A DNA stretch of 64,000 nucleotides from an uncultured Muribaculaceae bacterium (lineage in GTDB: Bacteria > Bacteroidota > Bacteroidia > Bacteroidales > Muribaculaceae): the NCBI GenBank assembly GCA_947175145.1, contig CAMWLY010000002.1, positions 1 through 64,000 on the forward strand, given 5' to 3'. Of the stretch, positions 1-64,000 are shown piece after piece (position 1 is the stretch's first letter; each line of letters starts with the position of its first letter). The translations under genes and the position numbers were made by a program. The notes beneath the pieces were generated by a model, which searched no databases, had not been told where the DNA came from, and was given only the letters and a program-made list of their open reading frames with translations.

Positions 1-1137
1 CATCAGCACTCTGCCTCCTGATGACAGAATCTTTTCACCGGATTTTGAGGTTCCCATGTGATAGACACTGCCGGCTATTTTGTCGAGCCCTTTGATTTCA
101 TATCCCTTATGATATTTGCCGGGATAACCTTCGGCTGCCATTACGACACCGAGCACACTCTCCGGCTTCCATTTGGTTTCAAAAGGAGCACTTTCGACCG
201 CGGCTTCTATGAAATCATAAAAATCGGATTTGAGCCGTGGAAGCACAACTTCTGTTTCCGGGTCTCCGAAGCGGGCGTTGAATTCTATCACCTTGGGAGT
301 GCCGTGGTGAAGAATAAGACCTCCGTAAAGCACACCTGTAAAGGGCACACCCTCGCTCACCATGGCATCTGCCACCGGTTGAAGCACTGTGCGGAGTGCT
401 ACCTCGCGAATCTCGGGTGTAATACCGGGCACCGGTGAGAAAGCTCCCATGCCTCCGGTGTTGGGCCCTTTGTCATGGTTGTAAGCGCGTTTGTGATCCT
501 GAGCTATATCCAGAGGATAGAGCTTGTTGCCATTGACCACACACATAAAGGAGAATTCCGGACCATCGAGAAATTCCTCGATAACCACACGCCCTTTGCC
601 GAAGGTTTCGTCGAGCAGCATGTCGCGAAGTGCATCTTCCGCTTCCGACAGCGTAAGCGCAACCACTACACCCTTGCCTGCCGCGAGTCCGTCATATTTC
701 ACCACAATTGGAATCGGACCTGATTTCACATACTCCAGAGCTTCATTGAAGTCGCTGAAAGTGCGGTATGAAGCTGTCGGCACATTGTGGCGCGCCATCA
801 GATCCTTGGCATATTCCTTGGAACTCTCTATGCGTGCGGCTGCTTTTGTGGGACCGAAAATCTTGAGACCCGCTTCGCGGAATGCATCGACCACACCTGC
901 TGCAAGTGAGGCTTCAGGACCCACCACAGTCAAATCAATATCGTGTGACTTGGCAAATTCAAGAAGTGCCGGCACATCGGTAACGGAAATATCTACGCAT
1001 TCCGCTTGAGAGGATATGCCCGCATTACCGGGAGCGCAATATATCTTGGCAACTCGCTTGGAGCGTGAAAGCGCATCGACAATCGCATGACAACGACCGC
1101 CACTGCCTATCACCAGTACTTTCTTATTCTTTTCCAT
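1..1137 (-). CDS. purD: Phosphoribosylamine-glycine ligase PurD, partial (3' end outside window)
   Basis: PurD joins phosphoribosylamine and glycine using ATP to make GAR, the second step of purine synthesis. The ORF track misses it because it runs off the window, but reading the minus strand from the ATG at 1137 gives 379 codons without a stop. The product begins MEKNKKVLVIGSGGRCHAI and contains the ATP-grasp stretch NTGGMGAFSPVPG and the family signature NARFGDPETEVVLPRL. The usual length is about 420-430 residues, so some 45 C-terminal residues are missing. The N-terminal nucleotide-binding motif reads GGRCH where PurD normally has GGREH. It starts 12 bases after purH and is the last visible gene of the purine operon. 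The identification is firm; the Cys substitution is read directly from the codon TGT. Confidence 0.95.
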   Translation of the reverse strand, partial: MEKNKKVLVIGSGGRCHAIVDALSRSKRVAKIYCAPGNAGISSQAECVDISVTDVPALLEFAKSHDIDLTVVGPEASLAAGVVDAFREAGLKIFGPTKAAARIESSKEYAKDLMARHNVPTASYRTFSDFNEALEYVKSGPIPIVVKYDGLAAGKGVVVALTLSEAEDALRDMLLDETFGKGRVVIEEFLDGPEFSFMCVVNGNKLYPLDIAQDHKRAYNHDKGPNTGGMGAFSPVPGITPEIREVALRTVLQPVADAMVSEGVPFTGVLYGGLILHHGTPKVIEFNARFGDPETEVVLPRLKSDFYDFIEAAVESAPFETKWKPESVLGVVMAAEGYPGKYHKGYEIKGLDKIAGSVYHMGTSKSGEKILSSGGRVLM

Positions 1138-1149
1138 AGTTAGCGCCGA

Positions 1150-2679
1150 TTAATGCTTGAAGTGACGCATTCCGGTAAATAACATGGTGATACCCTTATC
1201 GTTGGCTTTCTTGATGGAATCCTCGTCGCGGATAGAGCCACCGGGCTGCACGATTGCAGTCACACCATAGCGGGAAGCCTGCTCCACAGTATCATCAAAG
1301 GGCAAGAAACCATCGGATGCAAGCACAAGACCCTCGGTGGCACCGGCAGCCTTAGCCTCTTCAAGAGCTATTGTCGCCGAACCGACGCGATTCATCTGAC
1401 CTGCTCCTACACCTAAGGTAGCGCCATCTTTAACCACTACTATGGCGTTTGACTTGACATGCTTCACAATCTTCCAGCCGAAATCCATATCTTTGAGTTC
1501 GCGTGCATCCGGCTTGCGCTCGGTCACACACATCTCTTCGTTGACTTTGACTGTGGCAGTATCGGCATCCTGCACAAGCATACCGCCGGTTACACCTACA
1601 TATTTCGGACGCTTCTCTCCTTTGCACTCCATTTTGACCTCAAGAACTCTGAGATTCTTTTTCTTACTGAAAACTTCAAGAGCCTCGGGAGTATATGAGG
1701 GAGCCATTACGATCTCAAGGAAGAGGGGCTTCATGGCCAATGCGGTCTCCTCATTGACTTCGCGGTTGAATGCCACGATACCGCCATAGATGCTCACCTT
1801 GTCGGCTTCGTAAGCGCGGGTCCAGGCATCGAGCACATCAGCGCCTACCGCTGCTCCGCAAGGATTCATGTGCTTAAGTCCTACGCAGAAGGGATCTTCA
1901 AATTCACTTACTATTTCCAGGGCAGCATTGGCGTCCTGAATATTATTGTAAGAAAGTTCCTTGCCCTGCAGCTGGCGTGCGGTTGCCACGCTGTATGAAT
2001 ATTCTTCGGCTGTGCGGTAGAAGCCGGCTGCCTGATGCGGGTTCTCTCCGTAGCGGAGATCCTGAACCTTGTCGAATGCGAGGAAAAGTTTCTCGGGGAG
2101 TCCTGCCTGACGGCGCATATACTCGGCAATATGGCTGTCATAAAGAGCAGTGTGAGTATAAGCTTTGGCCGAAAGGCGGAGGCGTGTTTCCTCGGTAGTA
2201 TTGCCGAGAGTGCGGATTTCCTCAAGCACGGTTGCATAATCGGAAGGTTCGCATACCACAGTCACTGACTTGCAGTTCTTGGCCGCAGAGCGAAGCATAG
2301 AGGGACCGCCTATATCGATATTCTCGATTGCATCGGCAAGTGTCACATCGGGTTTGGCGATTGTGGCCTCAAAGGGATAGAGGTTTACGCACACAAGGTC
2401 GATAAGACCGATACCGTTTTCGGCAAGTTGCTGCATATCGCTTTCCAGCTCGCGACGACCCAGAAGTGCCCCATGCACTTTGGGGTGCAGAGTCTTAACG
2501 CGTCCTCCGCAGATTTCGGGGAACCCTGTGATTTCACTAATGCCGGTTACCTTAAGACCGGCGTCAAGCAGCATCTTCATGGTGCCGCCTGTGGCGATGA
2601 TCTCCCAGCCCGATTCTTCGAGCGCTTTGGCAAATTCCACCACGCCGCTCTTGTCGCTGACACTGATCAATGCTTTCAT
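1150..2679 (-). CDS. purH: Bifunctional AICAR formyltransferase/IMP cyclohydrolase PurH
   Basis: PurH carries out the last two steps to IMP: formylation of AICAR with 10-formyl-THF and ring closure. The 509-residue product has the normal length. The N-terminal methylglyoxal-synthase-like cyclohydrolase domain (about residues 1-190) opens with MKALISVSDKSGVVEFAKAL and contains GGRVKTLHPKVHGALLGRR. The C-terminal transformylase domain has the catalytic Lys-His pair in GLKHMNPCGAA. It lies 33 bases downstream of purM and 12 bases upstream of purD on the same strand, with no promoter-like motif seen between them, so co-transcription is likely. Confidence 0.97.
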   Translation of the reverse strand: MKALISVSDKSGVVEFAKALEESGWEIIATGGTMKMLLDAGLKVTGISEITGFPEICGGRVKTLHPKVHGALLGRRELESDMQQLAENGIGLIDLVCVNLYPFEATIAKPDVTLADAIENIDIGGPSMLRSAAKNCKSVTVVCEPSDYATVLEEIRTLGNTTEETRLRLSAKAYTHTALYDSHIAEYMRRQAGLPEKLFLAFDKVQDLRYGENPHQAAGFYRTAEEYSYSVATARQLQGKELSYNNIQDANAALEIVSEFEDPFCVGLKHMNPCGAAVGADVLDAWTRAYEADKVSIYGGIVAFNREVNEETALAMKPLFLEIVMAPSYTPEALEVFSKKKNLRVLEVKMECKGEKRPKYVGVTGGMLVQDADTATVKVNEEMCVTERKPDARELKDMDFGWKIVKHVKSNAIVVVKDGATLGVGAGQMNRVGSATIALEEAKAAGATEGLVLASDGFLPFDDTVEQASRYGVTAIVQPGGSIRDEDSIKKANDKGITMLFTGMRHFKH

Positions 2680-2712
2680 ATAACTATCTTATTTCTTTAT
2701 TTGATTTTCAAT

Positions 2713-3738
2713 TTAGATAAGTGTAACTCCGCTTCCCTTGACCACACTTCCGATCACTCGGGCATCAATCCCGCCAGCGCGGAGAGTCTCGATAGCCTTA
2801 TCGGCATCAGAGGGTGAGATGGCAATTACCATACCGATTCCCATATTGAAGATATTAAACATCTCGCGACGGTCGAGTTTGCCGTAATGCTGCAGCAACT
2901 CAAATACAGGAAGTACCTCCCATGTGCCGAGTTTGATTTCAGCACCGAGACCTTCGGGGAGTATTCGGGGAATGTTCTCATCGAATCCACCGCCGGTGAT
3001 GTGCGCCACACCATGTGCATCAACACTCTTCAGCAGGTGAAGCACAGGCTTTACATATATCTTGGTCGGGGTGAGAAGCATCTCTCCGAGTGTCTGCTCA
3101 CCGGTGAGGTCATAGCGTGCATTAAGGTCGAGCCCGGCATCGCTCACAATTTTGCGCACCAGCGAGAAACCGTTGGAATGCACACCGGTCGAGGGGAGTC
3201 CGATAAGCACATCGCCCTCGGTCACTTTGGAGCCATCGATAAGATTATCTTTTTCCACAGCGCCCACGGTGAAACCGGCTATATCATAATCGCCCGGAGC
3301 ATACATGCCCGGCATCTCGGCGGTTTCTCCGCCCACAAGCGCGCAGCCTGCCTGGCGGCAACCCTCCGCTACTCCCGACACAATTGCTTCGACAACCGCC
3401 GGCTCATTGTGGCCGACTGCCACATAGTCGAGAAATACCAGAGGTTCGGCTCCTTGGGCCAGAACATCGTTGACACACATCGCCACAGCATCTATGCCTA
3501 TGGTGTCATGTTTGTCCAATTCAAACGCGATTTTCAGCTTGGTGCCGACACCATCAGTGCCGCTCACCAATATCGGGTGGCGATAACCGAGCGAGCCTAG
3601 GTCAAACATGCCTCCGAAGGCTCCTATGCCTCCCATCACTCCGCTACGGTTGGTGCTTGCCACATGCTTCTTGATGCGGCTTACCACTTCATAACCCGCT
3701 TCGAGGTTCACGCCCGAAGCCTCATAACTCTTTGCCAT
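2713..3738 (-). CDS. purM: Phosphoribosylformylglycinamidine cyclo-ligase (AIR synthetase) PurM
   Basis: PurM closes the imidazole ring, turning FGAM into AIR with ATP. The 341-residue product matches the usual bacterial length. Family motifs are [40 protein letters not shown] and [15 protein letters not shown]. PurM is a paralogue of the synthetase half of PurL, the gene immediately upstream. The gaps to purL and purH are each about 33 bases, so it sits inside the purine operon. Confidence 0.97.
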
Positions 3739-3771
3739 TGTTTATATGTAGGGTTTCAGCAATTTTTTTAT

Positions 3772-6700
3772 TCAGTTTTTCTTTTGAAGCCAGCGCACCG
3801 CATTGCGGAATATATTCTGCTTCTTGTCGCCGGTCACATTTTTCATCAATCCCTCGCGGTATCTTTCGGAGTGTCCCATCTTTCCGAGGATATGTCCGTC
3901 GGGGGAGATGATGCCCTCGATAGCCCATGTGGAACCATTGGGATTTTCGGGTGATTGCATGGTGGCATGGCCGGTTGTCGGGTCGGCATACTGGAATGCT
4001 ATCTGACCGTTGTCGAGGAGAATCTTGCGCATCTTCTCATCGGCGGTAAATTTACCTTCGCCATGGCTCATCGCCACAGCGTGAAGCTGACCGGGTGTGA
4101 AGCTGTAGAGCCAGGGGCTGGTCACTGTGCCTACACGTGTCACAGCTATCTGCGATATGTGGCGGTTTATGTCATTGCGGAACAGAGTCGGTGAATCAGG
4201 GGTAAGTTCGCCGATTTTGCCGAATGGCAGCAGACCCGATTTTACCAGGGCCTGGAAGCCGTTGCAGATACCGAGAATCAGACCGCCGCGTGCCTGCAGG
4301 CGTTCGATAGCGGCGCGCACCTCTGTATTAAGAAGCACAGTGGCAATAAATTTGCCCGAGCCGTCAGGTTCATCGGCTGCCGAAAAACCGCCGCTTATCG
4401 CCAATATGTGGCAGGCATCGATAGAAGCCGCCATCTCAGTGCATGAACCGGCTATGTCTTCAGCTGTAAGGTTGCGGAAAACACCAATGCTGGTTTCTGC
4501 ACCCTCGGCTTCAAAAGCCGCTTTCATATCATAATCGCAGTTGGTGCCCGGGAATACCGGCAGGTAGACCATCGGTCTTTCCACTGCCTCACCGGCGTAG
4601 GGCTCGGGGAGACGGTCACACTCAGCATCGGGTGTCTCTCCCGATGTCGCTGCACTATCAGGATATACACTGTTGAAGCGCTCCCTGACTTTGGCATCGA
4701 GAGTGTCGATATCAAATTTATGGTGGTCGACACTGATAGTCGGTTCTTCAGTTGTAGAGCCGATAAAGTGCGCACCCGGAATATCTACCGCCTCGCGTGC
4801 TTCGATGAGTATCGAGCCATACATGGCATCAAAGATTTTGACCTCATCGTAGGAAACATCGGCTCCTATGCGGTTACCGAGCGACATCTTGACCAGAGCT
4901 TCGGCCAGACCTCCGCGGCCTATTGCAAAGGCTGACACCACATTGCCGCTCTTGATTTCGCGGTTCAGAGCCGGGTATGATGCAGCCAGCGCCGAAGTGT
5001 TGGGCATCAGTGATGCCAATGGCTTGTGTTCTATGAGATAGAGTCCGTGGCCGGCAGCTTTAAACTCGGGGCTGATTACATCGCGGGAGTCGAGAGCTGT
5101 AGCACCGAATGCTATCAGTGTAGGCGGTACATTCAACTCACCGAATGTGCCGCTCATCGAGTCCTTGCCACCAATCGAGGGAAGCTCAAGTTCCTGCTGC
5201 ATGCGGAGTGCTCCGAGAAGTGCTGCAAGCGGTTTGCCCCAGGCCTTTTCAGAACTCATGCGTTCGAAATATTCCTGATAGCTGAAGCGCATCTTGCGGT
5301 AATCAGCGCCTGCAGCCACAGCTTTTGCCACTGCGGATATTACAGAATATGCGGCGCCGTGGTATGGGCTCCACTCGGTGATATAGGGGTCAAAACCCCA
5401 TGACATAAGGCTGGCAGTGTTGGTGTGGTGTGAACCCACCGGGAATTTCTGCACTGATACCTGTGTCTCGGTGCCACCGGTTTTTCCGCCGAAGGGCATC
5501 AGCACTGTCGATGCTCCGATGGTCGAGTCAAACATCTCTATCAGTCCGCGCTGTGAGGTGACATTGGGGTCAAGCAGGTTGGAAATAAACTTCTCCTGAA
5601 AATCCTTACCCTCAAGTTCGCGTGCAAACGGGTCTTTGTTTTCCACTGCCTGCACTTTGGCTTTTGCGAAATGAGGAGCACCCGCAGAATCGATAAATTC
5701 ACGCTTCAGGTCGGCTACAGCCTCACCGTTGCGCCAAAGACGCATGCGACCGGTGTCGGTGACATCTGCCACATGGCGCACTTCAATATTCTCTTCATGG
5801 CAATAGTCCATGAATTCCTGCATATCCTTGGCTTCCACCACCACCGACATTCTTTCCTGACTTTCGGAGATTGCAAGTTCGGTGGCGTTGAGACCATCAT
5901 ATTTTGTGGTGACCCGGTCCAGATATATATCAAGTCCGTCGGTAAGTTCGCCGATTGCCACACTGACTCCGCCTGCGCCGAAGTCATTGGATTTTTTCAC
6001 GAGTTTCGTTACCTCGGGGCGTCGGAACAATCTTGAGAGTTTGCGCTCCTCGGGGGCGTTACCCTTCTGCACTTCCGAACCGCACATCTCAAGGCTGGAT
6101 TCGGTGTGTTCCTTGGAAGAACCGGTGGCGCCTCCGATACCGTCGCGTCCTGTGCGACCGCCGAACATCAGCACCACATCTCCGGGAGCGGGGCGCTCGC
6201 GGCGCACATCAGCTGCGCGGACAGCACCTGCCACTGCTCCGACCTCAAGCCTCTTGGCTACATAGCCGGGGTGGTATATCTCGCGCACATGTGTGGTAGC
6301 AAGACCAATCTGGTTGCCATATGATGAATATCCGGCTGCTGCACCGCGGCTTATCAGACGCTGGGGAAGTTTGCCGGGGATCGTATCCTCTACATTCTGC
6401 CAGATATCACCCGCTCCGGTCACACGCATGGCCTGATATACATAGCTGCGGCCACTCAGCGGGTCGCGAATCGCTCCGCCGAGACAAGTCGATGCTCCAC
6501 CGAAAGGCTCTATCTCCGTGGGGTGATTGTGTGTCTCATTCTTGAATTGCAGAAGCCATCTTTCGGTCTCACCGTCCACATCTACATCTACATAGATGCT
6601 GCAGGCATTGTTCTCCTCGCTCTGCTCCAGGTCATCAAGCTTACCGTTGGTGCGAAGCCAGCGGGCGCCGATTGTGGCGAGATCCATCAGACAGAGAGGT

Positions 6701-7485
6701 TTCTCCTTGCGACCCAGGTCTGAGCGCATCTTGTGCCAGAGTTCAAGGCTCTCGCGGATTTCGGGAGCTACAAAGGAATCTTCTATTTCAATATCAGTGA
6801 GTTGAGATGTGAAAGTGGTGTGGCGGCAATGGTCGCTCCAATATGTGTCGAGTATCCGAAGTTCGGTTTCGTTGGGGTCGCGACCCTCGGCTGTGAAATA
6901 TGCCACTACCTCCATCAGATCATCGCCATTCATGGCAAGTCCTTTCTCCTTGACGTATGCCTTAGCCTCTTCAGGGGTGATGTTTCTGAAACCGTCGAGC
7001 ACCTCTACCGGATTGGCATGAGCGCGTTCCGGCATGGCGAGGATATTCATATTCTTGATCCTTGACTCCACGGAATTCACCAGATAGCGGGAAATCTTCT
7101 CCATCTGTTCCGGGGTCACGGAGTCGTCGAAAATATAAAGTCTTGCGGAAAGAACCTCAACATCGGCATTCGGGTCTGCAAGACGCACGCATTCGCGTGC
7201 TGCCGATGCTCGCTGGTCGAACTGGCCGGGGAGTGCTTCAATCGCCAGATAAGGTTTGTCAGTGTAGTCCGGAGTCTCGGTAACTGTGTCGGTGGCAGCT
7301 TCGCCAAACACACCATATCTTGTTTTCTCAAGCAGGCTGTCGCTGAAACCGAAGAGGTCATAAACGCAGACCACTCTCAAATCTTTGATATTGAGACCCA
7401 GTGTGGTATTGAGTTCATTTCGCAGGCTGTCAGCCTCGACACGGAATTCGGGGCGTTTCTCTACGAAAATGCGATGAGTTGTCAT
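3772..7485 (-). CDS. purL: Phosphoribosylformylglycinamidine synthase PurL, large single-chain form
   Basis: This is the large FGAM synthase that combines synthetase and glutaminase on one chain, so no separate PurS/PurQ is needed. I place the start at the ATG at 7485 (MTTHRIFVEKRP), giving 1237 residues. The ORF-track version adds 52 residues that overlap purE and do not look like family sequence. The synthetase core has LRILDTYWSDHCRHTTF and KNETHNHPTEIEPFGGA. The C-terminal class I glutaminase domain starts near residue 950 (PVFPGTNCDYD) and has its nucleophile Cys in LGICNGFQALVKSG near residue 1071. It starts 31 bases after purE and precedes purM. Confidence 0.97.
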   Translation of the reverse strand: MTTHRIFVEKRPEFRVEADSLRNELNTTLGLNIKDLRVVCVYDLFGFSDSLLEKTRYGVFGEAATDTVTETPDYTDKPYLAIEALPGQFDQRASAARECVRLADPNADVEVLSARLYIFDDSVTPEQMEKISRYLVNSVESRIKNMNILAMPERAHANPVEVLDGFRNITPEEAKAYVKEKGLAMNGDDLMEVVAYFTAEGRDPNETELRILDTYWSDHCRHTTFTSQLTDIEIEDSFVAPEIRESLELWHKMRSDLGRKEKPLCLMDLATIGARWLRTNGKLDDLEQSEENNACSIYVDVDVDGETERWLLQFKNETHNHPTEIEPFGGASTCLGGAIRDPLSGRSYVYQAMRVTGAGDIWQNVEDTIPGKLPQRLISRGAAAGYSSYGNQIGLATTHVREIYHPGYVAKRLEVGAVAGAVRAADVRRERPAPGDVVLMFGGRTGRDGIGGATGSSKEHTESSLEMCGSEVQKGNAPEERKLSRLFRRPEVTKLVKKSNDFGAGGVSVAIGELTDGLDIYLDRVTTKYDGLNATELAISESQERMSVVVEAKDMQEFMDYCHEENIEVRHVADVTDTGRMRLWRNGEAVADLKREFIDSAGAPHFAKAKVQAVENKDPFARELEGKDFQEKFISNLLDPNVTSQRGLIEMFDSTIGASTVLMPFGGKTGGTETQVSVQKFPVGSHHTNTASLMSWGFDPYITEWSPYHGAAYSVISAVAKAVAAGADYRKMRFSYQEYFERMSSEKAWGKPLAALLGALRMQQELELPSIGGKDSMSGTFGELNVPPTLIAFGATALDSRDVISPEFKAAGHGLYLIEHKPLASLMPNTSALAASYPALNREIKSGNVVSAFAIGRGGLAEALVKMSLGNRIGADVSYDEVKIFDAMYGSILIEAREAVDIPGAHFIGSTTEEPTISVDHHKFDIDTLDAKVRERFNSVYPDSAATSGETPDAECDRLPEPYAGEAVERPMVYLPVFPGTNCDYDMKAAFEAEGAETSIGVFRNLTAEDIAGSCTEMAASIDACHILAISGGFSAADEPDGSGKFIATVLLNTEVRAAIERLQARGGLILGICNGFQALVKSGLLPFGKIGELTPDSPTLFRNDINRHISQIAVTRVGTVTSPWLYSFTPGQLHAVAMSHGEGKFTADEKMRKILLDNGQIAFQYADPTTGHATMQSPENPNGSTWAIEGIISPDGHILGKMGHSERYREGLMKNVTGDKKQNIFRNAVRWLQKKN

Positions 7486-7516
7486 TGTGTGTGTAAATAT
7501 GGTTTTGAAGATGGAT

Positions 7517-7990
7517 TCAGATTTCGGTTTCGAGGATTTTGTCTGCTTGATCTTTTCTGAAAGCAGCGACTTTCTCTCTAAGTTCGGGATTAGAGATAGA
7601 AAGCATCTCCACGGCAAGCAGGGCCGCATTTTTAGCGCCATCGATAGCGACTGTAGCTACCGGGATTCCTGATGGCATCTGGACCATAGCGAGCAGAGAG
7701 TCGAGTCCACCGAGGGCTTTGGTCATGATAGGCACTGCGATTACGGGAAGTGTGGTAAAAGCTGCCACGACACCGGCCAGATGAGCTGCGCCACCGGCAG
7801 CGGCTATAAAGACAGCTACTCCGCGTTGCTGACTCTCCTTAACCCAGGCTTCGAGAGCGGCGGGAGTGCGGTGTGCACTGAGTACTCGCTTCTCATAGCC
7901 TACGCCCATGCGGTCGAGCATTTCAAAGGAGCCTTTCATCACGGGCAGGTCACTGACCGAGCCCATCACGATTCCGACTTTGAATTCCAT
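7517..7990 (-). CDS. purE: N5-carboxyaminoimidazole ribonucleotide mutase PurE (class I)
   Basis: Class I PurE rearranges N5-CAIR to CAIR. The 157-residue product has the phosphate/substrate motif [12 protein letters not shown] (residues 9-20), the catalytic His in SAHRTP (His40) and [15 protein letters not shown]. No PurK is seen in the window, so N5-CAIR would have to come from a purK elsewhere. purE is the first gene of the purine operon and is preceded by a roughly 160-nt leader with its own promoter, a small ORF and a strong hairpin, described separately. Confidence 0.96.
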
Positions 7991-8035
7991 TTTACTGTAT
8001 AACTGATAAATTGTTGAATTAATCGTATATAGAAG

Positions 8036-8069
8036 CGGGCGCCCGCCCCATGATGGGGGCGAGCGCCCG
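8036..8069 (-). promoter_or_regulatory. Strong GC-rich hairpin in the purE leader
   Basis: On the minus strand CGGGCGCTCGCCCC and GGGGCGGGCGCCCG form a 14-bp stem with a single U-G wobble and the loop CATCAT. No U tract follows (next bases are CTTCTATATACG), so it is not a textbook intrinsic terminator. It lies downstream of the purE promoter, so every purine-operon transcript crosses it. pyrB read-through would also meet it. A role as attenuator or translation-linked structure is inference. Confidence 0.6.
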
Positions 8070-8078
8070 TTCGTGCGT

Positions 8079-8150
8079 TCACATGCCGTGGCGGCGGCCG
8101 TTGTTGGCCGAAATACTCCTGCTATGCATGGATACCGCGTTCATTTCCAT
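8079..8150 (-). CDS. Putative 23-codon leader ORF upstream of purE
   Basis: The minus strand from 8150 reads ATG GAA ATG AAC and so on, encoding MEMNAVSMHSRSISANNGRRHGM followed by TGA. Inner ATG starts lie at 8144 and 8129. The first ATG is only a few bases from the predicted transcription start, so the effective start may be internal; from 8129 the peptide is 16 residues. The stop codon sits about 10 bases before the GC hairpin. The coding segment holds short alternative stems such as CGGCC/GGCCG. This arrangement resembles a leader-peptide attenuator, but whether it is translated is unknown. It is too short for the ORF track. Confidence 0.4.
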   Translation of the reverse strand: MEMNAVSMHSRSISANNGRRHGM

Positions 8151-8153
8151 GTG

Positions 8154-8185
8154 CAAAATTAGCAAATTTTCCGGACTTTCCCAAA
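8154..8185 (-). promoter_or_regulatory. Promoter of the purine operon
   Basis: On the minus strand TTTG (8182-8185) is followed after exactly 20 bases by TAATTTTG (8154-8161). This is a full match to the Bacteroidota -33/-7 consensus TTTG/TAnnTTTG. The start of transcription is expected at about 8147-8150, leaving a leader of roughly 155-160 nt before purE. It lies just beyond the pyrB stop codon and separates the pyr and pur operons. Confidence 0.75.
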
Positions 8186-8214
8186 TTCAGGTACTTTCCG
8201 GTCTTTATTTTATA

Positions 8215-9306
8215 CTATTTTTCAGCGCGGTGTTCGCAATATGCACACCTCATGCCTTTGCCATCGGCTGTGGCCTTGAAGAGTGGCTTCACTGCGTGAG
8301 GCTCTGTATTAGAAATACACTTGCGGTTCGAGCAGCGCATTCCGGTGTCGGCTACTGTGTCGCGGGCCGGGTCAAGGTCGCGCTCCGGACGGTCCGCCCA
8401 CTCGAGAAGTTTAAGAATCAAGGCCATGCGCACAAATTTGCCATTTTCCACCTGACGGAAGTAGGCTGCCCGCGGATCCGCATCTACATCAACCGATATT
8501 TCGTTGCCACGCGGCAGCGGGTGAAGCACCCGCATTGTCGGCTTGGCGCCCTTCAGCTTCTCGGCATCAAGCACAAAACAATCTTTCACGCGGTCATAGT
8601 CCTCCTCGCTCAGGAAGCGCTCTTTCTGCACGCGAGTCATATACAATACATCAAGGTCGCCGATAGCCTCTTCGAGCGATGAAACTTCGCGGTAGTCTAT
8701 GCCATAACGGTCACATACCTCCTCTTTCATATAACTCGGCAGTCGGAGTTCTTCGGGAGCAATCAGTACCACCTTGATGCCCTCGAACCGGGAGAGCGCT
8801 TTTATCAGCGAATGCACCGTGCGACCGAATTTCAGGTCTCCGCAGAATCCTATGGTAAGATTGTCGAAGCGCCCTATCTCCCTGCGGATTGTGAGCAGGT
8901 CGGTTAGAGTCTGTGTGGGGTGCGCGTGTGAACCGTCGCCGGCATTGATTACCGGTGTGCGCGAGTTGAGAGCCGACACAAGCGGAGCTCCCTCTACATG
9001 ATGGCGCATTGCGATAATATCGGCAAAGCAATTGATAACCTTGGTTGTATCGGCTACTGTCTCACCTTTGCTCACTGATGATGACATGGCATCGCTGAAT
9101 CCGATTACATTGCCCCCGAGTTCCATCATGGCTGATGTAAAGCTGAGGCGAGTGCGTGTAGATGGCTCGTAGAACAGGGTGGCAAGTTTCTTGCCTTTGC
9201 AAATGTCTGAATATTTTGACCTGTTGTCGATTATGTCAAGGGCTAAATTGATTATCTCCTCTAATTCGGCTGTGGAGAGATCGGTGGGTTCTATGAGGTG
9301 TCGCAT
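8215..9306 (-). CDS. pyrB: Aspartate carbamoyltransferase PyrB with fused PyrI-type zinc domain
   Basis: This enzyme condenses carbamoyl phosphate and aspartate, the first committed pyrimidine step. Residues 1 to about 308 are the catalytic chain, with the carbamoyl-phosphate loop EPSTRTR (residues 47-53), [11 protein letters not shown] and [13 protein letters not shown]. The roughly 55 extra C-terminal residues contain Cys325, Cys330, Cys354 and Cys357. The spacing C-x4-C-x23-C-x2-C is exactly that of the zinc domain of the PyrI regulatory chain. The nucleotide-binding N-terminal domain of PyrI is absent. In E. coli the zinc domain is the part that contacts the catalytic chain, so the fusion may support assembly without CTP/ATP allostery; that is inference. 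It is the last gene of the pyr operon, 16 bases after pyrE. Confidence 0.95.
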
Positions 9307-9322
9307 GATTATTATGTGATAA

Positions 9323-9952
9323 TTATTTCATCCAGGATTCGTCAGAGGGATTTGCCATAAAAGCTCTCAGTCGCGCTTGATCCTCAGGCTTGATATATCC
9401 CTCTTCTGCTGCTACCTCAACCAGAGTGTTGAAATTTGAGAGAGAGTGGTTTTCAACCCCGGCCGCTTCAAGACGTTCGAGACCTTTCTTCATGCCGTAT
9501 GTGAATATCGAAATCACACCGAGCACTTCCGCACCGGCTTCGCGCAGTGCATTTACTACTTCGATGCAGCTGCCTGCCGTGGAAATCAGGTCTTCGATTA
9601 CCACAACCTTCTGACCCGGTTCAAGTTTTCCTTCAATTCTGTTGTTGCGGCCATGATCTTTAGCAGAACCGCGCACATAACCCATTGGCATGCCGAGCAG
9701 ATGTGCAGCTATCGCAGCATGAGCTATTCCGGCTGTGCTGGTGCCCATCAGCACCTCAGCTTCAGGATAATATTCTTTGACTTTATCAGCAATAGCACGC
9801 TCCACCAGGTCTCGCACTCCGGGAGCTGTGAGAATCAGTCGGTTGTCACAGTATATCGGGCTTTTGATTCCGCTTGCCCAGGTGAAAGGTTTTTCGGGGC
9901 TGAGAAATACAGCCTTGATGCTTAGCAGCGCCTTTGCTATCTCTTTTTCCAT
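9323..9952 (-). CDS. pyrE: Orotate phosphoribosyltransferase PyrE
   Basis: PyrE transfers orotate onto PRPP to form OMP. The 209-residue product has the normal length. The PRPP-binding signature [13 protein letters not shown] occupies residues 116-128, and the flexible catalytic loop is visible as [16 protein letters not shown] (residues 93-108). It follows pyrF after 68 bases, in which I see no clear promoter, and precedes pyrB by 16 bases. Confidence 0.97.
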
Positions 9953-10020
9953 AATGAGTTATAATAGCGACACTATTACCGTGTCAGATTTTCATAATAT
10001 TTAAATTTCAAATTACCCGA

Positions 10021-10725
10021 TCAGTCGGCGAAATCAGCCATGCAGCGTCTGTAGGCGGCCACAGGGTCGGGAGCCGCGGTAATAGGACGCCCCACTACTA
10101 TGAAGTCAGAGCCAATCTCGCGAGCACGCGCGGGTGTGGTGATGCGGCTCTGGTCATCTTTGGCGGCATCGGGATAGCGGATTCCGGGGGTCACGGTCAG
10201 GAATTCTTCACCGCAAGCTTGCTTGACCAGTCCGGCTTCAAGTGGCGAACATACCACTCCGTCGAGTCCGGCTTCTTTGGCATTCATGGCATAGCGGGCT
10301 ATAACATCATTGATTTCTCCCGGAATCATCAGCTGCTCATTGAGTGCCTGCTGCGATGTGGAGGTGAGTTGGGTCACAGCGATTATCAGAGGTCTTTCTC
10401 CCTCGGGGCGACCTTCGCGAAGCCCCTCTGCCGCAGCGCGCATCATCTCAATGGTGCCCGAAGCATGCACATTGACCATATCCACATCAAGGCGCGAGAG
10501 AACCTTCATGGCTTTGCGCACTGTGTTGGGAATATCGTGCAGCTTGAGGTCAAGAAAAATCTTGTGGCCACGACGACGCAACTCGCGTACAATTTCAGGA
10601 CCTCCGGCATAAAATAATTCCATGCCGATTTTCAGGAATGGCTTCTCATCGGTAAACTTGTCGAGAAACTCCAGAGTGGCTTCAGGAGTGGCGAAGTCAC
10701 ATGCTATAATTACATCTCTTTTCAT
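10021..10725 (-). CDS. pyrF: Orotidine 5'-phosphate decarboxylase PyrF
   Basis: PyrF decarboxylates OMP to UMP, the last de novo step. The 234-residue TIM-barrel protein carries the catalytic DLKLHDIPNT motif (residues 59-68, with the Asp-Lys-His-Asp tetrad) and a phosphate-binding segment DFIVVGRPITAA near the C terminus. Its start overlaps the stop of pyrD by 4 bases (ATGA), which suggests translational coupling within the pyr operon. Confidence 0.97.
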   Translation of the reverse strand: MKRDVIIACDFATPEATLEFLDKFTDEKPFLKIGMELFYAGGPEIVRELRRRGHKIFLDLKLHDIPNTVRKAMKVLSRLDVDMVNVHASGTIEMMRAAAEGLREGRPEGERPLIIAVTQLTSTSQQALNEQLMIPGEINDVIARYAMNAKEAGLDGVVCSPLEAGLVKQACGEEFLTVTPGIRYPDAAKDDQSRITTPARAREIGSDFIVVGRPITAAPDPVAAYRRCMADFAD

Positions 10726-11654
10726 AAATCCTTTAATTCTTTGAGGCTCTTTATATTGTAGCGTGCCATCGCATCGGGCAGGCTTTCAATTATTCTTTTA
10801 CATGCGAGCGGGTCGATAAGGTTTGCGGTACCGACCTCTACGGCAGTTGCGCCGGCCATCATCATCTCAAGCACATCTTCAGCGGTAGACACACCTCCGC
10901 AGCCCACTACCGGAATAGAGCATGCATGACTTACCTGCCAGACCATGCGCAGCGCCACCGGGAATACAGCCTGACCGGAGAATCCACCCATGATATTGGC
11001 TACCACAGGTTTGCGTGTCTTTAAGTCTATTCTCATGCCGAGCATTGTGTTGATAAGACATATTCCGTCGGCGCCGGCATCTTCAGCACTTTTAGCTATC
11101 GATACGATATCGGTCACATTGGGGGTGAGTTTTACAATCACCGGCAGAGTGGTGACTTTCTTCACAGCGCCTACCACTTCTGCTACCGAGTCGCATGATG
11201 TGCCGAAACTCATGCCGCCGCCATGCACATTAGGGCAACTCACATTGAGTTCGATCCACTCCACCTGACTCTCACCGGTGATTCGCTTGCAGCATTCGGT
11301 ATATTCTTCTATGGCAAATCCACTGATATTAGCCATAATGGGACCCGAGAAGTCGCGTCGCATCAGTGGAAGCTCTTCAGATATTACCTTGTCGATACCG
11401 GGGTTCTGAAGTCCCACGGAATTAATCATTCCGGAGGTGCATTCCGCAACACGAGGCAGAGGATTGCCGAAGCGCGGGTGCAAGGTTGTGCCCTTGAAAG
11501 AAATGGAGCCGAGTATGTTGATGTCGTACCATTCGCTCATGGTGTAGCCGTAACCGAAGCAACCGCTTGCCGGTATCACAGGATTCTTAAGCTTCACTCC
11601 GCAGAGCTCTACTCCAAGGTCGCGTGCTATTCCATTTTTATCATTCATTTCCAT
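10722..11654 (-). CDS. pyrD: Dihydroorotate dehydrogenase PyrD, class 1B catalytic subunit
   Basis: This is the FMN-containing catalytic subunit that oxidises dihydroorotate to orotate. The class 1 type is shown by the active-site Cys in LNVSCPNVHGGG and by the absence of an N-terminal membrane anchor. Substrate and FMN segments include NSVGLQNPGID, INTMLGMRIDL and VVGCGGVSTAEDVLEMM. The partner subunit PyrK is immediately upstream with a 10-base overlap, so this is the NAD-linked 1B complex. The 310-residue length is typical. Its stop overlaps the pyrF start. Confidence 0.97.
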   Translation of the reverse strand: MEMNDKNGIARDLGVELCGVKLKNPVIPASGCFGYGYTMSEWYDINILGSISFKGTTLHPRFGNPLPRVAECTSGMINSVGLQNPGIDKVISEELPLMRRDFSGPIMANISGFAIEEYTECCKRITGESQVEWIELNVSCPNVHGGGMSFGTSCDSVAEVVGAVKKVTTLPVIVKLTPNVTDIVSIAKSAEDAGADGICLINTMLGMRIDLKTRKPVVANIMGGFSGQAVFPVALRMVWQVSHACSIPVVGCGGVSTAEDVLEMMMAGATAVEVGTANLIDPLACKRIIESLPDAMARYNIKSLKELKDL

Positions 11655-12394
11655 ATCAAGTCCTCCTTATCGAATACCGGTCCATCTTTGCAAATTCGCT
11701 TTGCACCGCTTTTTGTTTCAAGTGAGCAGCACATGCACACCCCGAAACCGCAGGCCATGCGTGCCTCAAGGCTTAGCTGACCCGGTATATCCAGTTGTGC
11801 GCAGAGTGCCTTGAGCATAGGGAGCGGTCCGCATGCATAGAAGAAATCAGGATTGAGCCCCTCATTTGCTATCACATCGGTCACATAGCCCTTAGTGCCG
11901 TAGGAGCCATCTAATGTGGCTACATAAAACGGTATGTCGAGATTCTCGAACTGCTCAATCATAATCATGCGCTCTTCTGAATTAAAACCGAGCACCACAG
12001 TAGGCAGCACACCGGCTTCAATCAGATTTTTGGCAAGTGAGTATATCGGGGGGCAGCCTACACCACCTCCGAGCAGAAGAGGTCTATCTCCACATTTGCT
12101 CATATCGAATCCGCGACCAAGGGCAGGGAGGATATCGAGCTTGTCGCCGGCTTTGAGTTCGGCAAGTGCCTCGGTGCCATGACCGATCACATCGTAGACC
12201 AGTGTCATGGTATCTCCATCTATGTCGCAGACCGAGATGGGGCGACGCAATGTGAACCCGGGTACGGCGATATTGACAAATTGACCCGGCGATGTGAACT
12301 CATCGGTCGGACCTTCGAGTATCATCATCTTGGTATTGTTGCCAATCCAGGAATTGTCGATTATTGTATATCGAGTGTCGCTATTTCTATGCAT
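11645..12394 (-). CDS. pyrK: Dihydroorotate dehydrogenase electron-transfer subunit PyrK
   Basis: PyrK carries electrons from PyrD's FMN through a 2Fe-2S cluster and FAD to NAD+. The 249-residue product has the FAD-binding barrel motif TLRRPISVCDID and the nucleotide-binding loop LLLGGGVGCPPIYSLAK. The C-terminal cluster ligands have the spacing C-x4-C-x2-C-x11-C (Cys215, Cys220, Cys223, Cys235). It lies 6 bases after pyrC and overlaps pyrD by 10 bases, which fits a coordinately made complex. Confidence 0.96.
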   Translation of the reverse strand: MHRNSDTRYTIIDNSWIGNNTKMMILEGPTDEFTSPGQFVNIAVPGFTLRRPISVCDIDGDTMTLVYDVIGHGTEALAELKAGDKLDILPALGRGFDMSKCGDRPLLLGGGVGCPPIYSLAKNLIEAGVLPTVVLGFNSEERMIMIEQFENLDIPFYVATLDGSYGTKGYVTDVIANEGLNPDFFYACGPLPMLKALCAQLDIPGQLSLEARMACGFGVCMCCSLETKSGAKRICKDGPVFDKEDLIWK

Positions 12395-12400
12395 ATATCT

Positions 12401-13672
12401 TTATTGCAAAGGATAAACTTGTTTGCCGCTGGCAAAAGTCATGATTATTCTACCGTAGAGCTCAGTGCCTTCAAAAGGTGTAGCTTTACCTTTGGATAGA
12501 AATTCCTTGGGGTCTACAATCTGCACTGTCTCGGGGTCAAAGAGTGTTACATCTGCCCGGTCACCGGGTTGCAATCCTCCGCTGATGCCGAAAATCTTGC
12601 GCGGGTTGTCGGCCATCAGCTCCACCATGCGCTGCATCGATATGATACCCGGTTTTACAAGATATGTATATATAGCGGAAGCGGATACTTCGAGTCCGGT
12701 GACACCCATGGCACTTTTTTCCAGTCCGCGGCTTTTCTCTTCGGCGGAGTGGGGTGCATGGTCGGAGGCTATGCAGTCAATTGTGCCATCTTTGATTCCC
12801 TGAATCAGAGCCGCCTTATCCTCCTCGCTTCTGAGTGGGGGATTCATCTTGAATCTGCCTTCTTCCTGCAGGTCTTTGTCGCTGAAGGCTATATAGTGAG
12901 CTCCTGTTTCACAGGTCACCGGTAGCCCTTCGGCTTTAGCCCGACGCACAAGTTCAACTGATTCTTTGGTCGAGATGTGGCAGATATGGAGTTTGCAGCC
13001 GGTTTCGGCAGCAAGTCTGATGTCGCGTTCCACTTCAGCCCATTCGCTCTCGGAGCAAATTCCGCGGTGTCCGTGGGTTGCGGCATACTCACCGTCATGA
13101 ATGTATCCCTTGTGCAGCAGACTCTCAACTTCACAGTGAGCGGCCAATACTTTGCCGGTAGGGGCGATTCCCCGCATAGCCTGAAGCATCGTGTCGCTAT
13201 CCTGAACTCCGGTGCCATCGTCGGAAAATCCCGCTACCATAGGTGCCAGAGCAGTGTAATCCACCAACTCATGACCCATTCGCAACTTTGTTATGGATGC
13301 GTAGGGGAGCACCTCGATGATAGCATCTCTGCTTATTATTTCCAGTTGCTTCTCCAGATTTTCCTTACTGTCGGGCACAGGATTCAGATTGGGCATAGTG
13401 CATACGGTGGTAAAACCTCCATGTGCCGCCGCGCGGGTGCCATCGGCTATAGTCTCTTTGTAGGAATAACCCGGTTCGCGAAGATGAACATGCACATCGA
13501 CTAGACCGGGCAGCAGATATGCTCCGTTGGCGTCGATAATCTCCGCTGCTTCTTGGGCACCCGACGGCAATTCTCCGATAGCCGAAATTTTGCCATCTTC
13601 CATCAGCAAATTGCATTTCTTAAGACCCGATTTGCCGCAAAGCCGTGCGTTTTTTATCAGAATTTTATTCAT
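12401..13672 (-). CDS. pyrC: Dihydroorotase PyrC, class I
   Basis: Dihydroorotase cyclises carbamoyl aspartate to dihydroorotate in a zinc-dependent amidohydrolase barrel. The class I type is shown by the 423-residue length and the metal-binding motif VDVHVHLREPGYSYKET (residues 58-74). Later metal-site segments are the His regions in AAHCEVE and CHIST and the catalytic DHAPHS. The start ATG and the carB stop share one base (TGATG), so the two are translationally coupled. Confidence 0.96.
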   Translation of the reverse strand: MNKILIKNARLCGKSGLKKCNLLMEDGKISAIGELPSGAQEAAEIIDANGAYLLPGLVDVHVHLREPGYSYKETIADGTRAAAHGGFTTVCTMPNLNPVPDSKENLEKQLEIISRDAIIEVLPYASITKLRMGHELVDYTALAPMVAGFSDDGTGVQDSDTMLQAMRGIAPTGKVLAAHCEVESLLHKGYIHDGEYAATHGHRGICSESEWAEVERDIRLAAETGCKLHICHISTKESVELVRRAKAEGLPVTCETGAHYIAFSDKDLQEEGRFKMNPPLRSEEDKAALIQGIKDGTIDCIASDHAPHSAEEKSRGLEKSAMGVTGLEVSASAIYTYLVKPGIISMQRMVELMADNPRKIFGISGGLQPGDRADVTLFDPETVQIVDPKEFLSKGKATPFEGTELYGRIIMTFASGKQVYPLQ

Positions 13673-16600
13673 CAGAATTCCTGCCAGGACTTGATTTCGA
13701 GTTCATCGGGACTCATGGCGCAAAATGCCTTGATAAATGCCGACGCCAATCGGGCGTTGGTTATCAGCGGTATATTGCGGTCAATCGCGGTGCGACGGAT
13801 TCGGTATCCGTTGGTCACCTCTTTATCCGAATGGTTACGCGGCACATTGACCACCAGATCTATCTCATGATTATTGAGCATTTCCACTGCCTGAGGCTGA
13901 CCCTCCTCATCAGGCCAGTACACGCGTGTGTTCTCAATACCATTTTCTGTAAGATGGCGGCTGGTGCCCTCTGTGGCATATATGTCATAGCCGTGTTTGC
14001 GCAGCAGTTTGGCCGCGGCAAGCATATCACCTTTCTGTTTGCCATTGCCGGTAGAGAGTAGCACACTCTTCTTTGGCACTCTCTGACCTACGGAGAGCAT
14101 CGATGTAAGCAGAGCCGAGCGGGCATCCTCACCGAGACAACCAACTTCACCGGTCGATACCATATCCACACCTAACTTCGGGTCAGCTTTCTGCAGTCGG
14201 TTAAATGAGAACTGACTTGCCTTGACACCGACATAGTCGAGGTCAAACACCGATTTGTCGGGTTTGCTTACCGGCAAGCCGAGCATGATGCGGGTGGCTA
14301 ATTCTATGAAATTGATTTTAAGAACTTTGCTTACAAATGGGAAGCTGCGTGATGCGCGCAAATTACATTCGATAACCTTGATATCGTTGTCGCGAGCCAG
14401 GAACTGGATATTGAAGGGACCCGAGATGCGAAGTTCCTTGGCAATCTGCTTGGAAATCTTCTTGATGCGGCGGGCTGTCTCGACATAGAGTTTCTGCGGG
14501 GGGAACTGAATGGTGGCATCGCCGGAATGCACCCCGGCAAATTCCACATGTTCCGAAATAGCGTAGGCTATGATTTCACCATCGCGTGCCACCGCGTCCA
14601 TCTCAACTTCCTTGGCATGTTCGAGGAACTGGCTGACCACAACCGGGTGGCGTTTTGACACATTGGCGGCGAGAGTCAGGAATTTCTCAAGTTGCTCGCG
14701 ATCATAGCAGACATTCATCGCCGCTCCCGATAACACATACGACGGGCGAACCAGAACCGGGAATCCGACCTTTTCCACAAATGCGTTGATGTCGCTCATA
14801 GAAGTCAGAGCCGACCATTCCGGTTGGTCAACTCCTATGCGGCCGAGCATGGCCGAGAATTTCTCGCGGTCCTCGGCATTGTCGATGCTCTGGGCGGAGG
14901 TGCCGAGCAAACGCACTCCCTGCTGGTCAAGCTTGAGCGCAAGATTATTGGGAATCTGACCACCGGTGGATACCACAACTCCGTGAGGAGTTTCAAGATC
15001 CAGAATGTCAAGCACACGCTCAAATGTCAGTTCATCGAAGTATAACCTGTCGCAAATATCATAATCGGTAGACACGGTTTCGGGATTGTAATTTATCATC
15101 ACCGAGCGGTATCCCTCTTTGCGAATTGTTTCCAATGCCTGCACACCGCACCAGTCGAACTCAACCGAGCTGCCTATGCGATATGCTCCGGATCCGAGCA
15201 CCACGACCGAACGGAAATCATGTTCGTAGTCTATATCATTATGATTACCACCGTAAGTGAGATACAGGTAGTTTGTGGCGGCCGGGAATTCTCCGGCGAG
15301 AGTGTCTATCTGTTTTACGCAGGGGAGAATGCCGAGTGCTTTGCGGCGGTCACGGACTTTGAGCACACCCTTCTCGATATCCATCTCTTTCTCCATGCCG
15401 ACTGCGCGGGCAATCTGGAAATCAGAGAATCCGAGTGCCTTGGCTCTTCTGAACAATCTTGCCGGCAATGCTTCCAGACCGGCAGTGGCCCGAAGTTCGC
15501 GGTCCACATCATGAATATTGCGCAACTTCTCCAGGAACCAGCGGTCTATCTTGGTAAGCTCATGAATCTGGTCCACGGAATATCCTTTGTCAAACGCTTT
15601 CTCAATCACAAAGATGCGTTTGTCGGTTGGTGCGTGCAGCGCGGAGTCGATGTCGGGTATCTCAAGTTCCTTATTCTCCACAAAGCCGTGCATGCCCTGG
15701 CCTATCATGCGGAGACCCTTCTGAATAGCTTCTTCGAATGTGCGCCCTATGGCCATAACTTCGCCCACAGATTTCATCGAGGATTCAAGTTCGCGGTTCA
15801 CCCCGCGGAATTTACCCAAGTCCCAGCGCGGTATTTTGCAGACACAGTAGTCAAGGGCGGGTTCGAAGAATGCGCTGGTGATTTTGGTCACAGAGTTACG
15901 CAAGTCAAACAAACCGTAGCCAAGTCCTAATTTCGCGGCAACAAATGCCAGCGGATAACCTGTGGCTTTCGATGCCAATGCCGATGAGCGGCTCAATCGG
16001 GCATTTACCTCAATCACTCGGTAATCCTCTGAATCAGGGCAGAGTGCAAACTGCACGTTGCACTCGCCGACTATGCCGATATGTCTGGCGATACGTATGG
16101 ATAATTCGCGGAGTTTGTGATATTCCGAATTGCTCAGTGTCTGCGATGGTGCCACCACGATACTTTCGCCGGTATGAATGCCGAGTGGGTCGAAGTTCTC
16201 CATGTTGCAGACAGTGATGCAGTTGTTGAACTTGTCGCGAACCACTTCATATTCCACCTCTTTCCAGCCCTTGAGGCTCTTTTCCACAAGTACCTGGGGA
16301 GAGAAAGAGAATGCCTTGTCTGCCAGACGCTCCAGTTGGTCGGGTGTGTCGCAGAATCCCGAACCGAGACCTCCGAGTGCATAAGCGGCGCGGAGTATCA
16401 CGGGATAACCTAATTTTTCGGCTGCTTCAAGTGCCTGAGACTTGTTGTCACAAGCCACTGAATCGATGGTCTTTACATCGATTTCATTAAGCTTGTCGAC
16501 AAATATCTCGCGGTCTTCTGTGTCGATAATTGATTGCACCGGGGTGCCGAGCACCTGCACACCATATTTCTCAAGCACTCCTGAATTATATAATTCCACG

Positions 16601-16896
16601 CCGCAGTTGAGCGCTGTCTGACCGCCAAAGGCGAGCATGATGCCTTGCGGACGTTCGCGCGCAATTACCTTCTCCACAAAGGGTGGTGTGACCGGGAGAA
16701 AATATATGTGGTCGGCAACTCCCTCAGAAGTCTGCACTGTAGCGATATTGGGGTTTATCAGCACTGTCTCAATACCCTCCTCGCGCAGGGCTTTAAGTGC
16801 CTGACTGCCCGAATAATCGAATTCTCCGGCTTCTCCGATTTTGAGTGCGCCCGAGCCGAGCACGAGCACTTTCTTTATGTTCTGGTCTTTCTCCAT
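13672..16896 (-). CDS. carB: Carbamoyl-phosphate synthase large subunit CarB
   Basis: CarB makes carbamoyl phosphate from bicarbonate, ammonia channelled from CarA, and two ATP. I use the ATG at 16896 (MEKDQNIKKVLVLGSGALKIGEAGEFDYSGSQ), giving 1074 residues; the ORF-track start adds 16 residues overlapping carA. Two homologous ATP-grasp halves are visible, each starting with a GSGAxxIGxxxEFDxxGxQ motif. The C-terminal methylglyoxal-synthase-like allosteric domain (from about residue 935, KKSVLLSTGNGKQKGDML) would bind effectors such as UMP and ornithine. It starts 25 bases after carA and overlaps pyrC by one base. Confidence 0.97.
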   Translation of the reverse strand: MEKDQNIKKVLVLGSGALKIGEAGEFDYSGSQALKALREEGIETVLINPNIATVQTSEGVADHIYFLPVTPPFVEKVIARERPQGIMLAFGGQTALNCGVELYNSGVLEKYGVQVLGTPVQSIIDTEDREIFVDKLNEIDVKTIDSVACDNKSQALEAAEKLGYPVILRAAYALGGLGSGFCDTPDQLERLADKAFSFSPQVLVEKSLKGWKEVEYEVVRDKFNNCITVCNMENFDPLGIHTGESIVVAPSQTLSNSEYHKLRELSIRIARHIGIVGECNVQFALCPDSEDYRVIEVNARLSRSSALASKATGYPLAFVAAKLGLGYGLFDLRNSVTKITSAFFEPALDYCVCKIPRWDLGKFRGVNRELESSMKSVGEVMAIGRTFEEAIQKGLRMIGQGMHGFVENKELEIPDIDSALHAPTDKRIFVIEKAFDKGYSVDQIHELTKIDRWFLEKLRNIHDVDRELRATAGLEALPARLFRRAKALGFSDFQIARAVGMEKEMDIEKGVLKVRDRRKALGILPCVKQIDTLAGEFPAATNYLYLTYGGNHNDIDYEHDFRSVVVLGSGAYRIGSSVEFDWCGVQALETIRKEGYRSVMINYNPETVSTDYDICDRLYFDELTFERVLDILDLETPHGVVVSTGGQIPNNLALKLDQQGVRLLGTSAQSIDNAEDREKFSAMLGRIGVDQPEWSALTSMSDINAFVEKVGFPVLVRPSYVLSGAAMNVCYDREQLEKFLTLAANVSKRHPVVVSQFLEHAKEVEMDAVARDGEIIAYAISEHVEFAGVHSGDATIQFPPQKLYVETARRIKKISKQIAKELRISGPFNIQFLARDNDIKVIECNLRASRSFPFVSKVLKINFIELATRIMLGLPVSKPDKSVFDLDYVGVKASQFSFNRLQKADPKLGVDMVSTGEVGCLGEDARSALLTSMLSVGQRVPKKSVLLSTGNGKQKGDMLAAAKLLRKHGYDIYATEGTSRHLTENGIENTRVYWPDEEGQPQAVEMLNNHEIDLVVNVPRNHSDKEVTNGYRIRRTAIDRNIPLITNARLASAFIKAFCAMSPDELEIKSWQEF

Positions 16897-16921
16897 GTTA
16901 TTTCTCTGTCTGCGCTTTGGG

Positions 16922-18007
16922 TTAGAGGAGTTTGATAAAATCATCGAAAAGGAACTCGGTATCTACCGGACCACCTGATGCCTCAGGGTGGAATTGTGAG
17001 GAGAACCAGGGTTTCTCACGGTGGCGTATTCCCTCGTTGGAACCATCGTTCATATTGGTGAAATATGGTTCCCAGCCATCGCGAAGGGTTGAGGGTTCTA
17101 CTGCGAAACCATGATTCTGACTGGTGATAAAGCAGCGCTCGGTGCCCTCCATGCGAACCGGCTGATTGTGTGAGCGGTGACCGTATTTGAGTTTATAGAT
17201 TGTAGCACCTGCGGCTTTGGCCAGCAGTTGGTTACCCATGCAGATACCCATAAGCGGACGCTTCTCTTCAGGGTTGTCTATGAATTTCCTGATATTTTCC
17301 ACAGCCTCAGCACAAGCTTCAGGGTTGCCCGGACCATTGGAAATAAAGAGGCCGTCGAATTCCAGGTTATTGAAATCATAGTTCCAGGGAACTCTTATTA
17401 CTTCAACTCCGCGATCCACAAGGCATCTGATGATATTGTTTTTGGCACCGCAATCTATCATCGCCACCTTCTTGCGACCATCACCGACACCATATCTCCG
17501 CACTTCAGGAACCGAAACAAGGTCTACATAATTCACCTTGTTATAATCCGTTTCTTCGGGTTGATTGGTTGCACCATCGATATAGATTCTGCCCATCATA
17601 ACACCATGTTCGCGGAGCAGCTGGGTGAGTCTTCTTGTATCTATGCCGGTAATGCCGGGCACTTTCTCGCGGCGAAGCCACTCCGACAAACTCTCCTGAG
17701 CATTCCAGTGGCTGAATTGCTCGGAGTAGTCACCGACGATCAGACCGGTGGGGTAGATGCGGTCAGACTCCATAAAACGCTCTATGCCGTCGGCAGAGCT
17801 TTCAGAAGTGCTGGGCACACCGTAGTTGCCGACCAGTGGATATGTCAGAACCATAATCTGGCCCGCGTATGAGGGATCTGTCAGCGCTTCAGGATAGCCG
17901 GTCATCGCGGTGTTGAACACCACTTCGCCGTATGCATTTCCTTCGTAGCCAAATGATTCCCCTTCGAATCGGGTGCCATCGTCGAGTATAAGTGTGGCTT
18001 TCTTCAT
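16922..18007 (-). CDS. carA: Carbamoyl-phosphate synthase small (glutaminase) subunit CarA
   Basis: CarA hydrolyses glutamine and passes ammonia to CarB. The 361-residue product has the CarA-specific N-terminal domain (ATLILDDGTRFEGESFGYEG) and a class I glutaminase domain. The nucleophile Cys is in MGICMGNQLLAKA near residue 252, and the His-Glu pair is in SSQFHPEASGGP near the C terminus. Its start overlaps the stop of the upstream amidotransferase by 4 bases, and carB follows after 25 bases. Confidence 0.97.
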   Translation of the reverse strand: MKKATLILDDGTRFEGESFGYEGNAYGEVVFNTAMTGYPEALTDPSYAGQIMVLTYPLVGNYGVPSTSESSADGIERFMESDRIYPTGLIVGDYSEQFSHWNAQESLSEWLRREKVPGITGIDTRRLTQLLREHGVMMGRIYIDGATNQPEETDYNKVNYVDLVSVPEVRRYGVGDGRKKVAMIDCGAKNNIIRCLVDRGVEVIRVPWNYDFNNLEFDGLFISNGPGNPEACAEAVENIRKFIDNPEEKRPLMGICMGNQLLAKAAGATIYKLKYGHRSHNQPVRMEGTERCFITSQNHGFAVEPSTLRDGWEPYFTNMNDGSNEGIRHREKPWFSSQFHPEASGGPVDTEFLFDDFIKLL

Positions 18008-19890
18008 TGCTTGTAATATATTTCTTCTATATAATTTATATATGCCTGGTTAATTCGCATGACTCCGCCCGGTGTGGGATATTTCCCCGAGAAGTACCAA
18101 TCGCCCGGGTGGTGAGGACATGCCTGATGCAGTCCCTCGATGCTTTGGTATACTATCTTTACCTCTGCCCTGACATCGTCGGGCTTGAGCATCTCTACAA
18201 TCTTGGCGGAAATTTCTTCGTCGGTGAAGAGGTCATAGAGGCGGGTCACATAATTGGTCATCTCCTCCTTGGGTAGTTTCGCCTGAGCTTTGCAGAGCTC
18301 GTAGATTTCATTAATCACGTTCTCCTGACCTCTGTCGCGGGCAAGTGCTACCGCCGCGCGAAATGCTATGAATTCATCCATGCGCGACATGTCGATGCCA
18401 TAGTAATCCGGGTAGCGCACCTGCGGACTTGAACTAACGATTACTATCCTTTTGGGGTGAAGTCTGTCGAGAATCCTGATGATGCTCTCGCGAAGCGTGG
18501 TGCCTCTGACTATCGAGTCATCGATTATCACCAAGTTATCCACTCCGGGGCGTAGACTGCCGTAGGTTATGTCATATACATGACCGGCCAGATTATTGCG
18601 TGAGGAGCCTTCCGAGATAAATGTGCGAAGTTTGATATCCTTGATGGCGACCTTCTCTGTGCGGATGCGACGAGATAAAATCTTATCTATTCGTTCGGGT
18701 GGAATATATCCTCCCCAACGGGCAAGTTCCTCTGCTTTCTGCTTGTTGAGGTATTCATTGAAGCCCTGGACCATGCCATAATACGCTACTTCGGCTGTGT
18801 TGGGGATATATGCGAAGACAGTATCGTCGACTTCCCCCTCGATAGCCTTGAGTATAGGTTCCACGAGAGAGTGCCCGAGAGCCTTGCGCTCACGATAAAT
18901 GTCGCGGTCGGAGCCGCGGCTGAAATAAACACGCTCGAATGAGCAGGGGGCGTATGTGCGCGGTGTCAGAATCTGCTCTATCCGCAGTTTGCCGTCGCGG
19001 CTCAATATCAGTGCCTGCCCGGGTGCGAGTTCGTGCACCTGACTTGCCTCGACATTGAAGGCGGTCTGAATCACCGGTCTCTCTGAAGCCATGGCGAAAA
19101 CTTCATCGTCCATATACCAGAAGCCGGGGCGAATACCCCAGGGGTCGCGCATACACATCATCTCTCCGGAGCCGGTGACACCGCATATCACATAACCGCC
19201 GTCCCAGACAGGTGAGGAGTTCTTGAGCACATTGGCCAAGTCGATATTCCGCTCGATATATTCGGTGATGTCAGTATCGCGCAGACCGAGTTCTATGGCG
19301 CGGTTGAAGTGCCGTTCGGATTCTCGGTCGAGCCGATGACCGAGTTGTTCGAGAAGCAGATAAGTGTCGGAAATCATGCGGGGGTGCTGACCTTTGACCG
19401 CGATGTGATCGAAAATCTCCTCAACATTGGTCATGTTGAAGTTGGCACAGATGCAAAGGTTTTTTGCCCGCCAGTTATTGCGTCTCAGAAAGGGGTGAAT
19501 ATAAGAAAGACCGCTTTTCCCCGTGGTGGAATACCTGAGGTGACCCATATAAAGTTCACCGGCGTAGGGGAGGAAGCGGCTTGCATAAGAGGCGTCTTGA
19601 AGTTCTGAGGTCGGTATGTCTCGGAAATTGGAATAGACGGCACTGAATATTTCCTGAATTGCATTGGAACCCTCGGCTCGTTCGCGAAACATAAATTCCC
19701 GGCCCGGGTCTGCCTCAAGTTTTACACAGGCGAGTCCGGCACCTTCCTGACCTCGGTTGTGTTGTTTCTCCATCATCAGATAGAGTTTATCGAGACCATA
19801 CATCCAAGAGCCATATTTTTGCCGGTAATATTCCAGCGGGCGCAGCAGCCTCACCATAGCGACGCCACATTCATGCTTTAATGGTTCCAT
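18004..19890 (-). CDS. PurF-like amidophosphoribosyltransferase at the head of the pyr operon
   Basis: The 628-residue product has an N-terminal Ntn-hydrolase glutaminase domain and a C-terminal phosphoribosyltransferase domain. The likely nucleophile is Cys8 (MEPLKHECGVAMV), exposed after removal of a short propeptide. The PRPP-binding motif is intact (NLVIIDDSIVRGTTLRESI). It is 120-150 residues longer than ordinary PurF. The gene is first in the pyrimidine operon and overlaps carA by 4 bases, rather than lying among the purine genes. Long PurF homologues beside carA are, to my knowledge, recurrent in Bacteroidales. It may supply phosphoribosylamine in step with pyrimidine flux, or have a distinct amide-transfer role; the sequence alone does not decide. 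Confidence 0.88.
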   Translation of the reverse strand: MEPLKHECGVAMVRLLRPLEYYRQKYGSWMYGLDKLYLMMEKQHNRGQEGAGLACVKLEADPGREFMFRERAEGSNAIQEIFSAVYSNFRDIPTSELQDASYASRFLPYAGELYMGHLRYSTTGKSGLSYIHPFLRRNNWRAKNLCICANFNMTNVEEIFDHIAVKGQHPRMISDTYLLLEQLGHRLDRESERHFNRAIELGLRDTDITEYIERNIDLANVLKNSSPVWDGGYVICGVTGSGEMMCMRDPWGIRPGFWYMDDEVFAMASERPVIQTAFNVEASQVHELAPGQALILSRDGKLRIEQILTPRTYAPCSFERVYFSRGSDRDIYRERKALGHSLVEPILKAIEGEVDDTVFAYIPNTAEVAYYGMVQGFNEYLNKQKAEELARWGGYIPPERIDKILSRRIRTEKVAIKDIKLRTFISEGSSRNNLAGHVYDITYGSLRPGVDNLVIIDDSIVRGTTLRESIIRILDRLHPKRIVIVSSSPQVRYPDYYGIDMSRMDEFIAFRAAVALARDRGQENVINEIYELCKAQAKLPKEEMTNYVTRLYDLFTDEEISAKIVEMLKPDDVRAEVKIVYQSIEGLHQACPHHPGDWYFSGKYPTPGGVMRINQAYINYIEEIYYKQ

Positions 19891-19907
19891 GTTTCAGAAT
19901 TGCTTTG

Positions 19908-19939
19908 CAAAATTACTAAATTTTTCTCTATTTGGCAAA
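19908..19939 (-). promoter_or_regulatory. Promoter of the pyrimidine operon
   Basis: On the minus strand TTTG (19936-19939) is followed after exactly 20 bases by TAATTTTG (19908-19915), a full -33/-7 match. The predicted transcript starts around 19903, leaving only 10-15 nt before the PurF-like gene. There is therefore no room for a leader-based attenuator, unlike the purine operon. The -33 box lies inside the U tract of the panB terminator. Confidence 0.75.
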
Positions 19940-19975
19940 AAAATGCCCCCGACCTTCAAAATTTGAAGTCGGGGG
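19936..19975 (-). terminator. Intrinsic terminator after panB
   Basis: On the minus strand CCCCCGACTTCAAA pairs with the downstream TTTGAAGGTCGGGGG (one bulged or mismatched base) and is followed by CATTTTTTTG. This is a textbook rho-independent terminator a few bases beyond the panB stop codon. The T run overlaps the -33 element of the next operon. Confidence 0.85.
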
Positions 19976-19983
19976 TGATAAAG

Positions 19984-20805
19984 TCAATAAGATTCGGATT
20001 CGGAGGGGAAGTCACCTGATTTTACATCTTCAATATATCTGCCCACAGCGTCATTCATCACAGAAGCCAGATCCGCATATCGTCTCAGAAACCGGGGGGA
20101 GAAGCCTTGATTGATGCCTAGCATATCGTGCATCACCAGCACCTGGCCGTCTACACCGCCACCCGCACCGATTCCGATAATCGGTATGGTGAGTCGCTGG
20201 GCTACCTTTCGTGCCAGCTCTGCGGGAATTTTCTCAAGCACTATTGCGAAGCACCCAATCTCCTGAAGCATGAGCGCATCTTCTATAAGTTTGTCGGCTT
20301 CCTCCTGTTCGCGAGCCCTGACATTATAGGTGCCGAATTTATTTATGCTCTGTGGTGTCAGTCCGAGATGACCCATCACCGGGATACCGGCGCATAAAAT
20401 TCGCTCGATCGATTCGCGTATTTCGGCGCCACCTTCCATTTTTACAGCCTCAGCGTGACTCTCCTTCATAATTCTGATGGCGGAAGCAAGCGCCTCTTTG
20501 GAGTTGCCTTGATAAGAGCCAAACGGCAGATCCACGACCACAAGGGCGCGTTTGGTGCCTTTCATCACCGATTTGGCATGATATATCATCTGGTCAAGGG
20601 TAATCGGCAAGGTGGTGATATTGCCGGCCATCACATTTGAGGCGGAATCTCCCACAAGTATCACATCTATTCCGGCACCATCGATTATTTTGGCCGAAGA
20701 GTAATCATAGGCGGTAAGCATAGATATGCGCTCTCCCCGCTGCTTCATCTCCACAAGACGACGCGTAGTCACCTTGCGGGCATTGTCGGTAGTGTTAGTT
20801 GACAT
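19984..20805 (-). CDS. panB: 3-methyl-2-oxobutanoate hydroxymethyltransferase PanB
   Basis: PanB makes ketopantoate from alpha-ketoisovalerate and methylene-THF, the first step to pantothenate and CoA. The 273-residue product has the metal and substrate motifs [18 protein letters not shown] and [16 protein letters not shown], and the catalytic Glu region in [11 protein letters not shown]. It is a monocistronic unit with its own terminator directly downstream and a promoter-like element (20861-20868) upstream. It is functionally unrelated to the pyr operon that follows. Confidence 0.96.
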
Positions 20806-20860
20806 CGATTTTAGTTTACCTTGTCTATGCGCTTCAGATTTAATTATCCATATGCGACTG

Positions 20861-20868
20861 CAAAATTA
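20861..20868 (-). promoter_or_regulatory. Probable -7 box for panB
   Basis: TAATTTTG on the minus strand, followed by CAG, matches the -7 consensus seen before other genes here. No TTTG lies at the expected distance upstream, so the -33 element is weak. The position leaves a 5' UTR of about 50 nt for panB. Confidence 0.45.
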
Positions 20869-20932
20869 CATAAAAAATCATTATCATTGCAGTCCGGGTT
20901 GCATTTTGCATAATTGTAACCGATTTCAACAA

Positions 20933-20964
20933 ATTGCGCAATTGAAATTTAATTAGTAATTTTG
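20933..20964 (+). promoter_or_regulatory. Promoter of the polysaccharide export operon
   Basis: ATTG (20933-20936, one mismatch to TTTG) is followed after 20 bases by TAATTTTG (20957-20964). It points right into the WecA-like gene and is divergent from panB. It also shows that the TTG at 20962 used in the ORF track cannot be the start, because it lies inside the promoter. Confidence 0.65.
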
Positions 20965-21024
20965 CGTTTGCATGGCGTAAACTCACCATACACTCTCCTC
21001 CTATTTCTATCTAACCTAATTGTA

Positions 21025-22149
21025 ATGTACTGGATATACAACTATATCATCTGCTTGCTTGTGGCCCTGATTCTCGCCCGGGTTATTATTCCGAGTATCA
21101 TGAGCATAGCATTTAAGAGGCAACTTTTTGATGAAGTTGATGAGCGTAAGATTCATCGCGGTTCTGTTCCGAGATTGGGCGGCATATCATTTCTTCCGGC
21201 GTTACTGTTCTCTTTCTGTGTGGTAATAGGTTGCAATATCCGTTTAGGTATGCCGGGCATCTGGGGCGCTGTAAGCGGCCCGATAGTGCCGATATTCTTT
21301 CTGCTTTGTGCGCTGATGCTTATGTATCTGGTCGGTATAGCCGATGATTTGATAGGTGTAAGATATAGCGCCAAATTTTTCTTCCAGATAGTGGCCGGTG
21401 TGCTGATTGTCATGTCGGGCTGCTGGATTCATGATCTATATGGATTTCTCTGGATTCATGAATGGCCGACTATTCTGGGGTGGGGTGCCACAATTTTTGT
21501 GGTCATATATGTGGTTAATGCCATCAATCTGATTGATGGTATCGATGGTCTTGCCTCGGGACTAAGCGCTATAGCGTTAGGCTTTTACAGCTGGCTATTC
21601 TTTAAGGCAGGCGAGTATACTTACTCACTTCTGGCCGGAGCGGCACTCGGCACCCTTATTCCTTTCTTCTGCTATAATGTGTATGGTAATGCCGAAAGGC
21701 ACACCAAGATATTCATGGGAGATACCGGAGCACTGACCATCGGCACGGTTCTCTCATTTCTTATGATACGCGTTTTCGATATACCGCAGGAGGCTATTCA
21801 TTCTGAATCAAATCTTTTGGTATTGGCGATTGCTCCGCTGATTCTTCCATGTTTCGATGTGGTGCGCGTGTTTTTCCACCGTGTGCGCCGCGGTCGCAAT
21901 CCCTTCCTTCCCGATAAGTGTCATATACATCATAAACTGCTGGCTCTCACCGAGCAGCGCCAATCATTGATAATAATTCTTTTTACAGATTTAGTATTGG
22001 TGCTTCTCAATGTGTGGATTTCGGCTCTCGGGGTGCAGCCCACATGGATTGTGCTCGGCGATCTGGTGCTTTGGAGTGTGGCCAATGTGGTTCTGACTTC
22101 ATTGATAAGACGCAAAGAGCGTCGCCGCAACATCAAACTGTATGATTGA
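21025..22149 (+). CDS. WecA/TagO-like undecaprenyl-phosphate sugar-1-phosphate transferase
   Basis: This membrane enzyme transfers a HexNAc-1-phosphate from a UDP sugar to undecaprenyl phosphate, starting lipid-linked glycan synthesis. I use the ATG at 21025 (MYWIYNYIICLLVALILARV), giving 374 residues, because the promoter rules out the upstream TTG. The many hydrophobic segments enclose family motifs: VGIADDLIGVRYSAKF (the Asp-Asp catalytic pair), NAINLIDGIDGLASG, MGDTGAL, and the cytoplasmic HIHHKLLAL. The motif set places it in the WecA/TagO/Rgp branch rather than MraY. It begins a plus-strand operon for polysaccharide export; the exact sugar cannot be read from sequence. Confidence 0.9.
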   Translation: MYWIYNYIICLLVALILARVIIPSIMSIAFKRQLFDEVDERKIHRGSVPRLGGISFLPALLFSFCVVIGCNIRLGMPGIWGAVSGPIVPIFFLLCALMLMYLVGIADDLIGVRYSAKFFFQIVAGVLIVMSGCWIHDLYGFLWIHEWPTILGWGATIFVVIYVVNAINLIDGIDGLASGLSAIALGFYSWLFFKAGEYTYSLLAGAALGTLIPFFCYNVYGNAERHTKIFMGDTGALTIGTVLSFLMIRVFDIPQEAIHSESNLLVLAIAPLILPCFDVVRVFFHRVRRGRNPFLPDKCHIHHKLLALTEQRQSLIIILFTDLVLVLLNVWISALGVQPTWIVLGDLVLWSVANVVLTSLIRRKERRRNIKLYD

Positions 22150-22232
22150 TTTCACTCAATTTGAGGTTAAATAAAAATATACGCGTTGCAAGTCACGTTA
22201 ATTTACTTGTAGAAAACTAACATTTTTGGCAG

Positions 22233-23075
22233 ATGAAATTAAAAAAACTGTCGGCTATATGCGCGATTGCTCTGGCATCGGTAATGTTTACCGGTTGTAA
22301 GGTGCCACAAGATGTGGCCTATTTTCAGGGTGAAAGTGAGATTGTGGAGATGACCGCACAGCAGCCTATAAAAGTTGAACCCGGCGATAAGCTGACTATC
22401 ATCATAAAGTCAAAGGATCCGGCAGTAAGCGATCTTTTCAATCTCGGCATATATTCAACACGAATCGGGCAGTCATCGACTCCTAATCCGGCTTCAGTCT
22501 CTCGCCCTTATACCCCCGGTTCAAACGATGGATTGGCTGTCTATACTGTCGACGAACAGGGTAAAATAGATTTCCCGATACTCGGCATGCTTAAAGTTCA
22601 GGGCATGACCCGCTCTGAATTGACCGGTTTTATCAAGGGTGAACTTATGGCTCGCGATTTGGTCAAAGACCCGGTAGTGACGGTAGAGTTTGTAAATACC
22701 GGTGTCAATATACTCGGTAATGTCAAGCATCCCGGCAGATATGATATAAATAAAGATGAACTTACGGTGCTCGATGCTATCTCGATGGCAGGTGATCTCG
22801 ATATCAACGGCGTGCGTAAGGAAGTCAAGGTGCTTCGTGAGGAAGATGGCAAAATACATGTCTATAAAGTTGACCTGACCAATCTCGAGAAGCTGGCAAA
22901 ATCTCCGGTATATTTTCTGAAGCAAAACGATGTGGTATACGTGGAACCCAATAATCTCAGCAAGCGTTCCACAGTAATCAATGGTAACAACGCCCTCAAC
23001 GTATCCTTCTGGGTATCGGTTGCATCTCTGCTCACCACTGTGGCAACAACCGTGGGAGTATTTGTCAATAAATAA
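22233..23075 (+). CDS. Wza-like polysaccharide export lipoprotein
   Basis: The 280-residue product is a lipoprotein (MKLKKLSAICAIALASVMFTGC, lipobox Cys22) of the outer-membrane polysaccharide exporter family. The polysaccharide export domain begins around residue 45 (IKVEPGDKLTIIIKSKDP), and a SLBB-like segment follows (VNILGNVKHPGRYDINKDELTVLDAISMAGDL). The C terminus has a hydrophobic helix (NVSFWVSVASLLTTVATTVGVFV), as in Wza-like proteins of Bacteroidota. It ends 3 bases before the Wzc-like kinase, its expected partner in a trans-envelope export complex. Confidence 0.9.
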   Translation: MKLKKLSAICAIALASVMFTGCKVPQDVAYFQGESEIVEMTAQQPIKVEPGDKLTIIIKSKDPAVSDLFNLGIYSTRIGQSSTPNPASVSRPYTPGSNDGLAVYTVDEQGKIDFPILGMLKVQGMTRSELTGFIKGELMARDLVKDPVVTVEFVNTGVNILGNVKHPGRYDINKDELTVLDAISMAGDLDINGVRKEVKVLREEDGKIHVYKVDLTNLEKLAKSPVYFLKQNDVVYVEPNNLSKRSTVINGNNALNVSFWVSVASLLTTVATTVGVFVNK

Positions 23076-23078
23076 ACT

Positions 23079-25523
23079 ATGGCAGCAGTAAGCAATGATA
23101 ACACCGTAGCCGAGCGTCAGGATCCGCTCGGTGAGAATATTTTCGATATAAAGGCATTTCTTAAGGCTTGTGGCCGAAAATGGCAGTGGTTCGCATGGTC
23201 GCTGTTCATTTTTCTGTTTATAGCCGCAGCTTGGACCTTTACCCGAATTCCGCAATATGAGCGTCAGATGGCTATCCTGGTCAAGGATCAGGGGGCCGGA
23301 GGCAGTATCTCCGATGTGGCCGGCGCATTCTCCATGCTCGGATTGGGCGGCGGTAATTCAAATGTGAACAATGAACTTTACGCCCTGACTTCTCCCGCTG
23401 TGATGCAGGAGGTGGTTAAGGATCTGCAATTGCAGATGAATTACCTTAAGAAAGATTTTCCACATGGTGAAACACTCTATGGTGACAACCTGCCCTGGTT
23501 GGTGACTATGCCCGGCTTCAGCGACAGCGATGGCGCTCGCTTCACATACGAGGTCAATCCCGACGGCTCCGGTAAACTCTATAAATTCCGCAAGACCTCC
23601 CTGGGTAAGAAATACGATTACTCTGAAGAGGTGAAAGTGCCGGCCGGAGGTGGACTTGTCAAGACCCCTATCGGTCAAGTGCAAATCATGGCCAACCCAA
23701 GATTCTCTGATGAAAAATGGGACGAAACTGAGAAAATAGTGGTCGGACGCATGGGTTTCCTGCAGGCGGTGGAATTCTATTCCGGCAAACTGAAGGGTGA
23801 ATTGGCCTCCAAGGAAGCTGATGTGATTGAACTCAGCATAGAAGACTCATCAAAACAGCGCGGAGATGAAATCCTCGATAAGGTGCTTCAGGTTTACACC
23901 CAGCGCTGGATCAATGATAAAAATGTGCTCGCACAGGCTACATCAGATTTTATCAATGATCGTCTTACTGTGATTGAGAAGGAACTGAGCGGAGTGGACA
24001 ACGATATCATGCGTTTCCAATCCGAACATGCCATGGTCGATATGGTCGAACAGGCAAAACTCAGCATGGCGAGCGGTGCCCAATATAAGTCGGAGGCGAT
24101 GGAGGTAGCCACTCAACTCGAGATGGCCCGTTATGTCAATGACTATGTAAAGAAACCGGCCAATAAAAATTCGGTAATTCCAGTAAATACCGGTTCTCTC
24201 AATTCCCAGCTTGAAGCTCAGATAGTACAGTATAACCAGATGCTGCTCACCCGCAATAATCTGGAGGCTGCTTCGTCGGCAGCCAACCCTCTGGTTAAAG
24301 ATTATGACAATCAGCTTGTCGGTATGCGTGAAGCGATTTCGCGCTCACTTGAAAACCAGACTCACAATCTCGCCAACTCGCTTGCCAAACTTGAGCGTGA
24401 GCAGGGAAGCGTGCGCAAGGAGCTGGCAGAAGTGCCCAAGCTATCGACTCAGCTTCTTAGTGACCAGCGCCAGCAGGCGGTTAAGCAGGAACTCTATCTC
24501 TACCTGCTTCAGAAACGCGAGGAGAATGAACTTTCGCAGACCTTTTCCGCCGACAATCTCCGCATAATCACTCCTCCGTCGGGACCGCTCGGCAAAACTT
24601 CTCCGAAAACAGGCCTGATTTTGGGAGTAGCCTTTGTGCTCGGTTTGCTTCTGCCCGGTTGCTCGGTATATGCCCTTGAAGCTGCCAACGATAAGGTGCG
24701 TTCAAGAAAGGATCTCGACAGAATGAGTGCGCCCTTTGTGGGTGAAATTCCTCAGGTCGGTCGCTCCGCTACATCGAGTGTGGTTAAGAAACTCCTCAAG
24801 AAGCGCAGCAAGAAGGGTGCAAACAGCTTGGAGAAACTGGCATTCAGAGTGCAACCCGGTAAGCGTGATGCTACCAATGAGGCATTCAGAATCTTGCGTG
24901 GCAACATAGACTTTATGATGCGCAATGCTATGGGGCAAGTAGTGCAGATCACATCTTTTAACCCCGGTAGCGGTAAATCATTTGTGGCTTATAACCTGGC
25001 TGAATCTTTTGCTATCAAAGGTAAGAGAGTGCTTCTTATAGACTGTGACTTGCGTCATGGCTCAATATCACAATATGTCAAAATGCCTTCCAAGGGATTG
25101 TCGGCATATCTGACAGGTAATGTTGCCGACTGGCATAAAGTTCTGGTAAAATCGCCTGAGAGTAATCTTGAGGTTATGCCTATCGGTCACCGTCCGCCGA
25201 ACCCTGCAGAGCTTCTGGATACTTCGCGCATGAATGAACTCATCGAGGAGGCCAAACAGGAATTTGATATTGTGCTTCTCGACTGCCCGCCAATCGATGT
25301 GGTGGTGGATACTCAGGTGCTCGCTCCGCTTGCTGACCGCACTCTCGTGGTAGTACGCGCCGGTCTGTTCGCAAAATCCAATGTAGCAACTCTCGACGAA
25401 TTGTATAATTCATACAGATTCAAGAATATCTCTGTTATCCTTAACGGTACTGATTCTTACAATTCGCGTTATGGTTCGGATTCCGGAGGATACTATGGAT
25501 CAGAATACGCGGTCGAGGAATAA
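23079..25523 (+). CDS. Wzc-like chain-length regulator and BY-family tyrosine kinase
   Basis: This 814-residue inner-membrane protein controls capsule or exopolysaccharide chain length and export by cycles of tyrosine autophosphorylation. It has a transmembrane helix near residues 33-52, a large periplasmic Wzz/coiled-coil region, and a second helix near 508-530 (GLILGVAFVLGLLLPGCSVYAL). The cytoplasmic kinase has Walker A FNPGSGKSF (about residue 630), Walker A' VLLIDCDLRHG and Walker B VLLDCPPIDVV. The C terminus is a tyrosine cluster (SYNSRYGSDSGGYYGSEY) that would be phosphorylated. The PHP phosphatase two positions downstream likely reverses this. Confidence 0.93.
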   Translation: MAAVSNDNTVAERQDPLGENIFDIKAFLKACGRKWQWFAWSLFIFLFIAAAWTFTRIPQYERQMAILVKDQGAGGSISDVAGAFSMLGLGGGNSNVNNELYALTSPAVMQEVVKDLQLQMNYLKKDFPHGETLYGDNLPWLVTMPGFSDSDGARFTYEVNPDGSGKLYKFRKTSLGKKYDYSEEVKVPAGGGLVKTPIGQVQIMANPRFSDEKWDETEKIVVGRMGFLQAVEFYSGKLKGELASKEADVIELSIEDSSKQRGDEILDKVLQVYTQRWINDKNVLAQATSDFINDRLTVIEKELSGVDNDIMRFQSEHAMVDMVEQAKLSMASGAQYKSEAMEVATQLEMARYVNDYVKKPANKNSVIPVNTGSLNSQLEAQIVQYNQMLLTRNNLEAASSAANPLVKDYDNQLVGMREAISRSLENQTHNLANSLAKLEREQGSVRKELAEVPKLSTQLLSDQRQQAVKQELYLYLLQKREENELSQTFSADNLRIITPPSGPLGKTSPKTGLILGVAFVLGLLLPGCSVYALEAANDKVRSRKDLDRMSAPFVGEIPQVGRSATSSVVKKLLKKRSKKGANSLEKLAFRVQPGKRDATNEAFRILRGNIDFMMRNAMGQVVQITSFNPGSGKSFVAYNLAESFAIKGKRVLLIDCDLRHGSISQYVKMPSKGLSAYLTGNVADWHKVLVKSPESNLEVMPIGHRPPNPAELLDTSRMNELIEEAKQEFDIVLLDCPPIDVVVDTQVLAPLADRTLVVVRAGLFAKSNVATLDELYNSYRFKNISVILNGTDSYNSRYGSDSGGYYGSEYAVEE

Positions 25524-25606
25524 TTATCCCAAGGGGTATATGTCGCATTGACCTATTGTTGAAGATCATCAATTACCATTGCTTAAAGCAAAAAGTATAG
25601 ATTATT

Positions 25607-26332
25607 ATGTGGCCGTTTAAATCAGTTGACACACTTGCGAAGTCTCAGTTTCTTCGCGGTTTTACCGACTGGCACTCACATATTCTACCCGGTGTAGATG
25701 ATGGTATCCGCACCATGGATGAGTCACTCGCTACTCTCGATGCATTTGAGCAGCAGGGTGTGATGCGTGTATGGCTCACTCCGCATATCATGGAGGATTT
25801 CCCAAATACTACTGATCGTCTCCGCGCCCGATTTGAAGATTTGAAGGAGGCTTATAAGGGTCCTATCGAATTGAATCTGGCTGCCGAGCACATGCTCGAT
25901 TCCCTCTTCGAGGAGAGGATAAAAACCAAAGACGTGCTCCCTATAGGGAAAGATGGTGAGCACCTGCTTATCGAGACTTCATACGTGAATCCCCCGTATG
26001 GCATGGATCAGATGGTAGAGTCAGTGTTTGCTGCCGGATATCAGCCGATTCTTGCTCACCCGGAGCGTTATCGCTATATGAATGAAGATGATTATCTGAA
26101 GTGGAAAGAGCGCGGTGTGCTCTTTCAGATGAACTTCATATCATTGGTCGGCGGTTATGGCGAAACAGCGCGTAATAAGGCTGAATGGCTTCTCAGTCAT
26201 GATTTAATAGACCTGACCGGCTCGGATGTGCACCGCAAGTTCGTGTTTGAGCATGTGATTGCCAAGAGCCCGAAAAGAGCCAAGATACTCGAGCAGTTGA
26301 TTAACGTGGCTCAGTCTCCCAAAATCTTCTGA
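25607..26332 (+). CDS. PHP-type protein tyrosine phosphatase (CpsB/YwqE-like)
   Basis: The 241-residue product is a metal-dependent PHP-family phosphatase that dephosphorylates BY-kinases. Metal-ligand motifs in order are TDWHSHILPGVDDG (near residue 20), LTPHIMED, AAEHML, LAHPERYRYM and TGSDVHRKF. It follows the Wzc-like kinase by 83 bases and completes the kinase-phosphatase pair. No glycosyltransferase, flippase or polymerase gene follows; the operon ends at a palindrome. Confidence 0.9.
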   Translation: MWPFKSVDTLAKSQFLRGFTDWHSHILPGVDDGIRTMDESLATLDAFEQQGVMRVWLTPHIMEDFPNTTDRLRARFEDLKEAYKGPIELNLAAEHMLDSLFEERIKTKDVLPIGKDGEHLLIETSYVNPPYGMDQMVESVFAAGYQPILAHPERYRYMNEDDYLKWKERGVLFQMNFISLVGGYGETARNKAEWLLSHDLIDLTGSDVHRKFVFEHVIAKSPKRAKILEQLINVAQSPKIF

Positions 26333-26357
26333 TCTCCACTCTCAGGTACGACACAAG

Positions 26358-26411
26358 TCATATAATAAGTCCGGTCATTGGAGTACTCCAATGACCGGAC
26401 TTATTATATGA
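26358..26411. terminator. Perfect 54-bp palindrome, probable bidirectional terminator
   Basis: The sequence TCATATAATAAGTCCGGTCA... centred on GAGTACTC reads identically on both strands from 26358 to 26411, with no spacer at the centre. It lies between two convergent genes (phosphatase on plus, leuS on minus), with AT-rich outer arms (TTATTATATGA) that would give U-rich 3' ends in both directions. A bidirectional terminator is the simplest reading. The exact symmetry over 27 bp per arm is unusual. Confidence 0.7.
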
Positions 26412-26425
26412 GATTATAATGCTGT

Positions 26426-29188
26426 TCAGATTACTATATTGACTATTCTACCGGGTACCACGATTATCTTGCGCGGTGTTTTGCCGGCAAGCCATTTCTC
26501 TGCATTAGCGTCTGATAGGGCAAGTGCTTCAACATCCTCTTTTGAAGCGGCTGCGGGAGCCTCTATCATATAGCGGGTTTTGCCATTGAATGATACCGGA
26601 TATTTCACGGTGTCTTCCACCAGCGCGGATTCATCGTGTGCGGGCCACTCGGCATCGACCACAGAACCGTCATGACCGAGCCTATGCCACATCTCTTCGG
26701 CTATGTGGGGTGCGAATGGAGCAAGCACACGTGCAAACAGGTCATAAACCTTGCGGTTATCCGACTTAAGTGAACCCAATTCATTGGCGGCGATCATAAA
26801 GGCAGCTATCGAGGTATTAAACGAGAAGCCCTGAATGTCAGATGTGACTTTCTTGATAAGCTTATTAATAGCTTTCTTCTCCTCTTTAGTCATCTCCTTG
26901 TCGGAATCAAGGTCTGCTCGCTCAAACAGCCCCCAGATTTTCTTAAGGAAGCGATTTACACCATCTATGCCATTGGTGTCCCAAGGTTTCGACTGCTCGA
27001 GCGGACCGAGGAACATCTCGTAGAGCCGCAGGGTGTCGGCACCATAGCGTTCCACTATGTCGTCAGGGTTTACCACATTGAACATCGATTTCGACATCTT
27101 CTCCACAGCATAGCCGCAGATATATTTGCCATCTTCAAGGATAAACTCCGCATCGGCAAATTCAGGGCGCCACTTGCGGAATGCCTCGGTGTCGAGCTGG
27201 TCATTGCGAACCATCGAAATATCGACTCTGATGGGTGTTACATCATATTGATCGCGTAATCCATGGCTGACAAAGGTGTTTGTGCCTTTGATGCGATATA
27301 CAAAGCTTGTGCGACCCTGAATCATGCCCTGATTCACCAGGCGCTTGAAGGGTTCATCTTCCACCACATATCCCAGATCATAGAGGAATTTATTCCAGAA
27401 GCGGGAGTATATGAGGTGACCGGTGGCGTGTTCCGCACCTCCGAGATATAAGTCTACATTGCGCCAGTATTCATTGGCTTCCTTGCTTACGAGAGCCTTG
27501 TCGTTATGTGGATCCATATAGCGCAGGTAGTATGCAGATGAACCGGCGAACCCGGGCATGGTGCATACTTCGAGGGGATAACCCTCTGCGGTGGTCCACC
27601 CTTCGGCGCGTGCCAACGGAGGTTGGCCACTTTCGGTGGGAAGATAGCTTGATACTTCGGGCAGCAGAAGAGGTAGTGCTGACTCATCAAGCAAATGCGC
27701 TACGCCATCTTTGTAATATACAGGGAAGGGTTCACCCCAATAGCGCTGACGTGAGAATATGGCGTCACGAAGTCGGTAATTGGTCTTGACTTTACCTAAA
27801 CCTGCTTCCTCGATATATTTTTTGGTTTTGGCGATAGCTTCCTTGACGGTGAGTCCGTTGAGATCGAGCTCCGGACCTTTGGAATTGATCATGATACCTT
27901 CCTTGGCATCGAAGCTTTGCTCCGAGACATCGGCGCCTTCAATCAGCGGAATTACCGGCAGATTGAAATGGCGCGCGAAAGCATAGTCACGCGAGTCATG
28001 AGCAGGCACTGCCATGATGGCTCCTGTGCCGTAGCCGGCAAGCACATAATCGCTGACCCACACCGGAATCTTCTCTCCGGTGAGTGGATTTATAGCGTAA
28101 GAACCGGTGAATACGCCCGAAACTTTCTTTTCAATCTGGCGTTCGCGTTCGGTCTTATGTTTTACTTCCTCAAGATAAGCATCGACTGCCGGTTTCTGCT
28201 CAGCAGTGGTGAGCATATCCACATAAGCCGATTCCGGTGCAAGTACCATAAAGGTCACGCCGAAAACAGTATCCGCACGGGTGGTGAAAATCTCGAGTGC
28301 TATATCTTTATCAGCAACCTGAAATTTCATTTCCGCGCCTTCAGAGCGGCCAATCCAGTTGCGCTGGGTCTCCTTGAGCGAATCGCTCCAGTCGAGTTTG
28401 TCGAGTCCGTCGAGCAGACGCGAGGCGTAGGCTGATACTCTAAGACACCACTGGTTCATGAGTTTCTGCTCCACAGGATATCCGCCGCGCACGCTAAGGC
28501 CTTCGCTCACCTCGTCGTTGGCCAATACTGTGCCCAGCTGCGGACACCAGTTGACCATCGTCTCACCCTGGTATGCAATTCGGTAGTTCATCAGTCTGCC
28601 GAGTTTTTCATCGTCGGAAAGTGAATTCCATTCCTCGGCAGTAAATTCAATATCCTTTGAGGCGGCCGGGTTTATACCCTCGGAACCATGCTTCTCAAAA
28701 TGCTCCACAAGATGAGAGATAGGCATAGCTTTTCCGAGTGTGCGGTCATAATATGAATTGAACATCTGCATGAATGCCCACTGTGTCCATTTGTAAAACC
28801 CGGGGTCACAGGTCCGCACTTCGCGGCTCCAGTCAAAAGAAAATCCGATCTTATCAAGTTGCGCACGGTAACGTGCGATATTCTCCATGGTGGTCTTCTC
28901 AGGATGCTGGCCGGTCTGAATGGCATACTGCTCGGCGGGTAGACCATAGGCATCATAACCCATCGGGTGAAGCACATTAAAACCCTGTTGGCGCTTGAAG
29001 CGTGAATATATATCACTGGCTATATAGCCCAGGGGGTGACCTACATGCAGACCTGCGCCCGAGGGATAAGGAAACATGTCAAGCACATAGTATTTCGGCT
29101 TGGTGCTGTCTTCCTTGACTTCATATATTCGGTTGGAACGCCAGTATTCTTGCCAGCGATTCTCAATTTCCCGATGGTTGTATTCCAT
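26426..29188 (-). CDS. leuS: Leucyl-tRNA synthetase LeuS
   Basis: LeuS charges tRNA-Leu. The 920-residue product has the class I signature HVGHPLGY (the HIGH motif, about residues 48-55), the CP1 editing domain with the Thr-rich segment [19 protein letters not shown] and later [19 protein letters not shown], and [16 protein letters not shown] (the KMSKS motif). The C-terminal anticodon-binding and end domains are intact. It follows the MATE gene by 33 bases. Its two tRNA substrates encoded in this window lie 13-16 kb away. Confidence 0.97.
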
Positions 29189-29221
29189 ATCTATAGGTTT
29201 TCTAATTGTGCAAGTTTATGG

Positions 29222-30598
29222 TTATTTAGACTGCAAATTTAACGAAAAATCATGACTTTTCCGTTTTATGGCGCGTATCTGCCACCACAGCAAAGCTCCG
29301 GTGACTATCGTGGCTACCGAATCACTTATAGGAAATGCGCTCCAGACACCGTCGAGACCCCATATAGGAGGTAAGATGAAGAGAAGGGGAATCATGAAGA
29401 GCACCTGGCGTGTGAGTGAAAGGAAGATAGCCTTGCCTGCCATACCCAGGGCTTGGAAAAAGTTGGTTGAAACTACTTGGAAGCCAACCATCCAGAATGA
29501 TATAAGCGCAATTCTCAGACAATTCTCCGCTACTGTTATCTGCTCGGCATCCTGCATAAACATGGCGGCGATCGGGTGCGGAACAAGTGTACCGATCAGG
29601 CAGCCGATCGTGGATAATAGCACAGCACACCCTGCGGCCAGCCAGAAAGTGCGAAACAACCTGTTGTATCTGCCCGAACCATAGTTATAGCCTACTATCG
29701 GCTGCATGCCTTGGCATATACCGATTATGATAAAGATAAATACAGTGGCATAGCGATTGAATACCACTACGGCAGCCACCGCATTGTCACCACCGTAAGT
29801 GAGCAGAGAATTGTTGATTACTGCATTAACTCCCGATCCGGCCACATTTATCAGGAATGGCGCCATACCGATATATAGCACACTCCGGATTATTGGCCAG
29901 TTGAGTTTGAATGTGCCCCGCTTGAATCTGACGGTACTTGATTTGAGGAAGAAGTGGCTCATGACCCAAATCGAGGTTACAAGCATCGAAATATCTGTGG
30001 CTATGGCTGCTCCTCTGATTCCCCAGTGGAATACAAAGAGGAATATTGGGGCGAGTATGGCATTGAGAACAGCGCCAATCATGTTGGTATACATGGCTTT
30101 GGCCGGATAGCCCGATGCACGCATCACATTGTTGTAACTGAAAGTCAGGTTCATGAGAACCAGACCGGGTAGTACCCAAATCAGAAATTCATGTGCGTAG
30201 GGGAGTGAATTGTCAGTCGCTCCGAATGCCCTGAGTATCGGTTCGAGCCAAAATGCGAAAACCGAGCAATACAGCAGACCGAACATTATGGTCAGCTGTA
30301 CGCAGTTGCCGAGTATAATTTCTGCAATTCGCTTGTCGTCCTGACCCATCACGATCGAGGTGCGTGTGGCTGCACCGGCTCCCACGAGCATACCCATGGC
30401 AGTTGTAATGTTCATCACTGGGAAAGTCACCGCCATGCCGGCCACTACATTGGGGTCATCTATGGCGTGGCCTATCACCACAGAGTCGATGATATTATAT
30501 ACCGCCGACACCACAGTGCCCACCACTGCCGGGAGACTATATTTCAGCAGCAGGCGCCCTACAGGCGCTGTGCCAAGTTCCTTGATGCGATCCTCCAT
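29222..30598 (-). CDS. MATE family efflux transporter
   Basis: The 458-residue protein consists of about twelve hydrophobic segments in two related halves, the MATE (MatE/NorM) fold. It starts with the typical LGTAPVGRLLLKYSLPAVVGTVVSAVYNIIDSVVIG, followed by GMAVTFPVMNITTAMGMLVGAGAATRTSIVMG. Family members expel cationic compounds using Na+ or H+ gradients. The substrate here is unknown. It lies between apbC (17 bases) and leuS on the same strand. Confidence 0.93.
   Translation of the reverse strand: MEDRIKELGTAPVGRLLLKYSLPAVVGTVVSAVYNIIDSVVIGHAIDDPNVVAGMAVTFPVMNITTAMGMLVGAGAATRTSIVMGQDDKRIAEIILGNCVQLTIMFGLLYCSVFAFWLEPILRAFGATDNSLPYAHEFLIWVLPGLVLMNLTFSYNNVMRASGYPAKAMYTNMIGAVLNAILAPIFLFVFHWGIRGAAIATDISMLVTSIWVMSHFFLKSSTVRFKRGTFKLNWPIIRSVLYIGMAPFLINVAGSGVNAVINNSLLTYGGDNAVAAVVVFNRYATVFIFIIIGICQGMQPIVGYNYGSGRYNRLFRTFWLAAGCAVLLSTIGCLIGTLVPHPIAAMFMQDAEQITVAENCLRIALISFWMVGFQVVSTNFFQALGMAGKAIFLSLTRQVLFMIPLLFILPPIWGLDGVWSAFPISDSVATIVTGALLWWQIRAIKRKSHDFSLNLQSK
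29234..29241 (-). promoter_or_regulatory. Possible -7 box for leuS
   Basis: TAAATTTG on the minus strand matches TAnnTTTG and lies inside the last codons of the MATE gene, about 45 bases upstream of the leuS start. No good -33 element is visible, so leuS may have its own start or be read from the upstream operon. Confidence 0.3.
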
Positions 30599-30615
30599 AA
30601 CTCAGAGGGGTTTTA

Positions 30616-31740
30616 TTAACCTTTAGTTATTTCTACTTTTTGGGTTGGAGCCTGATTGAGGTTCCTGTCTTCTACGGCTGCAATTACATTGGCCGCCAGA
30701 TCGGAAAATGCCAGAGCCTCAGGATTGCGTGTATCCGGATTTTCCTCCAGATCTACTGCAACCGGACGCCCATTGTCAGCTCGTTCGCGGATATCCATGA
30801 CCAGCGGTATTCTCTCCAAGAGTCTTACTCCCTCCTGTGCAGCCAGTGAAGCCGCTCCGCCATTGCCGAAGATATAATATATCTCATCGGGGTGAGCTGC
30901 CGGAGTAAACCACGCCATATTTTCTACAATCCCGAGTACCGGCACATTGACTTTGGGATCTTTAAACATAGCGATTCCTTTGCGCGCATCCGCGAGTGCG
31001 ACCTCCTGGGGGGTGCTGACAACTACAACTCCGGTTATCGGCAGTGTCTGCACCAGAGTGAGATGGATATCGCTTGTGCCGGGGGGCATATCTATCAGAA
31101 AATAATCAAGCTCTCCCCACCAAGCATCGGTAATGAGCTGACGCAAAGCATTGCTCGCCATGCTGCCACGCCACAGCACCGGCTTCCTCTTGTCTACCAT
31201 AAAGCCAATCGAGAGCATCTTGACACCATATTTTTCGAATGGCTCGATATAATCACGGCCATCTTTATTTATCATGTATATGGTCTCATCTTCCACACCA
31301 AACATTTTGGGCATAGATGGTCCGAATATGTCGGCATCAAGAAGACCGACTTTCAGACCCCGGGCCGCAAGCGCAACCGCGAGATTGGCTGCCACTGTAG
31401 ATTTTCCTACACCACCTTTGCCACTCGATATGCCGATGATGTTTTTAACCCCCGGTAGCACCGGTACAGCCTTCGGTGCCGGTGCCTCCTGCTTGAATTT
31501 AGGAGTAACAGTAACTTCAATATCTTTGGAAATGCCGGTGTGGATAGCAGCTTCAGCCGCGCGAATCACACTCTTGTGAAATGGATCTGTGGATTTATCA
31601 AAAATCAGGGAGAAAGATACCTTGTTGCCATCTATGCGGATATCATCTTCTACCATTTCATTGGTCACGATATCCTTGCCATTGCCCGGATAGCGCACGC
31701 CCTTAAGTGTGTCGAGTATTAAATTTGGATATAAAGTCAT
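30616..31740 (-). CDS. apbC: Mrp/ApbC-family iron-sulfur cluster carrier ATPase
   Basis: Mrp/ApbC proteins bind and deliver Fe-S clusters. I use the ATG at 31740 (MTLYPNLILDTLKGVRYPGNGKDI), giving 374 residues; the ORF-track start overlaps trmB. An N-terminal MIP18/DUF59-like domain (about residues 1-90) precedes the deviant Walker A loop GISSGKGGVGKSTVAANLAVALA, with LLDADIFGPSMPKMFG and FLIDMPPGTSDIHLTL following. The usual CxxC cluster site is replaced by ENMAWFTPAAHPDEIYYIFG, so cluster binding by that pair cannot be assumed. It starts 13 bases after trmB. Confidence 0.9.
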   Translation of the reverse strand: MTLYPNLILDTLKGVRYPGNGKDIVTNEMVEDDIRIDGNKVSFSLIFDKSTDPFHKSVIRAAEAAIHTGISKDIEVTVTPKFKQEAPAPKAVPVLPGVKNIIGISSGKGGVGKSTVAANLAVALAARGLKVGLLDADIFGPSMPKMFGVEDETIYMINKDGRDYIEPFEKYGVKMLSIGFMVDKRKPVLWRGSMASNALRQLITDAWWGELDYFLIDMPPGTSDIHLTLVQTLPITGVVVVSTPQEVALADARKGIAMFKDPKVNVPVLGIVENMAWFTPAAHPDEIYYIFGNGGAASLAAQEGVRLLERIPLVMDIRERADNGRPVAVDLEENPDTRNPEALAFSDLAANVIAAVEDRNLNQAPTQKVEITKG

Positions 31741-31753
31741 GATACAAAAATTC

Positions 31754-32503
31754 TTATGCGTTTGGTGCCTGAAAATGCGGAATTGCACGATAATCGTCGC
31801 GCTCTATATCTTCTTCTTGAGGGTCAATTATCTCTCCCGTAGCAGGCAACCTGAATGATATTAGTTTTATTTTTTTACCTCTTGAGAGCCACTGCTGCTC
31901 ATAGTGAGTCTTGATGCTGCTCACCGGATCCGCTATTCCCGAACCATAGAGGTCATCTGTGGAAACAAGTACCTCGAACCGGTTAAGTTCTACAAGTCGG
32001 CGCGTAAATTCATAAAGGAAGGGTGAATCAGTCTTCAGATTTATAATTCCGTCAGGTTTCAGGATTTTTCTGTATAGATTGAGGAAGCGCGAGGATAGGA
32101 GGCGTTTTCTCGTTTTCTTCATCTGGGGGTCCGGAAAAGTTATCCAGAGTTCCGACACCTCTGCTGGAGCGAAAAACTTATCGATATTTTCTATTTCGCA
32201 TCTCAGGAATGCCGCATTCGGTATATTGCGCTCCTCGACTTGCATTGCACCGGCCCACATTCTTGCACCTTTGATGTCGACACCGGCAAAGTTGCGCTGA
32301 GGTTCGCTTTCTGCCAGGCCCACAGTATACTCCCCGCGCCCGCAGCCGAGCTCGAGCACAATCGGAGCTTCAGAGGCAAATATTTCACCACACCATTTCC
32401 CAACATGAGGGAACCCCTCGGCGAGCAAAACTTCGCGGGGGTATTGATATACACAGCCGAATCCGGCCATATCGGCAAATTTCTTGAGTTTGTTTTTTCC
32501 CAT
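31754..32503 (-). CDS. trmB: tRNA (guanine-N7-)-methyltransferase TrmB
   Basis: TrmB methylates G46 in the variable loop of tRNAs. The 249-residue product has the AdoMet-binding motif VLELGCGRGEYTVGLA, the family segment ELWITFPDPQMKKTRKRLLSSRFL (the PDPxxKxxRxxxRL signature) and a C-terminal TxYE-like SIKTHYEQQWLSRGKKI. It lies between the GT2 gene (23 bases) and apbC (13 bases) on the minus strand. Confidence 0.96.
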   Translation of the reverse strand: MGKNKLKKFADMAGFGCVYQYPREVLLAEGFPHVGKWCGEIFASEAPIVLELGCGRGEYTVGLAESEPQRNFAGVDIKGARMWAGAMQVEERNIPNAAFLRCEIENIDKFFAPAEVSELWITFPDPQMKKTRKRLLSSRFLNLYRKILKPDGIINLKTDSPFLYEFTRRLVELNRFEVLVSTDDLYGSGIADPVSSIKTHYEQQWLSRGKKIKLISFRLPATGEIIDPQEEDIERDDYRAIPHFQAPNA

Positions 32504-32526
32504 CTTGATTTATCGGTTGTGCAGGC

Positions 32527-33708
32527 TTATCGTTGCCAAGTGAAATGTTTCTTTCGTGAGTGTCGGTGTTCCATTCTGAAGAATAAGTCTCCGATAGGGC
32601 GCCAAAGCCAAAACGGCATCACACCCCACCATAGTCGAACCGCTCCGTAAGCTTTTGCTAATTTACGATAAAAATATATTTCCGCGCCCCAGGTTGTGAG
32701 CAAAATCAAAGCAGCAGCGGCAGCAATAGGATTGAGCCAATTGATAAGCGCTCCCCAGATGCAGAGCGCTGGAATTATCCATTGAAGCAGCATGGCTGTT
32801 CCGGATCTGATGAATGGAGTTTTCGGCAACCAGCGAGAAGTAAAGGAGTATGCGGCTTTGCGAATGCTGAGCACACGATTGGCCGATGCTCCCCAATTTA
32901 GGGTAATGTGTGCACCGGGCCAGCAGACCAAGCGAGTGTTGGCACCATTGGCGATCTCGTTGACAAACAGGTCATCATCACCGGTGTGCAGATTGATTGT
33001 CTTTGCGAAACCCTTATGGTCGAAAAATGTCTTTCGTCTGAATGCAAGATTATAACCATCGCCGCGATATGGCTGCCCCTGGGCGGCATATCCAATCCAA
33101 AGGGCATCGGTAAGCAGGGCGTCAAACTGGTGATACCACTTCAGGGGGCCTCTGAGTTCCGGGAAATTTATGTGGGTCACACCAAGACTCACATCTATAT
33201 GTCGGCCGGCTTCGCCAATAAACGGTTCTGCCATAGCAGACAACCATGATTGTGAGGGGATTGAGATATTGTCGCTGGTAATCACCACTACCTCCCCGCG
33301 GGCGGCTTTCATGCCTATGGTGAGCGCGAGTTTGCGACGGCTCAGATTGTGAGAGCCGGGTTGGATATATGTTACATATATCCTCTTTGAATCCGATTGT
33401 AACATATCTCCGAGATCGCCGGCTAATTCCTGAGGACCATCGCATACCACAATAATCTCGAAGCGGGGATAATCCTGCTCAAGTATTTTGGCCACAGTGG
33501 TGCGAATCGTATCGGGGTCAGAGCCACTGTAGACTATCACGGAAACTTCCGGGCATTGATCGGCGGGCTCGATATCGGGTGGACAGGCATCGGCACAGGC
33601 TTTCGCAGCAGCGATATAGGGTCGCAATGCTACAAGCAGCAATAAAGCCACGCATAATACAGCACCGGTCAAAATCAGATATGATGATTCTATCATGAGA
33701 ACTTTCAT
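32527..33708 (-). CDS. Membrane-bound family 2 glycosyltransferase
   Basis: The 393-residue protein has an N-terminal transmembrane helix (about residues 8-30), a GT-A catalytic domain, and two or three C-terminal hydrophobic segments (about 305-365). The catalytic domain begins EVSVIVYSGSDPDTIRTTVAKILEQDYPRFEIIVVCDG. VVVITSDNISIPSQSW holds the position of the usual DxD-type motif, here as SDN, and TGDDDLFVNEIA follows. It resembles processive membrane GT2 enzymes. Donor and acceptor are unknown. An internal ATG six codons on (MIESSY) is an alternative start. Confidence 0.82.
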   Translation of the reverse strand: MKVLMIESSYLILTGAVLCVALLLLVALRPYIAAAKACADACPPDIEPADQCPEVSVIVYSGSDPDTIRTTVAKILEQDYPRFEIIVVCDGPQELAGDLGDMLQSDSKRIYVTYIQPGSHNLSRRKLALTIGMKAARGEVVVITSDNISIPSQSWLSAMAEPFIGEAGRHIDVSLGVTHINFPELRGPLKWYHQFDALLTDALWIGYAAQGQPYRGDGYNLAFRRKTFFDHKGFAKTINLHTGDDDLFVNEIANGANTRLVCWPGAHITLNWGASANRVLSIRKAAYSFTSRWLPKTPFIRSGTAMLLQWIIPALCIWGALINWLNPIAAAAALILLTTWGAEIYFYRKLAKAYGAVRLWWGVMPFWLWRPIGDLFFRMEHRHSRKKHFTWQR

Positions 33709-33719
33709 GTTTTATAATG

Positions 33720-33727
33720 CAAAATTA
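33720..33727 (-). promoter_or_regulatory. Probable -7 box for the GT2-trmB-apbC-MATE operon
   Basis: TAATTTTG followed by CAT on the minus strand, 11 bases upstream of the GT2 start. No TTTG is seen at the expected -33 position. The divergent GH3 gene starts 116 bases away and shows no clear promoter of its own. Confidence 0.45.
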
Positions 33728-33843
33728 ACAATTAGCGGTGTAATGTGGTATTCGTATCGATGAAAAGTTATAACTTGCATATCCATTTGGATTAATTTAA
33801 CGTTTTAAGAGTAGAGCCGTTTTGCTTGCTTCCTCTATTTGCT

Positions 33844-35388
33844 ATGAATCTGACACCTTTCGCACGCCCCGGATTTATACTGCGTGCCCGGCGCACTGAT
33901 GCTTGGGCAGAGCGCGGTGTGGATATTCAGAATCGGGTGCTCAGGAGTCTCCTGAAGCGCGCAGCTAATACTCAAATAGGTAATACCTACGACTTTAAGG
34001 AGATTTCGCACAGTAATAATCCCGGTGTAATATTCGCATCGAGAGTGCCTGCTACCGGTTATGAAGAGATCCGGGCTGATGTCATTCGTATGGTTCATGG
34101 CGAAAGAGACATCTTATGGCCCGGCAGGTGCATGAATTATGCCCAGTCATCGGGCACTTCGGGTGGCAGATCCAAATATATCCCGATAACTCCCGACAGC
34201 CTCAACAAGTGTCATTATCCCGGAGCTGCCGATTGCGTGGCGCATTATCTGAGGGTAAATCCAAAATCCAGAATCTTCTCCGGTAAGGCTTTTGTGCTCG
34301 GAGGTTCTTTTGCAAGTGAACTTGTGCCCTCCGACCCGCGGGTAAGAATAGGAGATCTTAGCGCTACACTGATAAAACGTATCAACCCGCTCGCCAATCA
34401 TTTCAGAATCCCGGATATGAAGACCGCTCTTCTGCCGGATTGGCTTGAAAAACTTCCGGCTCTTGTCAAGGCATCTTCTCACGCCAATGTCACAAATCTA
34501 TCGGGAGTGCCCTCCTGGTTTCTGACTGTTATCAAGGGTGTGATGGCGGAACGGGGAGTGGATAAAATCAGCGATGTCTGGCCAAATCTTGAAGTGTTTT
34601 TCCACGGAGGAATTTCATTCGAACCATATCGCGATATATATACCGCAATTACCGATCCGGCAAAGATGCACTTTATGGAGACATATAATGCCTCCGAGGG
34701 CTTCTTCGCGGTTCAGAATGATCCCGCAGACCGCTCCATGCTGCTTATTATCGATAATGATATATATTACGAATTTATCGATATTTCAAAGCCCGGTGCG
34801 GATGCTGTGCCGATGAGCGATGTAGAACCGGGTAAAGTTTATGAACTGCTTATATCTTCAAGCAATGGCTTGTGGCGTTATCATCTCGGTGATACAGTTA
34901 GAGTAGAATCCGTGAATCCGGTTAAAATCACAATTTCCGGTCGCACCAAGACATTTATTAATGCGTTTGGTGAGGAGCTGATGGAGGATAATGCCGAGAA
35001 AGCCATGGCAGCAGCTGCCCGTAAGCATGGAGCGACCGTGGCCAATTACACTGCGGCTCCGGTCTATGCCACAGAGGGTAGCCGCGGTCGGCACCAGTGG
35101 CTTGTGGAGTGGCACACACCTCCAAAAGATATCAAGGCTTTTGCAGATTCCCTCGACCGCGAATTGCGAAAACTCAATTCGGATTATGACGCCAAGCGCT
35201 CTCATACTCTATTTCTTGACCCGCCGGAGGTCATAGGATTACCCGAAGGCACTTTCAACCGCTGGCTCCGCTCGGTAGGCACCGGTAAACTCGGTGGTCA
35301 GCGTAAAGTGCCCAGATTAAGCAATGACAGGCTAATAGCCGATGCAATACTCAAACAATTTTCAAAATACCAATACCCAACAATATGA
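33844..35388 (+). CDS. GH3-family acyl-acid amido synthetase
   Basis: GH3 enzymes adenylate a carboxylic acid and transfer the acyl group to an amine, usually an amino acid. I use the ATG at 33844 ([18 protein letters not shown]), giving 514 residues, rather than the upstream TTG. All three ATP/AMP motifs of the fold are present: [15 protein letters not shown], the YNASEGFF motif, and [12 protein letters not shown]. The plant members act on auxin and jasmonate; substrates of bacterial members are largely unknown. The stop codon overlaps the start of UDP-glucose dehydrogenase (ATGA), which suggests a shared pathway. Confidence 0.85.
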
Positions 35389-36683
35389 ATATAGCAGTTG
35401 CCGGCACCGGCTACGTAGGACTCAGCATCTCAGTGCTGCTAAGTCAGCACAACCATGTGACCGCAGTCGATGTGATGCCCGACAAAGTAAATCTTATCAA
35501 TAACCGCAAGTCACCCATTCAAGATGACTATATCGAGAAATATCTTGCAGAGAAAGATTTGAACCTCACAGCCACTCTCGATGGTGCGGAGGCTTATCGC
35601 AATGCCGAAATAGTAGTTGTGGCAACCCCGACCAATTATGATCCGGTTCTCAACTATTTCGATACTTCTCATGTCGAAGAGGTGATTGATCTGGTACTTG
35701 AGGTTAATCCCGACGCTCTGATTGTGGTTAAATCGACTATACCGGTAGGCTATTGCCGCAGTCTCTATCTGAAATATTACAATAAGGGTGTGAAGCGCCT
35801 TAACCTGCTGTTTGCTCCCGAATTCCTGCGCGAGAGTAAGGCTCTTTACGATAATCTCTATCCTTCGCGTATCATCGTCGGCATTCCGAAGATTATAGGC
35901 AAGGATAATACCGGAGCCGAGGATAAGGCTATCGAGCAGCTTGCCGATATACCATGGCTCACCAAGCAGGCTGAAGTGTTTGCCAATCTGCTGAGAGAAG
36001 GTGCAATCAAGCAGGATATACCGGTGCTTTATGTGGGTCTTAAAGAGGCCGAGGCTGTGAAACTGTTTGCCAATACATATCTTGCACTAAGAGTTTCATA
36101 TTTCAATGAGCTTGATACATATGCCGAGGTCAAGGGTCTTGATGCACAGGCTATCATCGAGGGTATCGGTCTCGACCCCCGAATCGGAAGCCACTATAAT
36201 AATCCCTCTTTCGGATATGGTGGTTACTGCCTGCCCAAAGACACCAAGCAGCTTCTGGCAAACTATGCAAATGTGCCTCAGAATATGATGACTGCAATTG
36301 TGCAGAGTAATAGAACCCGCAAGGATTTTATCGCCGAGCAGATACTTAAACTTGCCGGCTGGAAAGAATCACCGGCTTCTCATGGTACTGAACTCAACGA
36401 CTGTGTGATCGGAGTTTACCGCCTGACCATGAAGTCTAATTCAGACAATTTCCGTCATTCTTCGATTCAGGGTGTGATGAAGCGTCTTAAAGCCAAGGGG
36501 GTGAATCTGGTCATCTTTGAACCCACTCTGGAAGACGGCTCTCTATTCTATGGCAGCCGTGTAGTAAATGACCTGACTAAGTTCAAAGAACTAAGCCAGG
36601 CCATCATAGCTAATAGATTTGATTCCGAATTGGAAGATGTAGCTGAAAAGGTCTATACACGTGACCTCTTCAAGCGTGACTGA
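35385..36683 (+). CDS. ugd: UDP-glucose/GDP-mannose dehydrogenase family protein, probably UDP-glucose 6-dehydrogenase
   Basis: The enzyme oxidises a nucleotide sugar twice with NAD+ to give a uronic acid, most likely UDP-GlcA. The 432-residue product starts with the Rossmann motif [16 protein letters not shown] and has [10 protein letters not shown] and [23 protein letters not shown]. The catalytic Cys is in [13 protein letters not shown]. The C-terminal UDP-binding domain has [23 protein letters not shown]. It is translationally coupled to the GH3 gene. Its TGA is directly followed by the stop of the convergent repeat-protein gene, leaving no intergenic terminator. Confidence 0.92.
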
Positions 36684-38045
36684 TTATTTCAGCTTGCGCA
36701 TGGTTACCGCTTTACCGCTGCTAACCTGCACAAGAAGAACATCTCCGGCCGGCAGACCGCTGATCTCGCAATAGGTTGAAGCCGGCATGCTCTCTGCGAG
36801 CTGCATACCATCTACACTGTATACCGCCACACGCTCTATCGGGCTTGTGGCGTTAATTGTGATAGATTCGCCATTGCGGGCTATATTGACATTAAAGTCA
36901 GAAGCCTCAGTGTTTACGATACCTGTTGAGCTCTTTACGACTCTGAAAAGTCCCCATACGGGGTGTGCTTTCCAATCATCTAAGCTTTCGGGGGTTACAT
37001 TGAGGTTTATAGGATAGAGGCCCTCTTCATTCTCCAATCCTGAGAATGAAAGCTCAGTTACCTCGGGTATGTTGGAATTCAGATCCTCGGCATCAATATT
37101 GCCGAGAGAGGTGTCGCCGCGGAAGGCATAATCTCCGATCGAACGGACTTCTTTGGTGAATTTGATTCCGGTTATATCGGAATTATTGGCAAATGCGCCT
37201 TCAGGAATCACGGGAGTGGAGATTTGAGTAACCAATCGCCCCGATGTGTGCGCCAAGGCACCGGGTGAAAGTGTGCCGATGATGTCAGGAAGCTGCGACA
37301 ATGCAGTGTCGCCGAAAAAGGCTCCCGCACCAAAGGTCAGCTCTTCGGAATTGGAAATATTGACTATGATCAGATTCGGCATATTCGCAAAGGCATAAGC
37401 TCCGATGCTTTGAACCCCTACAAGGGTTATGCTTTCAAGTGGTGTGGAACGCCATGCATAATCACCGATTTTCTCCACACCTGCCGGAACCGGATATGAC
37501 AGAGAGGTGCACCCATCGAATATTGATGCAGGTGCCTCTTTGGGGAAATTCCCTATCTCAAGATTTGACAGTTTTGTGCAGTCCTTGAACAAACCTTTGC
37601 CAAGGGTGGTGACATCTGCCGGAATTGTGACAGTGGTAAGTGATTTGCAGTTGGCAAACGCATAATCACCGATTTTGGTTACTCCGGCGGGAATTGCTAT
37701 GCTCTCTATCGGAGTGGCGGCAAATACTGATGCTCCGATGGCTGTGATGCCGGCCGGGAATATAAAATCCTTGATTTTTGAACCGGTCAGCATACTCGCC
37801 GGTATCTCTCCACCCTCTATAGTCAGCCCTGACATGTCGAGTCGGGTGATTGTGGAGGGCATATACTTGAGTTGGGAGAGGTCAGCGGCATTAGCGCTTC
37901 CGCTGAGTTTGAGTGATGTATCCGATGTGGTCTCGAGTATCGGCATGACCGAGGTCATCGAGCCGGGAGTCACTTCAAGATCAAGTGCCGGCAGAGGCAT
38001 CGACATGCCGGCTGCTAAAGCAAGTGTTATAGTGAGATGTTTCAT
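36684..38045 (-). CDS. BspA-like leucine-rich repeat surface protein
   Basis: The 453-residue product has a signal peptide (MKHLTITLALAAGMSMPLPA) and a series of BspA/LRR_5 repeats, recognisable as KIGDYAFANCKSLTTVTIPADVT and similar units, from about residue 90 to 340. The C-terminal roughly 80 residues (NGESITINATSPIERVAVYSVDGMQL ... PAGDVLLVQVSSGKAVTMRKLK) look like a T9SS-type sorting or beta-sandwich domain. It is therefore probably exported through the type IX system and displayed or secreted. Proteins of this kind in other bacteria bind host or microbial surfaces; the ligand here is unknown. Confidence 0.85.
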   Translation of the reverse strand: MKHLTITLALAAGMSMPLPALDLEVTPGSMTSVMPILETTSDTSLKLSGSANAADLSQLKYMPSTITRLDMSGLTIEGGEIPASMLTGSKIKDFIFPAGITAIGASVFAATPIESIAIPAGVTKIGDYAFANCKSLTTVTIPADVTTLGKGLFKDCTKLSNLEIGNFPKEAPASIFDGCTSLSYPVPAGVEKIGDYAWRSTPLESITLVGVQSIGAYAFANMPNLIIVNISNSEELTFGAGAFFGDTALSQLPDIIGTLSPGALAHTSGRLVTQISTPVIPEGAFANNSDITGIKFTKEVRSIGDYAFRGDTSLGNIDAEDLNSNIPEVTELSFSGLENEEGLYPINLNVTPESLDDWKAHPVWGLFRVVKSSTGIVNTEASDFNVNIARNGESITINATSPIERVAVYSVDGMQLAESMPASTYCEISGLPAGDVLLVQVSSGKAVTMRKLK

Positions 38046-38064
38046 TATAATATTTTGGAATATG

Positions 38065-38096
38065 CAAAATTATAGAAATTATCCGAATCCTCTAAA
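38065..38096 (-). promoter_or_regulatory. Promoter of the BspA-like gene
   Basis: On the minus strand TTTA (38093-38096, one mismatch) is followed after 20 bases by TAATTTTG (38065-38072), then CAT. The start codon lies about 20 bases downstream. Confidence 0.55.
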
Positions 38097-38108
38097 TCTA
38101 TGAGGTCG

Positions 38109-41100
38109 TTAGTTGACTACCAGTATTTTGGCAACTTTGGCGAAAGAATCTTCATCGGGGCCATTGCTCGCAATTACGAAGTATACTCCCCCGGGCACTC
38201 GCTTGTGGCGGAAATCGGTAATATCCCAGGAAATTTCTCCACCTATGGATTGGCCAAGTTCTTTAATCATATTGCCGGCGGCATCAGTGATTTTAACCAT
38301 AGCACCCTCGGGCAGTGTGTCGATTGTCACCACACCATAATAGTGAGGACGAACAGGATTCGGATATGCGCGTGCGCCATATGAGTCCGCGGAATTTACT
38401 CCCGCCACAAATAATTCGCAAAGACCTTGGTCAGTGGAAATCATCATCGAATTGTTGTCGGGGTTCGGACAGATGCTGTAAACTATATCGCCTCGCAAGT
38501 CTGAATTTTCAGTAGTATATTCCTTGAGAATGCGTCGCCCGTCGGCCGAAGTGCATACCACACCGGCTCCCTGAGTGGCAAACCATTTGCGACCTGATTT
38601 GTCGCTGATTATATCATTGACCTGCACACCGTCGAGCAGATAATCGGCAAGTCCGGTGCCGTCATTGCGCGCCACCTTGATGCGTCTTACAGAACCGGGG
38701 TCGCTCAATGCCTGCCGCGGATTGAACTCAAATATTCCACCACCATAGCCTACCCAAACGTTGCCGGTTTCAGAGTCTTCATGCCATGAGTATACATGAT
38801 TGAACTCCAGTTGGTTGCCATCGCTGTCATGAATGACTTTCATTCTGGCTATCTTATCATCGGTTTTATTGGCCAGTGTGGCGTTGTGATCCAATATCAC
38901 CAGAGGCGATGTGTTTATACCACCTTTGACCATAACTATGTTTTTATTTTCAGAGGTGGTCAGAGGTTTGACTATCAATACTGTTGATGATGGTGAATCA
39001 CTGATTTTGAGTTTGCCGAAAGGTTTGAAATCAGATGCAGATGTGGTGGCACCGCGATTCTCGGCAGTCCAATACCAAAGCTCTGTGCTTGTGTCGCTTG
39101 AGGGCTTGTCGGCAGCACAATATGCGGTCCAGAGTGTGCCATAAGCATCGAATGCCGGAGGTGCAAACGCACAAGTTTTATCCCAACCTACACCGGGAGT
39201 GTTTTCCGGAACTGCAGCGATAAATCCTGTTTCACCATATCCACCGAGAAAATCATTGGGTTTGCTGAAATGCAGAGATTTTGCCGGATCTTTCAGATCC
39301 AGACGCAGCAGACCATTGTGAAGCGAACCGCAGTAAAGATGATCGGGATTATTCGGGTCTATGGCAATCGCGTTGGGATTGTCGTATAGCAGACCCTTCA
39401 TATCGGGCTTGGTATATATGATTCCCTTGGGAGTCCATTCCATGCCTTTGTATGCAGATATCTGGTCAGGAGTGTCGAAATATGTGATGTCGTTGAAATT
39501 TCGGTCTATCCCATAGTTTCGCACCAAAAGACCGTAATTGGGACTATAAGCCATAGAGGTCACATAGTAAGCAGCCGATGCATTGGGACGCATATACTCG
39601 GTGAGGCGCTGCCAGCCTGATTCGGTGGCACGCATCTGAATTATCCCCTTGCGGCCATCGGAAATCCAGAAATCACGACCGTCTGCTGTGCCGGCCATAA
39701 CGCGCTGCATATCGTATGGCAGAACCTGAACTGTCGCCCGTGCATCCTCATCAATTATTCTCGCTTCGTTGGTCGATACCTCGAGAAGTTTATTGCCGCT
39801 CATAGGTTCAAGACCCATCACCTTGTAGCGAGAAAGGTTGCGGTGAGTGTAATTGCCGGCATCATCTTTCTGAATTATGCTGAGTGTCTGCCAGGTATTG
39901 TTGCCGGTTAAAAAATATAGTGATTTGCCAACCGGAATAAGTCGCCACACATCTTTGGTATCCGGTAGATAAGTGAGGTTGTCGAAACTGAACTCTTTGG
40001 GGTCGCCATAGCGAATGCCATGTTCATTTGCAGTCCAGAGTTTGCCATCGTAAAAAGCAGCTGACTGCAGCGCGGTGTGGTAATCGCGCGAGGTGTCAAC
40101 CTGGGGATTGCGGTCGTTGAGTGATATGTAGCCGAAAGCCGTGGCCAGATATATGCGGTCATTGGCCGAATCAAATGTTATATCATTGATCTGCTTGGTC
40201 AGTGAAGCATCCGCAAGCATAAGGCCGGGAATATTGGCAACTTTGCCGTCATCGTAAAGCAGATCGATATTCCCGTTGGTATAGGCTATGCAGAGATAAT
40301 GCTTGTCGAAGTTATAGGCGATGGCGTTGATCAGGTCTTCTGAAAGATTATTCTGTTTTGATAACCATTCTATCTCCTTGGTATTGTTGTCAATCCTGTA
40401 GAGATTACCTATTATACTGTTCTGATATTTACTTGCGCGCACATACTCGGTAGTTGTGCCTAAAAGATATAGGCAATTCGGAGTGTCGATCATGCGCAGG
40501 GTCTGACCATCGAACGATGGGTGAGCGCGCCAGGTGTCTGCATGGACATTGGGAATTGCGAATGCTAAAATCAGCAGGGTAGTGATTGCAGCAAGAAATT
40601 CACGCAGCTTGGCCAAGGCGCGTCCGCGGTGAGAGATATTGTTTTTTGACTCAGGAGTCATTTCTGCAAATGATTTTCCTGTTTCATTAGCTATAAATAC
40701 CGGGTCATACCCGAAGCCACCGTTGCCATGTTGCTCGGTAGCAATTTCCCCTTCCACATTCCCCTCGAAAGTATGCTCTTCGCCGTTAAGGCTCAGGGCG
40801 ATTACTGTGGAAAATCGGGCATTACGGTCGGTAACACCCTGCATCTCGGCAAGAAGTTTCTTCATATTATCTGCCGGAGTGCACTCAGGGCCGGCATATC
40901 TGGCGCTGTATACGCCCGGAGCACCGGCGAGGGCATCGACCATAAGGCCGGTATCGTCGGCAAAACAATCGAACCCATAGCGATCGCGCACCCAGCGGGC
41001 CTTAATCAGCGCGTTTCCTTCAAGAGTTTCAGCAGTCTCCGGTATGTCATCGTGGCAGCCTATATCAGCAAGTGATACTATTTCTAAAGTATCGCCCATG

Positions 41101-41168
41101 ATTTGGCGGGCTTCGAGGAGTTTATGAGGATTATTAGTTGCAAAAACCAGTTGTTTCTTCTTATTCAT
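38109..41168 (-). CDS. rdgB: In-frame fusion of RdgB-type dITP/XTP pyrophosphatase and PorZ-like T9SS component
   Basis: The 1019-residue ORF joins two normally separate proteins. Residues 1 to about 192 are a complete RdgB/HAM1 house-cleaning NTP pyrophosphatase (FATNNPHKL, FADDTGLMVDALAG, GGFGYDPVF, SHRGRAL). Without a stop, the frame continues into a signal-peptide-like stretch (AKLREFLAAITTLLILAFAIPNVHA|DT, residues 186-210). It then enters a PorZ-like protein: beta-propeller repeats (YTNGNIDLLYDDGKV, INDITFDSANDRIYLATAFGYISLNDR) and a C-terminal sorting-like domain (AYPNPVRPHYYG ... VPGGVYFVIAS ... KILVVN). PorZ belongs to the surface attachment complex of the type IX system. A TTG at 40616 (L185) could start PorZ separately with a normal signal peptide, giving 835 residues. 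Confidence 0.85.
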   Translation of the reverse strand: MNKKKQLVFATNNPHKLLEARQIMGDTLEIVSLADIGCHDDIPETAETLEGNALIKARWVRDRYGFDCFADDTGLMVDALAGAPGVYSARYAGPECTPADNMKKLLAEMQGVTDRNARFSTVIALSLNGEEHTFEGNVEGEIATEQHGNGGFGYDPVFIANETGKSFAEMTPESKNNISHRGRALAKLREFLAAITTLLILAFAIPNVHADTWRAHPSFDGQTLRMIDTPNCLYLLGTTTEYVRASKYQNSIIGNLYRIDNNTKEIEWLSKQNNLSEDLINAIAYNFDKHYLCIAYTNGNIDLLYDDGKVANIPGLMLADASLTKQINDITFDSANDRIYLATAFGYISLNDRNPQVDTSRDYHTALQSAAFYDGKLWTANEHGIRYGDPKEFSFDNLTYLPDTKDVWRLIPVGKSLYFLTGNNTWQTLSIIQKDDAGNYTHRNLSRYKVMGLEPMSGNKLLEVSTNEARIIDEDARATVQVLPYDMQRVMAGTADGRDFWISDGRKGIIQMRATESGWQRLTEYMRPNASAAYYVTSMAYSPNYGLLVRNYGIDRNFNDITYFDTPDQISAYKGMEWTPKGIIYTKPDMKGLLYDNPNAIAIDPNNPDHLYCGSLHNGLLRLDLKDPAKSLHFSKPNDFLGGYGETGFIAAVPENTPGVGWDKTCAFAPPAFDAYGTLWTAYCAADKPSSDTSTELWYWTAENRGATTSASDFKPFGKLKISDSPSSTVLIVKPLTTSENKNIVMVKGGINTSPLVILDHNATLANKTDDKIARMKVIHDSDGNQLEFNHVYSWHEDSETGNVWVGYGGGIFEFNPRQALSDPGSVRRIKVARNDGTGLADYLLDGVQVNDIISDKSGRKWFATQGAGVVCTSADGRRILKEYTTENSDLRGDIVYSICPNPDNNSMMISTDQGLCELFVAGVNSADSYGARAYPNPVRPHYYGVVTIDTLPEGAMVKITDAAGNMIKELGQSIGGEISWDITDFRHKRVPGGVYFVIASNGPDEDSFAKVAKILVVN

Positions 41169-41302
41169 CTAAATTTTAACGCCTTCCGACCTCTCGATAT
41201 TGCCCTGCCGACCTGCCTCCAAATGTGAAAAAATCCTACCGGCTCACCGCATCCAAGAGTTAGTTAAATTTCCCAAAGGTCACCGGCATGATATGTTAAA
41301 AT

Positions 41303-41335
41303 TTTGGTATTTGTACTGCAAAATCGCTATATTTG
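41303..41335 (+). promoter_or_regulatory. Promoter of the toxin-antitoxin pair
   Basis: TTTG (41303-41306) is followed after 21 bases by TATATTTG (41328-41335). Transcription would start near 41341, so the TTG at 41304 used in the ORF track cannot be the antitoxin start. Confidence 0.6.
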
Positions 41336-41351
41336 CAATACATATATTAGT

Positions 41352-41651
41352 ATTAAGTCACAGGCAACCATATCAATCAGAGTAGATCATACTCTAAAAA
41401 AGAAGTTCGATTCATTATGCGAGGCATTTGGTCTCAGTGCTACTTCTGCATTTAATATGTTTATGAAGGCAGTAGTAAGGGAGAGAAAGATTCCATTTGA
41501 AATCCGGGCAGACAATGCTGAAATAACACGTCAGAATGCAATTTCTGCTTTTAAGACCATGCGCCAATCTTTAGAAGAATCGGGAGTATCAGAAATGACA
41601 CTTGACGAAATCAATGCCGAAATAATGGCTGCAAGAAATGAAAGGCGATAA
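41352..41651 (+). CDS. RelB/DinJ-family antitoxin, start codon uncertain
   Basis: The conserved part SQATISIRVDHTLKKKFDSLCEAFGLSATSAFNMFMKAVVRERKIPFEI is the ribbon-helix-helix DNA-binding domain of RelB/DinJ antitoxins. The remainder (to NAEIMAARNERR) would wrap the toxin. No ATG, GTG or TTG lies in frame between the promoter and this domain. The only near-cognate candidates are ATT at 41346 and ATT at 41352; the latter would give MKSQATISIRVD, a natural-looking N terminus, and is used here. It overlaps the PIN gene by 14 bases. Base composition is clearly more AT-rich than the neighbours, which suggests transfer. Confidence 0.7.
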   Translation: MKSQATISIRVDHTLKKKFDSLCEAFGLSATSAFNMFMKAVVRERKIPFEIRADNAEITRQNAISAFKTMRQSLEESGVSEMTLDEINAEIMAARNERR

Positions 41652-42066
41652 GATTTATGCAGTAATAGATACTAACGTCTTGGTATCTTCCTTATTTTCA
41701 ATCGGTGGGGCCTCAAACCCCTCACGGGTTATAGAAGCAGTCCTGAATGGATATATTACACCTGTATACAATGACGATATAATAGCGGAGTACAGGGATG
41801 TGCTATCACGCGATAAGTTCAAGTTTAATTCTGCACTTATTGATGATTTCCTTGCTATATTCATTGATTTTGGAATAACCTCAGTTCCTAAAAAGGCGTA
41901 CGAGGAACAATTCCCAGATGAAGATGATATAGTCTTTTATGAAATAGCATTAAGTATAGAGGATACTTATCTCGTAACGGGAATTACTAAACACTTTCCT
42001 GTTAAACCATATGTAGTCACACCAACTCAAATGGTAGAAATTTTGAGAAAAAAAGGTTTTCTATAA
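41638..42066 (+). CDS. PIN-domain toxin (COG1569/TIGR00305-like)
   Basis: The 142-residue product is a PIN-domain ribonuclease of the type annotated as a toxin-antitoxin toxin component. The four-acidic-residue active site is visible: Asp in YAVIDTNVLVSSL (residue 11), Glu in IAEYRDVLSR (near 50), and Asp in FPDEDDIVFYEIAL (near 94-96), with LVTGITKHF marking the last strand. PIN toxins cut RNA and are held inactive by the partner. Pairing a RelB-like antitoxin with a PIN toxin is a mix of families that does occur. An intrinsic terminator follows within 60 bases. Confidence 0.85.
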   Translation: MKGDKIYAVIDTNVLVSSLFSIGGASNPSRVIEAVLNGYITPVYNDDIIAEYRDVLSRDKFKFNSALIDDFLAIFIDFGITSVPKKAYEEQFPDEDDIVFYEIALSIEDTYLVTGITKHFPVKPYVVTPTQMVEILRKKGFL

Positions 42067-42118
42067 AAATCGCGATAATTCGAATAATAGGATTCCAAAA
42101 GTAAAACTATCACAATTA

Positions 42119-42153
42119 GAAAAGAGGATTCTCAAAACGAGAATCCTCTTTTC
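42119..42153. terminator. Bidirectional terminator between the PIN gene and tRNA-Leu(CAA)
   Basis: GAAAAGAGGATTCTC and GAGAATCCTCTTTTC form a perfect 15-bp stem with loop AAAAC. Both arms end in A/T runs, so transcripts from either side end in U-rich tracts. It serves the toxin operon on plus and the tRNA on minus, ending 3 bases before the tRNA 3' end. Confidence 0.85.
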
Positions 42154-42155
42154 AG

Positions 42156-42237
42156 TACCCTGAGCCGGGGTCGAACCGGCACGGATTGCTCCACTGGTGT
42201 TTGAGACCAGCGCGTCTACCGATTCCGCCATCAGGGC
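42156..42237 (-). tRNA. tRNA-Leu, anticodon CAA
   Basis: The minus strand reads GCCCTGATGGCGGAATCGG... and folds as a class II tRNA. The acceptor stem is GCCCTGA/TCAGGGT with a G1-U72 wobble. The anticodon stem is CTGGT/ACCAG with loop CTCAAAC and anticodon CAA (reads UUG). There is a long variable arm, and the T arm is GCCGG-TTCGACC-CCGGC. The discriminator is A, and CCA is not encoded. A promoter lies 10 bases upstream. Confidence 0.95.
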
Positions 42238-42246
42238 TTACGACAA

Positions 42247-42277
42247 CAAAATTATAAAAAATATTTCATTCTGCAAA
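42247..42277 (-). promoter_or_regulatory. Promoter of tRNA-Leu(CAA)
   Basis: On the minus strand TTTG (42274-42277) is followed after 19 bases by TAATTTTG (42247-42254), a full match. The tRNA begins 10 bases downstream. Confidence 0.7.
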
Positions 42278-42303
42278 CCCTGCGCTAATATTCAATGCGG
42301 TGA

Positions 42304-43719
42304 TTATTCGTAGCGAATGCGCGATTTGCGAAGCACCTTCCAATAGCCATTCTCAAAAATAGCCGTTCCGGGACTTTCGGTGATAATTCTTGTGACACCG
42401 CGTGTGTCATTGAGATCTTCACCCAAGCAACCGTTAGCCAGATAATCCATCGGTGCGGTAATCGCGGTTTCAACCACCTCGGGCTCATCGACTACATGAA
42501 ATGTTCCAACCAAACCATCATTAGTATCAAGTCTATAGATGGTATTGCCGGGATTGATTCTTCGGTCGGCTCTCACAAATATTCCGCGGTTGTTTGCGCG
42601 CCCCAGATATATAACCTTGAGCACACGAGCATTTGCGGGTTGTTCGGCAACCGGACGTTCACGGCGAGGTTCGGCAGCCGGAGTATCATAGACAGGAGCG
42701 GGTGCCGGCTGAATCGCTGCGTGCTCCGCGGCCGAAGTGTTTTCGTAAGCCGGAGCGGAGCGGTGTGCAGCAGGTTGGGGTGCCGGAGCAGGTGCTTGCT
42801 GCAGACGTGCATTTTCCTCTCTCAGAGTGGCAAGCTTATCTTCAAGTCGTGAGCGCTCCAGTTTCATACGCTCCAATTCAAGTCCGATAGCGGCAGATTT
42901 TTCTTCTTCGGCCTGCAATCTGCGGTGTAATTCGGCAACCTCCTCATTTTTCTTGGCTATCGCTTTGCGGGTTTGCTGGCGAAGTTCGTCATCATCGGCC
43001 GAAGCATCAGCCGATTTGCTTCCGCTTACAGCCGCGTCAGGCTGGCGCTTCATAAGATTGGCTGCATATACTACCAGCCAGATGACTATGCCGACCAGAA
43101 TTACAAGTACAAGCACATATACACAGGTGTGGCTCTCCTGCTGGGGAGTCACGGGCTGAGCTTCTTCGGCATCTTTCTGTATCGCTTCCTGATCTGCTAA
43201 AATCTCCTCTTGTGCTTCCATGGCAGCTTCAGCAGTAACCTCTTGAGGCTGTTCGGCCGGGTTGGCTTCAGCTGATTGCGGGGCGGGTGTCTCTTCAGCA
43301 GCCGGTTCGGGAGTAGCTGCCGGAGTCTCTTTTGTGGGCGCGCTGACTGTCATGGCTGAGATTTGCTTGCGAACGCGTGACTTGGCCGCTTTACCGTTGG
43401 CATCAAGAGCGGGCGAGGTGAAGAAGGTCACAGCCCAGAATTCTACCAGTTTCTCTTTATCCCACGATGCATAATCAGAAGGAACCTTCACTGATTTGAA
43501 TGCCGCAAGATTCTCTTTTTCTTTGGCTTTCAATTTAGATTCAAGTTCCGACATGGACTTGGCGGTTATCTCATCGAGATAACCGGAGCCGTTGTTGGCA
43601 TATCTCAGGTATGCCTTGGCGGTAATGGCACGTGCTTCTTCCATTTCGCGGTCCGTAACGGCCGATACAGGAATCGCAGCAGCTACTGCGATTAGTATAA
43701 ATAGAATCTTGCGCAACAT
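42304..43719 (-). CDS. Uncharacterised membrane protein with coiled coil and Pro/Ala-rich linkers
   Basis: I do not recognise a named family. The 471-residue product starts with a signal peptide (MLRKILFILIAVAAAIPVSA). Next is a periplasmic domain to about residue 125 and an Ala/Pro/Glu-rich low-complexity linker. A strong transmembrane helix follows near 200-222 (CVYVLVLVILVGIVIWLVVYAANLM). A coiled coil (about 240-310, with heptads such as ELHRRLQAEEEKSAAIGLELERMK) and a second Pro/Ala-rich linker come next. The C-terminal domain (about 365-471) begins ARVLKVIYLGRANNRGIFVRADRRI and has many short beta-type stretches. The layout suggests a cytoplasmic coiled coil and globular domain tethered to the membrane. 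It lies downstream of rpoN on the same strand. Confidence 0.75.
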   Translation of the reverse strand: MLRKILFILIAVAAAIPVSAVTDREMEEARAITAKAYLRYANNGSGYLDEITAKSMSELESKLKAKEKENLAAFKSVKVPSDYASWDKEKLVEFWAVTFFTSPALDANGKAAKSRVRKQISAMTVSAPTKETPAATPEPAAEETPAPQSAEANPAEQPQEVTAEAAMEAQEEILADQEAIQKDAEEAQPVTPQQESHTCVYVLVLVILVGIVIWLVVYAANLMKRQPDAAVSGSKSADASADDDELRQQTRKAIAKKNEEVAELHRRLQAEEEKSAAIGLELERMKLERSRLEDKLATLREENARLQQAPAPAPQPAAHRSAPAYENTSAAEHAAIQPAPAPVYDTPAAEPRRERPVAEQPANARVLKVIYLGRANNRGIFVRADRRINPGNTIYRLDTNDGLVGTFHVVDEPEVVETAITAPMDYLANGCLGEDLNDTRGVTRIITESPGTAIFENGYWKVLRKSRIRYE

Positions 43720-43794
43720 ATATTTTCCCTTTAAATTTCTGGTTGTTAGTACTGTTACTCTGTGAAAAAATATCGGGTAATTATCTTTTGCCGA

Positions 43795-45162
43795 TTATAA
43801 GACTTTGCGAAGGCGGGCCACAGGTATTCCCTGTCGGTCACGATATTTGGCCACGGTCCTGCGCGAAATATCGTATCCTTCCTGTTGAAGTTCAAGCATG
43901 ATGCGCCTGTCGGACAGAGGGTGTTTTTTATCCTCCTTCTCAACCATCTGGGCTATGCTCGCTTCAATTTTGCGATTGGTCGCGGCGTCAGTTCCCTCTT
44001 TCTCCTCACCGATAGAGTCGCTGAAGAAGAATCGCAGCGGAAATACGCCCCAGGGTAAAGCCACAAACTTATTGCTGGTGACTCTCGATATCACAGATAG
44101 GTCATATCCCGTGATATCGGCTATATTCTTAATCATCATCGGTTTGAGCCGATAGATATCTTCTGTGCGGAAATATTCCTCCTGAATTTTGACAATTGCC
44201 GACATCACAGCCATCATGGTCTGTTGGCGCTGGGAGAGAATTCGAATGAAATCGCGGGCATCATTATAGCGTGTCACGATAAACTCGGTTCCTTTAGCCG
44301 GTTTCCCTTTGGGCGTGCGCTCGAGATCGCGCATGGCTTGTTCGAAACTTTTCTCAATCCTCAGTTCCGGAATCCGGTTATTGAGTGATATCGTCAGATT
44401 GCCATCTTCATTTGATACCACAAAATCGGGAATTATGACATTGGAGGCGTCCATCGGGTCATGTCCCAATGCCGCACCCGGTTTGGGGTTAAGCGAAAGT
44501 ATCAGGTCGAGAGCCGCAGACGCACGCTGCTCCGAGAGGTGTAACTGCGACATGATGCGGTGACGGTGTTTCATGGTAAACGCATCGTAAGCATCATTGA
44601 TTATGCCGAGAGCATCAGTCACAATCTCTGTGCGCGGCATTGCTTCAAGCTGCAGGCGCAAGCAATCTTGCAAATCATAGGCAGCGATGCCGGGAGGATC
44701 AAGCCGGCGCACTATATCGACAGCTTCGCGCACACGCTCCTCTGTAAGTATAAGACCTTCTCCAAACGCAATATCATCGGTGAGGTCACGAATCGAACGG
44801 TTAAGGTAGCCGTTGGTATCGAGACTCCCGATTATAAAGCGAGCTGCAGATTCGATATCTGCATCTAAATTTCGCTCTGAAAGTTGCAGAAGAAGCTGGT
44901 CGTAGAGAGATTCGGAATCATCGGCCGGTGTAAATGGTATATCCTCGCGGTGTGCGCGCGGCAGATGTAACCATGGTATAAGTTCGCGCTCCTCGGGTGC
45001 GTCTTCTTCAGATACCCCCAATGCAGGATTGTCTTCAAGTTCCTGCTCCACGGCTTCATCAAGCTCGGGCGCATTGAGCTCCAGAAGCCTCACGAAACGA
45101 AGCTGCTGCTGAGAGAGGCGAAGACCTGTTTTCTGGGTGAGCTCAAGATTTTGCGATGCCAT
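43795..45162 (-). CDS. rpoN: RNA polymerase sigma-54 factor RpoN
   Basis: Sigma-54 directs transcription from -24/-12 promoters with the help of AAA+ activators. I use the ATG at 45162 (MASQNLELTQKTGLRLSQQQLRFVRLLELN), giving 455 residues. The ORF-track extension simply translates the upstream tRNA gene. Region I is rich in Gln and Leu, the acidic region II follows, and the C-terminal RpoN box reads SRRTVAKYRDRQGIP. The tRNA-Leu(TAA) ends only 29 bases upstream, and the only promoter-like motif precedes the tRNA, so a shared transcript processed at the tRNA is likely. Confidence 0.95.
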   Translation of the reverse strand: MASQNLELTQKTGLRLSQQQLRFVRLLELNAPELDEAVEQELEDNPALGVSEEDAPEERELIPWLHLPRAHREDIPFTPADDSESLYDQLLLQLSERNLDADIESAARFIIGSLDTNGYLNRSIRDLTDDIAFGEGLILTEERVREAVDIVRRLDPPGIAAYDLQDCLRLQLEAMPRTEIVTDALGIINDAYDAFTMKHRHRIMSQLHLSEQRASAALDLILSLNPKPGAALGHDPMDASNVIIPDFVVSNEDGNLTISLNNRIPELRIEKSFEQAMRDLERTPKGKPAKGTEFIVTRYNDARDFIRILSQRQQTMMAVMSAIVKIQEEYFRTEDIYRLKPMMIKNIADITGYDLSVISRVTSNKFVALPWGVFPLRFFFSDSIGEEKEGTDAATNRKIEASIAQMVEKEDKKHPLSDRRIMLELQQEGYDISRRTVAKYRDRQGIPVARLRKVL

Positions 45163-45191
45163 AAGATATACAATAGGCCGGGTCGCATCGG

Positions 45192-45275
45192 TACCGAAAG
45201 TGGGACTCGAACCCACACGCCCGCAATGGGCAAGGGATTTTAAGTCCCTCGTGGCTACCATTACACCATTTCGGC
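45192..45275 (-). tRNA. tRNA-Leu, anticodon TAA
   Basis: The minus strand reads GCCGAAATGGTGTAATGGTAG... and folds as a class II tRNA. The acceptor stem is GCCGAAA/TTTCGGT with a G1-U72 wobble. The anticodon stem is AGGGA/TCCCT with loop CTTAAAA and anticodon TAA (reads UUA). The variable arm is around GCCCATTGCGGGC and the T arm is GTGGG-TTCGAGT-CCCAC. The discriminator is A and CCA is not encoded. It lies just upstream of rpoN. Confidence 0.95.
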
Positions 45276-45286
45276 TTTAGTGAATG

Positions 45287-45294
45287 CAAAATTA
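45287..45294 (-). promoter_or_regulatory. Probable -7 box for tRNA-Leu(TAA) and rpoN
   Basis: TAATTTTG followed by CAT on the minus strand, 11 bases before the tRNA. The -33 region has no TTTG at 19-21 bases. No other promoter motif is seen between the tRNA and rpoN. Confidence 0.5.
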
Positions 45295-45435
45295 TAAATT
45301 TTCTGCTTAGTTAGACTCCGGATTTAGTCATAATTTATCTTTATTTACAAAAGTTTGCAGTAATTAACAGATAGCTGCGGTTTAATTGCAGTCTTATTCT
45401 CTTTTTTCGCAGTAGTAAAAAGATATGATTGAATT

Positions 45436-45852
45436 ATGGAAAGCATTGTAAGACGTTCATTTAGACCCGAAGAATACCGAGTTAATACTACTCCGACAGG
45501 TACTAATAAACCTATGCGATGGGGGGATAAGATATTTGTCAGAGTTCGGCCTACCTCTTTTGGTCAGGGCCGGGGAGTAGAGTTTACCTCATATGAGATT
45601 TCCGACATGACTTCGGTAATAGGGGAGATCAGACACAGGCTGCGTGGAGAGCGAGGGTTGTGGATGGTATATGTGCGCAATGTGTCGCGCGGTTGGAGTG
45701 TAGACAGGCCGATCAAGCTTTATCGTCAGGCTCACATCGGGGCCGGTTGGATGGCTGAAGAGATGGCCAAGAATCTGGAGCAGCGTGCCGAGAGTCGTCC
45801 GGCTCCACGCGCATCGCGAATCACCGAGCAGCAGATAGCCGTTTACGTATAA
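45436..45852 (+). CDS. Uncharacterised 138-residue basic protein
   Basis: I do not recognise this protein. The ATG at 45436 opens MESIVRRSFRPEEYRVNTTPTGT; there is no signal peptide or membrane segment, and the chain is rich in Arg. The central part (RWGDKIFVRVRPTSFGQGRGVEFTSYEI) is beta-rich, followed by a helix with ISDMTSVIGEIRHRLRG. The C terminus is an Arg/Ala/Pro tail. Codon use is like the neighbours. It is a single gene; its TAA lies 2 bases from the stop of the convergent nucleotidyltransferase-like gene. The clean ORF and matching composition support a real gene. Confidence 0.65.
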   Translation: MESIVRRSFRPEEYRVNTTPTGTNKPMRWGDKIFVRVRPTSFGQGRGVEFTSYEISDMTSVIGEIRHRLRGERGLWMVYVRNVSRGWSVDRPIKLYRQAHIGAGWMAEEMAKNLEQRAESRPAPRASRITEQQIAVYV

Positions 45853-45854
45853 CA

Positions 45855-46448
45855 TCATTCGGGTTGCCAATAATAGGGTGGTTTCTCTCGGTGTTTCTGC
45901 ACCCAAGTTTCAAAATCCGCCATATTGGTTATCCCATCAGCAAGCACAGCCTCATAATATTCCACCCCGTGATAATCTTTATCGGCAGGAGTTTCGAATT
46001 TTAAGCGAAGAATAGTTTCTTTCAATTCCGGAGTCAGTTTCCGGACAATTCTGTCTGCCATCTCCTCAAAGAAACCATCGTATTGAGTACCATCTTCTAT
46101 GTGGATCACATCAAACTGCCAGAGTTCACCCTCGTATTTATAGAAGATGTGCCATGCTATGCAGTGTTCGTCAGTATGAAGCCCATTGATGCATTTTATC
46201 TCGGTGACTTCCGGAATTTTGGCAATACAGGCTGCGATTGCAAAACTGCTTTCCTCCGTGATACACGCTGAATATACATGTAAGTCAATATCGCGGTGAG
46301 TGGCTAATAACCCCATGCGTAGTGAGCCTATCAGATTAACCCGGCAGCCATGTTCCACCCATATCTCGGCAATGCCGGAGGCCCTGAGAACTTTTCTTGC
46401 TTTTTCTTGATTGCCATTTGCATGTTCAAGTATTTCCTGTTGATTCAT
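45855..46448 (-). CDS. Nucleotidyltransferase-fold protein
   Basis: I use the ATG at 46448 (MNQQEILEHANGNQEKARKVL), giving 197 residues, since the track start is a TTG. The motif NLIGSLRMGLLATHRDIDLHVYS contains the Gly-Ser and Asp-x-Asp pattern of the polymerase-beta-like nucleotidyltransferase fold, and WQFDVIHI supplies a likely third acidic residue. It has no toxin-antitoxin partner beside it. The substrate is unknown. Similar Bacteroidales proteins are sometimes given misleading names such as phosphoglycerate mutase; nothing in this sequence supports that. Confidence 0.65.
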   Translation of the reverse strand: MNQQEILEHANGNQEKARKVLRASGIAEIWVEHGCRVNLIGSLRMGLLATHRDIDLHVYSACITEESSFAIAACIAKIPEVTEIKCINGLHTDEHCIAWHIFYKYEGELWQFDVIHIEDGTQYDGFFEEMADRIVRKLTPELKETILRLKFETPADKDYHGVEYYEAVLADGITNMADFETWVQKHREKPPYYWQPE

Positions 46449-46531
46449 CGTGAATAAATTTAGCAAATCAAGTATAACGCAATAATCCGGCTGATATTTG
46501 AAAATATTATCAAATCATTGAGAGAATATAG

Positions 46532-46572
46532 AAAATGCAGAGGCTGACTTCATGAGCTTGCCTCTGCATTTT
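46532..46572 (-). terminator. Terminator after the murI-TPR end of the BamA operon
   Basis: AAAATGCAGAGGC and GCCTCTGCATTTT form a perfect 13-bp stem with a 15-nt loop, with A/T runs at both outer ends. It lies about 80 bases beyond the stop of the TPR gene. Confidence 0.75.
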
Positions 46573-46649
46573 ATGATGATGAGATTGATAAGTGCTGACA
46601 GCTGATATTGCGTACCGGTGTTAACAAATATCCGGTAACAATGTCTTAT

Positions 46650-46931
46650 TCAGGGATTATATAGGTCTTTGTTGCGGTAATCCAGAATCTCTTGAGCCGC
46701 TTTCAGGGCCATAGCCGCGCGACTCGACGGATTAATTCGCAATGCCGATAGATAGTCGGTCATGGCCTGACTGCGGTGGCCGGCTCCCCAGTGACGCATG
46801 CCGCGGAGAGTCAGAGCTTCGTCATCATCGGGATGCTCCGCTATATATTTGTCAAGAATTTCTATGGCTTTATCGGTTGATAGACCCTTGAGGCTATCCT
46901 TGAGTTCCATGTAATCTTTAGGGGTTTGCAT
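46650..46931 (-). CDS. Small TPR-repeat protein
   Basis: The 93-residue product consists of two to three tetratricopeptide units. The clearest parts are TDKAIEILDKYIAEHPDDDEALTLRGMRHWGAGHRSQAMTDYLSALRINPSSRAAMALKAAQEI. No signal peptide is seen, so it is probably cytosolic. Such small TPR proteins act as protein-binding adaptors; the partner is unknown. It lies 13 bases after murI and is the last gene of the operon before a terminator. Confidence 0.8.
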   Translation of the reverse strand: MQTPKDYMELKDSLKGLSTDKAIEILDKYIAEHPDDDEALTLRGMRHWGAGHRSQAMTDYLSALRINPSSRAAMALKAAQEILDYRNKDLYNP

Positions 46932-46944
46932 ATAATTCTATCGG

Positions 46945-47772
46945 TCAGAGGGTTATTCTTGTTGATTTTACAGGAATGCCGGTAAAAATCGAGGCCATTC
47001 TATTGAAGCCTTCAGCAGCTTCGGTGGTCAGGAAATCCACATTGCCACCGCGACTGCAAAGGCAATCTATTTCCGGGTGGCGGTGCATGTAATCGCGCAA
47101 GCTTTTACCCACTATTTCTCCCTGAGCGAGTATCTTTATTCCCTCCGGGGTGTATTTTCTAATTTTTGGAAGCAGGAGTGGATAGTGTGTGCAGCCGAGC
47201 ACAATGGTATCAATTTCAGGATCGCGCTTCATGATGGCATCGATATATTTCTTCACGAAGTAATCAGCGCCTTGACCGGAAGCCTCGCCGGTTTCCACGA
47301 GCGGCACCCACATCGGGCATGCTTGCTCTGTCAGATACATGCCGGGGTGTAATTTCTCTATTTCGAGTTGATAAGAATGGCTCCTCACGGTGCCGGGAGT
47401 AGCGAGCAGACCCACGTGGCCGCCCGATGATTCTTCACCGAGCACTTCCACTGTGGGTCTGATCACACCGAGGACTCTATGGTCCGGGTATAAACCGGGG
47501 AGCACCTGCTGCTGTATTGTTCGCAGAGCCTTGGCTGAAGCGGTGTTGCATGCAAGAACCACCAGGCGACAACCGCGGGCGAAAAGTTCCTCGACTGCCT
47601 GACGGGTGAAATCAAACACCACATCGAAGCTGCGGGTGCCGTAGGGCGCGCGGGCATTGTCACCCAGATATAAGTAATTGTAATCAGGCATGGCGCGTCT
47701 GATTTCATTGAGTATTGTCAGACCTCCATAGCCGGAATCAAAAACTCCTATCGGCCCCGGTTCTATTTCCAT
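46945..47772 (-). CDS. murI: Glutamate racemase MurI
   Basis: MurI makes D-glutamate for peptidoglycan. The 275-residue product starts IGVFDSGYGGLTILNEIRRAMPDYNYLYLGDNARAPYG. It has the two catalytic Cys residues in VLACNTASA and VLGCTHYPLL. Length and motifs are normal. It lies 13 bases downstream of the second OmpH gene, so peptidoglycan precursor supply is co-expressed with outer-membrane assembly. Confidence 0.96.
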   Translation of the reverse strand: MEIEPGPIGVFDSGYGGLTILNEIRRAMPDYNYLYLGDNARAPYGTRSFDVVFDFTRQAVEELFARGCRLVVLACNTASAKALRTIQQQVLPGLYPDHRVLGVIRPTVEVLGEESSGGHVGLLATPGTVRSHSYQLEIEKLHPGMYLTEQACPMWVPLVETGEASGQGADYFVKKYIDAIMKRDPEIDTIVLGCTHYPLLLPKIRKYTPEGIKILAQGEIVGKSLRDYMHRHPEIDCLCSRGGNVDFLTTEAAEGFNRMASIFTGIPVKSTRITL

Positions 47773-47785
47773 ATTGGGGGTTGGC

Positions 47786-48295
47786 TTATTTTATGCCGAG
47801 TTTAGCTTTTACCAGAGGAGTCACATCTTCTACCGGAGAAGCGTAATATAAAGTCAAATCGGGGGCATAGTTCTGAATCATGGAGTAATTACCCTCTTTG
47901 CCCACTGATTCCACAGCATCGCGGATTTTTTGAACCACAGGTGCCATCAGCTCATTGTGCATGCGCTGCAGATCCTGCTCGGCATTCTGAAGGAAAGACT
48001 GAATCTTCTGCTCCTGATCCTGAATGTCGCGAGCCTTGCGTTCGCGGATTGCAGGCAGAGTGTCATCACCGAGTTTTTGGAATTCATCGACCAGACGCTG
48101 TCCCTCTTCCATGAGTTTATTGCGCTGCTCCTCATACTGCTTTGAAGCGGCCTGAACCTTGGCTGTAGCCTCCTGAGTGTCGGGGAGTGCCTGAATGAGG
48201 GCGTTAGTGTCTACAAGACCAACCTTGAGTGTCTGCGCGTTTGCGCCGATGAAAGGCAGTGCCAGAGCTACTGCCAAAATGATTTTTTTAAGCAT
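47786..48295 (-). CDS. OmpH/Skp-family periplasmic chaperone (second copy)
   Basis: Skp-like chaperones hold unfolded outer-membrane proteins in the periplasm. The 169-residue product has a signal peptide (MLKKIILAVALALPFIGANA) and a short beta segment (KVGLVDTNALIQALPD). A long coiled-coil arm (about residues 45-130, rich in Glu/Gln/Lys) and a returning beta strand (DLTLYYASP) complete the trimerising fold. It is 33 bases after its paralogue, and both follow bamA. Confidence 0.9.
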   Translation of the reverse strand: MLKKIILAVALALPFIGANAQTLKVGLVDTNALIQALPDTQEATAKVQAASKQYEEQRNKLMEEGQRLVDEFQKLGDDTLPAIRERKARDIQDQEQKIQSFLQNAEQDLQRMHNELMAPVVQKIRDAVESVGKEGNYSMIQNYAPDLTLYYASPVEDVTPLVKAKLGIK

Positions 48296-48328
48296 CGTTG
48301 TTATTTGGATTTGATTATTTGTATTCTG

Positions 48329-48844
48329 TTATTTGGAATATCCGAGTTTGGCAAGCACTTCATTGCTCACATCTATTCTGGGTGATGCAAATACTATGCT
48401 TTGTGATGACGCGCGGTCGAAAATAGCCTGATAGCCTTTCTCTTCGGCCACAGCCTTAACCGCATTATACACATCTTCCTGTATTGGTTTCATCAGAGCC
48501 TGACGCTTCTTGTAAAGCTCACCTTCGGGACCAAAATATTTGTATCGCAGGTCAGTTGCCGATTTCTCCTTGGCTACTATCTGCTCTTCACGCTTTTTCT
48601 TCTGGTCATCTGTCAGAAATACCATGTCGGCCTGGTAATTCTTATACATGGTCTCAGCCTCTTTCGATACCTCGTTGACCTCCTTTTCCCAGCGGAGTGA
48701 CACTTGGTTTAACTGTTCGTTGGCCATCTCGTAGGCAGGCACATTACGCAGTATATATTCCATATCCACGAGAGCGAATTTCTGTGCGGAAGCCGGTAGC
48801 CATGCCGCTATTGCCACAAGGGCTGCAAATAGTATCTTCTTCAT
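48329..48844 (-). CDS. OmpH/Skp-family periplasmic chaperone (first copy)
   Basis: The 171-residue product has a signal peptide (MKKILFAALVAIAAWLPASA), the core beta element KFALVDMEYILRNVPAYEMANEQL, and a long helical arm (about 45-130). A closing strand SIVFASPRIDVSNEVLAKLG follows. It is 50 bases downstream of bamA, the classic location for Skp. The two copies differ widely in sequence, so they may handle different clients or form distinct trimers. Confidence 0.9.
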   Translation of the reverse strand: MKKILFAALVAIAAWLPASAQKFALVDMEYILRNVPAYEMANEQLNQVSLRWEKEVNEVSKEAETMYKNYQADMVFLTDDQKKKREEQIVAKEKSATDLRYKYFGPEGELYKKRQALMKPIQEDVYNAVKAVAEEKGYQAIFDRASSQSIVFASPRIDVSNEVLAKLGYSK

Positions 48845-48894
48845 AGTTAATCAGTGTTTGTACTATTTATAAGACGTATACAGGGGGAAATGGT

Positions 48895-51558
48895 TTAAAA
48901 CTCCTGACCGAGCACAAAGTGAACCTGGCTGCCTCCGCGTTTGCCCCAGACCTTGTCGAAGCCGTATGCCCAGTCGATTCCGAGGTATCCGAGAATCGAG
49001 AGATATACGCGGGCTCCAACTCCGGCACTTCTCTTAAGATTGAAAGGAGAGAAGTCGGAGGCACTGGTCCAGCAGTTGCCGGCTTCGGCAAATGCTATGG
49101 CATAAATGGTTGTCGAAGGTTGCAGCAGGAAGGGGAAGTGAAGCTCCAGTGTAAACTTGCCGTAAGCATAACCTTCATAGCCCGAAGGTGTGAACTGGCC
49201 GTTGTCATAACCGCGCATTGAGATAGTCTCTGTAGCGTAGGTATATGAGCCGGTCATGCCGTCACCGCCGAAGTAGAAGGTCTCAAACGGAGTCTTGAGA
49301 TGTTTGTTCCAGCTGCCGATAAGACCGAAATCCGCACGAGTCATAAGCACCAGAGTCCACTTGCCATTGGGGTCTGTGAGCGGAGTAAAGGTCTTGCTCT
49401 TGAAGCGCACTTTCCAGTACTCGATCCAGCGATAGAGCTTGGAGCGGGCAGCCTCACGCGATTCTGTATCGAGATTATCGTAACTTGCGCGGGCCTCGAG
49501 TGTCTTCCAGTCGCGCTTGCCAAACAAGCTTGCCGGGGGAGTCATGGTCACATCAATCGAGAATTGAGAACCGCGGCGTGTGTATATGGGGTTATCAATG
49601 CTTGAACGCGACAGGTTCAGTGTCAATGTCAGCGAGTTTGATGTGCCATTGCGCATATAATACAGGTAATCCCAGTTCTTCAGATAATACCAGCGGTAGC
49701 CGAGCATGGCCTGGAACTGGAAGTAGTCATCGGGCCAGGATAGCCTTGTGCCGTAACCCAGCGATACTCCGGCAAGCTGAAGCACCTTGTTGGGGTCGTA
49801 GGCATTCTCCAATGCATAGTTGGAGTAGTTTGTATTATAAGAATATTGGTTGTAAATAGCTGATTGATAGGCAGTGCTCCAGGCATTGTTATAATACTGG
49901 GAGTTGATGCCGGTGGAGCGGCTGAAATCAATCGATGCCGACAGAGAGTTGGGTCGGCTGCCGCCAATCCACGGGTCGAAAAATGATATCGAGTAACTCT
50001 GATAATACTGGGCGTTGGTTTGAGCCGCTATAGAGAATGTCTGACCATCACCACGCGGTATTATACCCTTGTAGCTGTGAGGATTGAAGAGATTGCGCAT
50101 AGAGAAATTCGAGAACTGCAGCGCAACCTGGCCTGTGAGACCGGTCTGTCCCCAGCCAAATGAAAGCTGAATCTTATCATTGGCTTTGGATTCGAGATTG
50201 AACAGGATATCTACAGTGCCGTCATTTTCATTAGGCTCCGGGCGTATATCCATGTTTTCCGGGTTGAAGTGGCCGGTGGTTGCAATCTCACGTGCCGAAC
50301 GCATCAAGTCGCTCTTGGAGAAGAGTTCACCCGGGCGCACTCTCAGCTCGCGACGCACCACTTTCTCATACAGCTGGTCGTTGCCATTGATTATCACGCG
50401 ATTGATTTTGGCCTGAGGACCCTCGATTACGCGCATCTGCAGAGCGATGCTGTCACCCTGTATACTCTCCTCAATTGGCACAAGCTGGAAGAACAGATAG
50501 CCGTTGTCGAGATAGAGATTGGCTACTGCGTCATCATCTTCCTGTGTCCGCTTGTTGAGATATTTCTGATTGTATACAGAGCCGGGATATATGCCCAGCA
50601 CATCGTTGAGCACATCGGTAGAATACACGGTATTACCTACCCATGATATATCGGAAATATAATATTTCTTACCTTCATCGACTGTGAGGAACACATCGAC
50701 TGTCTTATCATCATATTTGGCTACAGAATCATGTGTAATTCGGGCGTCACGATAACCTAACTCATTGTATTTCTCAATGATTCGGTTGCGGTCATCGGCA
50801 AAATCGCGGTCTATGAATTTTTTCTGGCTGAAGATTTTCAATATATCATTCTTCTCGTTGGTCTTCTTCATGACCGATTTGATTTTGCGGTCGGAGAGCA
50901 CCTCATTGCCATCGATATAGATTTTGTGTACCTTAACTTTATTGTTGCGGTTCACCACCACATTCAGAATCACCTGATTTTCTTTAGAGAGGTCAGGGTG
51001 TTGCTGAATATTGACATCTACATTTTTGAAACCCTTCTTCTCATAGTAATCCTCAATGATCTGCTTGGCGCGAGCTATGATGTTTGGGGTGAGTTGTTGT
51101 CCTGACACCATGCCGAGTCTCTCTTTAAGCTCTTTCTTCTCACCCCCTTTCACCCCCTCGAAAGTCATTTCCGACATGCGGGGCTGACGTTGGAGTGCGA
51201 TTTCGAGCCATGCCTTATCTCCCTGGATTTTCTCTACATTAATTTCCACTTTTGAGTAAAGGCCCTGACGCCAGAAGCGCTTCACGGCATCGGTGATGGC
51301 TGCTCCGGGCACATCGATTCGGTCACCGATGGACAATCCGGAGAAACCGATGGCAAGATAATCATCGCTTTCCGGGATTCCGGTAACCTTAATTCCGGCG
51401 ATTTCGTAAGATTTCGGAATCGGGGAATATATGACCTCCGGCGCATAGATAGTATCCTTAGGAGCCGAGGGGTCTTCCAGTTTTATGTCAAGAGCTGATG
51501 CGCTCCACTGGGAGCCGGCTATCAGCATAGTTATTACAGCGGTAATCAGTCGTTTCAT
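48895..51558 (-). CDS. bamA: Outer-membrane protein assembly factor BamA
   Basis: BamA inserts beta-barrel proteins into the outer membrane. The 887-residue product has a signal peptide (MKRLITAVITMLIAGSQWSASA). POTRA domains follow through about residue 470; typical units start YEIAGIKVTGIP, RMSEMTFEGVKGGEKKELKERLG, KVHKIYIDGNEVLSDRKIK, YYISDISWVGNTVYSTDVL and KINRVIINGNDQLYEKVVRRELRVRPGE. A C-terminal 16-strand barrel ends in the aromatic FVLGQEF. It overlaps the end of uppS by 4 bases and is followed by two OmpH genes. Confidence 0.96.
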   Translation of the reverse strand: MKRLITAVITMLIAGSQWSASALDIKLEDPSAPKDTIYAPEVIYSPIPKSYEIAGIKVTGIPESDDYLAIGFSGLSIGDRIDVPGAAITDAVKRFWRQGLYSKVEINVEKIQGDKAWLEIALQRQPRMSEMTFEGVKGGEKKELKERLGMVSGQQLTPNIIARAKQIIEDYYEKKGFKNVDVNIQQHPDLSKENQVILNVVVNRNNKVKVHKIYIDGNEVLSDRKIKSVMKKTNEKNDILKIFSQKKFIDRDFADDRNRIIEKYNELGYRDARITHDSVAKYDDKTVDVFLTVDEGKKYYISDISWVGNTVYSTDVLNDVLGIYPGSVYNQKYLNKRTQEDDDAVANLYLDNGYLFFQLVPIEESIQGDSIALQMRVIEGPQAKINRVIINGNDQLYEKVVRRELRVRPGELFSKSDLMRSAREIATTGHFNPENMDIRPEPNENDGTVDILFNLESKANDKIQLSFGWGQTGLTGQVALQFSNFSMRNLFNPHSYKGIIPRGDGQTFSIAAQTNAQYYQSYSISFFDPWIGGSRPNSLSASIDFSRSTGINSQYYNNAWSTAYQSAIYNQYSYNTNYSNYALENAYDPNKVLQLAGVSLGYGTRLSWPDDYFQFQAMLGYRWYYLKNWDYLYYMRNGTSNSLTLTLNLSRSSIDNPIYTRRGSQFSIDVTMTPPASLFGKRDWKTLEARASYDNLDTESREAARSKLYRWIEYWKVRFKSKTFTPLTDPNGKWTLVLMTRADFGLIGSWNKHLKTPFETFYFGGDGMTGSYTYATETISMRGYDNGQFTPSGYEGYAYGKFTLELHFPFLLQPSTTIYAIAFAEAGNCWTSASDFSPFNLKRSAGVGARVYLSILGYLGIDWAYGFDKVWGKRGGSQVHFVLGQEF

Positions 51559-52331
51559 TTCGGGTCGTCGGGTGTATGGCGCACCTGTTCGGAGGTACGG
51601 CCGAATCGCCTTTCACGCTTTCGGTATTCCGATATGGCGGCGAGAAATTCTTTTTCGCCGAAATCGGGCCAAAGCACATCGGTGAAGTATAATTCTGAAT
51701 ATGCGGTCTGCCAAAGCAGAAAATTACTGAGTCTGAGTTCGCCACCGGTGCGTATCAATAATTCCGGATCCGGAATTCCGGAAGTGGCGAGTTGTGCCGA
51801 TATTGTATCTTCGGTAATATCGGCGGGGTTTATCCGGCCGTTACGCACTTGGGCCGCTATGGCGCGCATCGCTTCGGTCAGTTCCCAGCGCGAGGAGTAG
51901 CTCAGACAGAGATTCAGATTGAGTCCGGTGCAATCTGAAGTCTCCTCAACACCATGGTACAGGTCGCGCTGCACATCGGCAGGCAAACGGTCTATATCGC
52001 CCACAAGTCTTATCTTGACATTGTTGGCCTTTAAGTCGGGTGTCTCATTGCGGATTGCCTGACCTATCAGGGTCATCAGTGTATCGACTTCCTGCTGCGG
52101 ACGATTCCAGTTCTCTGTCGAGAATGCATAAAGAGTGAGGTCGCGCACTCCGAGGTCAGAGGCGAGCCGGGTTATGCGATGCACACTGTTGACTCCTTCG
52201 GCGTGACCGTCACTGCGACCGCGCAGACGTTCCTTGGCCCAGCGACCATTGCCATCCATGATAATCGCAATGTGTGCCGGTATCCGATCTGCTGCCGGGT
52301 CTATGTGATTTTTTTCTTTTACAGATTCCAT
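51555..52331 (-). CDS. uppS: Undecaprenyl (isoprenyl) diphosphate synthase UppS
   Basis: UppS adds isopentenyl units in cis to make the C55 lipid carrier used for peptidoglycan and for the WecA-like pathway in this window. The 258-residue product has HIAIIMDGNGRWAKERLRGRSDGHAEG (catalytic Asp in MDGNGRWA), LYAFSTENWNRP and LLIRTGGELRLSNFLLWQTAYSELYF. Its stop overlaps bamA by 4 bases. It starts 11 bases after the small outer-membrane protein gene. Confidence 0.97.
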   Translation of the reverse strand: MESVKEKNHIDPAADRIPAHIAIIMDGNGRWAKERLRGRSDGHAEGVNSVHRITRLASDLGVRDLTLYAFSTENWNRPQQEVDTLMTLIGQAIRNETPDLKANNVKIRLVGDIDRLPADVQRDLYHGVEETSDCTGLNLNLCLSYSSRWELTEAMRAIAAQVRNGRINPADITEDTISAQLATSGIPDPELLIRTGGELRLSNFLLWQTAYSELYFTDVLWPDFGEKEFLAAISEYRKRERRFGRTSEQVRHTPDDPK

Positions 52332-52342
52332 CAGTTAGGTCG

Positions 52343-53029
52343 TCAATCTTTATAGTGACACACTGCACACCGCTTGCTGAACTCATAGCTTACTGTCAGC
52401 ATAAGTGTCGAATACCAGTCGGTATTCTTCATGAACCCGCTCTTTATGCCGAGTGGATCCTTAAGAGCCGCTGAATCAAGACGATCGCTGAATGTCTTTT
52501 TCATCAGGAACTCCAAGCCGAGATTCCAGCGCAGAGCCGGTTTGAACTTAAACCCTATGCCCATGGGAATGGTAAATGCCGCTCCACCGCTGCCATCGAC
52601 ACTCCATGCCGTGACCGAAACTCCCGCAGTGATATAGGGTGTCCAGCGTTTCAATTTCCGGTAGCGTTCTCCCATGCCATAGTTGAAGAAGTGAAATTCA
52701 AATAATTCACCCAATTCAAAAAATGTGGTTGAAAATTTGAATTGTCTTCCGTCGGGAAGCACATTCTCCATATCTTTTGTATCTCCGCTCAATGTGCCGA
52801 CATAGAAGTTTGTCTTGAAATTGATGCGGGGATTATATATGTAGCGAAACAGTATCTCTCCGCTGAATCCGGGGTGAGAATATAGATTCGAGGTATTCGC
52901 ATCGCCTAAATATCCGGTCATGCCAATACCCGCCCCTATATCGAAGCGGTAATCCTCTTGCGCGCGCGCGGGTATAATCGCCGCGAAACTCGCGAGAATT
53001 ATCAAGATGACTGTAAGTTGCTTATTCAA
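52343..53029 (-). CDS. Small outer-membrane beta-barrel protein (DUF6089-like)
   Basis: The 228-residue product has a signal peptide (MNKQLTVILIILASFAAIIPARA) followed by amphipathic strands typical of a small barrel: YRFDIGAGIGMTGYLGDAN, FSGEILFRYIYNPRINFKTNFYVG, WTPYITAGVSVTAW, IPMGIGFKFKPALRWNLGLEF and STLMLTVSYEF. A short C-terminal tail with two Cys (KRCAVCHYKD) follows the last strand. Proteins of this kind sit next to uppS-bamA in Bacteroidales and are usually annotated DUF6089; the function is unknown. Confidence 0.8.
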   Translation of the reverse strand: MNKQLTVILIILASFAAIIPARAQEDYRFDIGAGIGMTGYLGDANTSNLYSHPGFSGEILFRYIYNPRINFKTNFYVGTLSGDTKDMENVLPDGRQFKFSTTFFELGELFEFHFFNYGMGERYRKLKRWTPYITAGVSVTAWSVDGSGGAAFTIPMGIGFKFKPALRWNLGLEFLMKKTFSDRLDSAALKDPLGIKSGFMKNTDWYSTLMLTVSYEFSKRCAVCHYKD

Positions 53030-53035
53030 TTCTAT

Positions 53036-54526
53036 TTAGATTATCGGGGTAAATGTAAGTCGTGCCAACACTCCGCGCCATATCTTGGAGCTCAGCAGAC
53101 CATCGGCATCATATCCGCCAAAGAGATAGATATATGGGCAGTCCCATTCGACTTCATATCCGGAGACTTCCACATTGGCGCGATAGGGCCTGCTCACAAT
53201 CTTTAGCCATGCATCGGCCAGGTTTGCTGAAAATTGTGAAGATATCACAAGATTATCGCAGCCACTTAATGCCGGCATCTCCTCCGGTAACTGTATGCTC
53301 TCATTGCCGGCAGTCCAGTTCACACCGTTATCGTATGAAATCCAGGTGGTTCTGTTTAGAGTTCCATCGGCAAGTCGACCTCCGGTCAGCATCCATACTG
53401 CATATTCGACCATAGAATTTCCGGCAGCCGACGGACGGAAATGATAATAGGGTATCAGTGATGCCCCTTCAATAGCCGGTATTCCTCCACGGCTGAGTTC
53501 AATCCAGTTAGTGCCGTCGAATGCCCAGGTCTTGTTGGATAAAGCTCCGCTATCGGTTATACCCCCGGCCATAAGTGCAACCGGCGACGAGGTCCATTTA
53601 TTGGAGAGTGTCACAAGATTAGAGGCTCCCTTCACCGGGAAATTGGCCGGTATATTATTGCGTGCTATAGAAACCACCGGATATTGGTCAAACAAGCCAT
53701 CGGCTCCGATACCCAATACTGTTCCTTCGTAGGCTCCAATCATCGATTTCCATACAACTCCGGTATCGGCCCACCCTGTAGCATTGGAGTCAGAACTATA
53801 TAGTTCCCCTTTGTCATCAAGGATATACAGCTTGCTGTCGGAGGCAGCAAGTGATTCTACCGCGGGGGTAAATCCGAAGGTTGCAACAGTGCGGGTCCAA
53901 TGGCCGATTTCAGCCGGTGTGGTTGTAGCTATGGTATAACTGCCGTCAGATTCCTGAAGGAGTGTGATTATTTTTGAATCAGACTCAACGGTTTTCTGCT
54001 TTAGAGGTGAACCAAGACGCGAGGGCAATTCGGTTGTCGACAACTCACTCCAGAAAAGAGTATCCGGGTCAACCTGATGCACATTTATCTTGATGCGGTA
54101 AGATATCGGCTCATCGTCGGAATTACCCTTGACTCGGAGCACAACATTGCCGGTGAAATCAATTGAATCTGTCGGATTTTCTATATAATTCACGCTCCCT
54201 TCGCGAGTTGTGCCTCCCGACATCTCAAATATAGCCTCACTTACAGTGCTGCTGAATTTTACGGTAGCCACCAATTTATCGACAGGAGTTCCTTTTGGAA
54301 GTGAATCAGCATTGAAAATCAGTTTTTTATCTAAGTCGATTGAGAAATAGGCCGAGTCAAGACCCTCCTCAAGCTTTACATTTTTGAGGCTGAATGAGGT
54401 CACAGCCAGATTCGTCACATTATTGAATGCGCGTGTGTTATCTTTCTCGTTGCATGCGGTGGTAAGCATGCTCATCGAACCGAAAAGGATCGCAAGTGAT
54501 ATTGTTGTTTTTGTTGTTAGCTTCAC
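53036..54526 (-). CDS. DUF6242-like lipoprotein with kelch-type repeats
   Basis: I place the start at a GTG at 54526, giving 496 residues with signal peptide MKLTTKTTISLAILFGSMSMLTTAC and a lipobox Cys. The ATG at 54583 in the ORF track lies upstream of the predicted -7 box and would not be transcribed. After the lipobox come an Ig-like segment (AVTSFSLKNVKLEEGLDSAYFSID) and repeats resembling kelch or propeller blades (MAGGITDSGALSNKTWAFDGTNWIEL, WMLTGGRLADGTLNRTTWISYDNGVNW, YLFGGYDADGLLSSKIWRGV). It heads the operon containing uppS and bamA. The function is unknown. Confidence 0.8.
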   Translation of the reverse strand: MKLTTKTTISLAILFGSMSMLTTACNEKDNTRAFNNVTNLAVTSFSLKNVKLEEGLDSAYFSIDLDKKLIFNADSLPKGTPVDKLVATVKFSSTVSEAIFEMSGGTTREGSVNYIENPTDSIDFTGNVVLRVKGNSDDEPISYRIKINVHQVDPDTLFWSELSTTELPSRLGSPLKQKTVESDSKIITLLQESDGSYTIATTTPAEIGHWTRTVATFGFTPAVESLAASDSKLYILDDKGELYSSDSNATGWADTGVVWKSMIGAYEGTVLGIGADGLFDQYPVVSIARNNIPANFPVKGASNLVTLSNKWTSSPVALMAGGITDSGALSNKTWAFDGTNWIELSRGGIPAIEGASLIPYYHFRPSAAGNSMVEYAVWMLTGGRLADGTLNRTTWISYDNGVNWTAGNESIQLPEEMPALSGCDNLVISSQFSANLADAWLKIVSRPYRANVEVSGYEVEWDCPYIYLFGGYDADGLLSSKIWRGVLARLTFTPII

Positions 54527-54571
54527 GATGCGTGAGTATGTGGAATTTGCTGCTGTCAGTGTTTCAACTTG

Positions 54572-54604
54572 CAAATTTAGCATTTCCGACCGAAATACGC
54601 CAAT
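54572..54604 (-). promoter_or_regulatory. Promoter of the DUF6242-uppS-bamA operon
   Basis: On the minus strand ATTG (54601-54604) is followed after 21 bases by TAAATTTG (54572-54579). The position decides the start of the downstream lipoprotein gene, because the ATG at 54583 would lie upstream of the transcript. Confidence 0.55.
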
Positions 54605-54662
54605 TCACGCTAATTAAAAACGATTTTAAGTATTTTTAACCACTCGCAAAGTCAATTATCCC

Positions 54663-55589
54663 CTATTCTGATTCGATTTTGAAAGTATTGTGATCAATGT
54701 TGATTTCACGCTCTATCCTGATGCTATCGTATAAACCTTCGCAGATAAATGAGTCAAGTAGTCTTCTGCCTCCCTCTACCATAAGCGATGTGATTCGATA
54801 CTCTTCGAATAGTAGTTTCATGTTTTGCTCAAGTGGAAGATGTGGATTCAGTATTATCGGGTTTTGCTGCATTACCTTAAGGTCGAGGTTCTCAATGCGT
54901 TCGGATTTAAATATGACCGGACGCGGGGAGTTGCCCGGCCATAAGCGGTTAGATAGTGAGGGATTGTCGGTGAGGAGTGTGTTTGTGCCGACCATTATGG
55001 CATCGCAGCATGATCTCTGAGCGTGCATGAGTGTTGCCGAGAGGGGAGTTGAAATCTGAAGAGGTGTTGTATCCGGTAGACTCAAGCGTCCGTAAGCATC
55101 TTCAGCCCATTTCAGCAGAATCCACGGTCTGCGTTTTGTCTGGGCAGTTATGAATCTGATATTTAGCGCCCGGCATTCATCTTCGAGCACACCTGATTCG
55201 ACTTCTATGCCTGAGTCCTCAAGCATGCGGAGTCCGCGACCGGCCACTTTGGGATTAGGGTCTATCATGCCTGACACCACGCGTTTTACTTTTTTGCGAC
55301 ACAGCATTTCCGCACAAGGAGGTGTCTTGCCGTAGTGCGAACATGGTTCGAGAGTGACATAGACAGTGGCTTGGTGCAGCAGAGGCTCATCCTGCTTGCG
55401 CACTGATGCCATAGCGTTGACTTCCGCATGACCTTCTCCATACCTGCGGTGCCAACCCTCGCCAATTATGCGGCCGGCAGCAGATACTATCACACAACCT
55501 ACCATAGGGTTGGGAGAGACATGCCCGGCGCCGTAGGCTGCCAGTTCCAATGCCCGCTTCATGTATATTTTATCCCACTCTTTCTCCAT
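54663..55589 (-). CDS. ribD: Bifunctional riboflavin deaminase/reductase RibD
   Basis: RibD carries out the deaminase and reductase steps of riboflavin synthesis. The 308-residue product has the zinc deaminase site GEGHAEVNAMA ... VTLEPCSHYGKTPPCAEML (His, two Cys, catalytic Glu). The reductase domain has MVGTNTLLTDNPSLSNRLWPGNSPRPVIF and MVEGGRRLLDSFI. It is somewhat shorter than the E. coli protein. No FMN riboswitch-like sequence is present in the 27 bases before it; it is read with the upstream DUF4421-like gene. Confidence 0.95.
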   Translation of the reverse strand: MEKEWDKIYMKRALELAAYGAGHVSPNPMVGCVIVSAAGRIIGEGWHRRYGEGHAEVNAMASVRKQDEPLLHQATVYVTLEPCSHYGKTPPCAEMLCRKKVKRVVSGMIDPNPKVAGRGLRMLEDSGIEVESGVLEDECRALNIRFITAQTKRRPWILLKWAEDAYGRLSLPDTTPLQISTPLSATLMHAQRSCCDAIMVGTNTLLTDNPSLSNRLWPGNSPRPVIFKSERIENLDLKVMQQNPIILNPHLPLEQNMKLLFEEYRITSLMVEGGRRLLDSFICEGLYDSIRIEREINIDHNTFKIESE

Positions 55590-55616
55590 AATAAAAACTT
55601 AGTGATAATAGGTGTA

Positions 55617-56816
55617 CTAAAATCTCACACCCGTAGATACTTGGATATTGGCAATTCCAGTTGCGAAACCCACATGGTCATCGAGCATATAGTGGCATCG
55701 GAACATGCCATTGGCGGCCACAAAAAACTGACGGTTGTAATATGTCAGTGAACTCATGACGCGCCCTCCGACAGTGGAGTTCCAATGATGCTGATTGTCT
55801 GAGATGTATCTGGCGTGGGTGAGACCGATGGCCGGAGCCGCCGTGACATTAAAATGCCAATGCTTTCCTAAAACCCAATTGTAGCTGTATCCTCCGACCA
55901 ATGTAAAGGTCTGATGCCGCATACTGTATTTTTCGTATTCGAATTCGATTTTCTCGGGCCAGCCCTCGGGCAACTTTGTGAGATCGAACTTATCGGAATA
56001 GATGGTCGTGATCATGCCGGCCAGCCATGAACCCTGTGATTTTAACTGATAGGTCGAAAGGTTATATCCTGCCGGAAAAGAAAACTTCTTGTAGTTGAAG
56101 AAATAAAATCCTGTCACTCCGTATGCGCTGAAATCGAGACCATCATAATATAGATGATGATGCGTATCATCTTTAGGTGCCGATATCGACCTGATCACGG
56201 TCTGCCCCTTGTGACTCCAATGATAAAAGTCCAGGTACACGCGTTCGGTCCAGAGTGTAATACCCGCTTTCTTATGTTTTGACTTGTTACCATGAATCCA
56301 GGAAGTGATGTCATGAGAGTATGAAAGCGAAAGTATCGAGTAGTTGGCCTGAATACCGAGGTTTGAATAGGGATTGCTTGCTATGGTTAAGCTGACATTA
56401 TTTGGCATCCGGAAATAGTATGCGTCAGCCCAGTTATCAAGCAGAAGTCTTACTTTACCATGTTTGCCGGTGTGACCCACATAGGTGGTATCGTAAGAAT
56501 TGAATGTCTTTTCCGCCCATCTGTATGTTTTGAGACAGAACCTTATAAATTTGGGGTATTGGTCTTCATTTGATTTAAGCTCTTTAATTTTTCGTCGCAG
56601 ACCATCTTCCCAAATCTTGAGGCGCATGAGGTCGGGCACATCTCTTTCAGCTTCACTTTCGGCCAAGTCAATAGAGTCCACAAATCCTTCAAGTGTGTCG
56701 ATTTCTTCATTATCGGGCAGCGGGTGATTCGAATCACCCGATATATGAGTTTGAGCAGTTGCAATCGCGCAAACAATCGCGAAGGTAAAAGTCAGTATAA
56801 TCCGCGACAATGACAT
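55617..56816 (-). CDS. DUF4421-like outer-membrane protein
   Basis: The 399-residue product has a signal peptide (MSLSRIILTFTFAIVCAIATA) and then an acidic segment to about residue 90. A series of beta strands with aromatic girdle residues follows, including YFRMPNNVSLTIASNPYSNLGIQANYSILSLSYSHDI, VTGFYFFNYKKFSFPAGYN and IANIQVSTGVRF at the C terminus. The terminal Phe is typical of a BamA-inserted barrel. The family is usually annotated DUF4421 in Bacteroidales; its function is unknown. It lies 37 bases after mltG. Confidence 0.8.
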   Translation of the reverse strand: MSLSRIILTFTFAIVCAIATAQTHISGDSNHPLPDNEEIDTLEGFVDSIDLAESEAERDVPDLMRLKIWEDGLRRKIKELKSNEDQYPKFIRFCLKTYRWAEKTFNSYDTTYVGHTGKHGKVRLLLDNWADAYYFRMPNNVSLTIASNPYSNLGIQANYSILSLSYSHDITSWIHGNKSKHKKAGITLWTERVYLDFYHWSHKGQTVIRSISAPKDDTHHHLYYDGLDFSAYGVTGFYFFNYKKFSFPAGYNLSTYQLKSQGSWLAGMITTIYSDKFDLTKLPEGWPEKIEFEYEKYSMRHQTFTLVGGYSYNWVLGKHWHFNVTAAPAIGLTHARYISDNQHHWNSTVGGRVMSSLTYYNRQFFVAANGMFRCHYMLDDHVGFATGIANIQVSTGVRF

Positions 56817-56853
56817 GTAGATGCAAACTTCAGTAACCTAAGAAATCAAGACC

Positions 56854-57906
56854 TCAGCGAGTGATATCGTGATTGTCGAGCGTGAGGTGGTATCTTGCAG
56901 CATTCGCCAGATGCTCCTCGTAGGTCGAGGCGAAGTTGTGGCCACCCGAGAAATCCTCTTTGGCACACATGTAATAGTAACTGTTTGGCAAAGCATCAAG
57001 TATATCCTGCACAGTGCGGTGGCTTGTGGTGCGGATCGGACCGGGGGGCACTCCTTTATGCAGATATGTATTGTAGGGAGAGGGTGTTTGCAAATCTGCA
57101 TGAGAGATGCGTTGGATCGTGAAATCGCCGAGAGCATAGCGTACCGTAGGGTCAGCCTGCAGTTTCATGCCGGCATTGAGCCTGTTGATATATAATTGTC
57201 CTATCGTGCCCTTTTCGGAATTCATATTTGTCTCCTCGTCGGTTATGGAGGCTATAACCATGGCTTGCAGAGGTGTGAGTCCCAATTCGGCAGCTTTCTC
57301 TTTATTATCCTGATTCCATAGAAGCAGGTAATTTTTGCCAATCTTATCCAAAACCTGACGAGCTGAATTGGTCCAGTAAACTTCATAGGTATCATCGACA
57401 AAAAGCGCCATGGCCGATTCGGGGGTGAGATCATATTTCTGCAAATAGACGGAATCGCGAAGCAACTTCCAAAGGGAATCCTCCGGAAAATTCATCTTGG
57501 CGCTAATCTTCTCCACCATAAGTGGAAGGCTGCGGAAGCCATTTATGGTAAGTCTCACCGGAGTCTGTTTGCCCGAAGTTAGCCTGAGCATAACTTTCAG
57601 CGGATTGGAGCCTGCCGGAATAAGGTATGCTCCGGGGTGGTCGGAAATCTCTGCCGCACGCAGATGCGACAGATTCCGGACACGCTCTGCAAATGCCTTA
57701 CCATAATATTTGGTGAGCGTGTCTTGCACGGTTTCGCAGGTAGCTTTAGCCGGAATCTTGATCGTAACATCTCTTTCCGTCTTGGAAATCACAAGCGGAA
57801 ATAAAAAGACGAGGAAAATAGCCAGTGTCAGGCAGAGTGCCAGCATAGTAATCAACATGAATTTATGTGACCTCTTCTGCCTGACAATTGGTTGTTCGTT
57901 TTTCAC
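56854..57906 (-). CDS. mltG: Endolytic peptidoglycan transglycosylase MltG
   Basis: MltG cuts nascent glycan strands and helps set their length. The 350-residue product has a single N-terminal membrane anchor (about residues 16-40, FMLITMLALCLTLAIFLVFLFPLVI), a LysM-like segment, and the YceG catalytic domain. The catalytic Glu is in VIASITDEETNM (near residue 222). Further family segments are IGQLYINRLNAGMKLQADPTVRYAL and SPYNTYLHKGVPPGPI. It follows hpf by 62 bases. Confidence 0.93.
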   Translation of the reverse strand: MKNEQPIVRQKRSHKFMLITMLALCLTLAIFLVFLFPLVISKTERDVTIKIPAKATCETVQDTLTKYYGKAFAERVRNLSHLRAAEISDHPGAYLIPAGSNPLKVMLRLTSGKQTPVRLTINGFRSLPLMVEKISAKMNFPEDSLWKLLRDSVYLQKYDLTPESAMALFVDDTYEVYWTNSARQVLDKIGKNYLLLWNQDNKEKAAELGLTPLQAMVIASITDEETNMNSEKGTIGQLYINRLNAGMKLQADPTVRYALGDFTIQRISHADLQTPSPYNTYLHKGVPPGPIRTTSHRTVQDILDALPNSYYYMCAKEDFSGGHNFASTYEEHLANAARYHLTLDNHDITR

Positions 57907-57968
57907 GTGTTCTATATCTCTAATTCAGGTGTTTAGTTGCTGTTATAGGGAAAAGTTTCTGCAGATTC

Positions 57969-58256
57969 TCAGCAGTTCTTGTTCTTTTCAAGCTGGCTCT
58001 CGAGTGCTTCGAGACAAAGGTCGACAGCTTCTTCAAATGTGTCGGCTGTTTTTGAAGCATAAAGCTCCGCCGGAGGAGTGGTAAGCTTTATCGAAGCCTC
58101 TTTATTATTGGCGGTTTCCGGCTTAACAACCTTGAGTGTGATGTCGGCTGCCGTGATTGCTTCAAATCTGCGTGTCAGCTTCTCTATTTTCTTGTTGATG
58201 AATGCAGTGAGCTTATCTTTTGCGTCGAAGTGAATTGCTTTAATGTTTGCTTCCAT
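57969..58256 (-). CDS. hpf: Ribosome hibernation-promoting factor HPF/RaiA (short form)
   Basis: HPF binds the decoding region of the 30S subunit and stores ribosomes as inactive dimers in slow growth. The 95-residue product (MEANIKAIHFDAKDKLTAFINKKIEKLTRRFEAITAADITLKV) has the beta-alpha fold of the family and lacks the long C-terminal dimerisation tail. A TATCTTTG promoter element lies about 85 bases upstream. It follows xerC/D and rpsU, a common Bacteroidota order. Confidence 0.9.
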   Translation of the reverse strand: MEANIKAIHFDAKDKLTAFINKKIEKLTRRFEAITAADITLKVVKPETANNKEASIKLTTPPAELYASKTADTFEEAVDLCLEALESQLEKNKNC

Positions 58257-58338
58257 AGTTCAGAGGTATTAAGAAGTTAGTAATTCATCCCGGCTTTGAT
58301 TGCTCCCTGTTATGGTTGCAATTCATCTGCCTTGGATA

Positions 58339-58346
58339 CAAAGATA
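58339..58346 (-). promoter_or_regulatory. Probable -7 box for hpf
   Basis: TATCTTTG on the minus strand matches TAnnTTTG; the -33 region has only a weak GTTAAC. It gives a leader of about 75 nt for hpf. Confidence 0.45.
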
Positions 58347-58430
58347 AACAAAAATTGGAATTATTTTGTTAACTGAACCACGATTTTTTTTGATTTATTA
58401 TCGAATCCGCTTATAATACCGAACCGGCAC

Positions 58431-59381
58431 TTATTTATCATCAGAGTTCTTTTTAAGTGTGGAGCGCGGGTGTGCCGATACATAATTTTTACGAATATCG
58501 CGCATAGACAAGTGTGTGTATATCTGAGTTGTGGCAAGCGAGGCATGACCGAGCATCTCGCGCACTGCATCGAGGTCTGCACCATTGCTTACCATTTCGG
58601 TAGCAAACGAGTGTCGCAGTGTGTGCGGACTTTTTCTGCCGGTTCTGGCTGATTGAAGCGCACGCCTTACAAGCTCATACATCCCCCTGCGGCTGAGCGG
58701 ACCGCGTTTGCCTACGATCAGAGCCTTATCTCCGTTGAGTTCCGGGTGCTCGGTGTCGCGCACCTGCTGCCAGATGCGAATCTCCTCGATCAGACTTCCG
58801 GGCAGCGGAAGAACTCGCGTCTTATTTCTTTTGCCGGTGACTCTGATTTGCTGAGAGGCGAAATCGATATCATGGTCGGATATGGCGAGTAGTTCGGCTT
58901 GGCGCAATCCAAGTGAATAGAGCATGGTTATGACTATATGCTCAAGTCGATCGGTATAATCATTTGAGGGTTGGTCAAGTATCCGCTCCAGATCGTCAGC
59001 ACCGATTGTCTCGGGCAGATGCTTCGGAAGCTTGGGTAGTATGACATCAGCAGCGGGATTATGCTTGATCATCTGCCTGCGAAGAAGCCAGTGATAAAAA
59101 GCTCTGAGGCTTTGCACCTTGCGTCGGAGTGTGCGCGGAGTGCGCCCCTCATCGGCCATCATGCCTACCCAGCCTCTGATATCCTGAAGATTGGCCGCGA
59201 TGAGGCCGCCATCGGCACTGTCAGTCTCTAGAAACTCGGCAAAGTTTCTGATGTCGCGCCCGTATGCTTCGAGAGTATGTGGCGAACAGCGTTGCTCGGC
59301 TTCAAGATGAAGTAAAAACTCCGACATCAGTGTGCTGTCGCGCTCGCTGTAATCATTAGGCGTAGAAGCCGACTGTGGCAT
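58431..59381 (-). CDS. Tyrosine recombinase XerC/XerD
   Basis: Xer recombinases resolve chromosome dimers at dif during division. The 316-residue product has an N-terminal SAM-like core-binding domain (FLLHLEAEQRCSPHTLEAYGRDI) and a C-terminal catalytic domain. The active residues are visible: Arg in SLGLRQAELLAIS, His-x-x-Arg in SPHTLRHSFATEMV, and the His and nucleophile Tyr in LGHASLATTQIYTHLS. An internal ATG at 59327 (MSEFLLHL) is an alternative start. The location between rpsU and hpf is a conserved chromosomal setting and argues against a mobile integrase. XerC and XerD cannot be told apart from this copy alone. Confidence 0.92.
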   Translation of the reverse strand: MPQSASTPNDYSERDSTLMSEFLLHLEAEQRCSPHTLEAYGRDIRNFAEFLETDSADGGLIAANLQDIRGWVGMMADEGRTPRTLRRKVQSLRAFYHWLLRRQMIKHNPAADVILPKLPKHLPETIGADDLERILDQPSNDYTDRLEHIVITMLYSLGLRQAELLAISDHDIDFASQQIRVTGKRNKTRVLPLPGSLIEEIRIWQQVRDTEHPELNGDKALIVGKRGPLSRRGMYELVRRALQSARTGRKSPHTLRHSFATEMVSNGADLDAVREMLGHASLATTQIYTHLSMRDIRKNYVSAHPRSTLKKNSDDK

Positions 59382-59437
59382 ATAGCTTTAGCTTTAAGGA
59401 AGGAGAATAGGGGTCGGTTGGTAAACACACGACAAAC

Positions 59438-59468
59438 GGTATGGCGTTCGATGTCCGAATGCCATACC
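59438..59468 (-). terminator. Hairpin after rpsU, probable terminator
   Basis: On the minus strand GGTATGGCATTCG pairs with CGAACGCCATACC (one A-C mismatch) around a 5-nt loop, about 50 bases beyond the rpsU stop. Only a weak T run (GTTTG) follows. Confidence 0.5.
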
Positions 59469-59516
59469 TTATCTGTTAATTCGTGCTGTTATGATTCGAG
59501 GGTAAGAGAAGTGCAA

Positions 59517-59708
59517 TTACTGCTCTGCCTGACGAAGCTGCTGCACATAGATAGCCTTCACCATCTTCTTGCGGTTTGTCACCGAAGGCTTCTCAAATGC
59601 CTGACGTGCACGAAGCTCTTTGATGATACCGGTGCGCTCAAATTTGCGCTTGAATTTCTTGAGGGCCTTCTCGATGTTCTCGTTCTCTTTAACCTGTACG
59701 ATAATCAT
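59517..59708 (-). CDS. rpsU: 30S ribosomal protein bS21
   Basis: The 63-residue product (MIIVQVKENENIEKALKKFKRKFERTGIIKELRARQAFEKPS) is bS21, a basic protein at the 30S platform near the 3' end of 16S rRNA. In Bacteroidota ribosomes bS21 helps block the anti-Shine-Dalgarno sequence. The bases before the ATG (AAATTAATAACCACCAAAC) contain no Shine-Dalgarno motif. A leader of about 140 nt with a 26-codon ORF precedes the gene. Confidence 0.96.
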   Translation of the reverse strand: MIIVQVKENENIEKALKKFKRKFERTGIIKELRARQAFEKPSVTNRKKMVKAIYVQQLRQAEQ

Positions 59709-59749
59709 GTTTGGTGGTTATTAATTTTTTGTTTTTATTTGTTATATGT

Positions 59750-59830
59750 TTAGCAAGTCAACCGATAACCGTTAGTTTTTAATGACCAAGGGTCTTTTCG
59801 GACTGATTCGCGTGCAGCCGAGACGCACAT
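59750..59830 (-). CDS. Putative 26-codon leader ORF upstream of rpsU
   Basis: The minus strand from 59830 encodes MCVSAARESVRKDPWSLKTN (first 20 of 26 residues), ending at TAA 41 bases before the rpsU ATG. It lies wholly within the predicted leader. The RNA also contains short hairpins such as GACC-CTT-GGTC. Translation and regulation are not shown by the sequence. It is too short for the ORF track. Confidence 0.35.
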   Translation of the reverse strand: MCVSAARESVRKDPWSLKTNGYRLTC

Positions 59831-59856
59831 GATTCGGCGTTCGCGCTTGCAAGATG

Positions 59857-59887
59857 CAAAATTAGTGAAAAGTGTATTACTGACAAA
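59857..59887 (-). promoter_or_regulatory. Promoter of rpsU
   Basis: On the minus strand TTTG (59884-59887) is followed after 19 bases by TAATTTTG (59857-59864), a full match. The transcript would start near 59851, giving a leader of about 140 nt. Confidence 0.7.
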
Positions 59888-59927
59888 ATAAATTATTGAA
59901 TTTTTAATTTAGAAAAATTTTTCAGCC

Positions 59928-60674
59928 ATGAGAAAAACTCTATGCGCCTTGGCCATAGCGGCCATTTCAGTCACTCCTATCTTCTCTCAGGGTCACGACA
60001 CAAACCCTGAAAAATATTATCTGGTGATTTCAGAGGTTGTGAATTCGCAACAGTTATTGCCTGCTCCGCCCGATACCACTACTGCGCGCTATGCCTACGA
60101 CCGCGAGCAATATGAGTGGGGCAAGTCCATGCGTTCATGCGAGCGTGGCAAGCGTGCCATTCTCGATGCCGATCTTAGCGAAGGCTGGCTTGACCGCGAT
60201 TTCAGTGAGGCTTTCGGATTCAAACTCACCCCTCAGAACGCTCCGGAAATTTATAAGCTCCTTTCGACCATGAAGGAGGATGCCGGTGATCTGGCCACCC
60301 GCACAGCCAAGAATCACTACATGCGTCCAAGACCCTTTATGGTATATAATGAGCCTTCCGCAACTCCTGCCGATGAACCCGGTTTACGCAAAAATGGCAG
60401 CTTCCCCTCGGGGCACACTGCCATAGGTTGGGCTTCAGCTTTGGTCCTTTCAGAAATAAATCCGGCGCGTAAAAATGAAATAATGCAGCGCGGTTATGAT
60501 TTCGGTCAAAGCCGAGTGATTTGCGGAGCGCATTTCCAAAGCGATGTTGATGCCGGTCGCCTTGTCGGCTCAGCTGTAGTAGCTCAGCTTCACGCCAACA
60601 AGGATTTCCAGAAACAACTCGCCAAAGCCAAAAAAGAACTAAATAAGCTTGTCAAGCAGCAACAGAAGAAGTAG
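59928..60674 (+). CDS. Class A non-specific acid phosphatase (PAP2 family)
   Basis: The 248-residue product has a signal peptide (MRKTLCALAIAAISVTPIFS) and the full phosphatase signature of the PAP2/PhoN superfamily. The three motifs are KNHYMRPRP, GSFPSGHTAIGW and GQSRVICGAHFQSDVDAG. The catalytic His residues are in the second and third motifs. It is therefore a soluble periplasmic phosphomonoesterase of the PhoN/PhoC type rather than a membrane lipid phosphatase. The C terminus is a Lys-rich helix. Its TAG lies 2 bases from the stop of the convergent hexapeptide-protein gene. Confidence 0.92.
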   Translation: MRKTLCALAIAAISVTPIFSQGHDTNPEKYYLVISEVVNSQQLLPAPPDTTTARYAYDREQYEWGKSMRSCERGKRAILDADLSEGWLDRDFSEAFGFKLTPQNAPEIYKLLSTMKEDAGDLATRTAKNHYMRPRPFMVYNEPSATPADEPGLRKNGSFPSGHTAIGWASALVLSEINPARKNEIMQRGYDFGQSRVICGAHFQSDVDAGRLVGSAVVAQLHANKDFQKQLAKAKKELNKLVKQQQKK

Positions 60675-60676
60675 CG

Positions 60677-61246
60677 TTAACCCTCACGCTCTGCCTGAAC
60701 CTCACGTTCGTTGTCTTTCAGTTCCTCTTCGGGAGTTTCGGTAAACCAGCGTGAGTACATCAGGTACTGATGGGCAATCTTCTGGTTCATCTCTTTGGCC
60801 TTCTCAGGCTCTACCATCTTGATGAACTTAGCCGGAGCTCCTGCCCACATTTCGTTAGGACCAATCTGAGTGCGACTGAGCACTACAGAACCGGCCGCTA
60901 CCAAGGCACCTTCACCTACCACAGCATCGTCCATGACTATCGCACCCATTCCGATGAGGGCATAGTCATGGATTTTTGCACCATGAATCACCACATTGTG
61001 ACCTATTGACACATCGTTGCCGATTTCAATGGTCGATTTCTGATATAGTGTGTGAAGCACTGACCCATCCTGAATATTCACACGATTGCCGATGGTTATT
61101 GTGTTTACGTCGCCACGAAGCACTGTGCCAAACCACACGCTGCACTGGTCTCCCATGGTTACATCGCCGATTATGGCGGCATTTTCGGCAATAAAACAAT
61201 CCTCGCCGATTTTAGGGGTGAAACCCCTTACACTTTTCAAAATCAT
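60677..61246 (-). CDS. Gamma-carbonic anhydrase-like hexapeptide-repeat protein
   Basis: I use the ATG at 61246 (MILKSVRGFTPKIGEDCFIAENAAIIGDV), giving 189 residues; the track version adds 19 residues that overlap the spacer and pepP. The chain is a left-handed beta-helix with hexapeptide repeats and a C-terminal helix. The metal-ligand His residues appear in SVLHTLYQ and in SIGHNVVIHGAKI, as in gamma-class carbonic anhydrases and YrdA/PaaY-like proteins. Actual carbonic anhydrase activity varies in this family. It lies 23 bases after the aminopeptidase gene. Confidence 0.88.
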   Translation of the reverse strand: MILKSVRGFTPKIGEDCFIAENAAIIGDVTMGDQCSVWFGTVLRGDVNTITIGNRVNIQDGSVLHTLYQKSTIEIGNDVSIGHNVVIHGAKIHDYALIGMGAIVMDDAVVGEGALVAAGSVVLSRTQIGPNEMWAGAPAKFIKMVEPEKAKEMNQKIAHQYLMYSRWFTETPEEELKDNEREVQAEREG

Positions 61247-61269
61247 ACTATAATTCGATTCTTGGATTC

Positions 61270-63063
61270 TTATTTGAGAGGTTCTGTTTTTTGTTTGAGC
61301 CATTCAGCCTCTTCAGCTGTGAGTAGCGGTGTCAGGCGACTGCGAACCAGTGAGTGATAATCGTTGACCCACTTAATTTCCTCTGCACTCATTATCTCGA
61401 CCTGGAATAAAGTTCTGTCGAAGGGGAAGAGTGTCATGGGGTGGAAATGCAGAAATTCACCAAATTCGGTGGTTTCATATTTCTCGGTGACTATCAGGTT
61501 CTCGCAGCGGATACCATATCGACCTTCAAGATATAGGCCGGGTTCATTGCTGGTAATCATGCCCGGTTCGAGAGGAGTAGGATTAATATTGAGGCGGATA
61601 TTTTGAGGACCTTCGTGGCAGTTTATGAAATATCCTACACCATGGCCGGTGCCGTGATAATATGCTTTTCCCTCTTTCCAAAGGAACTGTCGCGCCAGAA
61701 CATCTAGCTGATGACCTGTGGTTCCTGCCGGGAATATGGCATTTGAGAGCGCGATATGACCTTTCATCACAAGTGTGAAGTCATGTTTCTGCTCCTCGGT
61801 GGGTGTGCCTAAGGCTACAGTGCGGGTTATATCTGTGGTGCCGTAGATATACTGGCCGCCTGAGTCTACAAGCAGTAAACCATCTCCGACAATTGCCACA
61901 TCCGTTTCCTCGGTAGCTTCATAATGCACGATTGCACCATGCTCGTTCCAACCGAGAATAGGGGAGAAGCTTTCATCTACACAGGTAGGGTCAGACAGCC
62001 TGAGCGCACGCAGGCGTTTGCCGAGTTCTACCTCGGTGAGTTTGCCAGTGGGATACTCGCGTTCGACCATCATGAAGAAGCGTGTCAGAGCCACACCGTC
62101 CTTCTCCATAGCGGTGGCAAGATTCGATATCATGGTATCATTCTTGATACTCTTAAGCTTGGCTACTCCATCGCCGCCGAATACAGTTGTGCAGCCTATG
62201 TGGTCATAGATGCCGCGGGCGGTCTTCTGCGGGTCTATCAGCAGGCGTGTCTCCTTTGGAAGTTGGCTTACAAACTCTTTGACGCTGTCGTAAGGGCGAG
62301 TCGAAATGTGATATTTCTCAAGATGCGCCTTGACTGCATCGGTGAGCTTTACATCGTCGACAAAAAGCACGCGGTCACCCTGCTCGCTGAGGTAGAGGAA
62401 CCCGACATACATGGGAGAGAAGTTGATGTCGCCTGCTGCCCGCAGATTGGTTACCCATGCCAGGTCGTCGAGAGCTGAAATCAATATAGCGTTGGCCAGC
62501 TCGCCCTTAAGCTCGGCGAGCACAGCTTCAATCTTTGAGTCCACGCTCTGACCCACGATTTTTTCATCGTGCACAAATAGCTTGTTGGCAGGGCGTGCGG
62601 GACGCTCCGGATATATGTAATCAAATTGCGGGAAGTCGGTGTTGAGCTTGATGCCGTTATCATTAAGTTCCTGCTGGAGGCGCTGACAGTAAGACACTGA
62701 AAATGTCATGCCGTCAATACCCACGGTTTTCCCTGAATCCGTATGCTCGGTAACCCAGTCAATCAGGTCAACCGCCTCGGGACCATCTTCTTTCATCATC
62801 TTGAAGCCGGTGCCTTCAAGTTGAGCGGTGGCCTGGATAAAATAGCGGGAGTCGGTCCATACGAGAGCTTCGTCAGCTGTTACAACCGCAGTGCCGTTAG
62901 TGCCGTTTTCAGACTCGAATCCGGTCAGCCACTCGCGCCCTCTCCAATGGTGAGGTGGCAATTCACTCTGGTGAGGGTCAGTGCCCGATATGATGCAGAC
63001 ATCTACCTGATGGTCGGCCATGGCCTTGCGCAGCCTGTCGAGATATTCCTGATTCTTTTTCAT
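61270..63063 (-). CDS. pepP: Xaa-Pro aminopeptidase P (M24 family)
   Basis: The enzyme removes N-terminal residues preceding proline. The 597-residue length matches the three-domain aminopeptidase P form: two creatinase-like N-terminal domains and the pita-bread catalytic domain from about residue 320. Metal-site motifs are LLLVDSGGQYIYGTTDITRTV (two Asp), YHGTGHGVGYFINCHEGPQNI (His), and ITSNEPGLYLEGRYGIRCENLIVTE (two Glu). No signal peptide is seen, so it is cytosolic. It lies 35 bases after the GlmU-like gene. Confidence 0.94.
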   Translation of the reverse strand: MKKNQEYLDRLRKAMADHQVDVCIISGTDPHQSELPPHHWRGREWLTGFESENGTNGTAVVTADEALVWTDSRYFIQATAQLEGTGFKMMKEDGPEAVDLIDWVTEHTDSGKTVGIDGMTFSVSYCQRLQQELNDNGIKLNTDFPQFDYIYPERPARPANKLFVHDEKIVGQSVDSKIEAVLAELKGELANAILISALDDLAWVTNLRAAGDINFSPMYVGFLYLSEQGDRVLFVDDVKLTDAVKAHLEKYHISTRPYDSVKEFVSQLPKETRLLIDPQKTARGIYDHIGCTTVFGGDGVAKLKSIKNDTMISNLATAMEKDGVALTRFFMMVEREYPTGKLTEVELGKRLRALRLSDPTCVDESFSPILGWNEHGAIVHYEATEETDVAIVGDGLLLVDSGGQYIYGTTDITRTVALGTPTEEQKHDFTLVMKGHIALSNAIFPAGTTGHQLDVLARQFLWKEGKAYYHGTGHGVGYFINCHEGPQNIRLNINPTPLEPGMITSNEPGLYLEGRYGIRCENLIVTEKYETTEFGEFLHFHPMTLFPFDRTLFQVEIMSAEEIKWVNDYHSLVRSRLTPLLTAEEAEWLKQKTEPLK

Positions 63064-63098
63064 AATATATTATGAGTATTGGTATTAATTCTCTTTAA

Positions 63099-64000
63099 TT
63101 ATTTAAATCTTGATGCTGAGGAGTTGATACATTCGAATATGTGGCGGTCTGTGTCGGTTAACTCCAGTCCCCGGCGCCCCATGACCCGCGATGCCACCTG
63201 CATGAATGTGTCAATAGAAACATCTGAGAAACCGCTCTCCGGGCTGCCATTCTGGAATGAAGGAATAAACTGCCGCGGGAAGCCGGCACCGTGGAAGTTG
63301 ACTCCTACACCAACCACAGTGGCCGTGTTGAACATACAGTTGATGCCTGCCTTGGAGTGGTCGCCCATGATCAGACCGCAAAACTGCAAATCTGTACGCA
63401 TAAACCGTTGGGTAGCATAATTCCAGATGCGGATTTTTGAATAGTCATTTTTGAGATTGCTCGAGTTGGTGCCGGCTCCTATATTGCACCATTCTCCGAT
63501 TACCGCATTTCCGAGATAGCCATCATGAGCCTTATTGGAATATCCGAATATTACCGTATTTGATATTTCTCCCCCTACTTTACAGAAGGGTCCGAAAGTA
63601 GTGCCTCCGTAAATTTTGGCCCCCATCTTGATTTGAGCGTCATTGCAGATCGCTATTGGACCGCGCAGACAAGCACCCTCCATCACCTGGGCATTGCGGC
63701 CTATGTACACAGGTCCATCGCTGAGATTGATGGTGCAACCCATAACCTTTGCTCCCGGCTCGATAAATAGTGCAGGAAGTCCGTTGTCAAGTCGCAGATC
63801 GCCAAGCAGTGTGACACTCGAATCAGGTGAGATACCCTTACGGTCGCGGATATACCAGACATAATCGTTGTGTATCTCCTCGGCATTGTTCAGGAAGATG
63901 TCAAACACATAATTTATGCGCCGTGAACCGTTGGCACTCTCCCTGCCGAAACCGGAGTCGAGTTTTATAAACTGAGCAAGTGTGCCCTTGAATGCCCAGA
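63099..64000 (-). CDS. GlmU-like sugar nucleotidyltransferase, partial (5' end outside window)
   Basis: The track ORF starts at an internal GTG, but the frame stays open to the window edge. The extra stretch reads WAFKGTLAQFIKLDSGFGRESANGSRRINYVFDIF. The visible part has the end of a nucleotidyltransferase domain and a left-handed beta-helix (PVYIGRNAQVMEGACLRGPIAICNDAQIKMGAKIYGGTTFGPFCKVGGEI). GNAVIGEWCNIGAGTNSSNLKNDY follows. It belongs to the putative sugar nucleotidyltransferase group found in Bacteroidales, related to GlmU but distinct from it. Substrate unknown; the catalytic N terminus is not visible. Confidence 0.85.
   Translation of the reverse strand, partial: WAFKGTLAQFIKLDSGFGRESANGSRRINYVFDIFLNNAEEIHNDYVWYIRDRKGISPDSSVTLLGDLRLDNGLPALFIEPGAKVMGCTINLSDGPVYIGRNAQVMEGACLRGPIAICNDAQIKMGAKIYGGTTFGPFCKVGGEISNTVIFGYSNKAHDGYLGNAVIGEWCNIGAGTNSSNLKNDYSKIRIWNYATQRFMRTDLQFCGLIMGDHSKAGINCMFNTATVVGVGVNFHGAGFPRQFIPSFQNGSPESGFSDVSIDTFMQVASRVMGRRGLELTDTDRHIFECINSSASRFK

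Follow-up and report, generated by a model that had tools for sequence, protein, structure and literature searches.

Why does a promoter facing the purine genes purE and purL, in an uncultured Muribaculaceae bacterium, lead first into a very short open reading frame and a strong hairpin, and could these elements control the genes behind them? To our knowledge, purine control in Bacteroidales is poorly described. An earlier note on this DNA had proposed a leader-peptide attenuator. In the window, that is, the whole stretch of 64,000 nucleotides analysed here, the parts it named were all confirmed on the minus strand: a promoter, an upstream open reading frame (uORF) of 23 codons, a 14-bp GC hairpin and purE about 45 nt beyond, the gap between stop codon and hairpin being 9 nt. 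The features are as follows.

8185-8182, minus strand: -33 promoter element TTTG, with 20-nt spacing to the -7 box (consensus in PMC7366714)
8161-8154, minus strand: -7 promoter element TAATTTTG, with a similar box in relatives
8150-8079, minus strand: uORF MEMNAVSMHSRSISANNGRRHGM, 23 codons plus stop, its stop placement shared with relatives
8081-8079, minus strand: uORF stop codon TGA, 9 nt 5′ of the predicted terminator stem
8069-8036, minus strand: predicted intrinsic terminator hairpin, 14 bp with a 6-nt loop, dG about -33 kcal/mol
8035-8026, minus strand: weak U tract CUUCUAUAUA directly 3′ of the hairpin
7990-7517, minus strand: purE, first gene past the candidate attenuator (TIGR01162, E 4.3e-59)
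7641-3772 as listed, minus strand: purL (large, TIGR01857 type), second gene

The leader lies between pyrB (8215-9306) and purE, with purL after purE, all on the minus strand. The listed purL ORF is counted from an in-frame ATG further upstream, which makes it overlap purE; the true purL start therefore lies further downstream. From 3772 to 19563 the minus strand carries a long one-direction run of pyrimidine and purine genes in the order purF-like (about 18343-19563), carB, pyrC, pyrK, pyrD, pyrF, pyrE, pyrB, leader, purE and purL, where all names except purE, pyrB and purL were given from reading the translations and from one family search. Near the C-terminus of the pyrB product (363 aa), residues 320-361 match the aspartate carbamoyltransferase regulatory subunit, and the gene resembles a pyrB to which part of PyrI has been fused.

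The promoter of the window is of the Bacteroidetes -33/-7 type, whose consensus is quoted in PMC7366714, and transcription is expected to start at about position 8150. Because the ATG at 8150 is only 3 nt past the -7 box, the uORF would be either near-leaderless or begun at one of two in-frame ATGs, 8144 or 8129; all three ATGs share the same stop. A start at 8129 would leave a 5′-UTR of about 21 nt, and the modal 5′-UTR in B. thetaiotaomicron is 23 nt (PMC7366714). The leader RNA is unusually stable (fold z = -4.4, with none of 200 shuffles equally stable) and 13 of the 14 hairpin base pairs are GC. The earlier note had seen no U tract after the hairpin, but a weak one is present in the window and a clear T run in most relatives; an intrinsic terminator is therefore the best reading of the hairpin. 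When the whole 64-kb window was scanned for a promoter and a uORF ending at a terminator, the purE leader was the only place found.

Is this arrangement shared by related genomes? The purE orthologues compared came from two sources, 111 genomes belonging to the same genus-level group and a set of named public genomes; the sample consisted of Muribaculaceae and related Bacteroidales, mostly MAGs. Under a permissive rule, a -7 box and a candidate uORF were present in 79 of 112 distinct upstream regions. In the purE tree, 33 sequences including that of the window form one clade (98/95), within which the window sequence falls in a 10-member subclade (98/96), and almost all members of the clade carry the leader. 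Outside the clade, the upstream regions checked, those of Paludibacteraceae and of most other sequences, yielded no such leader. The genus-level group contains two kinds of purE: that of the window (57-75% identity) is found in most members, and about 15 have another one, only 50-55% identical, which resembles the purE of the family's other genera. A TAAYTTTG-type box precedes the uORF in nearly all relatives, and a stable hairpin followed by a T-rich stretch is present in almost all leaders. In L036 and L053 the leader lies directly 3′ of a tRNA gene and a promoter of its own was not recognised, the uORF stop still lying 5 nt before the terminator. The leader sequences form groups W (that of the window), A, B, C, D and E, too diverged for good mutual alignment and therefore providing many semi-independent samples. 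In groups C and E (e.g. L174, L189, L086) the terminator sequence itself is conserved (about GACGCCATGAGNAATCATAGGCGTC), unlike in the other groups, and its loop may have a second role there.

What, then, has been kept among leaders so different? The uORFs of the relatives range from 3 to 76 codons and have very different sequences (in 41 leaders, lengths of 10 to 76 codons take 24 different values), and the only constant is where the stop codon lies with respect to the terminator. With the longest ORF, 36 of 42 representative leaders have a stop that ends between -13 and +2 nt from the first base of the stem, and 33 of 42 do when the uORF is begun at its first ATG, the chance expectations being 2.0 and 1.9; these representatives were chosen by eye as distinct lineages and are related by descent, which limits this main statistic. 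The null was built from dinucleotide-type shuffles of the ORF region, and 200,000 simulations of stop placement never put more than 10 leaders in that interval. For L035, L041, L059, L090 and L093 the stem found automatically was in the wrong place or too long, and the search start was set by hand in L036, which has no promoter of its own. Group E uORFs have only 3-14 codons, begin 4 nt past the -7 box and stop either -9 to 0 nt from the stem or within the hairpin at +10 to +21. The uORFs of L034, L039 and L191 also stop within the hairpin (+21/+22) and some group C uORFs run on through it; the exceptions thus fall on the side where the ribosome would open the hairpin. Judged by comparison of sequences, the purE clade has kept the geometry of the stop relative to the terminator, without a conserved peptide sequence, and the purE leader is a real, conserved regulatory feature.

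This geometry points to a mechanism. We infer that the uORF is translated and that its translation modulates termination, and consider the leader probably to be a translation-coupled transcription attenuator of purE-purL that acts sterically, in the manner of E. coli pyrBI. RNA polymerase would begin at about 8150, transcribe the short uORF and then reach the intrinsic terminator. If no ribosome were close behind, the hairpin would fold and transcription would end before purE (OFF state). If a ribosome stood at the uORF stop while the polymerase was at the terminator, the hairpin would be kept open, either because the leading edge of the ribosome covered the stem base or because the ribosome had already opened the 5′ arm, and read-through to purE-purL would follow (ON state). 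Since a ribosome at the stop would cover the foot of the stem, close translation would mean ON and a polymerase outrunning the ribosome would mean OFF; the decisive quantity would be the distance between ribosome and polymerase, with no need for an antiterminator hairpin or a particular peptide. In E. coli, termination fell from about 90% to less than 10% when a stop lying 28 bp ahead of a terminator was shifted to 5 bp, and complete hairpin folding needs about 10-15 nt free (PMC4824070). A steric block would require the stop to lie inside the stem or no more than about 10-15 nt before it, as is found here, the gap in the window being 9 nt. Comparison with relatives lends strong support to the idea of a leader ORF governing whether transcription passes the hairpin; of the two possible points of control, termination is rated likelier than translational access to purE.

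Could the peptide itself be the sensor instead? Under this reading, an isoleucine-serine pair and an Arg/Lys cluster would stall the ribosome together with a ligand, and the stall position would decide whether the terminator forms. We regard such nascent-peptide arrest as unlikely. The uORFs are free of in-frame stops, and the synonymous-site test suggested by the earlier note gave a mixed answer: some purifying selection is indicated for group A, where five close leaders gave pN/pS 0.33 and 1 of 300 column shuffles fell that low, and for group B in its N-terminal half (pN/pS 0.49, 4 of 300), but group C gave no signal (pN/pS 0.93). A loose theme, I-S and then a basic cluster, is found repeatedly, in the window and in groups A, C and D, and basic residues make up 24% of the leaders in frame against 17-20% out of frame. 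Against this, the theme lies at a variable distance from the stop, and L040 (MEISSMKISISM), MKK and MKGK lack it and still keep the geometry, which makes the peptide an unlikely sensor. Nor did the NNGRRHGM end, which looked conserved to the note and was suggested there as perhaps the working part, hold up, since it occurs in 1 of 99 family genomes, only this one.

Somewhat less likely still is a classical amino-acid attenuator, where a ribosome stalled at regulatory codons would switch between antiterminator and terminator. A leader ORF and a terminator are indeed present, Arg and Lys are enriched, and many of the Arg codons are rare ones, CGA accounting for 31 of 118 in leaders against 5 of 138 in purE. 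Nevertheless, complementarity to either stem arm showed no excess in 41 leaders (mean z +0.34 and 0.00), no conserved codon run exists, as uORFs such as MKGK and that of L040 illustrate, some uORFs are very short, and the stop lies 0-13 nt from the stem when more than 20 bp is the rule for amino-acid attenuators (PMC4824070).

Only a little below this we place the proposal that purE is preceded by chance by a gene for a small protein, complete with its own terminator, and would be fed by read-through. The coding signal in some leader groups would agree with it, and terminators near stops are generally found; yet in ordinary ORFs of the same DNA (at least 150 codons) the median stop-to-stem distance is 28 nt and 21% lie at 12 nt or less, far from the gaps seen here, and the lengths and unrelated sequences of the uORFs do not suit a protein gene. 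The arrangement is also almost restricted to purE: among 96 promoter-like sites in 441 kb of related loci, scanned blind, 11 were followed by a uORF that ends at a terminator, and all but one of these, 10 of 11, were at purE. Nor does purE have a promoter of its own, no -7 box lying between hairpin and purE in any of 68 leaders. purF was considered as a second site; among purF loci only L212 showed the arrangement, which was taken as chance because it was seen in no other locus.

A riboswitch or protein-binding RNA, with the 5′ part of the leader as aptamer and the uORF incidental, appears very unlikely. Group D (e.g. L080, L099, L182, L041) does carry a strongly conserved motif immediately past the promoter, GGATATnTGAYAACCGAA, and its GGATATnTGAYAACCG core is present in 9 of 111 genomes, once in each and at no locus but purE; a possible P1 pairing with a downstream segment, GGAUAU:AUAUCC in group D and GGAAAU:AUUUCC in group W, was spotted by eye. 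This restricted distribution, the window and most of the clade lacking the motif, ruled it out as a general aptamer. Furthermore, Rfam covariance models, Bacteroid-trp and ZTP included, gave no relevant match on the window or, under permissive filters, on ten related loci, in agreement with the view that no known riboswitch class is present, the 5′ 75 nt show no excess fold stability (mean z 0.06), and an aptamer would leave the stop placement unexplained.

Finally, it is hardly credible that the hairpin terminates the pyr operon upstream and that the promoter is a fortuitous match: pyrB does lie just upstream on the same strand in the window, but the gene upstream of the leader differs between lineages and in several points away, so that the hairpin belongs to purE, where promoter, uORF and hairpin recur together with no promoter past the hairpin.

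The steric attenuator remains the simplest reading, because antiterminator complementarity, excess 5′ structure and Rfam matches are all lacking. Which signal would it respond to? We favour purine supply (ATP/GTP), the most speculative part of the proposal and one to which, even granting the steric mechanism, we give somewhat less than an even chance. Low ATP/GTP would slow the polymerase on a purine-rich leader and the ribosome would catch up. The purine fraction is 0.55 in leaders and 0.51 in purE (p = 1e-4), reaches 0.70 in group E leaders, and the leaders use purine-rich Arg codons; purine richness and Arg codon use may also reflect weak or absent codon optimisation. Alternatively, the signal could be the translation rate itself, for example through Arg-tRNA supply or growth rate. 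Very short uORFs such as MKK and MKGK speak against the model, as they would give the ribosome little time to catch up without a pause of the polymerase, and the leaders revealed no pause site. The weakness of the U tract in the window and the missing coding signal in group C also count against it. We also know of no work that establishes tight transcription-translation coupling in Bacteroidota. Unless there is a pause, ribosomes seldom draw level with the polymerase in the first 100 bp (PMC4824070). The full proposal, a sequence-independent purine counterpart of pyrBI in which ATP/GTP shortage slows the polymerase and a ribosome on a minimal uORF (down to 3 codons, sometimes near-leaderless) opens purE-purL, is accordingly put forward as tentative and rather doubtful.

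If the steric mechanism is true, ribosomes follow the polymerase closely in Bacteroidota; if the ATP/GTP reading is also true, the leader would provide evidence from a natural system both for tight transcription-translation coupling and for attenuation as a means of purine control in this phylum. No published report of the purE leader was found in the open-access literature. A regulator defined by geometry and not by peptide or RNA sequence escapes searches with protein and RNA families, and others may therefore be missed.

How does the purE leader compare with known systems? The mgtCBR leader of Salmonella, with its uORF mgtM, likewise couples uORF translation to leader transcription and is linked to ATP, as proposed here, but it uses alternative leader structures, is ON at high ATP, and responds to lost mgtM translation with raised expression, the opposite sign (PMC6908480). 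The trp and his attenuators and the Bacteroid-trp leader of Bacteroidetes (RF01692) share with it a short leader ORF and a terminator before a biosynthetic gene, whereas the purE leader has no antiterminator, regulatory codon run or Rfam match, and its stop is too near the terminator. ZTP (pfl) and other purine-related riboswitches also control purine genes and overlap a terminator (PMC2864571), but the purE leader has no covariance-model match and its uORF abuts the terminator. Direct evidence that termination is suppressed when a stop lies a few nt ahead of the terminator comes from E. coli reporters (PMC4824070). Those constructs are engineered and the purE leader is natural.

The E. coli pyrBI attenuator senses UTP through transcription-translation coupling. 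As in the purE leader, no antiterminator hairpin is involved, the peptide sequence is not the sensor and a nucleotide-synthesis gene lies downstream. In both, a translated leader ORF, putative in the case of purE, reaches an intrinsic terminator, though the pyrBI terminator sits within its own leader ORF (PMC4824070), which runs through it, and the purE-leader uORF usually ends just at the stem. The purE leader differs further in its purine gene, its Bacteroidales promoter, its uORF of variable length and its unrelated sequence. The best explanation is that it works like pyrBI, a likeness of function that need not mean homology, with nucleotide sensing as a putative part, and it looks like an unrecorded purine-gene version of the pyrBI switch in a large group of gut Bacteroidales.
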